A stretch of DNA of 64,000 nucleotides from Tissierellia bacterium. Lineage in GTDB: Bacteria > Bacillota > Clostridia > Tissierellales > Sedimentibacteraceae. The stretch covers positions 1 to 64,000 of the forward strand of contig JAQVWY010000004.1 of assembly GCA_028709465.1 (NCBI GenBank). The letters are read 5' to 3'. Each line of letters starts with the position of its first letter. Position 1 is the first letter of the stretch. Positions 1-64,000 of the stretch are shown one piece after another. Under the pieces are notes generated by a model that was not told the DNA's origin, did not search any database, and saw nothing but the letters and a program-made list of their open reading frames with translations. The translations under genes were made by a program, and so were the position numbers.

Positions 1-6
1 AAATTA

Positions 7-423
7 ATGAAAATAGCTGTTATTGATGGTAAAGGTGGAGGAATTGGAAGTCAGGTAGTGGAAAGACTGAAGTCTTTAAATAACAATGATATTGAAATCA
101 TTGCGCTGGGAACGAACTCTCAAGCGACTTCTAATATGATAAAAGCTGGAGCTCAGGATGGTTCAACTGGAGAGAACGCTATAATTTGGATGAGTAAAAA
201 GGTGGATATTATAATAGGTCCACTGGCAATTATTGCTGCTAATTCAATGATGGGAGAAATTAGTCCCAAGATGGCTGAAGCTGTGGCAAGCAGTGATGCC
301 AGAAAATTACTGTTGCCAGTTAGCAAATGCAATATTGATGTCATTGGACTTGAAAATCTTCAGTTTAAAATAATTTTTAATGAACTAGTTGAAACAATCA
401 AAAAAATATTAGATGAAAAATAA
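7..423 (+). CDS. DUF3842-like small protein (N-terminal Rossmann-like MKIAVIDGKGGGIG)
   Basis: ORF 138 aa; GKGGGIG glycine-rich N-terminus; followed by a terminator hairpin. Confidence 0.7.
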   Translation: MKIAVIDGKGGGIGSQVVERLKSLNNNDIEIIALGTNSQATSNMIKAGAQDGSTGENAIIWMSKKVDIIIGPLAIIAANSMMGEISPKMAEAVASSDARKLLLPVSKCNIDVIGLENLQFKIIFNELVETIKKILDEK

Positions 424-475
424 AACCATGAAGGTTATGTATTAGATGAACTAAACCTTTGTGGTTTTTTATTTT
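422..475 (+). terminator. Rho-independent terminator
   Basis: AAACC..GAAGGTT...AACCTTTGTGGTTTTTT stem followed by T run. Confidence 0.6.
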
Positions 476-550
476 GATATAATGAAGTAATTATACTTTA
501 ATTGTAATTATATAGTGTTATTGTAAATATATTGGAGGAATTTAGGAGAT

Positions 551-991
551 ATGAAAGATGTTGATTTAGCTAAGAAGCTATTAAATGATGGAAATTTAAA
601 TTTAGTAGTAGTTAAAGATTCAAAAGTTATTTTTAAAAGCAGAGAAAAAGGAATCAAGCCCTTATATACTGCTGTTAATGAAATAAAATATGAGATTGCT
701 GGTTCAAGTATTGCAGATAGAGTAACTGGAAAGGCTGCAGCTATGTTATGTAAATATGGAAAGATAAAGGAATTGCATACTAAACTAATTTCAGAAAATG
801 CAATAAATGTTTTAAAAGATACAGCAATAATAATTAATTATGATGAAGTAACTCCATTTATTAAAAATCGTGATAAAACTGGTATGTGTCCAGTAGAAAC
901 AATATCAATTAATTCAAATAATGCAGATGAATTATTAGATGGTATATCGAACTTTTTAGAAAGTATAAGGAAGGTGCAAAATGAACAATAA
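551..991 (+). CDS. DUF1893 domain protein
   Basis: 146 aa ORF, SD GGAGG-like upstream; LVVVKDSKVIFKSREKGIKPLY pattern. Confidence 0.65.
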   Translation: MKDVDLAKKLLNDGNLNLVVVKDSKVIFKSREKGIKPLYTAVNEIKYEIAGSSIADRVTGKAAAMLCKYGKIKELHTKLISENAINVLKDTAIIINYDEVTPFIKNRDKTGMCPVETISINSNNADELLDGISNFLESIRKVQNEQ

Positions 992-1508
992 AACAAGAGA
1001 ACTAGTAATTGGTGGGTTATTATTAGCAACAGGAATATTGTTACCTATGGTTTTTCATATGTTTGGAATGACAGGTCCTATAGTATTACCTATGCATATA
1101 CCTGTTTTAATAGGAGGATTTTTGTTGTCACCAATATTAGCTTTATTTTTAGGAATTATTACTCCGATTATAAGCGGATTGCTCACAGGAATGCCTGTAA
1201 TGTTTCCTATGTCAATAATAATGGCATGTGAGTTGGGGATATATGGATTAGTAACTTCATTAGCTACAAGAAAATTAAAGTTATCTCCATTGATTGCATT
1301 GATTATTTCAATGATTTTTGGAAGAATTGCTGCTGCTCTTGCAGTAGCTGTATTAGTTCAGCTATTTGGTATTAAAATGAACCCGATAGTATATATCAAG
1401 GGTGCAATTATTACTGGAATTCCTGGTATTTTAATTCAAATAGTTATAATTCCATCCCTTATATATGCAATTAATGCATATATGAAAAACAAAACAGCTA
1501 GAATCTAG
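981..1508 (+). CDS. ECF transporter S component-like membrane protein
   Basis: 175 aa, multiple TM segments, GPIVLPMHIPVLIGGFLLSP...; overlaps the preceding ORF. Confidence 0.65.
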   Translation: MNNKTRELVIGGLLLATGILLPMVFHMFGMTGPIVLPMHIPVLIGGFLLSPILALFLGIITPIISGLLTGMPVMFPMSIIMACELGIYGLVTSLATRKLKLSPLIALIISMIFGRIAAALAVAVLVQLFGIKMNPIVYIKGAIITGIPGILIQIVIIPSLIYAINAYMKNKTARI

Positions 1509-1792
1509 TAAAGAGATTCTTAACTATCGTTTAGGATGACACTATCTTTCAATTTATAAAAAGGCTTTTTATGAATTACATAAAGAGTCTTTTTATTTTG
1601 CCTATTTAAATTTATTGAGAGGATATTTTTTATATGGTATAATAGTAAATACTCATAACGAAACAAAACTTAACAGTTTTGTTTCATCTATTTATTAAGT
1701 CGTTTAAGGCAAGCCTTTTTGCGGCTTGTATGATAAATATAAATCAATTATAGAATAAAACCTATTGTAATTAATGAAACGCTGGAGGAAAT

Positions 1793-4060
1793 ATGGATTT
1801 ATTAAGGGGACTAAATGAAAAACAAAGGGAAGCTGCGGAACATGACAAGGGCCCTATTCTTGTAATAGCTGGTGCAGGAACAGGTAAAACAAGAGTTTTA
1901 ACACATAGGATTGCACATTTAATACAAACGGGCAAAGCAAAACCATGGGAAATATTATCTATAACATTTACTAATAAGGCTGCAAAAGAAATGAAGGAAA
2001 GAATAGGGCAGCTTATTGATTATGATATAGACAAAATGTGGATTGGAACATTTCACTCTGTATGTGTAAAGATATTAAGAAGAGATATAGATAGATTAGG
2101 ATATGATAAAAACTTTGTAATATACGATACCGATGACCAAAAAATATTAATAAAGGATTGTATTAAAGAGTTAAATTTAGATACAAAAAAATATAATGCT
2201 AATGCTATAAGAAGCATAATAAGTAGTGAAAAAAACAAACAAAATACAGCTGATAAATTTATTTCTGAAAATTATGGGAACTTCGCAATGAGAAATATAG
2301 GAGAAGTTTATTCTTTATATGAAAAAAAGTTAAAAATATGTAATGCTCTTGATTTTGACGATTTAATAGAAAAAACTGTTAAGTTGTTACAAACGAATGA
2401 GGATATATTAGAAAAATACCATGAAAAATTTAAATATATATTGGTGGATGAATATCAGGATACTAACAATGTTCAGTACAAATTAGTAAAAATTCTTGGT
2501 AAAAAGAAAAATGGTGAAAACAATGTTTTTGTTGTTGGTGATGAAGATCAATCTATTTATGGGTGGAGAGGGGCTGACATTTCCAATATTTTAGATTTTG
2601 AAAAAGATTTTGAAGAAGCTAAAGTTATTAAACTGGAAAAGAATTATCGTTCAACTAATGTTATATTAGATGCGGCTAATGGAGTTATTAGGAATAATTA
2701 TCAGCGAAAAGGCAAAAATTTATATACAGACTATGAATGTGGAAGTTTAATTAAATTAGTAGAAACAGATAATGAAAAAGAAGAAGCGTTTATGGTATCT
2801 GCTTTAATGAGCAAGGAACATAGAAAAAACAATGTAAAGTATTCGGAAATGGCTATTCTTTATAGAACAAATGCTCAATCAAGAGCATTAGAAGAAAGCT
2901 TAATGAGAGAAGGGATTCCATATAAAATTGTAGGAGGCCTTAAATTCTATAATAGAAAAGAAATTAAGGATATAATTGCATATTTAATGCTTATACAAAA
3001 TCAAAAGGATAATATTAGTTTTAATAGAATAATAAACGTACCTAGAAGAAAAATTGGACCTAAAACAGTAGAGACAATATCTGAACATGCTATGAGGACA
3101 GAAGTTTCAATGTTTGAATCTTCTTATGACGTGGAGGAATTATCACTATCCCAAGGAGCCATTAATAGTGTACAAAATTTTGTTTCAATGATGGAAATGT
3201 TAATGATTAAAAAGGATGTTATGTCACTAAGTGAGTTTATAGAGTCTGTCTATGAAGATACTGGATACAAGGCTATGCTTTTGGAAGATGATACTGTTGA
3301 AGGTAGAAGCAGAGTTGATAATATTGATGAATTCTTATCAGCAGCAAAGGATTTTGAAGAAAGATATTTAGAAAATAGTTTAGAGGATTTTCTTGCTCAT
3401 ATTGCCTTATTGTCAGACGTTGATAAAGCAGATGAAGAAAAAGATGCTGAAAACACAAGCGACTATGTGACCCTTTTAACAGTGCACAGTGCTAAAGGGC
3501 TAGAGTTTGATACTGTATTTGTAACAGGACTTGAAGAAAGAATGTTTCCTATTATTAGAGACGATGACGATGATGATGATCTAGAAGAAGAAAGAAGACT
3601 GTTTTATGTGGCTGTAACTAGAGCGAAAAGAATGCTTTATCTCACATATGCAAATGACAGATTAGTATTTGGAAACCATGAGATGAGATCTAGGTCAAGA
3701 TTTATTGGCGAAATACCAACTGAATGTTTTGATAATTCTTCACCCCAAACTATAGCTGATAAAAAAATTAAACATTTAGAAGAAAATATTGCATCCCATA
3801 ACAATGAAATTAATAGTTTTTCTTTTAATCAAGCAAGAAAAATGAATATATTTAAAGGTGGATTAGAAAATAAAGAGAAGGCACCTACATTAAAATGTGA
3901 TAAAATGTCAGTAGGTGATAAAATTATGCATAAGGCCTGGGGAATAGGTACAATTGTTCAATTATCTGGAGAGGGAGATGACCAAAAAGCTGTCATTGCC
4001 TTCGATAATAAAGGCATAAAAACAGTTATGTTAAGTTATGCACCTATAGAGAAATTATGA
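1793..4060 (+). CDS. pcrA: ATP-dependent DNA helicase PcrA/UvrD
   Basis: GAGTGKTRVLTHRI, VDEYQDTN, GDEDQSIYGWRGAD, TVHSAKGLEFD, VAVTRAKR superfamily I motifs. Confidence 0.95.
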   Translation: MDLLRGLNEKQREAAEHDKGPILVIAGAGTGKTRVLTHRIAHLIQTGKAKPWEILSITFTNKAAKEMKERIGQLIDYDIDKMWIGTFHSVCVKILRRDIDRLGYDKNFVIYDTDDQKILIKDCIKELNLDTKKYNANAIRSIISSEKNKQNTADKFISENYGNFAMRNIGEVYSLYEKKLKICNALDFDDLIEKTVKLLQTNEDILEKYHEKFKYILVDEYQDTNNVQYKLVKILGKKKNGENNVFVVGDEDQSIYGWRGADISNILDFEKDFEEAKVIKLEKNYRSTNVILDAANGVIRNNYQRKGKNLYTDYECGSLIKLVETDNEKEEAFMVSALMSKEHRKNNVKYSEMAILYRTNAQSRALEESLMREGIPYKIVGGLKFYNRKEIKDIIAYLMLIQNQKDNISFNRIINVPRRKIGPKTVETISEHAMRTEVSMFESSYDVEELSLSQGAINSVQNFVSMMEMLMIKKDVMSLSEFIESVYEDTGYKAMLLEDDTVEGRSRVDNIDEFLSAAKDFEERYLENSLEDFLAHIALLSDVDKADEEKDAENTSDYVTLLTVHSAKGLEFDTVFVTGLEERMFPIIRDDDDDDDLEEERRLFYVAVTRAKRMLYLTYANDRLVFGNHEMRSRSRFIGEIPTECFDNSSPQTIADKKIKHLEENIASHNNEINSFSFNQARKMNIFKGGLENKEKAPTLKCDKMSVGDKIMHKAWGIGTIVQLSGEGDDQKAVIAFDNKGIKTVMLSYAPIEKL

Positions 4061-4071
4061 GGAGAATAACA

Positions 4072-6039
4072 ATGGAAGATAAAATTTCTTTAATGAAGAA
4101 ATATGTTGAAATATTAAATGAGGCATCTAAAGCATATTATCAAGAGAATAAGGAAATTATGCCGAATATTGAATATGATAGGATTTATGATGAACTATTA
4201 GAGCTAGAAAAAGAAACAGGTATCACCTTATCTAATAGCCCTACAATTCATGTTGGTTATGAATTGTTATCTAATTTACCAAAAGAACGTCATGAAAAAA
4301 TTATGCTGTCTTTAGATAAAACAAAGGAAGTAGTTACATTGAAAGATTGGCTAGGAGAAAAGGAAGGTGTACTTTCATGGAAACTAGATGGACTTACAAT
4401 TGTTTTAACATATAAGGATGGCAAGCTTGTAAAAGCTGTAACTAGAGGAAATGGAGAAATTGGGGAAGTAATAACAAATAATGCTAAAGTATTTGTTAAT
4501 ATTCCAATAAATATATCGTATAAAAAAGATTTAATTTTAAGAGGAGAGGCAGTAATAAAGTATTCAGATTTTGAAAAAATAAATGCTGAAATAGCAGATG
4601 CTTCGGAAAAATATAAAAATCCTAGGAATTTATGCAGTGGTTCTGTAAGACAGTTGAATAATGAAATTACAGCTAAAAGAAATGTACATTTTTTTGCATT
4701 TTCTCTAGTGAAAGCAGATGATATAAATTTTGATAACTCTAGAATTAAACAGTTAAGTTGGTTGAAGAAACAAGGATTTGATGTAGTAGATTTTAAAAAA
4801 GTAGATAAATTTAATATTGAAGAAAATGTTGAATGGTTTTCTGAAAATATTGTTCAAAATGATTTTCCTTCAGATGGATTAGTTTTGATGTATGATGATA
4901 TATCATATGGGGAATCTCTAGGATCAACTGCAAAATTTCCGAGAGATTCCATTGCCTATAAATGGAGAGATGAAATTAAAGAAACAAAATTGTTAGATAT
5001 AGAGTGGAGCGCTTCACGTACTGGACTTATAAATCCTATTGCTATTTTTGAGCCAGTAGAGTTAGAGGGAACCACAGTAACAAGAGCAAGCGTTCATAAT
5101 ATAAGTATATTAGAAGGTTTAGAGCTTGGAGTTGGCGATAAAATAAATGTATATAAAGCAAATATGATAATACCTCAAATATCAAATAATCTTACAAGAA
5201 GTGGCATGGTTGAAATTCCAAAAAGTTGTCCTGTCTGTGGAGGCGAAACTGTATTAAAGAATGAAAATGATGTTAAATCATTATATTGCATTAACGATGA
5301 TTGTCTAGCAAAACAAATTAAATCCTTTACCCATTTTGTAAGCAGGGATGCAATGAATGTTGAAGGCTTGTCAGAAGCAACAATTGAAAAATTTATTGCA
5401 AAGGGATTTATCAAGGAGCTGGCTGATATATTTCATGTGGAAAAATATAAAGATGAAATAGTTAAAATGGAGGGCTTTGGAGAAAAATCTTTCAATAATT
5501 TAGTTTCTTCTGTGAATAAAGCAAGACAAACAACAACTGTAAGATTATTATATAGCCTTGGAATTTCAAACATAGGACTATCAACAGCTAAACTAATTTG
5601 CAAAAAATTTAAATATGATTGGAATTTAATAAGTAATGCAAAATATGAGGAGCTAATTGAAATAAGTGGAATAGGCGATAAAATGGCTGAAGCTTACTTG
5701 AATTTTTTTAATGATGATAAAAATAAAATCATAATTGAAGATATACTTAAAGAAATTGAGTTAGAAAAAATTAAGGAAGTAAGTGAAAGTAAAATATTTG
5801 AAAATATTAATTTCGTTATAACAGGCTCTGTAGAACATTATAAAAACAGGGATGAGTTAAAAGAAGTAATAGAAAATCACGGTGGAAAGGTAACTGGTTC
5901 TGTAACCTCTAAAACAAATTATTTAATTAATAATGACAATTTATCAAATTCATCTAAAAATAAAAAGGCTAAAGAGTTAGGAATCGATATTATTACGGAA
6001 AAAGAGTTTATTAAATGGCTCGGTAGTGTACAAAATTAA
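4072..6039 (+). CDS. ligA: NAD-dependent DNA ligase (divergent clade)
   Basis: KLDG nucleotidyl motif, C4 zinc finger CPVC..CINDDC, HhH region, C-terminal BRCT; start at 4072 preferred because GAGGAG SD precedes it (ORF track starts at 4057). Confidence 0.88.
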   Translation: MEDKISLMKKYVEILNEASKAYYQENKEIMPNIEYDRIYDELLELEKETGITLSNSPTIHVGYELLSNLPKERHEKIMLSLDKTKEVVTLKDWLGEKEGVLSWKLDGLTIVLTYKDGKLVKAVTRGNGEIGEVITNNAKVFVNIPINISYKKDLILRGEAVIKYSDFEKINAEIADASEKYKNPRNLCSGSVRQLNNEITAKRNVHFFAFSLVKADDINFDNSRIKQLSWLKKQGFDVVDFKKVDKFNIEENVEWFSENIVQNDFPSDGLVLMYDDISYGESLGSTAKFPRDSIAYKWRDEIKETKLLDIEWSASRTGLINPIAIFEPVELEGTTVTRASVHNISILEGLELGVGDKINVYKANMIIPQISNNLTRSGMVEIPKSCPVCGGETVLKNENDVKSLYCINDDCLAKQIKSFTHFVSRDAMNVEGLSEATIEKFIAKGFIKELADIFHVEKYKDEIVKMEGFGEKSFNNLVSSVNKARQTTTVRLLYSLGISNIGLSTAKLICKKFKYDWNLISNAKYEELIEISGIGDKMAEAYLNFFNDDKNKIIIEDILKEIELEKIKEVSESKIFENINFVITGSVEHYKNRDELKEVIENHGGKVTGSVTSKTNYLINNDNLSNSSKNKKAKELGIDIITEKEFIKWLGSVQN

Positions 6040-6045
6040 AAAAAG

Positions 6046-6087
6046 CCTCAAAATTATCATGTCTAATGAATTAATTTTGAGGTTTTT
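6046..6087 (+). terminator. Rho-independent terminator
   Basis: CCTCAAAATTA...TTAATTTTGAGG then TTTTT. Confidence 0.7.
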
Positions 6088-6163
6088 AAATGAAAATATA
6101 ATAATTTCCAAAGTTGACTAGAAACATTGGATTTCATTAAAGAGTGTATTCAATAATTGTTAA

Positions 6164-6862
6164 TTATAATTTTCCTTTTTTGATTGAATAGTAACCAAAT
6201 GTTGAAACTATTAATGCGCTTAATGAATCTACAATCAAATCTTCCATTGTATCACTAACAGCAGCATGTCCTTGTAATACAGTTCCATCAGCAAGCATGA
6301 ATTTTTGCATATTTGTTAATAATATTGAATCTGCTAGAAATTCATAGATTTCCCATATAACTCCTGCAGCAAGTGCAAAGCAAAATGCAAAAAATGCTAT
6401 AAAAAAGGGGCTTAATTTAGTATCTAAAATTTCTGCATCATTAAAAAATGCAACAAGACTAAATCCCAAAGCTCCTAGCATAGCACCACTAAATGCATGG
6501 AGAATTGTGTCCCAATGTGGTATTACATAATAAAAGTCATGTACTTCTCCAAGGTATATAGCACAATATAAGAAAATAAAATAAGCTATTTCCATGTTGT
6601 TAGGTATGTCAATTGACCATTTCTTCTCTACAAATGATGGTATAAACATAACAATGACACCTAATATACATTGAAGTAATGTGAGAACATAATCACTTTT
6701 AACCTTTATGTGGGAATTAACAGGTGCATCTGAAGGCGCTAACATAATGCGTATAATCGTATAAATTATTGACAAAACAAGTAGAATAAAAAGTATGATA
6801 GCTATGATTTTCTTCCAATTTCTTTTTTTCTTGTAAACTTCTTTATTCATAGAACACTCCAA
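6164..6862 (-). CDS. polytopic membrane protein with HAFSG / GVIWEIYEFLAD / DTMEDLIVD motifs (DUF2238/YjdF-like)
   Basis: 232 aa hydrophobic ORF; shares motifs with the ORF at 20264. Confidence 0.5.
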   Translation of the reverse strand: MECSMNKEVYKKKRNWKKIIAIILFILLVLSIIYTIIRIMLAPSDAPVNSHIKVKSDYVLTLLQCILGVIVMFIPSFVEKKWSIDIPNNMEIAYFIFLYCAIYLGEVHDFYYVIPHWDTILHAFSGAMLGALGFSLVAFFNDAEILDTKLSPFFIAFFAFCFALAAGVIWEIYEFLADSILLTNMQKFMLADGTVLQGHAAVSDTMEDLIVDSLSALIVSTFGYYSIKKGKL

Positions 6863-7022
6863 TAATATTAATAAGTAATTAAATTATATCATTATTATAA
6901 TATTTAGTCCATTGTTTGATATATTATTATGATATTAAACTTTTCTTTAATACTAAAATACTAAATCATTTACTTTAATTTATATTTTTGATATACTATA
7001 AAAAAACATTAAGGAGTTTAAA

Positions 7023-7505
7023 ATGAAATCAGCTTCAGAAATGATAGAATTAATTAAACATCAAGAGGAATCTCTTCAGTTTGATGAATTTAATGAAGAA
7101 ATAGCATTAAAATTAGGACTTGCATGTATTGAAGAGGCTAAAGAAAATAACATACCTATTTCGGTAGAAATATGTATGAATGGGTCAACATTATTTTATT
7201 ATAGGTCAAAAGGAACAAGCGACCATAATAGCGATTGGTTAAGAAGAAAAACAAATGCTGTTAATAAACTTGATATGAGTTCATTGCAGTTGTTTTATTA
7301 TTTAATAGATGCTAAAAGAGAGTTAAAAAAAGATATGTTTTTGGATCCTATGGATTATGCAGCATGTGGCGGCGGTTTTCCTATTAGAATTAAAGGCGTT
7401 GGATTAGTTGGAAGCATTAGTTATTCAGCGCTTCCACATTTAGAGGATCATGATTTTGTCGTAAAGGTTTTAAGTAAATTCTTAAATGTAAAATTAGTTG
7501 ACTAA
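7023..7505 (+). CDS. UPF0303 / heme-degrading-domain family protein
   Basis: 160 aa; WLRRKTNAV, DYAACGGGFPIRIKGVGLVGSISYSALPHLEDH. Confidence 0.75.
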   Translation: MKSASEMIELIKHQEESLQFDEFNEEIALKLGLACIEEAKENNIPISVEICMNGSTLFYYRSKGTSDHNSDWLRRKTNAVNKLDMSSLQLFYYLIDAKRELKKDMFLDPMDYAACGGGFPIRIKGVGLVGSISYSALPHLEDHDFVVKVLSKFLNVKLVD

Positions 7506-7595
7506 AAATTTTAGCTAATGTTATCATCATTTTGAACGATAGTGAAAATTATAATTACACAAAAGTTGGTTATTAATTATTAGAAAGGGTGTTAT

Positions 7596-8228
7596 ATGAT
7601 GACCAGAATATATATAACCAGGCATGGGGAGACTGAATGGAATATACAACACAGATTTCAGGGAATGAAAAATTCTGAACTTACAGAGAAAGGGATATTG
7701 GCTGCAGAGCTATTATCTGAAAGAATGGAAAATATTGAGTTGGATTGCATTGTTTCAAGTCCTCTTAAAAGAGCTTTTCATACAGCTGAGATAGTAAGGG
7801 GTAATAAAGAAATTGAAATCATAAAAAATGAAGGTTTTAAAGAAATAAATCTAGGTGACTTTGAAGGTATGAATTATGATGAAATAAGCGAAGCATCCAA
7901 TGATGTTATTAAAAAAATTCGAGATGATCCTTTTAATAATCCATATCCTAATGGAGAAAATTTAATGGAGTTTTATAAACGTGTTGAAAATGCCTTTAAA
8001 GAAGTAATAGAAAAATATAAAGAAAAATGTATTCTAATAGTAGCTCATGGAGGTACAATCAAGTGTATTGAAAGCTACTTTAGAAACCAAAGAATAAGCA
8101 AGGATTGGATGAGTGGTGTTGTTCATAATTGCAGCCTCACATGTATAGAGGTTAATGAACATAACAAAATTAAAGAGATATTCTATAATAATATTGAACA
8201 TTTAAAAGAACGATTAGCATATAACTAA
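7596..8228 (+). CDS. histidine phosphatase family protein (phosphoglycerate mutase-like)
   Basis: ITRHGETEWN motif, SSPLKRAFHTAEI, VAHGGTIKC. Confidence 0.88.
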   Translation: MMTRIYITRHGETEWNIQHRFQGMKNSELTEKGILAAELLSERMENIELDCIVSSPLKRAFHTAEIVRGNKEIEIIKNEGFKEINLGDFEGMNYDEISEASNDVIKKIRDDPFNNPYPNGENLMEFYKRVENAFKEVIEKYKEKCILIVAHGGTIKCIESYFRNQRISKDWMSGVVHNCSLTCIEVNEHNKIKEIFYNNIEHLKERLAYN

Positions 8229-8270
8229 GCTTGAAATTGAATCTCTATTTTATCTTTATGAGCAATAGTT

Positions 8271-8347
8271 GCCATGCTAAACGATAGAGAAGGATTTCAT
8301 AATATGAGATATAGATTCTTCAAGTTACGTCTAACATAGAATGATAA
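8271..8347. repeat. degenerate copy of dispersed repeat A (ACGATAG.GAAGGAT...GATTCTTCAAG..ACG)
   Basis: similar to the copy at 13232-13309. Confidence 0.5.
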
Positions 8348-8365
8348 AAATTAATAAAATGTTAT

Positions 8366-8403
8366 AAAAAGACTTATTTAAATTAATTTAAATAGGTCTT
8401 TTT
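8366..8403. terminator. Rho-independent terminator
   Basis: AAAAAGACTTATTTAAATTAATTTAAATAGGTCTTTTT. Confidence 0.65.
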
Positions 8404-8686
8404 GCTTAACTAATAATATTATTATCTATACTAGCTAGGATATTTTATTAATTTATTACATATAATGAATTATTCACTCTATATTCAATATTTTTATTAC
8501 TAAATAATAAAAGGCAGTAAACGATTTCATCTATTATTTAATAAGGGAAATAAATAAAATAAAGTATTAAGAATTTAAATTTAATTTTATTAAATTTTTT
8601 ACTTGTAAAATTAATTTAATAATGTTAAACTAATTTTCAATATACTGTATACAACAAACAAGTGTTTGCATATAAAGGAGGTAGTA

Positions 8687-11600
8687 ATGAAAGAATTTAA
8701 AAGAATATTAGTCGCAAATCGCGGTGAAATTGCTATAAGAGTTTTTAGAGCATGTAGAGAGTTAGGTATAAGAAGTGTCGCTATATATTCAGAAGAAGAT
8801 AAAGGCACGTTATTTAGGACAAAGGCAGATGAATCATATCAAGTAGGTAAAAATAAAAAGCCTGTTGACGCTTATTTAGGAATTGATGAAATAATCAGCT
8901 TGGCAAAATCAAAAGGTGTTGATGCTATTCATCCTGGTTATGGATTTTTATCAGAAAATTCTGAATTTGCACGTAAATGTGAAGAAGAAGGGATAGTTTT
9001 TATTGGACCCGATCATATTATGATGGATAAGCTTGGTGATAAGATAAAATCAAAAATCGTTGCTCATTCAGTAGGAGTGCCAACTATTCCTGGAATTGAG
9101 GAAGCAGTTAAATCAGAAGAAGATGCTAAAAAATTTGCAGATTACTGTGGGTATCCAGTAATTTTAAAAGCTTCTGCTGGAGGCGGCGGAAGAGGAATGC
9201 GTATTGTATGGCGTGAAGAGGATTTAATTAGGGAATTTAATAGCGCACAAAGCGAAGCAAAAAAAGCATTTGGTATTGATGATATATTTATAGAAAAATA
9301 TTTAGAAAGACCAAAACACATTGAGGTTCAAATACTTGGAGATAATTATGGCAATATTGTTCATCTACATGAGAGAGATTGTTCTATACAGAGAAGACAT
9401 CAAAAAGTAATTGAATTCACTCCTGCTATTAGTATTACAGAAGAACAAAGAACTAACATTTGCAATGATGCATTAAAGATCGCAAGGGCGGTTAATTATA
9501 GGAGTGCTGGTACAGTGGAATTTCTTGTTGATAAAGATGGTAACCATTATTTTATAGAGATGAATCCTAGAATCCAGGTTGAACATACAGTAACTGAAAT
9601 GGCTACAGGAATTGATATTGTGCAATCACAAATTTTAATTGCACAAGGTTTAAGACTTGACTCACCAGCAATTAATATTAAATCACAAAATGATGTAGAG
9701 CATAGAGGTTATGCAATTCAGTGTAGAGTAACTACAGAAGATCCGGCAAATAATTTTGCTCCTGATACAGGGAAAATAGATGTGTATCGAACAGGCTCTG
9801 GTTTTGGTGTTAGACTAGACGGTGGTAATGGATTTACTGGCGCTGTAATAAGCCCATATTATGACAGCTTGCTTGTCAAGGTAACTGCTTGGTCTAGAAG
9901 CTTTGAAGATGCTATAAATAAGTCTGCAAGAGCGTTGAGAGAAGTTAAAATAATGGGTGTTAAAACAAATGTTGGCTTCTTATTAAATGTTTTAAATCAT
10001 GAAATATTTAGAAATGGTCAATGTGATACTGGTTTTATTGCAGACAATCCTACTCTTTTACATGTTAGAGGAGGAGGAGATAAAGAACTTAAAGTACTTA
10101 AATATATTGGAAACATTGTTGTTAATGAAACGAAAGGGGTAAAACCGCAATTTGATGTACCAAGAGTGCCTAAAATTGAAAATGAAAATAAAAAACCTGG
10201 ACTAAAACAATTATTAGATGAAAAGGGACCTAAGGAAGTATCTAATTGGGTATTAAATCAGAAAAAACTTCTGCTTACAGACACTACTATGAGGGATGCT
10301 CATCAATCACTTATGGCAACACGTGTGAGAACAGTTGATATGGAAAAAATTGCTCCGGTTATGGCTTCTTTAGGAAGTGACTTATTCTCAGTAGAAATGT
10401 GGGGTGGTGCCACATATGACGTTGCCTATAGATTCTTAAAAGAGGATCCATGGGAAAGGTTAAGCGTACTTAGGAAAAAAATGCCTAATCTATTATTCCA
10501 AATGTTATTCAGGGGAGCAAATGCAGTAGGATATAAGAATTATCCGGACAATGTAATTAGACAGTTTATTAAATCTGCATCCCAAAATGGTATAGATGTA
10601 TTCCGTATATTTGATTCTTTAAATTGGATGGAAGGTATGGAAATTGCAATAGATGAAGTATTAAATCAGGAAAAAATAGTTGAAGCTAGTATATGCTATA
10701 CTGGAGATATATTAGATGAAACAAGAGATAAATATAGTTTGAAATATTATGTAGATTTAGCAAAGAAACTTGAAAAAAGAGGAGCCCATATTCTTTGTAT
10801 AAAAGATATGTCAGCGCTTTTAAAGCCTATGGCTGCTGATAGACTTGTTAGAGCTTTAAAAAATGAAATTTCAATACCTATACACTTACACACACATGAT
10901 ACTAGTGGAAATGGTGTAGTTACAATTTTTACCGCTGCCAATGCAGGAGTAGATATTGTTGATACTGCATTTAATTCAATGGCAGGCTTAACTAGTCAGC
11001 CACCTCTAAATTCAGTTGTTGCTGCATTGAAAAATACTGATAGAGATACAATGCTTTCATCAGATGATATGCAACAAATTTCTGATTATTGGGAAGCAGT
11101 AAGACCCGTTTACAGTAAATTTGAATCAGGACTTAAAACTGGAACTGCGGAAATATATAAATATGAAATACCTGGCGGTCAATATTCAAATCTAAAACCA
11201 CAGGTGGAAAGCTTTGGACTAGGACATAAATTTGAAGAAGTGAAAGAAATGTTTAAAGAAGTTAATGAAATGCTTGGTGACATTGTTAAAGTAACTCCAT
11301 CATCAAAAGCAGTTGGAGATATGGCTATATTTATGGTACAAAATGGTTTGACAAAGGACAATATTTATGAAAAAGCGAAAGATATGGACTTCCCAGATTC
11401 AATAGTTTCATATTTTGAAGGAATGATGGGACAGCCAGAAGGTGGATTCCCTGAAGAATTACAAAAACTTGTATTAAAAGGTAGGGAACCTATAAAATGC
11501 AGACCAGGCGAATTATTGCCACCAGAAAACTTTGATGCAATTAAGAAAATGCTTAAAGAAAAATATGAATTAGAGGGAACCGATGAAGAAGCATTAAGTT

Positions 11601-12118
11601 ATGCGTTGTATCCAAAAGTTTATGAAGATTATCTTAATAGTTTAAAAGAAGAAGGTAATTTAATACTCATGGGCAGCGATATATTCTTCCATGGGCTAGA
11701 AGAAGGGGAGACTTGCGGGGTAAAAATAGCTGAAGGCAAAAAACTTATTATTAAGCTTGTTGAGATTAGAAAATCTAATGATGATGGCACAAGAGATTTA
11801 GCATTTGAGGTAAATGGAAACAGAAGAATAGTAACCATTAATGATAAGTCTGCTGTTAATCAGAAAAATGTAAAATCAGAAAAAGTAATGGCTGATACTG
11901 GAAATCAATATGAAATTGGGGCTAATATACCTGGAAATGTATATAAGATACTTGTTAAAGAAGGAGATAAGGTTGAGGCTGGTCAGCCTATAGCAATACT
12001 TGAAGCCATGAAAATGGAAACAAATGTATTATCCCCATTAGCAGGTTCCGTTTACAAAATACATGTGAGAGAAGGCCAAAGAGTAGAATCAGGAGAATTA
12101 ATCGCAGAATTAGAATAA
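8687..12118 (+). CDS. pyc: pyruvate carboxylase
   Basis: 1143 aa; biotin carboxylase (HPGYGFLSEN, KASAGGGGRGMR), carboxyltransferase (TTMRDAHQSLMATR), biotinyl EAMKMET; start at 8687 after AAAGGAGG. Confidence 0.96.
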   Translation: MKEFKRILVANRGEIAIRVFRACRELGIRSVAIYSEEDKGTLFRTKADESYQVGKNKKPVDAYLGIDEIISLAKSKGVDAIHPGYGFLSENSEFARKCEEEGIVFIGPDHIMMDKLGDKIKSKIVAHSVGVPTIPGIEEAVKSEEDAKKFADYCGYPVILKASAGGGGRGMRIVWREEDLIREFNSAQSEAKKAFGIDDIFIEKYLERPKHIEVQILGDNYGNIVHLHERDCSIQRRHQKVIEFTPAISITEEQRTNICNDALKIARAVNYRSAGTVEFLVDKDGNHYFIEMNPRIQVEHTVTEMATGIDIVQSQILIAQGLRLDSPAINIKSQNDVEHRGYAIQCRVTTEDPANNFAPDTGKIDVYRTGSGFGVRLDGGNGFTGAVISPYYDSLLVKVTAWSRSFEDAINKSARALREVKIMGVKTNVGFLLNVLNHEIFRNGQCDTGFIADNPTLLHVRGGGDKELKVLKYIGNIVVNETKGVKPQFDVPRVPKIENENKKPGLKQLLDEKGPKEVSNWVLNQKKLLLTDTTMRDAHQSLMATRVRTVDMEKIAPVMASLGSDLFSVEMWGGATYDVAYRFLKEDPWERLSVLRKKMPNLLFQMLFRGANAVGYKNYPDNVIRQFIKSASQNGIDVFRIFDSLNWMEGMEIAIDEVLNQEKIVEASICYTGDILDETRDKYSLKYYVDLAKKLEKRGAHILCIKDMSALLKPMAADRLVRALKNEISIPIHLHTHDTSGNGVVTIFTAANAGVDIVDTAFNSMAGLTSQPPLNSVVAALKNTDRDTMLSSDDMQQISDYWEAVRPVYSKFESGLKTGTAEIYKYEIPGGQYSNLKPQVESFGLGHKFEEVKEMFKEVNEMLGDIVKVTPSSKAVGDMAIFMVQNGLTKDNIYEKAKDMDFPDSIVSYFEGMMGQPEGGFPEELQKLVLKGREPIKCRPGELLPPENFDAIKKMLKEKYELEGTDEEALSYALYPKVYEDYLNSLKEEGNLILMGSDIFFHGLEEGETCGVKIAEGKKLIIKLVEIRKSNDDGTRDLAFEVNGNRRIVTINDKSAVNQKNVKSEKVMADTGNQYEIGANIPGNVYKILVKEGDKVEAGQPIAILEAMKMETNVLSPLAGSVYKIHVREGQRVESGELIAELE

Positions 12119-12128
12119 AGAATATTAA

Positions 12129-12160
12129 ATGGGATGGTTTTTAATAATCATCCCATTTTT
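12129..12160 (+). terminator. Rho-independent terminator
   Basis: ATGGGATGGTTTTTAATAATCATCCCATTTTT. Confidence 0.75.
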
Positions 12161-12221
12161 GTAAATTGCCTTTATTACGTTTTTGTTTTATAATTTATAT
12201 AATAAATAAAAGAGGTGGAAT

Positions 12222-13061
12222 ATGAATAAAATTAAAACAGCACTTTTGCAAACCAAAGTATATGATAACAAATTAAAAAATATTGAGAAATCAATAAAGT
12301 TAATAAAAAAGGTTTCTAGAGAAGGTGCAGATATTGCAATTTTGCCTGAAATGTTTTGTTGCCCTTATGATAATGCCTTTTTTAAAGAGTATGGGGAAGA
12401 GGAAAATGGACCAGCATACAGAGCTTTAAGTGATGCTGCTAGGGATAATAATATATATGTTGTAGGTGGAACAATACCAGAATTAGATGGTGATAAAGTA
12501 TATAATACGTCTTATGTTTTTGACAGAGGTGGAAAGCAAATAGGTAAACACAGAAAAATGCATTTATTTGATATTGATATTGAGGGTGGCCAATACTTTA
12601 AAGAGTCTGATGTTTTATCCTCTGGAACTGAAGTAACAGTTTTTGATACAGAGTTTTGTAAAATTGGATTAGCCATTTGTTATGATATTAGATTTCCAGA
12701 ATTAAGCAGGCTTATGGTGCTAGAAGGAGCAGAAGTAATAATTGTTCCAGGTGCTTTTAATATGACCACTGGACCAGCTCATTGGGAAACATTATTTAAA
12801 GGAAGAGCTCTTGATAATCAAGTATTTACTATTGGGGTTGCTCCTGCAAGAGATTATGAATCATCATATCATTCTTACGGAAATTCAATTGTCGTATCTC
12901 CTTGGGGTGAAATAATTAATAAATTGAATGAAAGTGAAGGTTATATTATTCAAGAAATAGATTTAAATATAGTTTATAAAGTAAGAAAAGAGCTTCCCTT
13001 ATTAAAACATATGAGAAATGAAATTTATTCGCTGAATAAGAAAGGGGACACACCTTCATGA
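12222..13061 (+). CDS. carbon-nitrogen hydrolase family (nitrilase/omega-amidase-like)
   Basis: LPEMF, KHRKMHLFD, GLAICYDIRFPEL (Glu-Lys-Cys pattern). Confidence 0.88.
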   Translation: MNKIKTALLQTKVYDNKLKNIEKSIKLIKKVSREGADIAILPEMFCCPYDNAFFKEYGEEENGPAYRALSDAARDNNIYVVGGTIPELDGDKVYNTSYVFDRGGKQIGKHRKMHLFDIDIEGGQYFKESDVLSSGTEVTVFDTEFCKIGLAICYDIRFPELSRLMVLEGAEVIIVPGAFNMTTGPAHWETLFKGRALDNQVFTIGVAPARDYESSYHSYGNSIVVSPWGEIINKLNESEGYIIQEIDLNIVYKVRKELPLLKHMRNEIYSLNKKGDTPS

Positions 13062-13098
13062 TGGTAAGTCTATGGGGTTAATCTTGAAGGAATGTCCA
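13042..13098. repeat. dispersed repeat B (GGGGACACACCTTCA...TGAAGGAATGTCC)
   Basis: imperfect palindrome related to 21933-22050 and 33302-33345. Confidence 0.55.
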
Positions 13099-13231
13099 CA
13101 AATTGTAATAAATTATAACCTTAATAACAATATTAATTATTTATAAATATTGTATTATCAAAAGGCTATTGAGGACATATATATAATAATAAGAATTTAT
13201 ATATTTATATATAATTGATAAACCTGAATAT

Positions 13232-13309
13232 TGTCATCCTGAACGATAGTGAAGGATCTCTTATGTTGAGGTAATGAGATTCTTCAGGCTACGCCTTCAG
13301 AATGACAGG
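13232..13309. repeat. dispersed repeat A, most complete copy
   Basis: TGTCATCCTGAACGATAGTGAAGGATCTC...GAGATTCTTCAGGCTACGCCTTCAGAATGACA with near-matching inverted ends. Confidence 0.7.
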
Positions 13310-13384
13310 AAATTTAGTTATTCATAGCAATAACAAGGTATGGGGACGGGAATGTCCCCGAAAATTATTAGTGAGGGGATTATC

Positions 13385-13849
13385 ATGAGAATAATAATAG
13401 ATGGGGATGCATGCCCGCAAAAAGTGAGGGAAATATGTGAGCGTGCAGCACGTGAATTTAATATAGATTTAATTATAGTGGTTGATATTGAACATTATAT
13501 TACAAGTGATTATGAAATAATCGTTGTGGAAAAAGGAAGAGATTCTGTAGATTATAAAATTGTTGAAATATTTAAACAAGAAGATATATTAGTTACACAA
13601 GATTATGGATTATCTAGTTTAGTGTTAAACAAAGCTGCTGCTGTTATACATACAGCTGGTTTTTTTATTAATAATAATAATATTGATCAACTCCTTGAAT
13701 CTAGGTATCTCGGCCAGAAAATAAGAAAAGCAGGAGGCAAAACTAAAGGCCCTTCAAAGAGACGAAAAGAACAAGATATAAATTTTGAAAAGTGCCTTTA
13801 TAAAGTGCTTTATGAAAAGTTCGGGAAAAAAAGACCAATGGGGAAATAG
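13385..13849 (+). CDS. YaiI/YqxD family (DUF188) protein
   Basis: MRIIIDGDACPQKVREI, VTQDYGLSSL; start moved from 13340 because the extra N-terminus lies in repeat sequence. Confidence 0.85.
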   Translation: MRIIIDGDACPQKVREICERAAREFNIDLIIVVDIEHYITSDYEIIVVEKGRDSVDYKIVEIFKQEDILVTQDYGLSSLVLNKAAAVIHTAGFFINNNNIDQLLESRYLGQKIRKAGGKTKGPSKRRKEQDINFEKCLYKVLYEKFGKKRPMGK

Positions 13850-13876
13850 AGCCGTATTCCTTTGGCTCCATTTTTT
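13850..13876 (+). terminator. Rho-independent terminator
   Basis: GAGCC...GGCTC followed by T run. Confidence 0.55.
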
Positions 13877-13879
13877 ACT

Positions 13880-14977
13880 TTAATTCAATACACTATCTAT
13901 TACATCTTGAACTATGTGTTCAGATGATGATTTATTGTACATTTTTTTCATATTATTGCGCATTGCATTTATTATTGTAGGGTTTTGAATTAAATCTATT
14001 GTGCGATTTACTAATTCATTTGTGTTATTAGCAATAAATGCTGCACCTTTTTTTTCAAAATATAAAGCATTTTCTTTTTCCTGTCCTGGAACTGGTTTAA
14101 ATATTATTAAAGGAAGTTGAACAGCCAATGATTCACTTAATGTAATACCACCTGATTTAGTTATCATACATGTTGCTATTTTATATAGTTCATGTATATC
14201 TTTTGTAAATCCAAATACCTTTAAATTATTATATTTCAGTGATTCTAATTCATTTTTTAACGAATTGTTATTACCACAAACTGCTGCGACTTGAATGTTT
14301 TTATTACTACATAACCCTTTGCATATAGTTTTTATATCTTTTAAAACACCAAAGGCACCAGCATTAATTAAAACTATTTTTTTTGACTGGCGGAAATGAT
14401 ATTTTTTATAAATGCTGGATAGATTTTCAAGTTCCTCAAAAGCTTCTCTCACCGGTATTCCAGAAACTACAGTTTTCTCTATTGGAATATTCATTTTTTT
14501 TAACTCTTCTTGCAGCTCATTAGTTGCAATATAAAACTTATCTATTTCTTCACTTAACCATAATTTATGTATATAAAAGTCAGTTACAATGTTAAATACA
14601 GGAATATTATCTCCCTTTTTATTTTTAATTTTTAAAGATGCCAGTATTGGAAAGGTATTAATAATTATATCTGGTTTAAACTCTTGTGATATTTGCTGTA
14701 ACTTTTTATAGCCAAAATTTCTATATAACTCCATTATTTTCTTGTCAACAAGCTTCTCGCTGCCATAATATAGCAATGAGTATGCTTCTCCAAATTCATA
14801 GCTCTTGATATACGCCTTTTTAATAGTTTCTGTAATAAATGGATGAGATTCAGTAAACAAATCTACTACCGTAACATTTTTATATCCTTTATTAGTAAAT
14901 GCATTTTTTAGAGCGTTAGCAACCATTACATGACCATTTCCAAAAGGTGCAGTTGTAATTAAAACATTAATATTCAT
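13880..14977 (-). CDS. MGDG synthase / processive diacylglycerol glucosyltransferase-like glycosyltransferase
   Basis: TTAPFGNGHVMVANAL N-terminus, ITKSGGITLSESLA, IFKPVPGQEKENA. Confidence 0.8.
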   Translation of the reverse strand: MNINVLITTAPFGNGHVMVANALKNAFTNKGYKNVTVVDLFTESHPFITETIKKAYIKSYEFGEAYSLLYYGSEKLVDKKIMELYRNFGYKKLQQISQEFKPDIIINTFPILASLKIKNKKGDNIPVFNIVTDFYIHKLWLSEEIDKFYIATNELQEELKKMNIPIEKTVVSGIPVREAFEELENLSSIYKKYHFRQSKKIVLINAGAFGVLKDIKTICKGLCSNKNIQVAAVCGNNNSLKNELESLKYNNLKVFGFTKDIHELYKIATCMITKSGGITLSESLAVQLPLIIFKPVPGQEKENALYFEKKGAAFIANNTNELVNRTIDLIQNPTIINAMRNNMKKMYNKSSSEHIVQDVIDSVLN

Positions 14978-15283
14978 AATTTCCTCCGATATAATAAACA
15001 TCCTTGCAATTATGTGAATTAACTATTTTTATAAAATATTGTTAAAATATTATAATATATAAATAAAATATTATCAATAATATATTAATAAAGAATATAT
15101 TAATTTAATATTTTTAAAGAAATGGACATTTACGAAATATTATGATTTATTGAAATAAATTTATTAGGGTAATATAATCATAAAAAGGTATATTATTTAT
15201 GTAGTCATAAAGCTTAAAAGGAAGTAATAAAATAAATAAATAGGAACTAATTATAATAATATTTAGTTTTTTAGGGAGGCAAC

Positions 15284-15940
15284 ATGATACATGAATTTAT
15301 TGAAACATTATTGTTTATTTTTATTGCGGAAATTGGGGATAAAACTCAAATTTTACTTATTACATGTGCAGCAAGATTTTCGATTAAACAAGTGTTGATT
15401 GGCATAGTTATAGGTGTATTTTTAAACCATGGGCTTGCAATATTAATAGGAATATATATATCAAATATAATTAATACAGATTTATTGCAGATTGTTGCAG
15501 GAGTAATATTTATTATATTTGGATTGCTTTCTTTTATTGATAATGATAGAGAAGAAAACAATAAACATTTATTTAAATGTGGTCCTGTTTTTACAGTAGC
15601 TGGAACATTTTTTTTAGGAGAATTAGGAGATAAAACACAATTGACTGCTATGACTATTGCCATGGAATCAAAATACCCTTTAGCAATATTAGCGGGCTCA
15701 ATAGCAGGAATGGTAATAGTTGGATTGATAGGCATTACTATTGGAACTACATTGACTAAAAAAGTATCTTCTTATATAATCAAAATAGTATCAGGAATAG
15801 CTTTTATATTATTTGGTATTGTAAAAATATATAACACAAATATTTTTGTTTTAAATTATTTTGATCAGGGTATATGTATATTGATGATATTTTTTATATC
15901 ATTGTATTTAGTAGGAAAACTAGTTATGAATAGGGAATAA
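15284..15940 (+). CDS. GDT1/TMEM165 family (UPF0016) cation transporter
   Basis: two EIGDKTQ / ELGDKTQ motifs in a 218 aa membrane protein. Confidence 0.85.
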   Translation: MIHEFIETLLFIFIAEIGDKTQILLITCAARFSIKQVLIGIVIGVFLNHGLAILIGIYISNIINTDLLQIVAGVIFIIFGLLSFIDNDREENNKHLFKCGPVFTVAGTFFLGELGDKTQLTAMTIAMESKYPLAILAGSIAGMVIVGLIGITIGTTLTKKVSSYIIKIVSGIAFILFGIVKIYNTNIFVLNYFDQGICILMIFFISLYLVGKLVMNRE

Positions 15941-15942
15941 GC

Positions 15943-16560
15943 ATGGATATTAATCAAATTTCAAAGTTATTAGATGGAAATAAGGCTAAACCAATAGATG
16001 AGTATTTTAAATATGCAGTATTGGTTCCTTTAATTAAAATTGAAGATGAATTGCATTTTATTTATGAAGTAAGATCAATGAATATTAAAAGGCAGCCAGG
16101 AGAAATTTCTTTTCCAGGGGGTAGGATTGAAGAAGGTGAAACACCTCTTGAGGCTGCTATAAGAGAAACATATGAGGAAATTGGGGTGGGAAAAGATAAT
16201 ATAGATATTATTACTGAGTTAGATTATGCTACAAGTAAGAATGGTTCTTTCATTTACTCATTTCTTGGACATGTTAGTAATACTGATATTTCTAAAATTA
16301 AATATAATAAAGATGAGGTGTCTGAATTATTTTATGTGCCCTTATCGTTTTTTTTAGAAAATGAACCACAAAAATCTTATGTAAGCTATTATGCACAAAC
16401 AGATGAGGATTTTCCTGTCCATATGATAAATAATGGAGAGGGATACGATTGGGGAAGTATTAGAAATTCTGTATACTTTTATAATTATAAAAATTATATA
16501 ATCTGGGGATTGACAGCAAAAATAACTTATAATTTAATAAAAAAAATAAAGAAAATTTAA
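15943..16560 (+). CDS. NUDIX hydrolase (CoA pyrophosphatase-like)
   Basis: PGGRIEEGETPLEAAIRETYEEIG Nudix box. Confidence 0.88.
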   Translation: MDINQISKLLDGNKAKPIDEYFKYAVLVPLIKIEDELHFIYEVRSMNIKRQPGEISFPGGRIEEGETPLEAAIRETYEEIGVGKDNIDIITELDYATSKNGSFIYSFLGHVSNTDISKIKYNKDEVSELFYVPLSFFLENEPQKSYVSYYAQTDEDFPVHMINNGEGYDWGSIRNSVYFYNYKNYIIWGLTAKITYNLIKKIKKI

Positions 16561-16791
16561 AGCCTAATAATTGAATTTACAGTTGAATTTTTAGTAAATT
16601 TAGAATTTGTTATAATTTTATCGATTAATTATTCAAGTGTAAAAAAAACCGTCAGTATTATGTATTAAAAGTTATACAAATTTTTTATAAATATTTATAA
16701 AAAACGCAATTTCAACATTTGATAAATTGGCACACAATTTGCTATGTATATAAGTAAGAAAATATAATAAAAAGGTTGTGGAGAAACAATA

Positions 16792-17694
16792 ATGAAAAAA
16801 GCTATGATTTTTAACATTCAGAAGTTCTCTGTACACGATGGACCTGGTATCAGAACAACAGTTTTTTTTAAAGGATGTCCTTTAAGATGTCTTTGGTGCC
16901 ATAATCCTGAGAGTCAAAATCTAAAGCAAGAAATGCTTTATGATAGAGAAAAATGTGTTATGTGTGGAACATGCGAAAAGATCTGTCCTCAAAAGGCTAT
17001 TACAAATGTAAATAACTCAATGGTAACGGATATGAGTAAATGTGACTTTTGTGGTGATTGCGTAACATATTGTTTATATGAAGCAAGACAAATTGCAGGT
17101 AAAGAATATACTGTTGAAGAAATAGTAAAAGAAGTGGTAAAAGATAAGTTATTTTATAAACACTCTAAAGGTGGAGTTACACTTTCAGGCGGAGAGCCAC
17201 TTTTACAAATTGATTTTGTGGAAGAACTTTTAAAAAGATTAAAAGAAGAAAATATTCAAACAGCTATCGATACATGTGGAGCAGTTAGTTTTGAAAGTTT
17301 GGAAAGAGCAGCAAAATATGCTGATATATTCCTATATGATTTAAAGTTAATGGATGATGAAAAGCATAAGGAATATATAGGAGCTTCAAATAAAAATATT
17401 ATAGAAAATTTAAAGAAGTTAGCAAAAATTCATAATAATATCTATATAAGAATGCCAATAATTGAGGGCGTAAATGCCGAAGTCAGCCATATTGAAAAAG
17501 TGATAGAGCTGATTGAAGGGTTAAATATAAAGAAAGTATATTTATTACCATATCATGATATTGCAAAACATAAATATATGAAGCTAGGCAGAGATTATGA
17601 AGAAGCGAAAATGCAAGTACCTTCTGATGAAAAAATGAATAGTTTCAAAGATATGTTTGCAAAAAAAGGATATGAAGTTAAAATAGGAGGATAA
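16792..17694 (+). CDS. glycyl-radical enzyme activating enzyme (radical SAM), partner of downstream HypD-like GRE
   Basis: FFKGCPLRCLWCHNPES CxxxCxxC plus a ferredoxin-like Cys-rich insert; 2 nt upstream of the GRE. Confidence 0.92.
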   Translation: MKKAMIFNIQKFSVHDGPGIRTTVFFKGCPLRCLWCHNPESQNLKQEMLYDREKCVMCGTCEKICPQKAITNVNNSMVTDMSKCDFCGDCVTYCLYEARQIAGKEYTVEEIVKEVVKDKLFYKHSKGGVTLSGGEPLLQIDFVEELLKRLKEENIQTAIDTCGAVSFESLERAAKYADIFLYDLKLMDDEKHKEYIGASNKNIIENLKKLAKIHNNIYIRMPIIEGVNAEVSHIEKVIELIEGLNIKKVYLLPYHDIAKHKYMKLGRDYEEAKMQVPSDEKMNSFKDMFAKKGYEVKIGG

Positions 17695-17696
17695 TT

Positions 17697-20066
17697 ATGA
17701 GAGGTTACACTGAAAGAACTAAAAGATTGAGACATGAAAGTGAAACAACACAACCAAGCGTAAGTTTGGAAAGAGCTATTCTTGAAACTGAATTTTACAA
17801 AGAAAATGAAGGCAAATATGAAATACCTGTAATGAGAGGTTTAAACCTTTTAAATTACATGCAAAAAAGAAAACTTTACATTGGCAAAGATGAATTAATT
17901 GTTGGTGAAAAGAGTGAAGGTCCTCAAGTTGTTCCAACATATCCAGAAATCTGTGCTCATACAGTTGAAGATATGGATATAATGGATAGCAGAAAATTAG
18001 TTAGCTTTAAAGTAAAACCAGAAGATAAAATTACACAAAAAGAATTAATATTACCATATTGGGAAGGTAAAGCAACAAGAGATAAATTACTTGATCAAGT
18101 TTCTCAAGAGTGGAAAGATTGCTACTATGCTGGTATGTTTACTGAATTTATGGAACAAAGAGCTCCTGGACATACAGTAGCTGATGATAAGATGTATAAA
18201 AAAGGTTTCTTAGATTTCAAAAGAGAAATAGAAGAAGCAATTGAAGCTCTTGATTTTGAAAATGATTTAGATGCATATGAAAAAAGAGCTCAGCTACAAG
18301 GTATGGCTTATTCATGTGATGCTATAATGGTATATGGAAAAAGATATGCTGAATATGCTAGAGAATTAGCAGCTAAAGAAGAAGATCCAAAGAGAAAAGA
18401 AGAATTATTGTGGATAGCTGGAAACTGTGATGTAGTACCAGCACATAAACCTGAAACATTTGCTCAATGTTTACAAATGTATTGGTTTGTACACGTTTGT
18501 GTAACAACTGAATCTAATACTTGGGACTCATTCTCTCCAGGAAGATTAGATCAATATATTTATCCATTCTACAAAAAAGAAAAAGAAGAAGGTACAATGG
18601 ATTATGGCAAAGCAAGAGAACTTCTTGAATGCTTATGGATTAAATTTAACAATCAGCCAGCTCCTCCAAAAGTAGGTATTACTTTAAAAGAAAGTGCAAC
18701 TTACACTGACTTTGCTAATATTAATACTGGTGGTATCAACCCATATACTGGAGAAGACGGAGTTAATGAAATTTCATATATAATCCTTGATACAATGGAT
18801 GAAATGAAATTGTTACAACCAAGCTCTAACGTACAAATAAGTGAAAAAAATCCAGATGAATTCTTACACAGAGCTGTTGAAATATCTAGAAAAGGTTGGG
18901 GACAGCCAGCATTCTACAACACTGAAGAATTGATTCAGGAATTATTAAATGCTGGAAAAACATTAGAAGATGCTCGTTTTGGCGGTTCAAGTGGATGTGT
19001 TGAAACTGGATGTCATGGAAGAGAATCATATGTTTTAACTGGATACTTCAATACTCCAAAAGTATTAGAAATCACTTTAAACAATGGTTTTGATAAATAT
19101 ACAAACAAACAAATTGGTTTGAAAACAGGAAATCCTGAAGATTTTAAATCATATGAAGAATTAAGAGATGCATTCTATAAACAAGTTGATCATTTCATTA
19201 GAATTAAAATTGAAGGTAACAATATTATAGAAAAAATATTTGCTAAATACATGCCAGTTACATTTATGTCAGTATTAACTGATGGATGTAAAGAGAAGGG
19301 TAGAGACTATAATGCAGGTGGAGCAAAATATAATACTAGATATATTCAAGTAGTTGGTATCGGTACAATTACTGATGCTTTAGCATCTGTTAAATACAAT
19401 GTATTTGATGAAAAGAGATTAACTATGAAAGAATTATTAGATGCTACAAATGCTAACTTTGAAGGTTATGAACAAGTTAGAAATTTGGTTCTTAATCATA
19501 CACCTAAATATGGTAATGATGATGACTATGCTGATAATATAATGGTTGATGTATTCGAAAACGTAAGGGATAAAATAAGAGGAAGAAAAACAGTTAATGG
19601 AGGAACATACCAAATAGATATGTTGCCAACAACTTGCCACGTATACTTTGGTTCAGTTATGACAGCTTCTGTAAACGGAAGATTAGCTGAAAAACCAGTT
19701 ACTGATGGTATTTCTCCAGAAAAAGGTGCAGATACTAATGGACCTACAGCAGTTATTAAATCTTGTGCAAAAATGGATCATACATCTACTGGTGGAACAT
19801 TATTGAATCAGAAATTTACTCCTTCTTCAATAGCAGGACAGGAAGGTATTGAAAATGTGTCTGCATTAATCAGGGCTTATTTTGAAATGATGGGACATCA
19901 TATTCAATTTAACGTTGTTGACAGAGCTACATTGATTGAAGCACAGAAAAATCCTGATGAAAACAAAGACTTAATAGTTAGAGTTGCTGGATATTCAGAT
20001 TACTTCAATAACCTTGAAAAAGCATTACAAGATGAAATAATCGACAGAACTGAACAATCATTCTAA
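17697..20066 (+). CDS. hypD: glycyl radical enzyme, probable trans-4-hydroxy-L-proline dehydratase
   Basis: 789 aa; C434/E436 in SSGCVETG, H159, D277 (WDSFSPGR), S333, D338, F339, Y450, T645, G765 in RVAGYSDYF; this matches recalled C. difficile HypD active-site positions within one residue. Confidence 0.87.
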   Translation: MRGYTERTKRLRHESETTQPSVSLERAILETEFYKENEGKYEIPVMRGLNLLNYMQKRKLYIGKDELIVGEKSEGPQVVPTYPEICAHTVEDMDIMDSRKLVSFKVKPEDKITQKELILPYWEGKATRDKLLDQVSQEWKDCYYAGMFTEFMEQRAPGHTVADDKMYKKGFLDFKREIEEAIEALDFENDLDAYEKRAQLQGMAYSCDAIMVYGKRYAEYARELAAKEEDPKRKEELLWIAGNCDVVPAHKPETFAQCLQMYWFVHVCVTTESNTWDSFSPGRLDQYIYPFYKKEKEEGTMDYGKARELLECLWIKFNNQPAPPKVGITLKESATYTDFANINTGGINPYTGEDGVNEISYIILDTMDEMKLLQPSSNVQISEKNPDEFLHRAVEISRKGWGQPAFYNTEELIQELLNAGKTLEDARFGGSSGCVETGCHGRESYVLTGYFNTPKVLEITLNNGFDKYTNKQIGLKTGNPEDFKSYEELRDAFYKQVDHFIRIKIEGNNIIEKIFAKYMPVTFMSVLTDGCKEKGRDYNAGGAKYNTRYIQVVGIGTITDALASVKYNVFDEKRLTMKELLDATNANFEGYEQVRNLVLNHTPKYGNDDDYADNIMVDVFENVRDKIRGRKTVNGGTYQIDMLPTTCHVYFGSVMTASVNGRLAEKPVTDGISPEKGADTNGPTAVIKSCAKMDHTSTGGTLLNQKFTPSSIAGQEGIENVSALIRAYFEMMGHHIQFNVVDRATLIEAQKNPDENKDLIVRVAGYSDYFNNLEKALQDEIIDRTEQSF

Positions 20067-20090
20067 TTAAATAAAAAAGTATTAAATATA

Positions 20091-20127
20091 CAAGGCCTTG
20101 ATATTTATCAAGGCCTTGTTGTTTTTT
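20091..20127 (+). terminator. Rho-independent terminator
   Basis: CAAGGCCTTGATATTTATCAAGGCCTTGTTGTTTTTT. Confidence 0.85.
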
Positions 20128-20263
20128 GAAAATAACAATAAATAATTGGTGTATGAGCATACAAATTTAATAAATATAAAATTAAATGAAATAATAAATA
20201 AGATTGTATATGTATTATTAGTATTGTTTATTTTTATAGCTATTATTATTAAAGAGGGTAGAT

Positions 20264-20812
20264 ATGGATAAATTTATGAAATGGGTTATAAGGGCATCAA
20301 TTATATTTTCTCTGATATATACATTCAAAACTAATCATTGGATTGGAACTGTTGGAGGTTTGATAGTATTTATTATAACTTTTTTTGTTGATTATTTAAA
20401 TTTGAAATATTTAAAAATTAATAAAACAGTAATTGCAATTGTATACTTTTACTGTATATTTAGCTTAGTGCTGGGTAGTATGTGGAATTTTTATGATAAT
20501 ATTGAATGGTGGGATATTTTAATGCATATATTATCAGGTGTTATCCTTGGAATTATAGGAAGTTTAATACTTGATAATTATTCACATAAAAGTAAAACAT
20601 CAAATTCTATAAGGTTTTTATTTGTTCTTGGAATAGCTTGTACCGGAGGCATTCTGTGGGAAATATATGAATTTACAGTGGATACTCTTTTTAAATTAGA
20701 TACTCAACTGAGCAGCGTTTCAGGTGTGAGAGATACCATGTGGGATTTAATTACTGATTTTCTTGGAGGACTAATAGCTGGATTTTATTTTATAAAAATT
20801 AAAAAAAATTAA
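20264..20812 (+). CDS. polytopic membrane protein, paralog of 6164-6862
   Basis: WWDILMHILSGVILG, GGILWEIYEFTVD, DTMWDLITD. Confidence 0.5.
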   Translation: MDKFMKWVIRASIIFSLIYTFKTNHWIGTVGGLIVFIITFFVDYLNLKYLKINKTVIAIVYFYCIFSLVLGSMWNFYDNIEWWDILMHILSGVILGIIGSLILDNYSHKSKTSNSIRFLFVLGIACTGGILWEIYEFTVDTLFKLDTQLSSVSGVRDTMWDLITDFLGGLIAGFYFIKIKKN

Positions 20813-20899
20813 TAAATAATATTAAATAAAAATGTTGCATTTATTAGGTATCTATAATATAATAAAAGAAATTAAACCCAACTAAATTAGTAGGAAATA

Positions 20900-21152
20900 C
20901 TATGAAAAAGGAAAGTAATATATATATATACGATTTAGAGAGAGTATCCCTAGGCTGAAAAGATACTTATTGGAAATATATATGAAGTGCCCTTTGGAGT
21001 ACAGTACCGAAATATAAGTAGGCTGCTGCGGATCTTATCCGTTATAATAATAAAGCATGTTAGTGCTTGAAAGAGGGCAAATTTATGCCAAAAAGAGTGG
21101 AACCGCGGATTATACTTCGTCTCTAATGTTTATTAGAGACGGAGTTTTTTTT
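20900..21152 (+). promoter_or_regulatory. T-box leader, Cys specifier TGC (20988-20990), upstream of cysE
   Basis: TGAAG-TGC-CC-TTTGGAG specifier context, GTGGAACCGCGG T-box, CGTCTCTAAT..ATTAGAGACG terminator with T run. Confidence 0.9.
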
Positions 21153-21285
21153 ATGACCTAACCCCATTTTTCAGAGTGTTTTTTCTGAAAATGGATGGTA
21201 GGTCAAACGCAACGATTATGATTTACCCAATTTATACGACCAGAGGGAGTAAATAAATTGGTGAACAGTTAATGACAAGGCAAAA
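21153..21285 (+). repeat. hairpin module (T-box-downstream repeat), degenerate single copy
   Basis: ATGACCTAACCCCATTTTTC...GAAAATGGATGGTAGGTCA and CCCAATTTAT...AATAAATTGGTGAA. Confidence 0.75.
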
Positions 21286-21339
21286 ATTTAATTAAAATTA
21301 GAAATAGATAATAAAGGTGTATATTTGGGAGGAATAAGC

Positions 21340-21915
21340 ATGATTAAATTTATTAAATCAATAATAAGTGACATAGATTCAGTATTTGACAGAGACCCTG
21401 CCGCTAGGAGCAGAATAGAGGTGTTTTTATTATATCCTCATATTAAAGCAATTATATCTTATAGAATAGCAAATAAATTATATAGAAAAGAGCGCTATTT
21501 TATGGCAAGATGGATATCAAACAGAGCAAGACGCAAAACTGGTATAGAAATACATCCAGGTGCAACAATCGGAAGCGGTTTATTTATTGATCACGGTATG
21601 GGTGTAGTTATAGGTGAAACTGCAATTGTAGGGAATAATGTTACTATGTTTCATGGAGCTACATTAGGTGGGACAGGAAATGAAACGGGAAAGAGACATC
21701 CTACAGTTGGCGATAATGTAATGATAGGTGCATCTGCAAAAATATTAGGAAATATTTATATTGCATCTGGTACTAAAGTTGGTGCAAATGCTGTAGTTGT
21801 AAAGGATACAAATCCAAATTCTACGGTTGTTGGTATTCCAGCAAATGAAGTTAATAAAGATAGTAAAGTAGTTAATTTAACAGAAGTAGTAAATATAACA
21901 GATTATGTTAAATAA
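21340..21915 (+). CDS. cysE: serine O-acetyltransferase
   Basis: left-handed beta-helix hexapeptides, [28 protein letters not shown]; Cys T-box upstream; start 21340 after GGGAGGAA. Confidence 0.93.
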
Positions 21916-21932
21916 TAAAATTAAAAAATCGG

Positions 21933-22050
21933 GGACATTCCTTTGCTGCTAGATCTACATAGATTGACATCAAAAGGTGTGTCCCCATCATAATCGGGGA
22001 CATTCCTTTGAGACTAGACCCCATATATTGCTAACAAAAAGGTGTCCCCA
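21933..22050. repeat. dispersed repeat B, two tandem copies (GGGGACATTCCTTT...AAAAGGTGTGTCCCC)
   Basis: two palindromic units of about 60 bp. Confidence 0.7.
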
Positions 22051-22054
22051 TTCA

Positions 22055-23425
22055 TTAAAATATTGCATTCAATATTAATAATTCTACAAAACCTACAGCC
22101 CAAATAATAGTTGTTGTTACTGACCAAACTCTCATTTGTTCTTTTGCTTCTCTTATACCAAGTGTACGTGTTACTACCCAGTAATAACTGTCGTTAAAGT
22201 ATGAATAAACTAATGAGCCAGTACAAGCTGCCAATGCTGCAAATACGGGATTAACATTTAAAGTAGCAATTATTGGTGCGGTTATTGATGCGGATGTTAT
22301 CATAGCAACTGTACCACTTCCTTGTACAAGTCTTAACAATGAAGCTATAACGAATGGAAGTAAAATTGGAGGCAATGAAGTTTGTGATATTGATTGCGCT
22401 ATATAATCTCCAGCTCCTGAATCACGAAGGACTCTTCCTAATGCACCACCACCACCTGTTACCAGGATTATGATACCTGCAGATTTTATTCCTCTCTCCA
22501 TTAAATCAAGGGTTTCACTTCTCGAATATTTTCCCGATAAGCCATATATTGCAACTATTAATCCTATGCCAACTGCTATAACCGGAGAACCTAAAAATAT
22601 TAAAGCATCAACAACTGGTCCTGTTGCTTTCATAGCTGTTAAAACAGTGTTTATTAATATAAGTATTATAGGTAATACTATAGGTGCAAAGGACATAAAT
22701 GTTGATGGCAGTTCGCTGTTTTCATCTGTATCAACATCTTCATAAACTGGTTTTTGGTATGGAGGCCTTATCCAACCTTCACCATCTTCTGCAGGAAGTT
22801 GATAAATTTTTTTACCTAAATATCTTGCGTATAAAATAGCTGATATAGTCATAGGAATTGCTAAAACAATACCCCACAATATTATTGAGCCTACACTTAC
22901 ATTAAATAATCCTGCAACTCCAACAGGTCCTGGTGTAGGAGGTACTAAAGAGTGAGTGATTACCAAACCTGCTGCTAAAGAAACGCCAAGCGTTATAACT
23001 GATTTTTTAGTTCTTCTTGAGATAGCCTTTGCTAAGGGTGATAAAATTATAAAACCAGAATCGCAAAATATAGGAATAGATATTAAAAATCCTGTAATAG
23101 CAAGTGCTATATCTTCTTTTCCTTTGCCAAGTTTTTTAATAAATGTTTGTGCCATTCTTTCTGCTGCGCCAGATGCTTCAAAAATTTCTCCCATCATAAC
23201 GCCAAAACCAATGATGATACCAATACTTCCCAGTGTTCCTCCAAACCCATTTGTAATTGAAGTTAAAACATCATTAGAAGGCATTCCACCAATAATACCT
23301 GTTACGGCTGCTGCTATAATAAGAGCTAAAAAAGCGTGAATTTTTGTTTTTAAAATTAATACAATTAAAATCGCTATACCTATTATTAGGCCTAAAATCA
23401 TTTGATTGCCTGATATTCCTTGCAT
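22055..23425 (-). CDS. GntP family (gluconate/acid sugar) permease
   Basis: 456 aa, 10+ TM; VPPTPGPVGVAGLFNVSVGSIILWG typical of GntP. Confidence 0.88.
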   Translation of the reverse strand: MQGISGNQMILGLIIGIAILIVLILKTKIHAFLALIIAAAVTGIIGGMPSNDVLTSITNGFGGTLGSIGIIIGFGVMMGEIFEASGAAERMAQTFIKKLGKGKEDIALAITGFLISIPIFCDSGFIILSPLAKAISRRTKKSVITLGVSLAAGLVITHSLVPPTPGPVGVAGLFNVSVGSIILWGIVLAIPMTISAILYARYLGKKIYQLPAEDGEGWIRPPYQKPVYEDVDTDENSELPSTFMSFAPIVLPIILILINTVLTAMKATGPVVDALIFLGSPVIAVGIGLIVAIYGLSGKYSRSETLDLMERGIKSAGIIILVTGGGGALGRVLRDSGAGDYIAQSISQTSLPPILLPFVIASLLRLVQGSGTVAMITSASITAPIIATLNVNPVFAALAACTGSLVYSYFNDSYYWVVTRTLGIREAKEQMRVWSVTTTIIWAVGFVELLILNAIF

Positions 23426-23457
23426 AATAACATAACCTCCGTTATTTTATAATATTT

Positions 23458-24459
23458 TTATTTATTAAAATTAGGAGCGTATAAAGCTGCTAATTTTATA
23501 GCTTCAACCATGCTTACTTCACCTGCTTTTCCTGTTCCAGCAATATCAAATGCAGTTCCGTGATCAACAGATGTTCTCAAGAAAGGCATGTTGTTTGTAA
23601 TAGAAATTGTTCTATCAAAATCAACCATTTTTGTTGCAATATGTCCTTGATCATGATATAGAGACAACACAGCATCATATTTTCCCTTTAAACCAAAATG
23701 GAATACGGAATCTGCTGGAACAGGTCCAACTACATCAATATTATTTTCTTCTTTTGCTTTTTTAATAGCTGGTTCTATTTCTTCTACTTCTTCATATCCA
23801 AATAGTCCATGCTCTCCACTGTGAGGATTTAAACCTGCAACTGCAATTTTAGGATTTTGAATTCCTAAAATTTTCAATGCTTCTTTGCATCTAAGGATAA
23901 ATTCATATACATTTTCCTTAGTAACAAGTTCACATGCTTTTTTTAGTGATAAGTGACGTGTTAAAAAGAATACTCTCAAATTATGAACTTGGAACATTGT
24001 TAATGGATTATACGTTTTTGTCAAATCTTCAAGTATTTCTGTATGCCCTATATAAGGGACTTTAGCTGCTCGTAACGATTCTTTGTTAATTGGAGTTGTT
24101 GCTATTGCATCAACTTTTTTATCAAGGGCTAAATTTATTGCTGTTTTAATGTATTCAAAAGCGGCTTTTCCGCCCATCGCCTGAACTTTGCCAATTTGCA
24201 ATGTATTTATGTCAACATTACTTAAATCAATTAAATCTATTGACCCATGTTCATATTTTCCCTCTTTTGGATCTTTAACAATATTAATATTAAGTGAAAT
24301 GCCACAAAAATTCATGGCTTGTTCTATGGTTCTTTTATCTCCAACCACTAATGGATTACATATTTCATAAATGCCTTTTTGGTTTAATGATTTTACAACT
24401 ATTTCAGGACCAATTCCTGCTGGATCTCCTAAAGGTATTCCTATTATTGGTTTATTCAT
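23458..24459 (-). CDS. PdxA-family 4-phosphate dehydrogenase (PdxA2, D-threonate/D-erythronate 4-phosphate dehydrogenase-like)
   Basis: [48 protein letters not shown]; adjacent DUF1537 kinase. Confidence 0.88.
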
Positions 24460-24472
24460 ATAGTACCTCCTT

Positions 24473-25792
24473 TTATTTTAAAGTATGATATTCATTTGAT
24501 AACTTAGTTAATAAATATTCTACGCATTTTATTAATGCTTTTTCATCTCCCACAAGTCCACCTTTTGTTATGATAGGCATATTGTTATATTTTCCTTTCC
24601 TAAGCCTTCCATAAACTGCGAGAGGTAAAACTTCGTCTTTTACTTCTATACTAGAACATCCTAATGCATTGCATACCGCAACAGTAACATCTCCTCCAGA
24701 AGTGTAAAGACCACCTATTGTTGATTTAGCTTTTTCTAACAAAATTGTTGTAATTTCAGCAAGACCATTATTAATTCTTTGAGATACTTCATCTTCTGTT
24801 ATATTTAAATTTTTTGCTATATCAGATAAGTTTAATACTTCTTGTTCATTTTTAGTTGTAATAACTCCGATTACTTCATAATTTGCCATATTATTAATTA
24901 GCTTATTAACAATCCTTTGAACTTCTTGATCTTTCTTATTTTCATATATTAAACTTAAGGCATTTGTTTCAACTAATAATGGAGAATGTTTTAATCTTAG
25001 TTCATCCAATTGTTTCCTTGTTAAGTTTGATACACTTCCAACTGTAAGCATAACCTTTTGTCCAGGGCTAGCTGCCGGAACTTCGAGATACTCTTTTGCT
25101 ACTGCAGCAGTAAAAGGACCTGGGTCAACGGAGATAATATTAAGATTTGAATTTTTAACTGCCTTTGCAATGTTTGCAATATCTTCCTCAGTCGTTGCAT
25201 CAACCACGATAACTTTGCAACCCTTTTTAATTTCGTTTAATAGTGTGCTTTCAATTGTCTCTGACCCTTTTAATACTTTGTCCAATTCTACAAATCCTAC
25301 TTTTTTATCTAGCTGTTTTTCAAGCAAGGACACAACATTTGAAGTATTAACAGGAGTTTTTGGGTCTTTTGCCACATCAGTTTTTTCAAGAGGAACTTGG
25401 TTAACCATTAAAAATCCACCAATGCATACTCTACCAGATGAAGGAAATGCTGGAACTACAACAGCATATGTATCTTCATCCATATTATCTAATACAGCAG
25501 AAATCTCTGAACCAATATTACCTCTTAAGGTACTGTCTATTCTTTTGGCAAATAACGATACTTCATCATTTTTAAAAAAATCAACTATATTTTTTACTTT
25601 TTTATATGCATCATTCTTATTTATTGCTCTAGAATCAGTGCTGATGGATATTATATTTAAATCATTACTTTCTGTTTTGTTGTATTTACTCAAATTTAGA
25701 AATGTAGCTGATTTGAAACCCTGTCTTGCAAGCAAAACACCTGTAGCATTAGCACCAGTTAAGTCATCGGCGATAATTATTACTTTTGACAT
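24473..25792 (-). CDS. four-carbon acid sugar kinase (DUF1537) family
   Basis: [54 protein letters not shown]. Confidence 0.9.
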
Positions 25793-25809
25793 AATACCTC
25801 CCTTTACTT

Positions 25810-26571
25810 TTATACTAAAATTAATTTTATGTTATTATTTCTTATTTCCTTAATAGTATTTTTATCTAAATCATCATCAGTTATTATTTTATGAAATTCA
25901 TTTAAATTACAAACTTTTATAAAACCTATTTTTTGAAATTTACTGCTGTCAGCAACTAAAATTCTTTTATTAGAACATTTTATCATTTGTTTTTTAATGT
26001 CAGCTTTTGATGGAGAAGGAGTTGTTATACCGTGTTCAACATCTACAGAACTGCTTCCTATAAAAGAAATATCAGCATTAATATTTTTCAAAAATTCTAC
26101 TGCATGTGAACCTAAAAATGAACTTGTTGTATTTTGAACACTACCCCCAGTACATAAAATCTCAAAATCAGTTGATGATGATAAATATATGGCTATCTTT
26201 AAATCAGTTGTTACAACAATTAAATTTTGCTTTTTAGTAAGAAACTTAGCAATTTCCATATTAGTAGTTCCAGCATCTAATATGACAATTTGTCCGTTTT
26301 GAACAAGTGATGCAGCTTGTTCTGCAATTCTTTTCTTCTTATCAATATTAATGAGACTTTTATTTTCATAAGGAATTTCTGTAATTAATTTTGAATTTAA
26401 GACAGCACCTCCGAATGTCCTAGTAGCAATATTATTATCTTCTAAATATTGGAAATCACGCCTTATAGTCATAGGAGTTACTTTAAGTTTTGTCGAAAGT
26501 TCTTCAACAGTTGCACTGCTGTGTTCTTCAAGATATTGAATTATCATTTGTCTTCTTTCTATTTGTAACAT
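25810..26571 (-). CDS. DeoR/GlpR family transcriptional regulator
   Basis: N-terminal HTH (ERRQMIIQYLEEH..VEELSTKLKVTPMTIRRDFQYLE), DeoR C-terminal DAGTTNMEIAKFL. Confidence 0.93.
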   Translation of the reverse strand: MLQIERRQMIIQYLEEHSSATVEELSTKLKVTPMTIRRDFQYLEDNNIATRTFGGAVLNSKLITEIPYENKSLINIDKKKRIAEQAASLVQNGQIVILDAGTTNMEIAKFLTKKQNLIVVTTDLKIAIYLSSSTDFEILCTGGSVQNTTSSFLGSHAVEFLKNINADISFIGSSSVDVEHGITTPSPSKADIKKQMIKCSNKRILVADSSKFQKIGFIKVCNLNEFHKIITDDDLDKNTIKEIRNNNIKLILV

Positions 26572-26691
26572 TTTGCCTCCACCATTCATAAATGTTCGAT
26601 TATGTTCAATTATGTTGTTTTATGATAATTATATCAGCAAAATTTACAAAATCAATATAAATATATTTTTAACAAGAATTATTTCAATATC

Positions 26692-26725
26692 GAAAAACCT
26701 CCAAGCTTTAAATTAAGTGGAGGCT
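26692..26725 (-). terminator. Rho-independent terminator (minus strand)
   Basis: minus: GCCTCCACTTAATTTAAAGCTTGGAGGTTTTT. Confidence 0.6.
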
Positions 26726-26748
26726 CAATCTTTATATATTAATTTTGT

Positions 26749-27807
26749 TTATTCAAGAATTTTTACGTTTTGTAAATTCACTGTAAAAGGCTCTTTTTCT
26801 TTCATTTGAATATGTCCAGATTCATAAGGTTTGCCGTCAATTGTTATATATACCTTATCTGCTCCATAATAATTTCCCAGGGTATTTGTTATGCATTGCA
26901 GTATCATTGATTCATAGTAAGACCCTGCATTCATTTCTGTTACCAGTTCTTTAGAAAAGTCTGCATATACCATCCCATCATTCATTAAGCTTAAACTATT
27001 TATAGATGCATGTTCACTTAATATTGGATTTTCCTTATTCTCCTTAATAGCTTTATGGATTACATCCTTTACACCTTCATTGGTTTTGAAAGAAATTTCA
27101 ACATTTTTAGCATATATAGTATCTTTTTCTAAATCAGGATAATATAATGTTATATTTTGTACTAATGGAGTATCAGTTTCAATTTTACCTAATGTTGATG
27201 AAACTTCATAACCTTCACCTTTATTTACAGTTCTAACTAAACCAACATCTTTTGCGTAGTAATTTATTGTTTTATAATTATTTCCTTCAGTTGTTACTTC
27301 TAAAGCTTTATAATCACCTATTGGTGTTGTAATTTCAACATCAACATTAGTAATTGTAGTTTTGCCATCATTTGATGTCCAGTTATTGTCTTTTGTCAAA
27401 GGTTCCTTTAAAATTATTTTTCCATCACCGATATTTATGTCAGTAAAGTTTTGTCTATAATATGTTTCTCCTAAAGACAGAAGTTCTACGAGCTCTCCAT
27501 TTTTATGCTCAAAAACTTTTACCATTTCTGTACCACCATTATTTGTTCTTGTTTGAATTCTTGTTTCAGTTATGTAATCTATAAACATAGTGTATGATGC
27601 ATATTCATTGCCTTCGCCTTCATAAGTATATTTATTATCTTCCTTAAAAGGAAAATAATCCTGAATTTTAAGATCAACATTTTCAATATTGTTTTCATTA
27701 TTGTTTTCATTGTTAATAGTATTATTATTTTCTTCATTGTTATCAACATTATTGCATCCCATCAGTATTATAAGAGATAGAATTAATATCGTTGCAATTC
27801 TTTTCAT
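26749..27807 (-). CDS. lipoprotein with C-terminal GerMN-like domain
   Basis: signal peptide with lipobox LIILMGCNN, Asn/Glu-rich linker, YADFSKELVTEMNAGSYYESMILQCITNTL. Confidence 0.75.
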   Translation of the reverse strand: MKRIATILILSLIILMGCNNVDNNEENNNTINNENNNENNIENVDLKIQDYFPFKEDNKYTYEGEGNEYASYTMFIDYITETRIQTRTNNGGTEMVKVFEHKNGELVELLSLGETYYRQNFTDINIGDGKIILKEPLTKDNNWTSNDGKTTITNVDVEITTPIGDYKALEVTTEGNNYKTINYYAKDVGLVRTVNKGEGYEVSSTLGKIETDTPLVQNITLYYPDLEKDTIYAKNVEISFKTNEGVKDVIHKAIKENKENPILSEHASINSLSLMNDGMVYADFSKELVTEMNAGSYYESMILQCITNTLGNYYGADKVYITIDGKPYESGHIQMKEKEPFTVNLQNVKILE

Positions 27808-27998
27808 AAGTACCTCCAAATTTTGTTTATATTATTATACCCACTAAAAATATTAATAACAAAAAAATGTTAATATTGATAATATTTAATAATTAACTTT
27901 TGAATTTGTTGTTATTCAATACAAAATAATGTATAATATTAACAAATTATTTTTGGTTTCAATTATTTAATAAACTATGCAAATAAAGGAGAAATATA

Positions 27999-28835
27999 AT
28001 GAATGCAAAATTCGGACTAATTGGACTTGGAAATATGGGAACAATGATTTTGGATCAGTTATTAAATCTAAATCTTTTAAATGAAAAGGAAGTTTATGTA
28101 GCAAATCGCTCAAAAGAGAAATTAGAGAATTTCAAGAAAGAATATAATTCAATTAATTTATGTGATAATATAGAAGTTGCTAAAAACTGTAGGAATATAA
28201 TGCTATGTGTTGAACCTTCAAATGTGCCAAGTGTTCTTTTAGAAATAATGCCTTTTCTAAATGAAAATAGTTATTTAATGATTTCTACTGCTACAGTTGC
28301 CTATAATGATTTATATAAAATATATAAAGGAAAAATAACAAAGTTTATGCCAACATTAAACTCAACTGTAAGGGGAGGAGTTACACTTGTTTGTCACAAT
28401 GAACTTGTATTAGATGAAGAAAAGAAATTTTTTGAAGATTTAATGTCTAATATGAGTGAAGTACAAGTAATAAAAGAAGAAGATATGAATCTTTGTCATA
28501 ACTTAACAGGAAGTTTACCAGCAATTATTTCTGAACTTATGTTAGAATTTGTTAGAGCTGCATCAAAACATAGTATTAATATGACAATGGAAGAAATTGA
28601 ACATATGGTTATGGTATCATTAGCAGGTGCATCTAAACTTTTTATAGAAAAAGATATGAAATTTGAAGATACGATTAAAAGAGTATCAACAAAAGGCGGA
28701 ATTACATTTGAAGGAATAAAACTTTATGAAAAGAAAATGCCAGAGATATTTAATGAAGCTTTTGATATAACAATAAAGAAATATGATGACATAACAGCTA
28801 ATGTTTCTAAAATTATAGATGATTTAGTAAAATAA
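27999..28835 (+). CDS. pyrroline-5-carboxylate reductase family / ComER-like protein
   Basis: FGLIGLGNMGTMI Rossmann motif, VANRSKEKL, TKGGITFEGIKLYEK. Confidence 0.78.
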   Translation: MNAKFGLIGLGNMGTMILDQLLNLNLLNEKEVYVANRSKEKLENFKKEYNSINLCDNIEVAKNCRNIMLCVEPSNVPSVLLEIMPFLNENSYLMISTATVAYNDLYKIYKGKITKFMPTLNSTVRGGVTLVCHNELVLDEEKKFFEDLMSNMSEVQVIKEEDMNLCHNLTGSLPAIISELMLEFVRAASKHSINMTMEEIEHMVMVSLAGASKLFIEKDMKFEDTIKRVSTKGGITFEGIKLYEKKMPEIFNEAFDITIKKYDDITANVSKIIDDLVK

Positions 28836-28840
28836 GACGG

Positions 28841-28882
28841 GCATGACATTAGGAGATCCTTCACTACAGTTCAGGATGACAA
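28841..28882. repeat. partial inverted copy of dispersed repeat A
   Basis: GGAGATCCTTCACTACAGTTCAGGATGAC. Confidence 0.55.
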
Positions 28883-28913
28883 CAACCAAAGTTAGTTAAC
28901 TTTGGTTGTTGTC
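28878..28913. terminator. bidirectional terminator between convergent genes
   Basis: GACAACAACCAAAGTTAGTTAACTTTGGTTGTTGTC near-perfect hairpin. Confidence 0.75.
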
Positions 28914-29571
28914 ATTTTATTGGCAATGTTGAATAGTTATCAACATGAATTATTTCTTCTGTAGAAAATTGTACAGGATTGGAAAATAAGGGACCATCGA
29001 ATGCAAATGTATGATATTCTCCGTTTTCCCCACATATATCTGCTCCGTTTTTTTCGATTTCATTTACAATATCCCGGGATAATATTTTTCCTAAAAAACT
29101 ATTAGACATTCTAGAATTATCAACAGTAGTGATAATTGATTTAAACTCTAGGTCTATGAATTCATAAACGATATTTTTGCGATTTTCATACATAAGAGGG
29201 AAATATGCCTTAATCCCAGCTTCAATACAAACATCTGTACACCATTTTAAATGGCCTTCAATATCAATATCACCGAAAACACAAATTTCTGCTCCTTGTT
29301 CACGTGATGATTTAAGTTTACTAACAAAATTTTCTCTGTACATTTCACCATTTGTTACAATAAGTTCAATGGGAATATTGATTTCTTTAGAAATCTTGTT
29401 TAAAAGATCAGTGGGTATTCCATGAAACCATGATCTATTTCTATCAGTATTGTATGTAGTTATTAAACCTATTGGTTTCATACCCTTTTGTATTGCTCTA
29501 TAAATTGCTAATGTGCTATCTTTTCCTCCGCTATATGAGGCTACAAATTTTTTATTTATATAATTATCCAT
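28912..29571 (-). CDS. DUF71/COG2102 (ATP_bind_4) PP-loop ATP pyrophosphatase family, B12-associated
   Basis: ASYSGGKDSTLAIYRA PP-loop, GDIDIEGHLKWCTDVC, GENGEYHTFAFDGPLF. Confidence 0.85.
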   Translation of the reverse strand: MDNYINKKFVASYSGGKDSTLAIYRAIQKGMKPIGLITTYNTDRNRSWFHGIPTDLLNKISKEINIPIELIVTNGEMYRENFVSKLKSSREQGAEICVFGDIDIEGHLKWCTDVCIEAGIKAYFPLMYENRKNIVYEFIDLEFKSIITTVDNSRMSNSFLGKILSRDIVNEIEKNGADICGENGEYHTFAFDGPLFSNPVQFSTEEIIHVDNYSTLPIK

Positions 29572-29578
29572 ATTACAC

Positions 29579-30106
29579 CTACTTGTAGTTTCGACTTATA
29601 TATTCAATTTCATCTACATTATTTATATCATTAAGTTTAAGTGATAAATAGAAAAAATAGTTTGATAATAAGTTAGCAAAATCAAATAATATATTAGGTA
29701 AATCATTGCCTCTATATACATATTTGTACATCATTCTTACCAAAGCTTTAAATTTAGTACGAATAACATGAGATTGACATGCACTCTCACAACCTTGAGT
29801 GAGAACAAATTTATTACATCTATCTTTTGTCTCATCACGTAATTTTAAAGCGCATCCTTCTAACCAATTTAATTCATCCACCGTTACAGAAAGATAAGTT
29901 CTCAAAGATGGGTTAATATGATAAACCAGTTCACAAATAGTTAGTAATTCATTTTTTAATGATTTGTCACTAATTAATGAATGTAACAAACCAATTTGGC
30001 TAGCTATTTCATCTGTAAATATTTCAAAATCGCATCTTAAATCATTTTCTTCATCACTTAAAAACGGATATGCTTCATATTTACTTCTATATATTTCTTT
30101 TTTCAT
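29579..30106 (-). CDS. putative PduO-type cobalamin adenosyltransferase-like helical protein
   Basis: 175 aa; FVLTQGCESACQSHVIRTKFKALVRMMYKYV resembles the PduO-type 'FVLPGG..aa.lH.aRt..RRaE' signature; in the B12 operon. Confidence 0.45.
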   Translation of the reverse strand: MKKEIYRSKYEAYPFLSDEENDLRCDFEIFTDEIASQIGLLHSLISDKSLKNELLTICELVYHINPSLRTYLSVTVDELNWLEGCALKLRDETKDRCNKFVLTQGCESACQSHVIRTKFKALVRMMYKYVYRGNDLPNILFDFANLLSNYFFYLSLKLNDINNVDEIEYISRNYK

Positions 30107-30112
30107 TTCAGT

Positions 30113-30919
30113 TTATTTTACCTTTCTAATATTATTATTGTAGTAAGTTCTGTTTCCGAATCCTTCCCAGCGTTTCAATGAATCTAGCATAAATCCTACC
30201 ACATCCATATCATATACCCTGTTTAATAAATCTGAAGATATTACATTATTTGCCTTTCCATAAGCATAAGTATTACCATCTTTTAAAACTAAAACATCAT
30301 CGGCGAGCCTCATTGCTAAATTAATATCATGTAAAACACCTATGACGCTGTGATTGTTTTCCAAAGACCATTCTTTAAGAAAATCTATTAATCCTGCTTG
30401 ATGTTTTAAATCTAAATGATTAGTAGGTTCATCCAATAAAATAACTCTAGGTTCTTGAGCCAATGTTCTTGCTAAATAAACTCTTTGAAGTTGACCACCT
30501 GAAAGTGTATTGATTTGTCTGTCTCTACAGTTTAACAAACCTACAGCCTTTAAGCACTTTTCAGCATATTCCTTATCTTTATTTGAAGGATTTTTAAAAG
30601 TATTGGACTTCATATGAATATATCTGCCTAATAAAACTGTTTCAAAAACTGTATATGAAAAATAAACTGAAGATATTTGACTCATTACAGCAATGTTTTT
30701 ACCAATTTCAGTTCTTGTCATTTTGGAAATGTTTTTTCCGTCTATTGAAATAATGCCATCGCTTTTTATAAGACCGGAAATTGCTTTTATAAGAGTTGTT
30801 TTTCCGCAACCATTTGGTCCTAATATACATAGATTATCTCCATCTTTTACAGAAAGTGATATTCCCGATATTACATCTATTCCGTTATAACCTGCAGATA
30901 CGTTTTTTAAAGTAATCAT
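30113..30919 (-). CDS. btuD: ABC transporter ATP-binding protein (BtuD/FhuC type)
   Basis: GPNGCGKTT, LSGGQLQRVYLARTLAQ, LLDEPTNHLD. Confidence 0.88.
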   Translation of the reverse strand: MITLKNVSAGYNGIDVISGISLSVKDGDNLCILGPNGCGKTTLIKAISGLIKSDGIISIDGKNISKMTRTEIGKNIAVMSQISSVYFSYTVFETVLLGRYIHMKSNTFKNPSNKDKEYAEKCLKAVGLLNCRDRQINTLSGGQLQRVYLARTLAQEPRVILLDEPTNHLDLKHQAGLIDFLKEWSLENNHSVIGVLHDINLAMRLADDVLVLKDGNTYAYGKANNVISSDLLNRVYDMDVVGFMLDSLKRWEGFGNRTYYNNNIRKVK

Positions 30920-31942
30920 TTATTTATCCTTTCTTTTCGAAAAGTATATATAAGCAAAAAATGGTGCTCCAATTAATGCTGTTATTGATCCCACTGGAAG
31001 TTCTGAAGGAGATGCAATAGTACGTGCTGCTAAATCGCAAAGAACCATGAATGCACCTCCAAAAAGCATTGACATTGGTATTACAATTTTGTGAGAAGAA
31101 CCGAAAATTCTTCTCACTACATGAGGTGCAATTAAATCTATAAAACCTATTACACCTACAAATGAAATTGCACTGCCTGTAAGTGCAGCAGCCAGCCCTA
31201 ACAAAAGCCATTTTAATTGAGGAACATCTATACCCATAGTAAATGCTTGCTCTTCTCCGAATGTCATAATATCCAGTTCTTGAGAATACCTCATAAGCCA
31301 TATAACTCCAATTATTACAATGGGAAATAATATTGCAATAACCGACCAATCTTTTGAAGCGAAGCTTCCCATCTGCCAGTAAGTTAACTGGGTTACATGT
31401 TCTCTTGCAATAGCTGTTATTAATGTTAATATTGCATTAATAAACAATGAAAATACCATGCCTACTAATATTATTGTATTATTTTCCATATTAGAATCCA
31501 TTCTGGAGGCAAATTTAACTGAAAGATAAACAGTCAAAAGTCCGCATAATAGCCCCACGAAGGGAAGTGTAAGCATGTTTAACAGTGGAATGGTAAATCC
31601 AGTTACTATTACTATAGCAGCTCCCACTGATGCCCCTGATGATACTCCCAAGGTATAAGAAGATGCTAAAGGGTTTTTTAACACAGACTGCATGACAGTT
31701 CCGCTGACTGCAAGGGCACCCCCAACTATAAATGCAAGAATAGTTCGTGGTAATCTTAATTTCCATACTATAGATATGCTGGTTTCTGAAATATCAGCAG
31801 ATATAGGTGTTGAAAAAAAATTATGCATCAATATTTCTATTACATCCATTGGATGTATATATATGCTGCCTACTCCTATACCAAAAATTATTGCAATTAA
31901 GCATATTAATAAAGATATTATGATTTTTCCTTTAGTTTTCAT
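30920..31942 (-). CDS. btuC: ABC transporter permease (BtuC/FecCD type)
   Basis: RLPRTILAFIVGGALAVSGTVMQSVLKNPLASSYTLGVSSGAS. Confidence 0.9.
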   Translation of the reverse strand: MKTKGKIIISLLICLIAIIFGIGVGSIYIHPMDVIEILMHNFFSTPISADISETSISIVWKLRLPRTILAFIVGGALAVSGTVMQSVLKNPLASSYTLGVSSGASVGAAIVIVTGFTIPLLNMLTLPFVGLLCGLLTVYLSVKFASRMDSNMENNTIILVGMVFSLFINAILTLITAIAREHVTQLTYWQMGSFASKDWSVIAILFPIVIIGVIWLMRYSQELDIMTFGEEQAFTMGIDVPQLKWLLLGLAAALTGSAISFVGVIGFIDLIAPHVVRRIFGSSHKIVIPMSMLFGGAFMVLCDLAARTIASPSELPVGSITALIGAPFFAYIYFSKRKDK

Positions 31943-31943
31943 T

Positions 31944-32906
31944 TTAATATACGTCAGGGTAAATAGCTTTTGCCATTTGTTCTAAAGCTATAATTATATT
32001 TTGGTTTGGTAAAGAGCTTGCCATATTGTCAACATAATAAACCTGCTTTTTCTTAATTGCAGTAATATTTTCCCAACCATTTCTTGATAAAATTTCATCT
32101 GTAGGATTTTCTACATAATTTACATTTGTAATTATTACGTCCGGATTTGCTGCAAGTATAGTTTCTTCTGAAACTGCAATCCAGCTTTCCTGATTACCAA
32201 GTGCATTTTCAGCACCTATTATTTCTATCATTTCATTTAAAAATACGCCTTTACCAAAACTGTACATATATGGTGCTGCGGCAATTTCAAAATAAACAGT
32301 TTTCTTGTTTTCTATAGAAGCAGACTTTTCTTTAAACTCATCAATTTTTGCCTGCATATCATCAACTATTTTCTGACCTTTCTCATGCACTTGCATAACA
32401 TCTGCTATAAATATAGTATCTTCGTAAATTGCTTCTATGCTGTTGCTTGATGGTATGTAAATGACACAAATTCCTAAATCTTTTAAAGGTTTAAAAGGAT
32501 CATTTCCTTCAACGATACTCATTGTAGATGCAAAAACAACATCTGGTTTAAGTTCAATTAATTTTTCAATATCAGGAGTCATTAAATCAAAATATTCTAT
32601 ATTTTTTGAAAGACCTTCAATATCTGTTGATTGAGTATCAGCTGCAATGATTTTGTCTCCAAAATCTAATGCAATTAAAGTTTCGGCAATTGAAGGTGCC
32701 ATAGTTATTATTTTATTAATTTCTTCAGGAACTTTTATCTCATTACCAGCGCGGTCAACAGTTGGCAATGATATTTCTTCATTAGTTTGATCTTGAATTG
32801 GTTCCTTTGTATTTTGTGGTTCTTCACTAGTACATCCTGTGAAAATTACTGCTACCAATATTATTAATGTAGCAATTGAAATTAGCTTTTTCATTCTTTC
32901 CTCCAT
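31944..32906 (-). CDS. btuF: ABC transporter substrate-binding lipoprotein (BtuF type)
   Basis: lipobox VIFTGCTS, periplasmic-binding domain, INKIITMAPSIAETLIALDFGDKIIAADTQS. Confidence 0.88.
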   Translation of the reverse strand: MEERMKKLISIATLIILVAVIFTGCTSEEPQNTKEPIQDQTNEEISLPTVDRAGNEIKVPEEINKIITMAPSIAETLIALDFGDKIIAADTQSTDIEGLSKNIEYFDLMTPDIEKLIELKPDVVFASTMSIVEGNDPFKPLKDLGICVIYIPSSNSIEAIYEDTIFIADVMQVHEKGQKIVDDMQAKIDEFKEKSASIENKKTVYFEIAAAPYMYSFGKGVFLNEMIEIIGAENALGNQESWIAVSEETILAANPDVIITNVNYVENPTDEILSRNGWENITAIKKKQVYYVDNMASSLPNQNIIIALEQMAKAIYPDVY

Positions 32907-32935
32907 ATTTCATTTTTATTAAACATTTCATCCCA

Positions 32936-32966
32936 ATAAAAAACGTCTCGGAATAATCCGAAACGT
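32936..32966 (-). terminator. riboswitch expression-platform terminator
   Basis: minus: ACGTTTCGGATTATTCCGAGACGTTTTTT between the cobalamin aptamer and btuF. Confidence 0.75.
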
Positions 32967-33084
32967 AATGACCACAAATAAGCTATGGTAAATAAATTGC
33001 AGTTGCAATTTACCAAAGAATTATTTAGTTAAGCTATGGCAATATCCCTGTAAAGCATAGCATTTGCGGTATTACGCAAATAAT

Positions 33085-33250
33085 ATTGGCAGGTTTTCCG
33101 ACTTAAGATCATTGCTTGTTTTTAACCTTCCCAGATTCATCCAGTGGTTTGCTTATCGCTTAAAAACAGCTTACTTTTCACGGCAGCAGGACTGTTTAGG
33201 CTTTTACCTAATTCCCTTTTATCGCATTTTATGCGCACCAATATCGAAAT
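33085..33250 (-). promoter_or_regulatory. cobalamin riboswitch (aptamer)
   Basis: minus: GGTGCGCATAAAATGCG..AAGGGAATTAGGTAAAAGCCTAAACAGTCCTGCTGCCGTGA...ACCACTGGATGAATCTGGGAAGGTT...AGTCGGAAAACCTGCC. Confidence 0.9.
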
Positions 33251-33301
33251 TGTTTAATTGATATCAGTATATTATACTTTTAAATCTATGTCAATCATTA
33301 A

Positions 33302-33345
33302 TTAAAGGTGTGTCCTATCTTAAAAGTGTGTCCCCATACCTTATA
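33302..33345. repeat. partial copy of dispersed repeat B
   Basis: AAAGGTGTGTCCTATCTTAAAAGTGTGTCCCCATACC. Confidence 0.45.
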
Positions 33346-33430
33346 TTTATAAAAATAAACTAATATATAATTTTGTTCACATTATAACATTAAATGGTAT
33401 AATATTAATATATCATTTTAAGGAGGCTAC

Positions 33431-35218
33431 ATGAACAACAAGATAAAATCAAAAAAAACTACAGGTTTTATGAAAAGTAATTATATTAGGGCATTTTTAA
33501 AAAAATATAAATTTAATTATTTGCTTGGTGTAATCTCTCTTATAGTTGTAGATATAGCTCAAACGAGAGTGCCAATTATTGTGGGATCAGTAATAGACCA
33601 AATTGAGAGTAAGAATTTTCATATGACTCTGATTAGCTCTGTTATCATAAAGCTTGTTTCAATTTCTATTGCTATTTATATTGGAAGAATAGCTTGGAGA
33701 TTTTTTATTTTTGGTACAGGCAGGAGTATTGAAAAGGATATAAGAAATGATATGTTTTTACATTTGGAGAAAATGTCCTCTAGATATTTTCAAGATAATA
33801 CACCCGGTGAAATAATGGCATATATGACTAATGATTTAGAAGCAGTAAGAATGGTTTTAGGTCCAGGTATATTATTTTTAATAGATGTATTAGCCATGGG
33901 AACTATAACCCTTTATAGCATGATAGTCCAAATAGATCCACTTTTAACATTAGCTGGAGTAGTACCTCTATTGTTAATTGCTGTTTCAGTAAGAATAATG
34001 GGTAGAGAAAATCGAAAACGATTTAGGAACAAGCAAGAAGCTTTTGCAGAACTATCAAAATTTGTTCAAGAACAGTTAACAGGTATTAAAGTAATAAAAT
34101 CTTTCGTTCAAGAAGAAAAAACAATAGATGCTTTTGAAAGAAATGTAAAAAGAACTTATGAAAAAAATATGCATTTAATAAAAATTCAATCTTTAATGCA
34201 TCCTTTTATGCAATTTATTTCTGGACTAGCCTTAGCAGTGGCTATAGGATACGGAGGATATATAACAATAAAGCAAAGAATAACCCTAGGAGATTTTACA
34301 GCTTTTATTCAGTATTTAAGTATGCTGGTATGGCCTATGGTGGCAACAGGAATGACAATTAATATATTTGCATCGGGAGCTGCATCTCTAGAGAGAGTTG
34401 AAAGTATTTTAAATGAACCAGTGGAAATAAAAGATTCAGAAAACCTTAGCAATATAGATACATTGTTAGGCAGTATAGAGGTAAAAAATCTAAATTATAA
34501 ATATCCAAATACAGAAAATCAAGTATTGAAAAATATTAATTTTAAAATTGAAAAAGGACAAACTTTGGGAATAATAGGCAGAACTGGTAGTGGAAAAACA
34601 ACATTAGTTACATTATTATTAAGATTGTTTGATGTTGATAAAAATACTGTTTTTATAAATGGAGAGGATTTATTAAATATACCTCTGAAGTTGCTTAGGG
34701 AAAATATAGGATATGTTCCCCAAGATAATTTTCTTTTTTCCGATACCATTAAAAACAATATAGATTTTGGTGTCAGAAAAGGTGAAATGGATAAAATTAT
34801 TGAAGCAGCCAAAGATTCAGTAGTTCATGAAAATATAATTGATTTTAAAGACGGTTATGAAACAGTAGTGGGAGAAAGGGGCGTTGTGTTGTCTGGAGGT
34901 CAGAAGCAACGTATATCTATTGCAAGAGCTCTTATAAAAAATCCTGAAATATTAATTTTAGATGATTCAGTTTCAGCAGTAGATACAGATACTGAAGAAA
35001 AAATATTAAAACATCTTAATGAAAAAAGAAAAGGTAAAACAAATATTATAATCGCTCATAGAATATCAACAATTCAAAATTCAGATAAAATAATTGTATT
35101 AGATGATGGTAAAATTGTAGAAAGCGGAACACATAAGGAATTAGTACATAAAAAAGGTCTTTATCATTCTATTTATGAAAAACAGCTATTAGAAAAGATG
35201 CTGGAAGAACAAAAATAA
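33431..35218 (+). CDS. ABC exporter half-transporter, degenerate-site subunit
   Basis: ABC TM domain + NBD; GRTGSGKTT, LSGGQKQRISIARAL, Walker B ILILDDSVSAVD (D instead of catalytic E). Confidence 0.92.
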   Translation: MNNKIKSKKTTGFMKSNYIRAFLKKYKFNYLLGVISLIVVDIAQTRVPIIVGSVIDQIESKNFHMTLISSVIIKLVSISIAIYIGRIAWRFFIFGTGRSIEKDIRNDMFLHLEKMSSRYFQDNTPGEIMAYMTNDLEAVRMVLGPGILFLIDVLAMGTITLYSMIVQIDPLLTLAGVVPLLLIAVSVRIMGRENRKRFRNKQEAFAELSKFVQEQLTGIKVIKSFVQEEKTIDAFERNVKRTYEKNMHLIKIQSLMHPFMQFISGLALAVAIGYGGYITIKQRITLGDFTAFIQYLSMLVWPMVATGMTINIFASGAASLERVESILNEPVEIKDSENLSNIDTLLGSIEVKNLNYKYPNTENQVLKNINFKIEKGQTLGIIGRTGSGKTTLVTLLLRLFDVDKNTVFINGEDLLNIPLKLLRENIGYVPQDNFLFSDTIKNNIDFGVRKGEMDKIIEAAKDSVVHENIIDFKDGYETVVGERGVVLSGGQKQRISIARALIKNPEILILDDSVSAVDTDTEEKILKHLNEKRKGKTNIIIAHRISTIQNSDKIIVLDDGKIVESGTHKELVHKKGLYHSIYEKQLLEKMLEEQK

Positions 35219-35229
35219 CAGGAGCTATT

Positions 35230-37038
35230 ATGATAAAAAAGAATTTTAAAAATAATAAGAAATATGGTAATACATCATATATCAGACTTTTAAATTATGC
35301 AAAACCTCACACAATGAAATTTATATTTGCAATTTTAATTATTTTGTTTATTGTTGTAATTGAACTTTATCAACCCGTATTAATAGGTGATGTAGTAGAT
35401 AAATTTTTAGTGCATTATGGAATTGCAGAAAGTAATATTGACACGAATTTAAACAATTCAAATATTATTGGAGTTGTTAAAATTGCCTTGGTTTATTTTG
35501 CATCTGTGGTGGCTATATTTTTATTAAGTTATGCTCAAGCGATAATACTTTCAAGAACAGGGCAAAAAATTATTTATAACATAAGAATGGAACTATTTAA
35601 TCATTTAATTAAACTACCTATAAATTTTTTTACAAACAATCCAATAGGAAAATTAGTCACGAGAGTAACTAATGATACAGAAGCATTAAATGAAATGTAT
35701 ACAAGTGTAATTGTAAATATATTAAAAAGTATTTTCGTTTTGCTTGGGATAGTTATAACAATGATTACATATAATTTTAAGCTTTCCTTATTAACATTTA
35801 CAGTAATACCTTTTATCGTAATATTTACGTTCACATTTGAAAAAATTTCTAAAAAAATACATAGACAAATAAGAAACAAAATATCTTCTATTAATGCATT
35901 TATATCAGAACATGTGTCAGGAATGAGAATAGTTCAAGTTTTTGCTGTTGAAAAAGAGATATTTGATAAATTTGATAATGAAAATGAAAATTTAAGAAAA
36001 GAACATATGAAACAACTATTTACCTTTAGTATATATAATCCTACCAACTTTGTTTTAAATATAACTGCTGTTTCAATATTAATATGGTTTGGAAGCAAAA
36101 TGGTATTAGAAGGTACAATAACAGTAGGAACTATAGTTATATTTCAAAGATATATCAGCAAATTTTTTGAGCCTATACAAGAGCTGGCAGAGCAGTTAAA
36201 CATTGTGCAATCAGCAATGGCAGCCTCGGAAAGAATATTTGGTATATTGGATGAAGAACCGGAAATTAAAGAAGATTCTAATTCAATTGAATTGAAAAGT
36301 TTTAAAGGGAAAATTGAATTTAAGAATGTGTGGTTTTCCTATAAAGAAAATGAATGGATTTTAAAAGATGTATCATTCAAGGTGAATCCTGGAGAAAATG
36401 TTGCCTTCGTAGGTGCTACAGGTGCAGGAAAAACAACTATCCAAAATTTAATATGTAGATATTATGATATTCAAAAAGGAGAAATATTAATAGATGATAT
36501 AAATATTAAAGATATATCCTTAACTAGTTTAAGAAAGAACATTGGACAAATGTTGCAAGATGTATTCCTTTTTTCTGGAAATGTAAAAAGCAATATCAGA
36601 TTGCTTAATGAAAATATTACAGATGAAGAAATAATAGAATCATCTAAATATGTTAATGCGGATAATTTTATTTCAAAACTTAGCGAAGTATATGATACCC
36701 ATGTAATAGAAAATGGTGCAGCGTTTTCAGCAGGACAAAGGCAATTAATATCCTTTGCTAGAACACTTGTCTTTAAACCAGATATATTAATTCTTGATGA
36801 AGCAACTGCAAATATTGATACTGAAACTGAAGTTTTAATACAAGATGCACTTAAAAAATTAATGAAAGGAAGAACTACACTTATTGTTGCCCATAGATTG
36901 TCCACTGTTCAAAATTCAGACAAAATAATAGTTATGCATAAAGGTGAAATAAGAGAAGAAGGAAATCATCAAGAATTACTATCACAAAAAGGAATATACT
37001 ATAAATTGTATAAACTTCAATATGAACAGGCTTTGTAA
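35230..37038 (+). CDS. ABC exporter half-transporter, partner subunit
   Basis: GATGAGKTT, FSAGQRQLISFARTL (variant signature), ILILDEATANID. Confidence 0.92.
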   Translation: MIKKNFKNNKKYGNTSYIRLLNYAKPHTMKFIFAILIILFIVVIELYQPVLIGDVVDKFLVHYGIAESNIDTNLNNSNIIGVVKIALVYFASVVAIFLLSYAQAIILSRTGQKIIYNIRMELFNHLIKLPINFFTNNPIGKLVTRVTNDTEALNEMYTSVIVNILKSIFVLLGIVITMITYNFKLSLLTFTVIPFIVIFTFTFEKISKKIHRQIRNKISSINAFISEHVSGMRIVQVFAVEKEIFDKFDNENENLRKEHMKQLFTFSIYNPTNFVLNITAVSILIWFGSKMVLEGTITVGTIVIFQRYISKFFEPIQELAEQLNIVQSAMAASERIFGILDEEPEIKEDSNSIELKSFKGKIEFKNVWFSYKENEWILKDVSFKVNPGENVAFVGATGAGKTTIQNLICRYYDIQKGEILIDDINIKDISLTSLRKNIGQMLQDVFLFSGNVKSNIRLLNENITDEEIIESSKYVNADNFISKLSEVYDTHVIENGAAFSAGQRQLISFARTLVFKPDILILDEATANIDTETEVLIQDALKKLMKGRTTLIVAHRLSTVQNSDKIIVMHKGEIREEGNHQELLSQKGIYYKLYKLQYEQAL

Positions 37039-37104
37039 AAAAATCGGTTAAGACTATTGACAATTTAATTAAACTTTTATATTATGATATAAATAAATAT
37101 TAGC

Positions 37105-37327
37105 AATGAAAAAGAGGAGTAAGTATAAATACCTTTTAGAGAGTGAAATCCTTAAGGCTGTAAGATTTCATAGGTTAAGTTATGCTGAAGGTAGCTTTTG
37201 AGCTTTTAATCTGAAATATCAGTAAGATTAAACGGATTAACCGTTATAAATACAAGAGCCGTAATGGAAATTAGGTGGTACCGCGGGTTTTCTCGTCCTT
37301 ATATAGACAGAAAACCCGCTTTTTTGT
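37105..37327 (+). promoter_or_regulatory. T-box leader, Val specifier GTA (37191-37193), upstream of valS
   Basis: CTGAAG-GTA-GC-TTTTGAG specifier context, AGGTGGTACCGCGGG T-box, AAAACCCGCTTTTTT terminator. Confidence 0.95.
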
Positions 37328-37530
37328 ATGACCTAACCCCATTTTTTGCGACGACAGGAGCAGAAAAAATGGATGGTAGGTCAACCGCACCGAATTCCCA
37401 ATTTATGCGACGACAGGAGCGAATAAATTGGTGAATGAGCCTGCGAACCTAACAACAAAAAACAATTTTGACGAAGTAAAAATAATGGTATGTTTCACAC
37501 AATGGGGTTCCCATTAAAATAAGTATGACG
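37328..37530 (+). repeat. hairpin module after valS T-box: one full 172-bp unit plus remnant of a second
   Basis: CCCATTTTTTGCGACGACAGGAGCAGAAAAAATGG and CCCAATTTATGCGACGACAGGAGCGAATAAATTGG; next-unit start CCCATT at 37510 is 172 bp from the one at 37338. Confidence 0.8.
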
Positions 37531-37567
37531 AAATTAAAATAACATATACTAAGAAAGGAAAGATGTA

Positions 37568-40219
37568 ATGAATAACAATTTACCAAGCAAATACAACCCG
37601 AAAGAATTTGAGGAAAGAATATATTCTACTTGGATGGAAGAAAACAGTTTTAGAGCAGAAGTAAATTCTGATAAAAAACCATTTACAATAGTTTTGCCAC
37701 CTCCTAATATCACAGGACAATTGCATATGGGTCATGCTCTTGACCATACCTTGCAGGATGTTTTGATAAGATGGAAAAGAATGCAAGGCTATGAGGCTTT
37801 GTGGCTGCCAGGTACAGATCATGCCAGCATTGCCACAGAGGTAAAGGTAGTTGAGAAAATAAAAAATGAAGAAGGTAAAACTAAAGAAGAGTTAGGCCGT
37901 GAAGAGTTTTTAAAAAGAGCTTGGCAGTGGAAAGATGAATTTGGCGGCAGAATAGTTGAACAAATGAAAAAACTTGGTGATTCCTGTGACTGGTCAAGAG
38001 AAAGATTTACAATGGATGAAGGTTGTAATGAAGCTGTTAAAGAATTTTTTATTAAATTGTATGATAAAAAACTAATTTATAGAGGACATAGAATCATTAA
38101 TTGGTGTCCAGACTGTCACACTACATTGTCAGATGCAGAAGTTGAACATGAAGATACACCAGGTAAGTACTATTATGTTAAATATCCTTACGTAGAAAAT
38201 GAAAATGAATATTTTATAGTGGCTACAACTCGTCCTGAAACTATTTTTGGAGATGTTGCTATTGCTGCACACCCTGATGATGAAAGATACAAACATTTAA
38301 TTGGGAAAAAAGTTATTGTTCCAATTGTAGGAAGAGAAATTCCTATTATAGCTGATGAATACCCAGATATGACTAAAGGTACTGGAGCTTTAAAAATTAC
38401 TCCATCTCATGACCCTAATGACTTCGAAATAGGACTTCGTCACAATTTAGAACAAATTAGCTGCATGAATGAAGATGGAACAATGAATGAAGTTGCTGGA
38501 AAATATAATGATATGGATCGCTATGAATGCAGAAAAGCCTTTGTAAAGGAACTTGAGGAAAAAGGATATATTTTAAAAATAGAAGATACAGATCATAACG
38601 TAGGTACTTGCTACAGATGTCATACAATAGTTGAACCAAGAGTTTCAGACCAATGGTTTGTGGCTATGAAAGATTTAGCTGAACCTGCATTAAAAGCAGG
38701 AGAAAACAAGGATGTTGAATTTGTGCCTGAAAGATTTACAAAAATATATAATCATTGGCTTGAAAATATTAAAGACTGGTGTATTTCGAGACAGCTTTGG
38801 TGGGGACATAGAATTCCAGCTTACTACTGTCAAGAATGTGGAGAAATAATTGTGCAAAAAGATGCTCCAAATACATGTTCAAAATGTGGCAGCACAAATA
38901 TTAAACAAGATGAAGATGTATTAGATACTTGGTTTTCCTCAGGACTATGGCCTTTCTCAACACTAGGATGGCCAAATGAAACAGAAGACTTAAAATATTT
39001 CTATCCAACGGATGTTTTAGTAACTGGCTACGACATAATATTCTTTTGGGTTGTTAGGATGGTATTTTCAGCTCTTGAAATGACTGATGTTTCTCCATTT
39101 AAATATGTATTTGTTCATGGATTAGTAAGAGATGCTGAAGGAAGAAAAATGAGTAAATCCTTGGGGAATGGTGTTGATCCATTAGAAATAATAGATCAGT
39201 ACGGTGCTGATGCTCTTCGTTTCATGTTAATGACTGGAATTTCTCCAGGAAATGATACTAGATTTCAAGTTGAAAAGTTAGAATCATGCCGTAATTTTGC
39301 AAACAAATTATGGAATGCCTCAAGATTTGTATTAATGAACATAGAAGGGGACATAATAGATGAAAAAACTGCTTCAGCAAATTACAAAATAGAAGATAAG
39401 TGGATTATTTCAAGAGTTAATAAGGCTGCAAAAGAAATGACTGATAATCTTGAAAGTTTTGAATTAGGTATTGCTGCTCAAAGAATTTATGATTTCATTT
39501 GGAATGAATATTGTGACTGGTATATAGAAATTGTTAAACCAAGGCTTTATGGAGAAGAAGGTGTTGATAAAGACACTGCAAGATTTGTTTTAATAAAAGT
39601 TTTAAAAGACATGTTAAAGCTGTTACACCCATATATGCCATTTATAACTGAAGAAATATGGTCTTACTTGCCAAATACAGATATAAGATTAGTACGTTCA
39701 AGTTGGCCTGTATTTAGTGAAGAAGATAATTTTGAAGAGGCAGAAGCAAATATGGAATTTATTATGGAAGCGGTTAGAAGCATCCGTAATGTTAGAGCAG
39801 AAATGAATGTAGCACCAAGCAGAAAAGCAAGAGCAATATTTTTACCATCAAAAGATAACTGTGAAGAGTATTTACTATATGGAGCTAGTTATTTTGCAAC
39901 ATTATCCAATATTACAGAAGTAAAAATTGTTAATGATAAAACTCAAATAGGTGAAGATACAGCATCATCAGTTATTGATGGAACTGAAATTTATCTTCCA
40001 TTAGCTGATTTAATAGACTATGAAAAAGAAATTGAAAGACTTGAAAAAGAAAAAACTAAACTTCAAAGTGAATTAGATAGAGTTAATAAAAAATTAAGCA
40101 ATGAAAAATTTATGAGTAAGGCTCCAGAAAATGTGGTTAATGAAGAAAGAGAAAAACTTATTAAATATGAATCAATGATGGAAAAAGTGATTGAAAGATT
40201 GCAGTCACTTAATAAATAA
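37568..40219 (+). CDS. valS: valyl-tRNA synthetase
   Basis: [55 protein letters not shown]. Confidence 0.97.
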
Positions 40220-40245
40220 AATCTAATAATAAGATTGGAGAAAAA

Positions 40246-40971
40246 ATGAAAGTAATTGTAAAAAAGAATTATGATGAAGTAAGTGAAATTGCTGCACAGG
40301 AAATTGTTGATTTGGTAAAAAATAAAAATAATGCCGTGCTTGGTCTTCCAACAGGCAGTACTCCTGTTGGAATGTACAAAAATGTTGTTAAATCATATAA
40401 AAATGGCGAGATTTCTTTTAAAAACATTACTACATTCAATTTAGATGAATATATTGGACTTAACAAAGACAATGACCAAAGTTATTATTATTTTATGAAT
40501 AATAATCTGTTTTCTCATATTGATATAAATAGAGACAATATTAACATACCTAATGGAATGGCTGATGATTTAGAAAATGAATGTAAAAGATATGAAGAAA
40601 AGTTAAAGGCTGTAGGATATATGGATATAATGTATCTTGGAATAGGTATAAATGGTCATATTGGATTTAATGAACCAGCTGAATATTTCGAACCATTCAC
40701 TCATGAAGTTAAGCTTGAAGAAAGTACAATTGAAGCTAATTCTAGATTTTTTGAAAAAGTTGAAGATGTTCCAACATCTGCATTAACAATGGGAATAAAA
40801 ACAATTTTTTCAGCAAAAAAAATTATTTTAATTGCAACAGGAGAAAATAAAGCTGATGCAATTGCAAAAACAGTAAATGGCAAAATTGATCCTCAAGTGC
40901 CAGCATCAATATTACAATTACACAGAGACGTAACAATAATAGTAGATGAAGCTGCTGGAAGCAGGCTATAA
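40246..40971 (+). CDS. nagB: glucosamine-6-phosphate deaminase
   Basis: LGLPTGSTPVGMY, FNLDEYIGL, GIGINGHIGFNEP. Confidence 0.96.
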   Translation: MKVIVKKNYDEVSEIAAQEIVDLVKNKNNAVLGLPTGSTPVGMYKNVVKSYKNGEISFKNITTFNLDEYIGLNKDNDQSYYYFMNNNLFSHIDINRDNINIPNGMADDLENECKRYEEKLKAVGYMDIMYLGIGINGHIGFNEPAEYFEPFTHEVKLEESTIEANSRFFEKVEDVPTSALTMGIKTIFSAKKIILIATGENKADAIAKTVNGKIDPQVPASILQLHRDVTIIVDEAAGSRL

Positions 40972-41106
40972 TATTAATATATGAAAATGGTGTGAATAAT
41001 TAAAATTACTCATATCATTTTTATGTTTATTAATTTAATCATAGGCAGAATTAAAAATAGATAAATTTATAAATATTTTAAATTTAATATAATATGGGAG
41101 AGAGAA

Positions 41107-42747
41107 ATGGTAACACAATTTTTTCAAGATTTAAAGCTAGAGTTTAAAGGTTATAATCAAAAAAAACTAATTCAAGATATAATGGCTGGACTGACTGTAA
41201 CAGCGGTTGCTTTACCTTTAGCATTAGCATTTGGAGTTAGTTCCGGTGCTGATGCTGCAGCAGGACTTATTACTGCAATTATTGCAGGGGTTTTAATTGG
41301 AGGGCTTTCTGGTGCATCGTATCAGATATCAGGTCCTACAGGAGCAATGACAGCAATTTTATTGTCTATTTCAGTTAAATATGGCATAAATGGCGTGTTT
41401 ATGGCAGGCTTTATTTCGGGAATAATACTTTTAATAGCTGCATTATTTCGTTTTGGAAAGCTTGTTTCATTTATTCCTTCACCAGTTATAACAGGTTTTA
41501 CTTCAGGAATAGCAATAATAATTGCATTAGGGCAAATTGATAATTTTTTTGGGACAACTTCCCATGGAGAAAATGCTATAAGCAAATTAATATCCTATAC
41601 AGAACTTGGATTTTCACCTAATATATATGCAGTTTTGTTTGGTTTATTAGTTATAATAATAATGATAATATGGCCTAAAAAGTGGAATGCAAAATTTCCT
41701 TCATCCTTGGCAGGAATAATAGTTGCTTTAATTATAAATTCGATTATTAATTTACCTGTTAATGTAGTTGGAGACATACCAAAAACATTACTGCCAGATA
41801 GCAGATTAATATTAGGTTCTCTGTCTTTAAAAAGCACAATAGAACTTATAAAACCAGCAATAAGCATTGCGATGCTAGGCATGATAGAAAGTTTGCTTTG
41901 TGGTGCATCTGCTGGAAAAATGAAAAATGAAAAGCTAAACGCTAATAGAGAATTAGTAGCACAAGGAATTGGTAATGTAATAATACCCTTTTTTGGAGGT
42001 GTGCCAGCTACAGCAGCAATTGCTCGTACAAGCGTCGCTATAAAGTCAGGTGGACAAACTAGATTTGTAAGCATATTCCATTCAATAGGTTTATTAGCAT
42101 CAATGTTTCTGTTAGGTTCTATAATGTCTAAAATTCCATTGTCAGCATTAGCTGGTGTATTAATTATGACAGCATGGCGAATGAATGAATGGAATGAAAT
42201 TAAATATATATTTAATAATAAATTTGGAACTTCAATTGTTGAATTTGTTGTAACAATGGCTGCTACTGTAATGTTTGATCTTACAATTGCAATTCTTGTA
42301 GGTGTATTTATAGCTATTATGTTATTTGTAATTAAAAATTGTAATTTAAAAATAGATGTTAGTAGTATAGATTTGAAAAGAATGCAAGGCCATAAAATTA
42401 CAGCAGATCACAAGTATACAAAGATGGTATATATAACTGGGCCTATGTTTTTTGTTACAAAGGATAAGTTGAATGAATCCTTAGATCAAATAATAGATGT
42501 CGAAAACATTATATTTTCTATGAGAGCCGTTACAACTATAGATCTTTCAGCGGCTAGTACATTTAAAGAAAAAATATCCTTATATTTAGAGAATAATGTT
42601 AGAATATTATTTTGTGGAGTTCTATCTGATGTTAAAATAATGTTTGATCGAATAGGTTTATCAACACTGGTTGGAGAAGAAAATTATTATTGGGATGCAA
42701 TTGGCGCAATTAAGTCATTAGAAAAAAATACTATATCAGTTAAATAA
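41107..42747 (+). CDS. SulP/SLC26 family anion transporter with C-terminal STAS domain
   Basis: GLTVTAVALPLALAFGVSSGADAAAGLITAIIAGVL, STAS-like C-terminus. Confidence 0.9.
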   Translation: MVTQFFQDLKLEFKGYNQKKLIQDIMAGLTVTAVALPLALAFGVSSGADAAAGLITAIIAGVLIGGLSGASYQISGPTGAMTAILLSISVKYGINGVFMAGFISGIILLIAALFRFGKLVSFIPSPVITGFTSGIAIIIALGQIDNFFGTTSHGENAISKLISYTELGFSPNIYAVLFGLLVIIIMIIWPKKWNAKFPSSLAGIIVALIINSIINLPVNVVGDIPKTLLPDSRLILGSLSLKSTIELIKPAISIAMLGMIESLLCGASAGKMKNEKLNANRELVAQGIGNVIIPFFGGVPATAAIARTSVAIKSGGQTRFVSIFHSIGLLASMFLLGSIMSKIPLSALAGVLIMTAWRMNEWNEIKYIFNNKFGTSIVEFVVTMAATVMFDLTIAILVGVFIAIMLFVIKNCNLKIDVSSIDLKRMQGHKITADHKYTKMVYITGPMFFVTKDKLNESLDQIIDVENIIFSMRAVTTIDLSAASTFKEKISLYLENNVRILFCGVLSDVKIMFDRIGLSTLVGEENYYWDAIGAIKSLEKNTISVK

Positions 42748-42798
42748 ATTTATATATTAAATTAAAGATTTTCTTTCAAAAAATTTTGTACACATAAT

Positions 42799-42838
42799 AA
42801 AAGCGGACAGATCTAAATATAGAATCTTCCGCTTTTAT
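42799..42838. terminator. Rho-independent terminator
   Basis: AAAAGCGGA...TTCCGCTTTTATT. Confidence 0.6.
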
Positions 42839-42859
42839 TGTTTATATTCTCTCATCATT

Positions 42860-43012
42860 TTAATCTTCTTCCTGTTTTAGTCCTCTCTCATGTAATTCGC
42901 ATTCCTTTTGGCTACATTTATTATCAACATTATATATGCAAGTGATTGTACCGCATTTTCTGAAAGTCATTTTTGCAACTACATCTCTAATATCTTTCAC
43001 TTGAAGAGCCAT
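42860..43012 (-). CDS. 50-aa small Cys-rich protein (DUF1540-like pattern), missed by the ORF track
   Basis: MALQVKDIRDVVAKMTFRKCGTITCIYNVDNKCSQKECELHERGLKQEED; strong SD GGGAGGTAATATT-ATG. Confidence 0.6.
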   Translation of the reverse strand: MALQVKDIRDVVAKMTFRKCGTITCIYNVDNKCSQKECELHERGLKQEED

Positions 43013-43253
43013 AATATTACCTCCCTATTTTTTCTCATAATGCATTATATCATAAAATTTGCAACTTGTAAATATAAAAATGCAGAAAGATTGAAAAAAA
43101 TCAATAAAATAGTTAAAAATCTCAAAATAATGCAGGAAATATATTTTGAAAGTCAAAGTGTTAAAAATATAACTAACCAAAAGGTGTTTTGCAAAATGCA
43201 ACAAAATTTTTAAATCTAACATGAAAACGTATTATTAATATTGATTTTACAAT

Positions 43254-43293
43254 AAAAAAAGATTATATAAATATAGGTTTATATAATCTTTTT
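43254..43293. terminator. terminator hairpin
   Basis: AAAGATTATATAAA-TATAG-GTTTATATAATCTTTTT. Confidence 0.6.
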
Positions 43294-43327
43294 AACAATA
43301 AACAATAATCATTAAATATAATGTTAT

Positions 43328-44785
43328 TTATAAAATAGCTAATATAATAAAATTCAATATAAATAATAGTGTTGAAACTATTAAAATAGGATGTACTTCA
43401 TTAAGTCTTCCTTTACATAATTTAATTAAACAAAAGGTTATAAATCCTGCAGCAATACCGTATGATATGCTGTAAGCTAATCCCATAAATACTGATGCAA
43501 AAAAGGATGGAATTGCTTCTTCTAAGTTTTCCCAATTAATTTTAGTAAATGATGAAAGCATCATAACTCCAACTATTATTAAAACTGGTGATGTAGCAGC
43601 TGAAGGAACAATTCCTGCAATTGGTGTAATCAAAATACAAGCAAGAAATAACAGTGCCGTTACAACACTTGTTAAACCTGTACGGCCACCTGCTCCTATA
43701 CCGGCAGCACTTTCTACATACGTTGTAGTGTTAGAAGTACCAAATATTGCACCTATTGAAGTTGCAATTGCATCTGCAAATAATGCCTTATCCATTTTAG
43801 ATTTAAAACCTGTACTAGTTTCCAGTGATTTTTGATCTTCTTCACTAAAAATTCCACTTCTTCTACCTGTTCCAATGAATGTTCCAATAGTATCGAATGT
43901 ATCGGATAAGCTGAATGCAAAAATTGTCATAATAACAAGAGGCATACGTGAAGGGTCTGAAAACAACGACATCATTCCCTTAGGACCAAAAGCAGCTCCA
44001 AATGTAATACCAAGATCACCAAAAGCGTTACTAATTCCTGAGGATGAAATAGATAAATTTGATAAATCAACAACATTAAATGGTATACCAATAATAGTTG
44101 TTAATATTATACTAATTAGGATTGCCCCCTTAACCTTTAGGACAATTAATATTATTAATATAACGAGACCTATTAAAGCTAATTGCGTGCTTGGATTAGT
44201 AAAATCAACAAGAGCAGGTATTATACCTCCATTAGTAACAACAGAAAAAATACTTGAGTATGTTCCATCTGCTATAAATTGTTGATTATTAATAGATATT
44301 ATATTTGCTGCTTCAGAAGTAAATTGTATTATATTTGCTCCTTTTACGCCTATGTATGCTATGAAAATTCCAATACCACCGCTAATAGCATTTTGTAAGC
44401 TTTCTGGAATTGCTTTTATTATACTTTTACGAATCTTTGTAATAGTTATAAATATATTTAATAGTCCACATATAAATACAAGTGCTAATGCTTGTTCCCA
44501 TGAAAAACCCAATGCAAAAACAACTGTATAAGTAAAAAATGCATTAAGCCCCATACCTGGTGCTTGTGCATAAGGTACATTAGCAAATAAACCCATAACT
44601 AATGTTCCAATTACTGTTGCAATGATTGTTGCTAAAAAAACTGCTTGAGATGGCATACCAGTTGCTGATAATATTGCTGGATTTACAAAAATTATATATG
44701 ACATTGCGAAAAATGTTGTTAAACCAGCAATTATTTCTGTGGAGACAGTTGTACCATTTTCTTTCAATTTAAAGAATTTATCCAT
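43328..44785 (-). CDS. NCS2 family purine (guanine/hypoxanthine) permease
   Basis: GLTTFFAMSYIIFVNPAILS, AQAPGMGLNAFFTYTVV, SDTFDTIGTFIGTG, TSNTTTYVESAAGIGAGGRTGLTSV. Confidence 0.93.
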   Translation of the reverse strand: MDKFFKLKENGTTVSTEIIAGLTTFFAMSYIIFVNPAILSATGMPSQAVFLATIIATVIGTLVMGLFANVPYAQAPGMGLNAFFTYTVVFALGFSWEQALALVFICGLLNIFITITKIRKSIIKAIPESLQNAISGGIGIFIAYIGVKGANIIQFTSEAANIISINNQQFIADGTYSSIFSVVTNGGIIPALVDFTNPSTQLALIGLVILIILIVLKVKGAILISIILTTIIGIPFNVVDLSNLSISSSGISNAFGDLGITFGAAFGPKGMMSLFSDPSRMPLVIMTIFAFSLSDTFDTIGTFIGTGRRSGIFSEEDQKSLETSTGFKSKMDKALFADAIATSIGAIFGTSNTTTYVESAAGIGAGGRTGLTSVVTALLFLACILITPIAGIVPSAATSPVLIIVGVMMLSSFTKINWENLEEAIPSFFASVFMGLAYSISYGIAAGFITFCLIKLCKGRLNEVHPILIVSTLLFILNFIILAIL

Positions 44786-45181
44786 AAGTTCCTCCTATTT
44801 TGTTAAAATATATTGTTTTAAAATTCAAAACATGAGTTGTTAATTTTCATGGTTTGAATTAACAATATTTAAATAGTATTGCAATTAAATAAGTTTTTTA
44901 TTAATTAAACATGAAAATTAAATACTCATTAATGAACGAAAGTATTATATATTACCTAATACGAAAAGTGCAATAGCTTTTTTATAAAAAAATATCGTAA
45001 TTTTATTTAAAATGCTTTATAAGTATATGTGTTTTCAATAATTGAGTTTGTTATCTTATTAAAGTTGACAAAATAAATACTCAAAATACGTACGATATTT
45101 ATATAATATATGGAATATTAACTAGCAAATATTTATTGACATTAAAACCTAGCCTGTGTATAATAAGTAAAAGTTTATAAA

Positions 45182-45465
45182 AAGCTATGAGAGAAATAAA
45201 AATATCAGCAATTAACTATAGAGAACCAATGGATGGTGTAAATTGGTGTTATTAGATATATAATGATCATTCTTGAGCTTCTAACTCGAAATTAAAGTAG
45301 ATTTGGACGTGTTCCTGCGTTATAAAGGATAGAGTTTAATAATTGTCATATTGACTTGAATGAGGCGATATAAAATATCGTGAATTAGGGTGGTACCACG
45401 AAGACCTTTCGTCCCTATATATATTATTTAATATTAATATATATAGGGTCGAGAGGTCTTTTTAA
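45182..45465 (+). promoter_or_regulatory. T-box leader, Ile specifier ATC (45266-45268), upstream of ilvD
   Basis: TAATG-ATC-AT-TCTTGAG context aligned to the valS leader; AGGGTGGTACCACGAAGACC T-box; long AAGACCT...AGGTCTTTTT terminator. Confidence 0.92.
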
Positions 45466-45490
45466 TAGAAATAGTTTTTGGAGGTAGAAT

Positions 45491-47152
45491 ATGAGAAGTA
45501 ATTCAGTTACAAAAGGTGTTCAACAAGCACCTCATCGTTCTTTGTTTAATGCATTAGGATATACGAAGGAAGAATTAAATAAACCATTAATAGGCATAGT
45601 AAGTTCTCAAAATGAGATAGTTCCAGGTCATATGAATTTGGATAAAATAGTAGATGCAGTTAGAATTGGAGTTGCCATGGCTGGAGGAACACCAGTAGTA
45701 TTTCCTGCAATTGCTGTTTGTGATGGTATATCTATGGGACATGTTGGCATGAAATACTCTTTGGCAACGAGAGAATTAATAGCTGATTCAACAGAAGCTA
45801 TGGCCATGGCCCATGCATTTGACGGGTTAGTTATGGTTCCTAACTGTGATAAAAATGTACCGGGACTTTTAATGGCAGCAGCAAGAGTTAATATTCCAAC
45901 AATATTTGTAAGCGGTGGTCCAATGCTAGCTGGAAAAATGAATGGCAAAAAAACTTGCCTTTCAGATATGTTTGAAGCTGTGGGAGCTTATAATGCAGGT
46001 AAAATAACTATTGATGAAGTAGAACAATATGAAAACAGTGCATGCCCTACATGCGGTTCATGTTCTGGAATGTATACTGCAAACAGCATGAATTGTTTAA
46101 CAGAAGCATTAGGCATGGGTTTAAAAGGTAATGGAACAATTCCAGCAGTTTATTCAGAAAGAATAAGACTTGCAAAACATGCTGGTATGCAAATAGTGGA
46201 ATTAGTTGAAAAAAACATTAAACCAAAAGACATAATGACAGAAGATGCATTTATGAATGCATTAGCTATAGACATGGCATTAGGATGCAGCACAAATAGT
46301 ATGTTACACTTACCAGCTGTTGCACATGAAGCAGGAGTTGAATTAAATCTTGAAATAGCAAATAAAATAAGTGCTAAAACACCTAATCTTTGTCATCTAG
46401 CACCTGCTGGAAATACTTTTATGGAAGATTTAGATGAAGCAGGCGGTGTTTATGCTGTTATGAATGAATTAAATAAAAAAGGTTTAATAAAAACTGATTT
46501 GTTAACATGTACAGGTAAAACAGTTGGGGAAAATATAAAAGGGTGTGTAAATAGAAATAATGAAATTATTAGATCAATAGAAAATCCATACAGTGAAACA
46601 GGCGGAATAGCTGTATTAAAAGGAAATTTAGCTCCGGATTCATGTGTCGTTAAGCGTTCAGCAGTTGCACCTGAAATGATGGTTCATGAAGGTCCTGCAA
46701 GAGTTTTTGACTGTGAGGAAGATGCTATAGAAGCTATTAACAGTGGAAAAATTGTAGCAGGAGATGTAGTAGTAATTCGTTATGAAGGACCAAAGGGTGG
46801 CCCAGGAATGAGGGAAATGCTTAATCCTACATCAGCTATAGTAGGAAGAGGATTAGGTGAAAGTGTTGCTTTAATAACTGATGGTCGTTTTTCAGGTGCT
46901 ACAAGAGGAGCTGCAATAGGTCATGTTTCTCCAGAGGCAGCTGTTGGAGGAAATATTGCATTAGTTGAAGAAGGAGACATTATAAAAATAGATATTAATG
47001 AAAATACAATAGATTTTGTTATAACTGATGTAGAATTAGAAAAAAGAAGGTCAAATTGGAGACCAAGACAACCTAAAATAACTAAAGGTTATTTAGCAAG
47101 GTATGCAGCCCTAGTAACATCAGGGAACAGAGGAGCAGTACTAGAAGTATAA
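45491..47152 (+). CDS. ilvD: dihydroxy-acid dehydratase
   Basis: [48 protein letters not shown]. Confidence 0.97.
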
Positions 47153-47182
47153 TATATTCATAGTATTGAACCAGTTAATACA

Positions 47183-47218
47183 GGGCCACTAAAGAACTTA
47201 ATGTTTTTTAGTGGCCCC
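47183..47218 (+). terminator. Rho-independent terminator
   Basis: GGGCCACTAAAGAACTTAATGTTTTTTAGTGGCCC. Confidence 0.6.
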
Positions 47219-47323
47219 AATAAATAATACTTTCTATTTACCATGGGAACATGGGTTTTTATATTATTTCCTAAATATATTTATTCTAATATTTAGGTAC
47301 GTTTTCATAACGATATTTAATTA

Positions 47324-48094
47324 TTAGTTTGTAAATATTTGTGTCCAGTATGGTCTTCCATTTGAATCAACAACGTATCCCACACCTATTTTACCAAAAT
47401 TAGATGATAAAATATTTGCTTTGTGTCCTGGTGAATTCATCCATGCATTTACAACTATTTCTGGAGTATTTTGTCCATAAGCTATATTTTCACCCCATGC
47501 TGACCATTTAATACCAAATTGATTTAGCATATCTCCAGCACTTCCGTAAGTTGGAGATTGGTGTGCAAAATAATTGTTAGTTGCCATATCTTTAGACTTT
47601 GCTCTTGCTACATTAGATATTTTTGAATCTAATGTGAGGGCTGGTAAACCAGCTTTTTGTCTTTCAACATTTACAAGTTCTACTACTTTTTGCTCATAGT
47701 TTACATTTGACGAAGAAACTGTTGTATTGCTTGTTTTATCTTGGCTTTCAGGATTTTTTACTTGAGTTTCAGGAGCTGGAGCCTTTGTTTCAGGTTCCTT
47801 TACTTCTGGCTTTTGAATTTCAGCTGGTTTTTGTGTTTCAACTGGTTTAGTAACCTCTGGTTTAGTAACCTTTTTACAATTGTTATTGAATAATTCATTT
47901 AAGTCAATTGTTTTTCCATTTAAAGTTACTTTGCATTGATTTTTTACATTAGCAAATTTGCTAACATAATTTTTAAGTAAATTGTTGGAATTCAAATTTG
48001 TTTTTGTACAATTTGTTTGTTCTGCAGCAAATGCTGATGTAGATGATAATGCTAATACTGCAGATAAAGTTAATGCTATTACTTTCTTTTTCAT
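47324..48094 (-). CDS. secreted CAP/SCP-domain protein (YkwD-like)
   Basis: signal peptide, Pro/Glu/Lys linker, LVNVERQKAGLPALTLD...NYFAHQSPTYGSAGDMLNQFGI...WGENIAYGQ..VNAWMNSPGHKANIL. Confidence 0.93.
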   Translation of the reverse strand: MKKKVIALTLSAVLALSSTSAFAAEQTNCTKTNLNSNNLLKNYVSKFANVKNQCKVTLNGKTIDLNELFNNNCKKVTKPEVTKPVETQKPAEIQKPEVKEPETKAPAPETQVKNPESQDKTSNTTVSSSNVNYEQKVVELVNVERQKAGLPALTLDSKISNVARAKSKDMATNNYFAHQSPTYGSAGDMLNQFGIKWSAWGENIAYGQNTPEIVVNAWMNSPGHKANILSSNFGKIGVGYVVDSNGRPYWTQIFTN

Positions 48095-48604
48095 AATTCA
48101 CTCCTATTTAGTTTTAGATTTTTTGGAAGGTAATTTCTACCTTTTACAAAATTTTGGAACTTGTTAATGAGCTTTTTCGTCATAAGGAATTATAGCATCT
48201 AACCCCTTGCCATTAAACCCTCAATAGTTTCTTGAAATGGTAAATGTGACAAATATATTACACAATAATGCATAATAAAGAAATTATTACAAATTTATTA
48301 CAAGTATTAAGAGTTTTAATCACTAAATATTAATAAAATTTTATGGATTTTATCATAATATGCATATGTTTACTTATTTTTCTAACAAAAAGTAATGTGA
48401 ATTTATTAAAGATATGTGTTTTATATGAAAAATGAACATAATCTTGACAATAACTAAAATATATATTATCATTCCTATATTAATACATATATTATAAATT
48501 AACATAAACAGATATTAAATAACAATTTAGTTACAAATTTATAGCGTACAAAGGGACTTCTCACAGTAAAAAGAAGACATTACAAAGTAAAACGGAGGAA
48601 AAGA

Positions 48605-49837
48605 ATGGAACAAAGAAATGTTTTTGATGTTTTAAAAGAAAGAGGTTATATAGAGCAATGTACTCATGAGGAGGAAATTAGGGAACTACTGGGTAAAGAG
48701 TCAGTAACCTTTTATATAGGATTTGATCCTACAGCTGATAGCCTTCATATAGGACATTACATACAAATAATGGTAATGTCAATTATGCAGAAATATGGAC
48801 ATAAACCCATAGCCTTATTAGGTGGCGGAACTACAATGATAGGAGACCCAAGCGATAGAACAGGAATGCGTTCAATTATGACACAGGAAATTATAGCTCA
48901 AAATGCTGAAAACTTTAAGAAGGTATTTAATAAATTTTTAGATTTTTCAAATGATAAAGCTATAATGGTTAATAATGCAGAATGGTTATTACCTTTAAAT
49001 TATCTGGATTTCATGAGAGAAGTTGGAATTCATTTTTCTGTAAACAGAATGCTTACAGCAGATTGCTATAAAAATAGAATGGAAACAGGACTTACATTTT
49101 TTGAATTTGGATATATGTTGATGCAATCATACGATTTTTATGTTTTAAATCAAAAATATGACTGTAAAATGCAATTTGGCGGAAATGACCAATGGTCAAA
49201 CATAATCGGCGGTATTGAATTAACAAGAAAAAAAGCTGGTAATCAGGTTTTTGGAATGACTTTTTCACTTCTCACAAACAGCGAAGGAAAGAAAATGGGT
49301 AAAACTGAAAAAGGAGCTTTATGGTTAGACAGAGAAAAGACAACTCCTTATGAGTTTTATCAATATTGGAGAAATATTGATGATGCGGATGTAGAAAAGT
49401 GTTTAGCACTATTAACTTTTTTACCTATGGATGAAGTTAAGAGATTAGGTGCATTGAAGGATGCTGAAATAAATAAAGCAAAGGAAATATTAGCTTATGA
49501 AGTTACAAAATTAATTCATTCTGAAGAAGATGCAATTAAGGCTCAAGAAGCTGCAAGATCATTGTTTTCTGGTGGCGCTGATTCAGAAAATATTCCTACA
49601 ACAGAGCTTTCAAAAAATGAATTAGGAGATGGGTATTCAGTAATTGATTTAATGATTAAAGCAGGACTCATTAAAACAAAAAGTGAAGGAAGAAGATTAA
49701 TTGAACAATCAGGAGTTTCAATTAATGAAGAAATAGTAAATGATGTAAAAGCAGTAGTATCTGAATCGGATTTCAAAGACGAAAAACTTATGATAAAAAA
49801 AGGTAAGAAAGTATATCATAGAATTAAATTAGTATAA
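48605..49837 (+). CDS. tyrS: tyrosyl-tRNA synthetase
   Basis: [61 protein letters not shown]4 domain. Confidence 0.96.
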
Positions 49838-49852
49838 AAAATAATTTTCAAC

Positions 49853-49892
49853 GGGGTTTTGCACTTTAAAATTAGTGTAATGCCCTTTTTTT
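49853..49892 (+). terminator. Rho-independent terminator
   Basis: GGGGTTTTGCACT...AGTGTAATGCCCTTTTTTT. Confidence 0.55.
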
Positions 49893-50002
49893 ATAATGTG
49901 TATTTTTTTCAACGAAAAGCTCTTTATTAATATAATAAAAATTATTAATAGTTTAAGGAAATTATGGTAAAATATATATATCAAACAAAGGAGTGTGATT
50001 TA

Positions 50003-51394
50003 ATGTTAAATAAACAACTTATAGAAGATACCCTTACAGCTGCTTTGTCAACTGGTGGAGATTTTGCAGAAGTTTTTGTAGAAGATAGAACAAACAATGG
50101 TATTGTCATGATAGGCGGCAAAGTAGAAAGTACTATGTCAGGTAGAGACTATGGCGTAGGTATAAGAATTTTTAAGGGATTTAATAGTGTTTATGCATAT
50201 ACTAACAAATCTGACAGGGATACTTTGATATCGACAGCTAATAAGGCTGCAGCTGCAGTAGAAGGAAACAATGGCAGCATTATAATTAATTTATCAAAGT
50301 CAGATGTAAAAAATATTCATGAAATAAAAATAGACCCAAATACAATTGAAAAGACAAGAAAAGTTGAAATAATGAAAAGAGCCTATAATGCAGCATTTAA
50401 TTATGATGATTTAATTACTCAAGTTACAGTAAATTTAGCAGATCATGTCCAAAACATAATGATTGCAAATTCAGAAGGACTGTGGAAAGAAGATAAAAGA
50501 GTGCGCTCAAGATTAGCTATTCAATCAATAGCTTCTAAAAATGGAGAAATGCAATCAGGTTTTTATGGGCCGGGAGCCATGAAAGGATATGAATTTTTTG
50601 AAAATTTAGACGTTGAAAAATATGCGAAAGAAACTGCGAGAATTGCAATGACTATGGTAAATGCAAAATATAGCCCAAGTGGGAAAATGCCTGTAATTAT
50701 AGATAATGGCTTTGGTGGAGTAATCTTCCATGAAGCTTCAGGTCATGGGTTAGAAGCAACATCAGTAGCGAAGGGATTATCAGTTTACTGTGATAAAATA
50801 GGCCAAAAAGTTGCGTCTCCACTGGTAACTGCAATAGATGATGGCACTATTCCTAGTGAATGGGGTTCAATTAATATTGATGATGAAGGCACTTCATCTC
50901 AAAGAAATGTACTTATTGAAAATGGTGTTCTAAAAGGATATATGATAGATAAATTAAATGCAAGAAGAATGAATATGGATATAACAGGTTCATCTAGAAG
51001 ACAATCATATAAATATCCACCTACATCTCGTATGACAAATACATATATAGACAATGGGAAATCAACAACATATGAAATAATTGCAAATACTGAAAAAGGT
51101 TTGTATGCAAAATATATGGGCGGAGGTTCCGTTAATCCAAGCACTGGAGAGTTTAATTTTGCTGTAATGGAAGGTTATATAGTTGAAAATGGTAAAATTA
51201 AAGAGCCAGTCAGAGGTGCCACATTAATAGGTAAAGGAATTGACGTATTGAATAAAATAGATATGGTAGGAAATAATTTATCATTTGGTCAGGGTATGTG
51301 TGGCTCTGTAAGCGGAAGCATTCCTACTAATGTTGGTCAACCAATGATTAGAGTTTCAGAAATAACAGTAGGTGGAAGGGAGAGTGAAGTATGA
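50003..51394 (+). CDS. tldD: TldD-family metalloprotease subunit
   Basis: GGVIFHEASGHGLEATSV (HExxxH); start 50003 after AAGGAG. Confidence 0.93.
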   Translation: MLNKQLIEDTLTAALSTGGDFAEVFVEDRTNNGIVMIGGKVESTMSGRDYGVGIRIFKGFNSVYAYTNKSDRDTLISTANKAAAAVEGNNGSIIINLSKSDVKNIHEIKIDPNTIEKTRKVEIMKRAYNAAFNYDDLITQVTVNLADHVQNIMIANSEGLWKEDKRVRSRLAIQSIASKNGEMQSGFYGPGAMKGYEFFENLDVEKYAKETARIAMTMVNAKYSPSGKMPVIIDNGFGGVIFHEASGHGLEATSVAKGLSVYCDKIGQKVASPLVTAIDDGTIPSEWGSINIDDEGTSSQRNVLIENGVLKGYMIDKLNARRMNMDITGSSRRQSYKYPPTSRMTNTYIDNGKSTTYEIIANTEKGLYAKYMGGGSVNPSTGEFNFAVMEGYIVENGKIKEPVRGATLIGKGIDVLNKIDMVGNNLSFGQGMCGSVSGSIPTNVGQPMIRVSEITVGGRESEV

Positions 51395-52746
51395 TGGATA
51401 TAAAGCCAATTATTGAAAAGCTCTTTGAAGAGGGAAAGAAGCAAGGCATGAGTGACATGGAAGTGTTTTATGGAGGTGGCAGCAGCTTATCTTTAAAGGT
51501 TTTTGAAAAAGAACTTGATGGTTATAGTTTATCGGAATCTGAAGGCTTGTCTTTTAGAGGAGTTTATAATGGAAAGATGGGATATTCTTACACTGAAAAG
51601 GTGGATGAAACTTCTATAGATTTTCTAATAAAAGGTGCTATTGAAAATGCTAAGGTTATAGATTCAGATGACGAAGAATGTATTTTTGAAGGCTCCAAAG
51701 AATATAAGGAAGTAAATAATTTCAATCCGAAGCTAGAACAAGTGAAAGAAGAAGAAAAAATAAAATTTGTCAGAGATTTAGAAGAAGAGTGTCTTAAAAT
51801 TGATAAAAGAATTGCGAAGGTTGAAACATGTGTATATGGCGATGGATATGGTGAAACAATTATTTCTAATTCTAAAGGATTATTTCTTCAAGAAAAAAAT
51901 AATATAGCATATACATACGTTGTAGTTCTAGCTAAAGAAAATGATGATATTAAAACAGGTTTTGCATATAGAACAGGAAATGATTTTACCAAATTTAGCT
52001 ATCAAGAAATAGCGCAAGAAGCTGTTAAAGATGCTTTATCACAGCTTGGTGCATCTTCTATTAAATCAGGTGATTATACTATAGTGTTAAGAAATAACGC
52101 TTCTGCTGATTTATTAGAAGCATTTTCTGGTATTTTCTCTGCAGAAAATGTTCAAAAAGATTTATCTCTTTTAAAAGGTAAAATTGGAGAAAAAATAGGA
52201 AGTGACAACTTTACTATCATAGATGATCCATTTATGGAGGAAGGACTTGCTTCAAAATCCTTTGACGGTGAGGGAGTTGCGTGTAAATACAAAAAAGTAG
52301 TAGATAAAGGTGTTTTAACAACTTATTTGCATAATTTAAAAACTGCAAAAAAAGATAATGTACAAACAACTGGTAATGCTAGTAAAAGTTCTTATAAATC
52401 TCCAATTGATATTACTCCATCTAATTTTTATATAGAAAAAGGAAGTAGATCTTTAGATGAAATAATATCATCTATAGATAAAGGCTTATTAATTTCTGAT
52501 TTACAAGGACTTCATTCAGGATTAAATACAGTTTCAGGTGATTTTTCATTGGCAGCTGGAGGATATGAAATTGAAGAGGGAAAAATTAAAAGACCAATAG
52601 AGCAAATTACAGTTGCAGGAAATTACTTTGATTTATTAAAAAATATTGAAGAGGTAGGTTCAGATTTGAAATTTGGTCTACCAGGGGAAGCATATATAGG
52701 TTCTCCTTCTATTAAAATTAAATATCTCTCAATAGCAGGAGAATAA
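51391..52746 (+). CDS. pmbA: TldE/PmbA-family subunit
   Basis: overlaps tldD stop; lacks HExxxH; GDFSLAAGGYEIEEGKIKRPIEQITVAGN. Confidence 0.9.
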   Translation: MMDIKPIIEKLFEEGKKQGMSDMEVFYGGGSSLSLKVFEKELDGYSLSESEGLSFRGVYNGKMGYSYTEKVDETSIDFLIKGAIENAKVIDSDDEECIFEGSKEYKEVNNFNPKLEQVKEEEKIKFVRDLEEECLKIDKRIAKVETCVYGDGYGETIISNSKGLFLQEKNNIAYTYVVVLAKENDDIKTGFAYRTGNDFTKFSYQEIAQEAVKDALSQLGASSIKSGDYTIVLRNNASADLLEAFSGIFSAENVQKDLSLLKGKIGEKIGSDNFTIIDDPFMEEGLASKSFDGEGVACKYKKVVDKGVLTTYLHNLKTAKKDNVQTTGNASKSSYKSPIDITPSNFYIEKGSRSLDEIISSIDKGLLISDLQGLHSGLNTVSGDFSLAAGGYEIEEGKIKRPIEQITVAGNYFDLLKNIEEVGSDLKFGLPGEAYIGSPSIKIKYLSIAGE

Positions 52747-52758
52747 AAATTATAGCTA

Positions 52759-52803
52759 TCCTGTCATTCTGAAGGCGTAGCCGCCTTAACTATCCTTCAG
52801 GAC
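52759..52803. repeat. partial copy of dispersed repeat A
   Basis: CTGTCATTCTGAAGGCGTAGCCGCCTTAACTATCCTTCAGGAC. Confidence 0.55.
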
Positions 52804-52826
52804 GAAAAAATTGAATACTATAAGAA

Positions 52827-52875
52827 AAAGGGCTGATACAATAGTAAATATTTTACTATTGTATCAGCCCTTTAA
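52827..52875. terminator. bidirectional terminator
   Basis: AAAGGGCTGATACAATAGTAAATATTTTACTATTGTATCAGCCCTTT. Confidence 0.85.
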
Positions 52876-52892
52876 AAGCTCGTTTCTATATG

Positions 52893-53090
52893 TTAATCTA
52901 CTCTTTCATGTTCGTTGAATAATAATGTAATGCAGTATAATCCTGCTAATCCTACAATGCCATATACTATTCTACTTAAAATTGCTGTTTGGCCGCCAAA
53001 TATTGAAGCAACTAGATCATACTGAAACAGTGAAATTAAGCCCCAATTTAAAGCGCCAATTATTACTAATACTAAAGCTAATTTATTCAT
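52893..53090 (-). CDS. DUF378 family small membrane protein
   Basis: MNKLALVLVIIGALNWGLISLFQYDLVASIFGG. Confidence 0.85.
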   Translation of the reverse strand: MNKLALVLVIIGALNWGLISLFQYDLVASIFGGQTAILSRIVYGIVGLAGLYCITLLFNEHERVD

Positions 53091-53320
53091 AAATATTTCC
53101 TCCTATTATTTTAGTACAATCTTATTATTTCAAAATAATGTTAAACTATGCATATATTTAAAATTTATTATTTAAAACATGTAAATTTCCAATCGACAAA
53201 AAAATATAAATTACAACTATTTCCACGGAAATAATGCATTAAGTTTATCCTTATTAATTTAACATATCTTAAATGTTTGAATATAATAAATCAAAGTGAA
53301 TATCATAAGAGGAGGTAGTT

Positions 53321-53611
53321 ATGGAAAATATAAATTGCGATCACTGTAAGCCAGCAATAGAATCAGTTGAATCGAATAAAGAAGTTATTAGTCAAGTTAA
53401 TGTTGAAACACAGTGTGTGCCAGATAGAAGAGCAAGCAGAAGAAAATGTAGATGTGGCAGAGATGAAGTATTAGGAGATCAGTCATCATTGCTGTTTTTC
53501 TTTTTAATTCTAGTATGTATTGTGTGTGAAAGCGATTGTGACATTAGCATGGAAACACTTCTTTGGTTCTTCTTGTTGCTTGTAGCTTTATTTAATTTAA
53601 ATAACTATTAG
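53321..53611 (+). CDS. small Cys-rich protein with C-terminal hydrophobic tail, unknown function
   Basis: 96 aa; AGAGGAGG SD; Cys-rich/basic N-half, two hydrophobic stretches. Confidence 0.65.
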   Translation: MENINCDHCKPAIESVESNKEVISQVNVETQCVPDRRASRRKCRCGRDEVLGDQSSLLFFFLILVCIVCESDCDISMETLLWFFLLLVALFNLNNY

Positions 53612-53619
53612 GATAAAAA

Positions 53620-53746
53620 GACGGTAAGATCACGCAGTCTCATTAACCAATGTATTTACTCCTCTTGGTTGAATGCATTGGGAATTCGTTGCGAATGACC
53701 TATCGACATTTTTCAGAAAAAACATCAGAAAAATGGGGTTAGGGCA
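53620..53746 (-). repeat. hairpin module copy after the ilvBN operon terminator
   Basis: minus: CCCTAACCCCATTTTTC...GAAAAATGTCGATAGGTCATTCGCAACGAATTCCCAATGCATTC...GAGGAGTAAATACATTGGTTAATGAGACTGCG. Confidence 0.7.
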
Positions 53747-53770
53747 ACTTTCACTGTCGTTCTAGATGAT

Positions 53771-53802
53771 AAAAAGTAAGGCGGAATAGCGCCTTACTTT
53801 TT
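53771..53802. terminator. terminator of the ilvBN operon (minus)
   Basis: AAAAAGTAAGGCGGAATAGCGCCTTACTTTTT. Confidence 0.8.
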
Positions 53803-54072
53803 GCTAGTTTCATCATCAATTAATTCAAATTCAAGCTTATCAAAATCAATTTCATCAATAAAATCATCAGGATAAAAAACCATATATTTAAATTGAGAAA
53901 AATCCTCTTCATGTTTTTTTAATAGAATAGGAACACTTAAATCAAATTTTTGGCATGCTTCAGCTAAACATTTATTTCTTTTTTCTGTTAAATCAATATT
54001 TTCGTTATTTTTAATATTTATAGAAGCAATTATCTTGTTATTTTTTATTTTTTTGACCCAAATTCGATACAT
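53794..54072 (-). CDS. conserved-looking 92-aa protein of unknown function, cotranscribed with ilvN
   Basis: ORF starts 1 nt after the ilvN stop on the minus strand. Confidence 0.65.
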   Translation of the reverse strand: MYRIWVKKIKNNKIIASINIKNNENIDLTEKRNKCLAEACQKFDLSVPILLKKHEEDFSQFKYMVFYPDDFIDEIDFDKLEFELIDDETSKK

Positions 54073-54073
54073 A

Positions 54074-54553
54074 TTAGCCTCTCTCTAACGCGGTAGGACC
54101 AGTACGAGTCATTTCAACTATACCATATGGCTTTAGCAATTCAAGTATCGCATTGTTTTTTTCTTCAGTACCTGTAATAACAACTGTTAGGTTTTTAGTG
54201 TTTACATCAGCAATAGTTGATTTAAAAATTCCTACTATTTGTATGATTTCAGTCCTTTTTGATCCCACTGCATTTACTTTTATCATCATAAGTTCACGTT
54301 GCACTGATGTTTCTTCTGTTAAAGTAGTAATTTTAATTACATTTATTAGTTTATGAAGCTGTTTTGTAATTTGTTCAATTATATAACCGTCTCCTGTTAC
54401 GGCTACTGTAATTCGTGATAGCTTAGGATCTTGAGTTTCAGCAACATTTAAACTATCAATATTATATCCTCTTCTAGTAAAAAGGCCTGCAACCTTGCTT
54501 AAGGTACCAGAATAGTTTTCTACAAGGATTGATAAAATAAATTTTTTATTCAT
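54074..54553 (-). CDS. ilvN: acetolactate synthase small (regulatory) subunit
   Basis: ACT domain: ILVENYSGTLSKVAGLFTRRGYNIDSLNVAETQDPKLSRITVAVTGD. Confidence 0.95.
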   Translation of the reverse strand: MNKKFILSILVENYSGTLSKVAGLFTRRGYNIDSLNVAETQDPKLSRITVAVTGDGYIIEQITKQLHKLINVIKITTLTEETSVQRELMMIKVNAVGSKRTEIIQIVGIFKSTIADVNTKNLTVVITGTEEKNNAILELLKPYGIVEMTRTGPTALERG

Positions 54554-56195
54554 TTTTTTTACCTCCTAATCTAGGAACTGAAGGAATTTCTGGATCAACT
54601 ATACACTCTAGTATAAAAGGTTCATCGTCCTTAAGCATTTCATTTATTGCATTATCCATTTCATCTTCCTTTGAAATTTTCATTCCTTTAATGTTATAAG
54701 CTTCTGCAATTTTCATAAAATTAGGATTAAATCCTACGTCAGTTCCAAAATAAGACTTTTCACCATATGCATTTTTTTGAAGCTCTCTAACCATACCTAG
54801 TTTTCCGTTATTAAATATAATAAATTTAACTCCTACATTATGCTCTCTGGCTACTGCTAAATCACTCATAAGCATTTGAACACCACCATCTCCCATTGAT
54901 GATATAACAGTTTTATTTGGACATGCTATTTTAGCTCCGATTGATGATGGTAAACTGTATCCCATAGTACCTAGACCTCCAGAAGTTAAGAACAATTTAC
55001 TGCCGCTTACCATGAAACTGTGAGCAGCCCAAATTTGATTTAATCCTACATCGGCTACCCAAATTCCATCATCTCCCATTTGTTCGGAAATTTTACTAAT
55101 AAATAATTTAGGATTAAGTAATGAACTTGAAGCTAAAGATTTACTTAAATAATTGTTTCTATTTTCTTGAAGTTCATAAAGCCATTCATTATGGTCTAAA
55201 TCATAATCATATTCTAATAAATCATTTAATATTTCTTTAGCATCACCAACTATAGGTACTTTCGCTGGCATATTTTTTCCTATTTCAGCTGGGTCAATAT
55301 CAATATGAATAATATTTTGCACATTATTTTTGTTCATCATAGAAGTTGATCTGTCAGCGAATCTTGCCCCAATAACAATAATTAAATCTGAATCATTCAT
55401 AGCTCTGTTCGCATAATTGTAGCCATGAGAACCTATTAATCCTGCAAAATAAGGGCTTTTATTAGGAAACCCGTCAACTCCCATTAAAGAGCAAACTACT
55501 GGCAACTTTGATTTTTCAATAAATTTCTTTAATTCTTCTGTAGCATTACCATAGCGAATACCTCCACCTATACAAACAATTGGTCTTTTAGATTTATTAA
55601 TAAGCTCTACTGCTCGTTTAATTTGCCTCGGATTACCGCTTAATGTTGGCTTATACCCTCTAATATCAACCTTTTCAGGATATTTAAATTCTATTAATTC
55701 ATCTTGCACATCTTTTGGGATGTCGATTAATACAGGTCCTTTTCTTCCAGAAGATGCAATAAAAAATGCTTCCTTTATTATTCTAGGTAATTCTTTTGCA
55801 TCTTTTACAAGATAGCTATTTTTAGTAAAGGATTGGGTTGCGCCTATTATATCTGCCTCTTGAAACATATCCTTTCCAATGCAGTCAGAAAGAACTTGCC
55901 CTGTAATAGCAACAAGGGGGATCGAATCCATATATGCTGTTGCAATGCCTGTTATTAAATTCGTTGCCCCAGGACCAGAAGTTGCAATGCATACACCAAC
56001 TTCATCTAATGCGCGGCCATAACCGCTGGCCATGTGTGCTGCAGATTGTTCTTGTCTTACTAAAATATGTCTTATATCTGAATTTCTGAGAGCTTCGTAT
56101 AAAGGGAGGACGGCTCCTCCAGGATATCCAAATACTACTTTTACTTTTTCTGCTTCTAAACATTTTACTATTGCTTCAGCTGCTTTAATTTTCAT
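54546..56195 (-). CDS. ilvB: acetolactate synthase large subunit
   Basis: VFGYPGGAVLPLYEAL, ATSGPGATNLITGIATAYMDSIPLVAITGQV, GDGGVQM.. Confidence 0.96.
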   Translation of the reverse strand: MKIKAAEAIVKCLEAEKVKVVFGYPGGAVLPLYEALRNSDIRHILVRQEQSAAHMASGYGRALDEVGVCIATSGPGATNLITGIATAYMDSIPLVAITGQVLSDCIGKDMFQEADIIGATQSFTKNSYLVKDAKELPRIIKEAFFIASSGRKGPVLIDIPKDVQDELIEFKYPEKVDIRGYKPTLSGNPRQIKRAVELINKSKRPIVCIGGGIRYGNATEELKKFIEKSKLPVVCSLMGVDGFPNKSPYFAGLIGSHGYNYANRAMNDSDLIIVIGARFADRSTSMMNKNNVQNIIHIDIDPAEIGKNMPAKVPIVGDAKEILNDLLEYDYDLDHNEWLYELQENRNNYLSKSLASSSLLNPKLFISKISEQMGDDGIWVADVGLNQIWAAHSFMVSGSKLFLTSGGLGTMGYSLPSSIGAKIACPNKTVISSMGDGGVQMLMSDLAVAREHNVGVKFIIFNNGKLGMVRELQKNAYGEKSYFGTDVGFNPNFMKIAEAYNIKGMKISKEDEMDNAINEMLKDDEPFILECIVDPEIPSVPRLGGKKNE

Positions 56196-56224
56196 ACAAA
56201 AACCTCTCTTTCTTGTTATTTACA

Positions 56225-56736
56225 AAATTTCTAATATCTACTTCGTCAAAAATATTTTTTGTTGATAGGAGCGCAGGCGCATTCACCAATTTATTTGCTC
56301 CTTATGTCGCATAAATTGGGAATTTGTTGTGGTTGACCTACCATCCATTTTTTCTGCTCCTTACGTCGCAAAAAATTGGATTTCGTTTCGTGAGATTTAC
56401 CGTTATTATTACTCCGTCAAAAATATTTTTTGTTGATAGGTACGCAGTCTCCGTTCACCATTTTTTCTGCTCCTTATGTCGCAAAAAATGGGAACTCGTT
56501 GCGGTTGACCTACCATCCATTTTTTCTGCTCCTTACGTCGCAAAAAATGGGATTTCGTTTCGTGAGATTTACCGTTATTATTACTCCGTCAAAAATATTT
56601 TTTGTTGATAGGTACGCAGTCTCCGTTCACCATTTTTTTTGCTCCTTATGTCGCAAAAAATGGGAACTCGTTGCGGTTGACCTACCATCCATTTTTTCTG
56701 CTCCTTACGTCGCAAAAAATGGGGTTAGGTCATACA
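56225..56736 (-). repeat. tandem array of three about 171-172 bp hairpin-module units between ilvBN T-box and ilvB
   Basis: unit starts (CGTCAAAAATATTTTTTGTTGATAGG on +) at 56244, 56415, 56587; units 2 and 3 nearly identical. Confidence 0.93.
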
Positions 56737-56960
56737 AAAAAAGCGAGTTTTTTCATCACAAAGGACGAGAAACCCGCGGTACCACCTTAATTCCATATTG
56801 GCTCTTAATAAATAACGGTATATCCGTTTAACTCTACTGCTACTTCAAGTTAAAAGCTCCAAAGCTACCTTCAATATAGCTTAACCTAGGAAATCTTACA
56901 GCCTATGGATTTCATTCTCTAGAAGGTTATATTATATCTACTCTCTTTTTCATTGCTTAA
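56737..56960 (-). promoter_or_regulatory. T-box leader, Val specifier GTA (minus; + coordinates 56866-56868), upstream of ilvBN
   Basis: minus: TTGAAG-GTA-GC-TTTGGAGC specifier context and AAGGTGGTACCGCGGGTTT T-box. Confidence 0.93.
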
Positions 56961-57064
56961 TATATAATTATCATCTATAATAATTAAATATTTTATAAAT
57001 GTCAACAAAAATATTTAAAAAATAAAAAACAAGATTATCTGAACCAAATTTCAATCTTTTTAAT

Positions 57065-57739
57065 TTAAATTGAAATTTGTTTTTTATTTGTTATGTTCAT
57101 ATATTGAATTGCATTTTTAGGACATACTTGTTGGCAATTAGTACACTGATGACATAGAGAAGTATTGATATTTGCTTTTTTATTATCGACAGTTACCTTA
57201 ATAGCTGCTGAAGGACAGGATTTTTCACAAAGCTTACAACCAATACATTCCTCTTCAACAACAGTTTTTGAATGTTTAGTAAATTTACCAAAAGTTTTTT
57301 GTAATGCTCCAAACGGACAAATTAGATTATGAAATACTTTAGGCTCGTATCTCATAGTTATGATTATAGCAATCACTAACCATATAATTAAAAAAGGAAA
57401 GTTTTTGTGTAAAACTTTTTTTGAAGCAATAACTAATATTATGCTAAGTAACAATGTTATCCATGAGAATTTACCAGATTTTAGCCAATTGGGAGTGTTA
57501 CTTGTTTGTATGGTTAATTTTTTAGATATCCATTCTGTTGGGATCATCGCAGTATTCATAGGACATACATAACCACAATATATTCGACCAAAGATTAGGG
57601 CTGCTACAAGACTTACAGCAAAAATCCCCAGCCATAGCACCATATTTCCTTTAGTTACCAAAAATAAAAATACAGACAAAAATAATAATCTTACTAATGT
57701 AACAAAATATTTCATTATAGTCCCCCTTAAATTTTTCAT
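57065..57739 (-). CDS. 4Fe-4S membrane ferredoxin (NapH/CcoG-like)
   Basis: GRIYCGYVCPMNT, CIGCKLCEKSCPSAAI, CHQCTNCQQVCPKNAI. Confidence 0.85.
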   Translation of the reverse strand: MKNLRGTIMKYFVTLVRLLFLSVFLFLVTKGNMVLWLGIFAVSLVAALIFGRIYCGYVCPMNTAMIPTEWISKKLTIQTSNTPNWLKSGKFSWITLLLSIILVIASKKVLHKNFPFLIIWLVIAIIITMRYEPKVFHNLICPFGALQKTFGKFTKHSKTVVEEECIGCKLCEKSCPSAAIKVTVDNKKANINTSLCHQCTNCQQVCPKNAIQYMNITNKKQISI

Positions 57740-57773
57740 AATACAAATTATATCATTTGAGTATGAAAAAAAG

Positions 57774-57791
57774 GTGTTACCAAGGTAACAC
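57774..57791. promoter_or_regulatory. candidate Crp/Fnr-family operator GTGTTACC-AA-GGTAACAC
   Basis: perfect 8-bp inverted repeat upstream of the NapH-like gene. Confidence 0.65.
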
Positions 57792-57841
57792 TAATTAAAA
57801 TTTTATTTGCACATATATAACGAATGCTACTAGATTTGGCT

Positions 57842-58534
57842 TTAATTTTCTATATGTAGTTCATTTAGTAATTCAATATCCTTTATTATTATATATTTGT
57901 TATCAAAATCAATGAGATCATCTTTGCGCATTTTATTTAATTCTCGAGAAAGGGAAGTTCTTTGAACACCTATTTTTTCGGCCAAGTCTTTTTTTGTCAT
58001 ATTAAGTTTGATTTTTGTGCTACCTTGTACATAATATTCATATAATAAAAAATCAATGACGGATTGTCTCAAAGTCTTCATGCTTAAAGACATTTTATTA
58101 GATAAAATTAATGCTTTGCTGGATAGAGACTGAAGAAAGCTAATTAAAAAGCTTTTATTTTCTTGGCAAAGGGTCAGTATAAGCTCTTTATTGATATGCA
58201 ATATTTTTACATCGCTTTTAGCCAATACTGTCATAGGATAATTATTTTTAATTGCAAACAACAGATTTTCACCTATAATATCGCCGTTTATAAAATCATT
58301 AATGGGAAATATATTTCCTTCTGAATCTATTTTTTGTATAGTAATTTTTCCATCTAAAATAACATCTAAAGTATCGCATTTTTCATTTTGCATATATATT
58401 ATAGAATTTTTTTTATAATTTTTTATAATGTAATTATTAATGTACTTATTGTTGTAAAAGATTTTCTCTATTTCATTTTCTGAGAAACATTTAAATAAAG
58501 TAACACTTCTAAGAAGTTTTATTAAATTCTCCAT
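57842..58534 (-). CDS. Crp/Fnr family transcriptional regulator
   Basis: cNMP-binding-like N-domain, HTH TKKDLAEKIGVQRTSLSRELNKMRKD. Confidence 0.92.
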   Translation of the reverse strand: MENLIKLLRSVTLFKCFSENEIEKIFYNNKYINNYIIKNYKKNSIIYMQNEKCDTLDVILDGKITIQKIDSEGNIFPINDFINGDIIGENLLFAIKNNYPMTVLAKSDVKILHINKELILTLCQENKSFLISFLQSLSSKALILSNKMSLSMKTLRQSVIDFLLYEYYVQGSTKIKLNMTKKDLAEKIGVQRTSLSRELNKMRKDDLIDFDNKYIIIKDIELLNELHIEN

Positions 58535-58613
58535 CGTATCACCCCATAGGGGACGTTGTGTCCTCTTTCCTTTTCATAACTTTTATATTATATTCAAATA
58601 TTATTTAATAATT

Positions 58614-58629
58614 AGTTACCATGGTAACT
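58614..58629. promoter_or_regulatory. candidate Crp/Fnr-family operator AGTTACC-AT-GGTAACT
   Basis: perfect inverted repeat between the divergent Crp and MFP genes; same core as 57774-57791. Confidence 0.65.
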
Positions 58630-58695
58630 GTTTTAACTTTTGTTTTATATTATATTTTATTAGTGACTATTTATCAATACAAAACGGAGGATTTT

Positions 58696-59922
58696 ATGAA
58701 AAAAGTATTTAACATAATTAAAGGTAAAGGGAAATTAATTATTATGCCTGTTATAATATTAATTGTTCTCGTGGCAATATATGTTTTTAACAGTGCTCAG
58801 AAAAATGATTCTGCTATAGTTTATGCAGAAAATGGAACGTTTGTAGAAGCATCAGGTATAGTAGAAAACAATTTAATATCAGTTAGCAGTGAAGTAACTG
58901 GAACTGTTATAGAAACTATAGCAGATGAAGGTGACATAATAAAAAAGGGAGGCCTAATAGCTAAAATAGAAAATACTTCTTTACAGAATCAATATAATCA
59001 AGCTTTGATAAATGTGCAGGTAGCAGAAAAAAATATTTTAATGCTAGAAAACAGCATAAGCAATTTAACTGTTCAAAATGCAAATGCAGTGCAGCAGGCA
59101 CATAATGCTTATTTATCTGCTGAAGCAGAATATAAAAAGGTTATAGACGGTGCAAGTGAAGATGAAATAAAGCAAGCTGAAGAAGCAGTGAGTCAGGCAA
59201 AGACAAACTTTGAGTATGCAAAAACTAATATTGAAAGAAGCAAGGAACTATTTAATGAAAAAGCAATATCTCAAAGTAAATATGATGAGGCAGTTAAGAA
59301 CTATAATGTTAGTGAAGCTCAATATAATGCTGCTTTGTCACAATTGAACCTCATTAAATCATATCCTACAGATGCATCAAGAGAAGCAGCAGAAAATAAA
59401 ATGCTTCAGCTAAAAGCTGGATATGAATTGTCAATTTCCAATGGGAATACACAGATATCTCAGTTGGAAGGTCAGCTTGATATAGCAATGGTTCAATTAG
59501 AACAGTCAAAAGACATTGTAGAACAAACTGAAAGAGAATTAGAAAAATTAACTATAAAGTCACCTTTTGACGGCGTTGTTAATTCATTACTGGTAAAAGA
59601 AGGGGAGCTTGTTTCAATGGGTAAATTAATAGCAGAAATATACAATCCCGAAAATATTGAAATAAACTCTTATGTTTCTGAAACTAATATAGGACGAATA
59701 ATGGTAGGGCAATATGTAGCTATATCAATAGATTCCCATGATGATAAATTATTTTCTGGAAAGGTAACAAGAATTAATAATCGTGCAGAATTTACACCGA
59801 AAAATATTCAAACAAAAGAAGAAAGAGTGAATACAGTGTTTGAAGTAACTATTAAAGTTTTAGATTCAAATGGTGAGATAAAACCAGGAATGCCAGTTGA
59901 TGTTAATATTAAGATAGACTAA
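58696..59922 (+). CDS. HlyD-family membrane fusion/periplasmic adaptor-like protein
   Basis: N-terminal TM, biotinyl-lipoyl-like halves, coiled coil, SPFDGVVNSLLVKEGELVSMG; start 58696 (ACGGAGG SD). Confidence 0.88.
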   Translation: MKKVFNIIKGKGKLIIMPVIILIVLVAIYVFNSAQKNDSAIVYAENGTFVEASGIVENNLISVSSEVTGTVIETIADEGDIIKKGGLIAKIENTSLQNQYNQALINVQVAEKNILMLENSISNLTVQNANAVQQAHNAYLSAEAEYKKVIDGASEDEIKQAEEAVSQAKTNFEYAKTNIERSKELFNEKAISQSKYDEAVKNYNVSEAQYNAALSQLNLIKSYPTDASREAAENKMLQLKAGYELSISNGNTQISQLEGQLDIAMVQLEQSKDIVEQTERELEKLTIKSPFDGVVNSLLVKEGELVSMGKLIAEIYNPENIEINSYVSETNIGRIMVGQYVAISIDSHDDKLFSGKVTRINNRAEFTPKNIQTKEERVNTVFEVTIKVLDSNGEIKPGMPVDVNIKID

Positions 59923-59935
59923 AACAGGAGTTAAT

Positions 59936-60865
59936 ATGGAATATGATATAATAATATCTTCAATGACTAAAAAATTTGGAGACTTAACAGCGGTTGACAG
60001 ATTAAGCATTAAGGTAAAGAAAGGTACTATTTTTGGATTAGTGGGGCCAGACGGAGCAGGTAAAACTACAACCATGAGGATGCTTTGTTCTTTATTAACT
60101 CCTGACAGCGGAACAGCAATAATAGGAGATCATGATATTCTTAAAGAAAGTGAAGAAATAAAGAAGGATATTGGATATATGCCTCAAAGATTCAGTTTGT
60201 ATGGGGATCTTACTGTTTTAGAAAACCTAGAATTTTATGCTGAAATATACCAAGTTCCAAGAAAGGTTAGGAAAGAGAAAATTGAACATTTGTTAGAATT
60301 CAGCAACCTTTCCAAACATTCATATAAATTAGCTGATCAGCTTTCAGGGGGGATGAAGCAAAAATTAGCTTTATCATGTAATTTAATTCATACTCCAAAA
60401 TACCTTTTATTAGATGAACCAACAATAGGTGTTGATCCTGTGGCAAGAAGAGAATTTTGGAGAATACTGTTTGAACTAAAAGATTTAGGTACAACTATTT
60501 TTGTAAGCACACCTTATATGGATGAAGCTGAAAGGTGTGATGAGGTAGGTCTTATGAGTGAAGGGAAAATAGTTAAAAGTGACACTCCTTCCAATATCAT
60601 AAATAATTTTGAAAAGCCTCTTTTATGTGTGTATTCTGAAGATAATCATAAAGCCAAAAATATGGCACAGGAAGAGGAATATGTTTTTGATGCATATCTT
60701 CTTGGTGAAGAGCTTCATGTAGTTGCAGATGATAAAGACTATGCTATAAACAATCTTATGGAAAAGTTTAAAACAAATAATATTACTGTGGATTCTATTA
60801 AAGAAGTAAGTCCGTCTCTTGAAGATGTATTTGTTTATATTATTAAAAATGAAAAGAGGCGATAG
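59936..60865 (+). CDS. ABC transporter ATP-binding protein (YbhF N-half-like)
   Basis: GPDGAGKTT, LSGGMKQKLALSCNLI, STPYMDEAERC. Confidence 0.92.
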   Translation: MEYDIIISSMTKKFGDLTAVDRLSIKVKKGTIFGLVGPDGAGKTTTMRMLCSLLTPDSGTAIIGDHDILKESEEIKKDIGYMPQRFSLYGDLTVLENLEFYAEIYQVPRKVRKEKIEHLLEFSNLSKHSYKLADQLSGGMKQKLALSCNLIHTPKYLLLDEPTIGVDPVARREFWRILFELKDLGTTIFVSTPYMDEAERCDEVGLMSEGKIVKSDTPSNIINNFEKPLLCVYSEDNHKAKNMAQEEEYVFDAYLLGEELHVVADDKDYAINNLMEKFKTNNITVDSIKEVSPSLEDVFVYIIKNEKRR

Positions 60866-60866
60866 T

Positions 60867-61796
60867 ATGGAGTATGCAATTGAAATTGATAATTTAACTA
60901 AGAAGTTTGGAAAGTTCGTTGCTGTAAATAATGTAAGCTTTAAAATTAAAAAGGGTGATGTTTTTGGTTTTTTAGGACCTAACGGCTCTGGCAAAACCAC
61001 TGTAATAAGAATGATTATGGGATTAATAACTCCAACTTCAGGTACAGGAAAAGTGCTGGGATATGATGTAACTACAGAAAGTGAAAAAATAAGATCTCAC
61101 ATAGGGTATATGTCTCAAAAATTCAGCCTGTATGATGATTTAACCGTTGATGAAAACTTGGATTTTTATGCAGGTGTATATAAAGTACCTAAAAATAAAA
61201 TAAATGAAAAGAAAAAAGAAATATTAGAAATGGCTGATTTAGTTGGCAGAGAAAATATGATAACTTCAAATCTTTCAGGAGGATGGAAGCAAAGATTGGC
61301 GTTAGGATGTTCAATAATACATGAGCCTGAAATTCTGCTTTTAGATGAACCTACTGGAGGGGTTGATCCCATTGCTAGGAGACAATTTTGGGATATTATT
61401 TATGAATTGTCTAAAAAAGGAGTTACTATTTTAGTGACAACTCATTATATGGATGAAGCAGAACATTGTAATTCTATTGGTTTTTTATATTATGGAAATA
61501 TATTGTCCTTAGATACTCCCAATATTATGAAGGGAAAAATAATTGATGGGGATATAGTTGAAATAAAAGTAAATGACACATTGAAATCGATAGAATTGTT
61601 AAAAGCAAAAAATGGAGTCGGTGATGCTTCTGTTTATGGTTCAGGAATACATGCTATGACAGAACATAATACAGATCTGGAGGAATTAAAAGGTTATCTT
61701 ACTGAAAATAATATACAAGTAACTAATATAAAAATGGTGAGACCTTCTTTGGAAGATGTCTTTGTATTTCTTGTGGAAAAGGAAAATAAAAAATAA
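60867..61796 (+). CDS. ABC transporter ATP-binding protein (YbhF C-half-like)
   Basis: GPNGSGKTT, LSGGWKQRLALGCSII, TTHYMDEAEHC; start 60867. Confidence 0.92.
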   Translation: MEYAIEIDNLTKKFGKFVAVNNVSFKIKKGDVFGFLGPNGSGKTTVIRMIMGLITPTSGTGKVLGYDVTTESEKIRSHIGYMSQKFSLYDDLTVDENLDFYAGVYKVPKNKINEKKKEILEMADLVGRENMITSNLSGGWKQRLALGCSIIHEPEILLLDEPTGGVDPIARRQFWDIIYELSKKGVTILVTTHYMDEAEHCNSIGFLYYGNILSLDTPNIMKGKIIDGDIVEIKVNDTLKSIELLKAKNGVGDASVYGSGIHAMTEHNTDLEELKGYLTENNIQVTNIKMVRPSLEDVFVFLVEKENKK

Positions 61797-61812
61797 CTAT
61801 TTGGAGTTAATA

Positions 61813-62931
61813 ATGAATTTTAAAAGAGTATTATCTATTATTCGCAAAGAATTTTTTCAAATAAAAAGAGATAAAAGAACTATAGCAATTATTATTATGA
61901 TGCCTATAATGGAATTATTGTTATTTGGATATGCAGCTTCCACAAGTGTTGATCACATTCCCACAGTAGTGTATAACAATGATATAGGAATTGAGAGCAG
62001 AGAACTATTAGATAGTTTTGTAAACTCACAGTATTTCGATTTAGATTATTATGCTGAAAGTATAAAAGATGTACAAAAATTTATTGATAATGGAGATGCT
62101 AAAGCTGGAATTATAATTCCTCCTGAGTTTTCTGATGATATAAAAAATGGTAAAATGGCGCAAATACAGTTAATTGTCGATGGTTCAGATCCTACAACTG
62201 CACAGACCATATTGTCAAGCGCAGGGGGAGTAGTTCAATCAATGTCTGTAGATATAATTCAAGAAACAAGAGGTATGTCAATGCCGCAAGTATTGGATTT
62301 AAGAAGCAGAGTTTGGTACAATCCAAATATGAGCAGCATTAATTTTAATATTCCAGGACTTATTGGTGTAATATTGCAAACTGTAACTTTGATGCTTACA
62401 TCATTTTCAATAGTAAGAGAAAGAGAAAGAGGGACAATGGAGCAGCTTATTGTAACACCTATTACAAAAATGGAGTTAATGGTAGGAAAAATTGTTCCAT
62501 ATGTAATCATAGGTTTTGTAGACATAGTTCTTGCGTTGGCTTTAAGCGTATTTTGGTTTAAAGTACCCATTGCAGGAAGCATAACATTGCTTTTGTTATT
62601 TTCTGTTATATTTTTATTTGGTTCTCTTGGTGTGGGTCTAGTTATCTCCACGGTATCCAAAAGCCAGCTTCAAGCAATGCAGCTGTCAATGTTTATGATA
62701 ATGCCTAACATATTATTATCTGGATATATGTTTCCAATAGAGGCAATGCCAGATATAATCAACAAAATAAGCACGGTGCTGCCACTGACGTATTTTATTA
62801 AGGTTTTAAGGGGAATTATTTTAAAAGGAAACGGATTTTCACAGCTTTATCAAGAATTTATAATTTTGACAGCATTTGGTTTAGGATTCCTTTTACTTGC
62901 AACAATAAAATTTAAAAAGAAAATAGAATAA
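61813..62931 (+). CDS. ABC-2 type transporter permease
   Basis: RIIRKEFFQIKRDKRTIAIIIMMPIMELLLFGYA; REREGTMEQLIVTPI-type motif; start 61813. Confidence 0.9.
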   Translation: MNFKRVLSIIRKEFFQIKRDKRTIAIIIMMPIMELLLFGYAASTSVDHIPTVVYNNDIGIESRELLDSFVNSQYFDLDYYAESIKDVQKFIDNGDAKAGIIIPPEFSDDIKNGKMAQIQLIVDGSDPTTAQTILSSAGGVVQSMSVDIIQETRGMSMPQVLDLRSRVWYNPNMSSINFNIPGLIGVILQTVTLMLTSFSIVRERERGTMEQLIVTPITKMELMVGKIVPYVIIGFVDIVLALALSVFWFKVPIAGSITLLLLFSVIFLFGSLGVGLVISTVSKSQLQAMQLSMFMIMPNILLSGYMFPIEAMPDIINKISTVLPLTYFIKVLRGIILKGNGFSQLYQEFIILTAFGLGFLLLATIKFKKKIE

Positions 62932-63031
62932 GATAAAATAGTTTAAAATATTAATTTAGTTTTTATAAATCTTGAAAAATTATAAATTAAATTATATTAT
63001 ATTATTTAATATATTGCTGATAGGAGAAAGT

Positions 63032-63763
63032 ATGAAATCACAAGTTTGGGCTCATAGGGGTGCAAGTGCTTATGCACCGGAAAACACACTCTCTGCATTT
63101 GAACTTGCTGTAAAACAAAAATCAGATGGAGTAGAATTGGATGTACAACTGTCTAAAGATGGAGAATTAGTAGTTGTCCATGATGAGAAAATAGACAGAG
63201 TAAGCAATGGCACAGGGTTTGTAAAAGACTACAATTTAAATGAATTAAAGAAGTTTAACTTTAATAGGTTATTTCCTCAATATGGATTTGTGCCCATCGC
63301 TACATTAGAGGAAGTTTATGAATTGTTAAAGCCAACTGATTTAACAATAAATGTTGAATTAAAGACGGGAATAATATTTTATGAAGGGATTGAAGAAAAA
63401 CTAATAAAATTAACTCATAAGATGAATATAGAAGATCGTGTTATTTATTCTTCTTTCAACCATTACAGTTTGTTAAATTTAAGAGAACTAAAGTATGATG
63501 TAAAAATAGGGCTTTTATTTGCAGACATATTTGTTGATGTACCTGAATATGCCATAAAAATAGGTGCTGATGCTTTGCATCCTGCAGGGTACATACTCAA
63601 GCTTCCTGGGTTTATAGAAGAGAGCAAAGAAAAAAATTTAAGTCTTCATGTTTGGACTGTGGATGATGAATGTGAAATCAGGCGTTTGGCGGAGTATGGC
63701 ATAGATGCAATCATAACAAATAAACCCGATACAGCAAGAAAGGTTATAGACATATTAAAATAA
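63032..63763 (+). CDS. glycerophosphodiester phosphodiesterase
   Basis: WAHRGASAYAPENTLSAFELAVKQKSDGVELDVQLSKDGELVVVHDEKIDR. Confidence 0.95.
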   Translation: MKSQVWAHRGASAYAPENTLSAFELAVKQKSDGVELDVQLSKDGELVVVHDEKIDRVSNGTGFVKDYNLNELKKFNFNRLFPQYGFVPIATLEEVYELLKPTDLTINVELKTGIIFYEGIEEKLIKLTHKMNIEDRVIYSSFNHYSLLNLRELKYDVKIGLLFADIFVDVPEYAIKIGADALHPAGYILKLPGFIEESKEKNLSLHVWTVDDECEIRRLAEYGIDAIITNKPDTARKVIDILK

Positions 63764-63800
63764 TATTTTATAAGAAAACGAAAACAAATAGTGTCTATAA

Positions 63801-63845
63801 AAAAGGAAGCTGAACATAACTTTTTTGTTCAGCTTCCATAATTTT
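63801..63845. terminator. bidirectional terminator
   Basis: AAAAAAGGAAGCTGAACATAACTTTTTTGTTCAGCTTCC. Confidence 0.75.
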
Positions 63846-63856
63846 AAATAAACATA

Positions 63857-64000
63857 TTAATCATACAAAAGAGATACTGCAAAACCTCTGTTAAAAATAT
63901 CAGTATCATAATCAATATCAAAGCCTTTTGCTGCTCCTTCTAAATCTTCCGATACGATTATTTCTATTCCTTCTATATTGTAGGACTTTTCATTTTCTTT
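63857..64000 (-). CDS. 3' end of a CDS running off the window (C-terminus ...EGAAKGFDIDYDTDIFNRGFAVSLLYD; possibly HesB/IscA-like)
   Basis: open frame from window edge to TAA at 63857-63859; family guess weak. Confidence 0.45.
   Translation of the reverse strand, partial: KENEKSYNIEGIEIIVSEDLEGAAKGFDIDYDTDIFNRGFAVSLLYD

Follow-up and report, generated by a model that had tools for sequence, protein, structure and literature searches.

The ilvBN leader carries three tandem, hairpin-rich units behind an intact T-box, which raises the question of whether the array is a regulatory part of that leader, as the earlier note had proposed, or a repeat of wider distribution that has multiplied at this site. 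The evidence from the window (the whole stretch of 64,000 nucleotides that was analysed) and from related genomes makes it likely that a hairpin-forming, non-coding repeat, dispersed through intergenic DNA, has expanded in tandem at this locus; the repeat in turn is most probably a small mobile element of DNA whose movement is brought about in trans.

All components of the leader lie on the minus strand. A promoter-like site (TTGACA-17-TATTAT, 56977-57005), which agrees with the consensus at 11 of 12 positions and is a consensus match only, precedes the intact T-box leader (RF00230, 56758-56962, 125.8 bits), whose putative terminator hairpin and T-run (GCGGGTTT..AAACTCGCTTTTTTT, 56736-56777) were placed by T-box anatomy. 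The array begins immediately behind this T-run, and hence after the read-through decision point, as had been claimed. It is followed by ilvB (54546-56195), coding for the 549-aa large subunit of acetolactate synthase, and, downstream, by ilvN (54074-54553); the identities of ilvB and its neighbours are read from the sequence.

The array occupies positions 56733-56219, between the T-box terminator and ilvB, and the repeat search gives the 171-172 nt spacing of its three units. The T-box-proximal unit U1 (56562-56733) is composed of modules A, B and C and contains a match at 56615-56732 (112.8 bits) to R1, a covariance model of the two-hairpin core A+B. The middle unit U2 (56390-56561) matches R1 at 56443-56560 (86.9 bits), and the diverged, ilvB-proximal unit U3 (56219-56389) at 56272-56388 (79.5 bits). 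The earlier note had thus described a genuine array of hairpins A and B, yet the full unit has a third, 3′ module, C. Its near-identical, recently homogenised tandem pair exists as well, but consists of the two T-box-proximal units: in alignments U1 and U2 are 95.9% identical over 172 nt, with differences mostly in the initial few bases, whereas U3 shares 81-84% with them.

In each unit, hairpin A has outer arms GACCTAACC/GGTAGGTC and inner arms CCATTTTTT/AAAAAATGG; in U1 (56679-56731) it reads GACCTAACC-[CCATTTTTT..AAAAAATGG]-AT-GGTAGGTC, with a conserved outer stem according to sequence and pair counts, and in U2 the outer 5′ arm is replaced relative to U1. Hairpin B, delineated in U1 (56615-56675) by the same two means as CGCA-ACGA-GTTC-[CCATTTTTTGC-GA-C-(loop)-G-GA-GC..]-GAAC-GGAGAC-TGCG, has CGCA..TGCG as its outer stem; further in come an internal loop containing CGA/GAG, then the stem CCA..TGG, and finally a tandem G.A motif capped by a GNNA loop. 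The GCGACnnAAGGAGC loop is present in hairpins A and B of the units, while hairpin B of U3 is built from CCAATTTAT/ATAAATTGG instead, as previously reported. Module C (56562-56614 in U1, starting with TACCTATCAACAAAAAATATTTTTGACGG...) is less conserved than the two hairpins and, on alignment, is common to many other leader-type copies. The array region folds far more stably than shuffled sequences (z -6.4). A pattern scan of the array revealed no terminator-like or promoter-like pattern, and the possibility of an extra attenuator or internal promoter within it was dropped. The claim that no known riboswitch class accounts for the units agrees with the search of Rfam, where no family exceeded the gathering threshold; sub-threshold matches were all that spoke for a known RNA class.

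The genome itself (G000) is a 166-contig draft, 97% complete with 4.4% contamination, and several of its contigs end near units (C7, C18, C19, C38, C44, C88 and C106), so the number of units in the array may be a product of assembly. The end of C44 overlaps the start of C7 (L021/L022), and unit numbers more generally may be limited by the assembly.

The covariance search that had been recommended for the array was run with R1 and recovered units across the genome and the order; the loop motif likewise occurs repeatedly in the genome. The core unit of about 115 nt comprises hairpin A, whose outer arms TGACCTAACC/GGTAGGTCA are conserved, followed by hairpin B with its conserved CGA/GAG motifs. 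At E<=0.01 there are 74 matches in G000 and 31 in its relative G013, counts which are approximate, since scoring covered the 150 best candidates in each genome and some weak matches are opposite-strand echoes of one copy; about 50-60 places in G000 carry an R1 unit. Matches occur in 57 of 150 sampled genomes and in 22 of 68 genera of the order, and exact matches include Sedimentibacter hydroxybenzoicus, S. saalensis and S. acidaminivorans, which identifies the genus as Sedimentibacter. Two genus members, G002 and G015, are entirely without R1 matches, and the window unit has no match in the phage database. At L046:1502-1676 the loop of hairpin A contains an inserted extra palindrome, a further sign of nested repeats.

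The address of these units is highly specific. In G000, 11 of 28 T-boxes are followed directly behind the terminator by a unit on the same strand, where about 0.2 would be expected from intergenic chance, assuming 15% intergenic DNA. Two further examples lie on the plus strand of the window, where R1 matches at 37329-37445 and, in diverged form, at 21154-21276 stand directly behind the T-boxes at 37097-37303 and 20893-21127, respectively; a fourth T-box (45178-45419), before an ilvD-like gene, is the sole one in the window with no unit behind it. Units also follow lysine, cobalamin, glycine and SAM riboswitches and an L10 leader in G000, and others stand behind gene-end terminators or stop codons. 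The earlier note had set random genome-wide positions against any role in leaders; copies do lie genome-wide, yet the link to leaders holds. In G013, by comparison, only 1 of 23 T-boxes has a unit, and rRNA and tRNA spacers are occupied instead. The rRNA operons fetched from the closed genomes G013 and G021 contain units about 17 nt upstream of 16S, in its leader, and in the 16S-23S and 23S-5S spacers, and in the tRNA-tRNA gaps of these genomes units begin 3-4 nt behind the tRNA. Relatives also carry them in gaps between ribosomal-protein genes and in prophage structural operons. In prophages of another family, the unit starts exactly behind the tape-measure stop codon or lies between the portal and prohead-protease genes (prophage gene names being read from sequence, and that of the tail gene taken from a phage record), and its positions in the portal/protease and tape-measure/tail gaps are fixed across several genera. 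In prophages, copies are also found where the 5′ part of a gene (that of the prohead protease or of the major tail protein) has a truncated duplicate: the unit then separates the duplicate from the intact gene, an arrangement shared across genera (L182, L183, L184, L185, L187, L188, L206, L213 and L217). Of 71 distinct contexts, 65 have an A immediately before the unit. Other arrays in the genome are found in the rplW-rplB gap and before the promoter upstream of an Rrf2-type gene.

Such placement raises the alternative that the unit is a functional intercistronic element of high-output operons, whose hairpins, as RNA or as DNA palindrome, serve between RNA units as sites of processing, stabilisation or antitermination. 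All 18 terminator-class copies lie on the same strand as the downstream gene, and this, together with the units in the rRNA operons of G013 and G021, the fixed prophage positions and the conserved CGA/GAG and GNNA motifs, is in its favour. Placement on the same strand, and the retention of units by different genera at orthologous positions in prophages, could indeed mean function, and, like the conservation of the outer arms of hairpin A across families, they count against the mobile-repeat reading. A second class of copies, however, departs from the pattern. Here the R1 unit lies within another repeat (TGTCATTCTGAAGGCGTAGCC...), following the hairpin of that repeat, and in all 17 cases it is oriented antisense to the gene on its right, as against none of 18 in the terminator class. 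A general rule of same-strand placement thus fails on the class nested in the TGTCATTCTGAA repeat; replication strand was likewise rejected as the determinant of orientation, since terminator-class units occur on both strands of the 64 kb window, following the gene. The nested class is represented in the window by an R1 match at 53633-53746 (minus strand), inside the second repeat and after the ORF at 53794-54072. The second repeat family, TGTCATTCTGAAGGCGTAGCCTGAAGAATCTC, is located at the 3′ ends of genes and forms a hairpin whose loop is GNA; this hairpin is often followed immediately by a nested R1 unit (L008:50-260, L083, L084, L085, L086 and L088).

Comparison among relatives shows that units come, go and expand locally, as is evident from filled and empty orthologous sites and from the unit-free genomes G002 and G015. 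In the rplW-rplB gap there are two units in G000 and G014, one in G006 and G009, and a rearranged set in G001, while the gap is empty in G013, G011, G008, G007, G003 and G015. Three relatives (G010, G003 and G014) keep the T-box, the terminator and ilvB and lack the array; on this sequence comparison, the ilvBN array is a lineage-specific, dispensable insertion that subsequently multiplied in tandem.

The pairing within the stems bears on whether the fold is maintained as RNA. Compensatory changes across copies, whose absence the earlier note had named as counting against its proposal, are indeed numerous: double Watson-Crick changes affect 16 of 40 pairs in 35 cells, which are not independent, the copies being related, and 0 of 500 shuffles matched this. 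The double changes alone would suggest an RNA. A selected RNA fold, however, should keep G-U pairs, while a DNA palindrome treats G-U and A-C alike, so that counting the two separates a palindrome from a selected fold. Among 107 distinct copies there are 57 G-U pairs and 50 A-C mismatches, as opposed to 45 and 2 in tRNAs of the same loci (Fisher p 3e-8), and the leader/terminator class alone gives 12 and 15 (p 8e-7). No placement class exhibits an excess of G-U over A-C, and there is thus no sign of selection on the transcript fold; the pairing signature fits a DNA palindrome.

The intercistronic function therefore lacks the G-U preference in every class, and it is further weakened by the antisense orientation of the nested class, by the missing terminator or promoter pattern in the array, and by the absence of units from orthologous leaders, some rplW-rplB gaps and two entire genus members; it retains a modest chance of being correct. 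A combined form, in which a conserved intercistronic element of Tissierellales chromosomes and phages separates or processes RNA units in rRNA, tRNA, ribosomal-protein and phage late genes and between T-box leader and mRNA, spreading as a mobile element and being kept because it works, is improbable. The proposal of the earlier note, that the array regulates ilvBN with copy number tuning expression, draws on the roughly 500 nt of structured RNA that follow the decision point, the near identity of U1 and U2 and the enrichment of units in leaders. It is very improbable and could not be upheld, given the same units at unrelated places (rRNA and tRNA operons, prophages and gene ends), the empty orthologous leaders of three relatives, and pairing that bears no RNA signature.

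Mobility of the unit is probable, as is movement in trans, although the usual marks of transposition were sought with little success. The unit (5′ TGMCCTAACC, 3′ GAGACTGCG) has no terminal inverted repeats. At least 3 nt are shared between the flanks of 10 of 51 copies, against 6.9 expected (513 of 5000 shuffles, ~0.10), and target-site duplications that looked convincing by eye (GTAT..GTAT, AGAT..AGAT) were dropped as not beyond chance. RAYT-like Y1 transposase genes are encoded in most genus members, G000 included, and the paired hairpins, compensatory changes and tandem clusters are REPIN-like, but a REP/REPIN-type element moved by these transposases is scarcely credible, since the examined RAYT flanks contain no convincing unit (best R1 match E 0.44) and carry their own GGGGACGG-type repeats, and since unit-free G002 has a RAYT while unit-bearing G016 has none. 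At the RAYT loci (L153-L170) these repeats flank the gene, and sometimes two RAYT genes stand in tandem (L153).

The mobile-repeat reading suggests the following course of events. The core unit would insert with a single orientation, immediately downstream of the point where a transcribed feature ends, whether this is marked by a tRNA, an rRNA, a stop codon or the T-run of a terminator. At ilvBN, a single copy may have landed 2-3 nt behind the T-box terminator T-run, after which slippage or unequal exchange would have raised the number of units to three. The decision made by the T-box would be unchanged, and read-through transcripts would gain about 500 nt of extra hairpins. The effect on ilvBN is probably near-neutral. 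A precedent is the BOX element between the two T boxes of the pneumococcal trp leader, where the 5′ UTR reaches nearly 1 kb and both T boxes apparently still work (PMC3049150).

The units form a large family of structured repeats that has apparently not been described before. Their location is unusual, being behind the 3′ features of transcripts, in one orientation, in both chromosomes and prophages; no account of such a repeat in Sedimentibacter was found in the literature. The locus also illustrates that compensatory changes in tandem hairpins can be misleading when the hairpins lie in a riboswitch leader.

Among known systems, the T-box (RF00230) is an upstream neighbour on the same transcript; the array lies outside it, and units occur elsewhere with no T-box. 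Group IIC introns are placed in an orientation-specific manner directly behind intrinsic terminators. The R1 unit shares this type of site, and the Rfam group II model gives it a sub-threshold match (E 2), yet the unit has about 115 nt and no ORF, and occurs also behind stop codons and tRNAs. As in REPINs and BIMEs, its palindromes are paired, extragenic and found in tandem clusters of near-identical copies, with compensatory changes on both arms, the last two being features described for REPINs (PMC3116915); it differs in having two direct hairpins rather than inverted REPs, in its larger size (115-172 nt) and in the lack of a unit beside the examined RAYT genes. Pneumococcal BOX elements (boxA-boxB(n)-boxC) are likewise small modular hairpin repeats with a varying number of modules (PMC3049150), and both are intergenic, have tandem modules and are transcribed as UTR extensions. 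There are differences as well: BOX has terminal inverted repeats, target duplications and enrichment between convergent genes (PMC3049150), while the R1 unit has no inverted ends and no significant duplication and lies same-strand behind terminators, tRNAs, rRNAs and stop codons. On the best reading, the units are small, structured and probably mobile repeats of intergenic DNA that constitute a new family, comparable to pneumococcal BOX and to REPINs.
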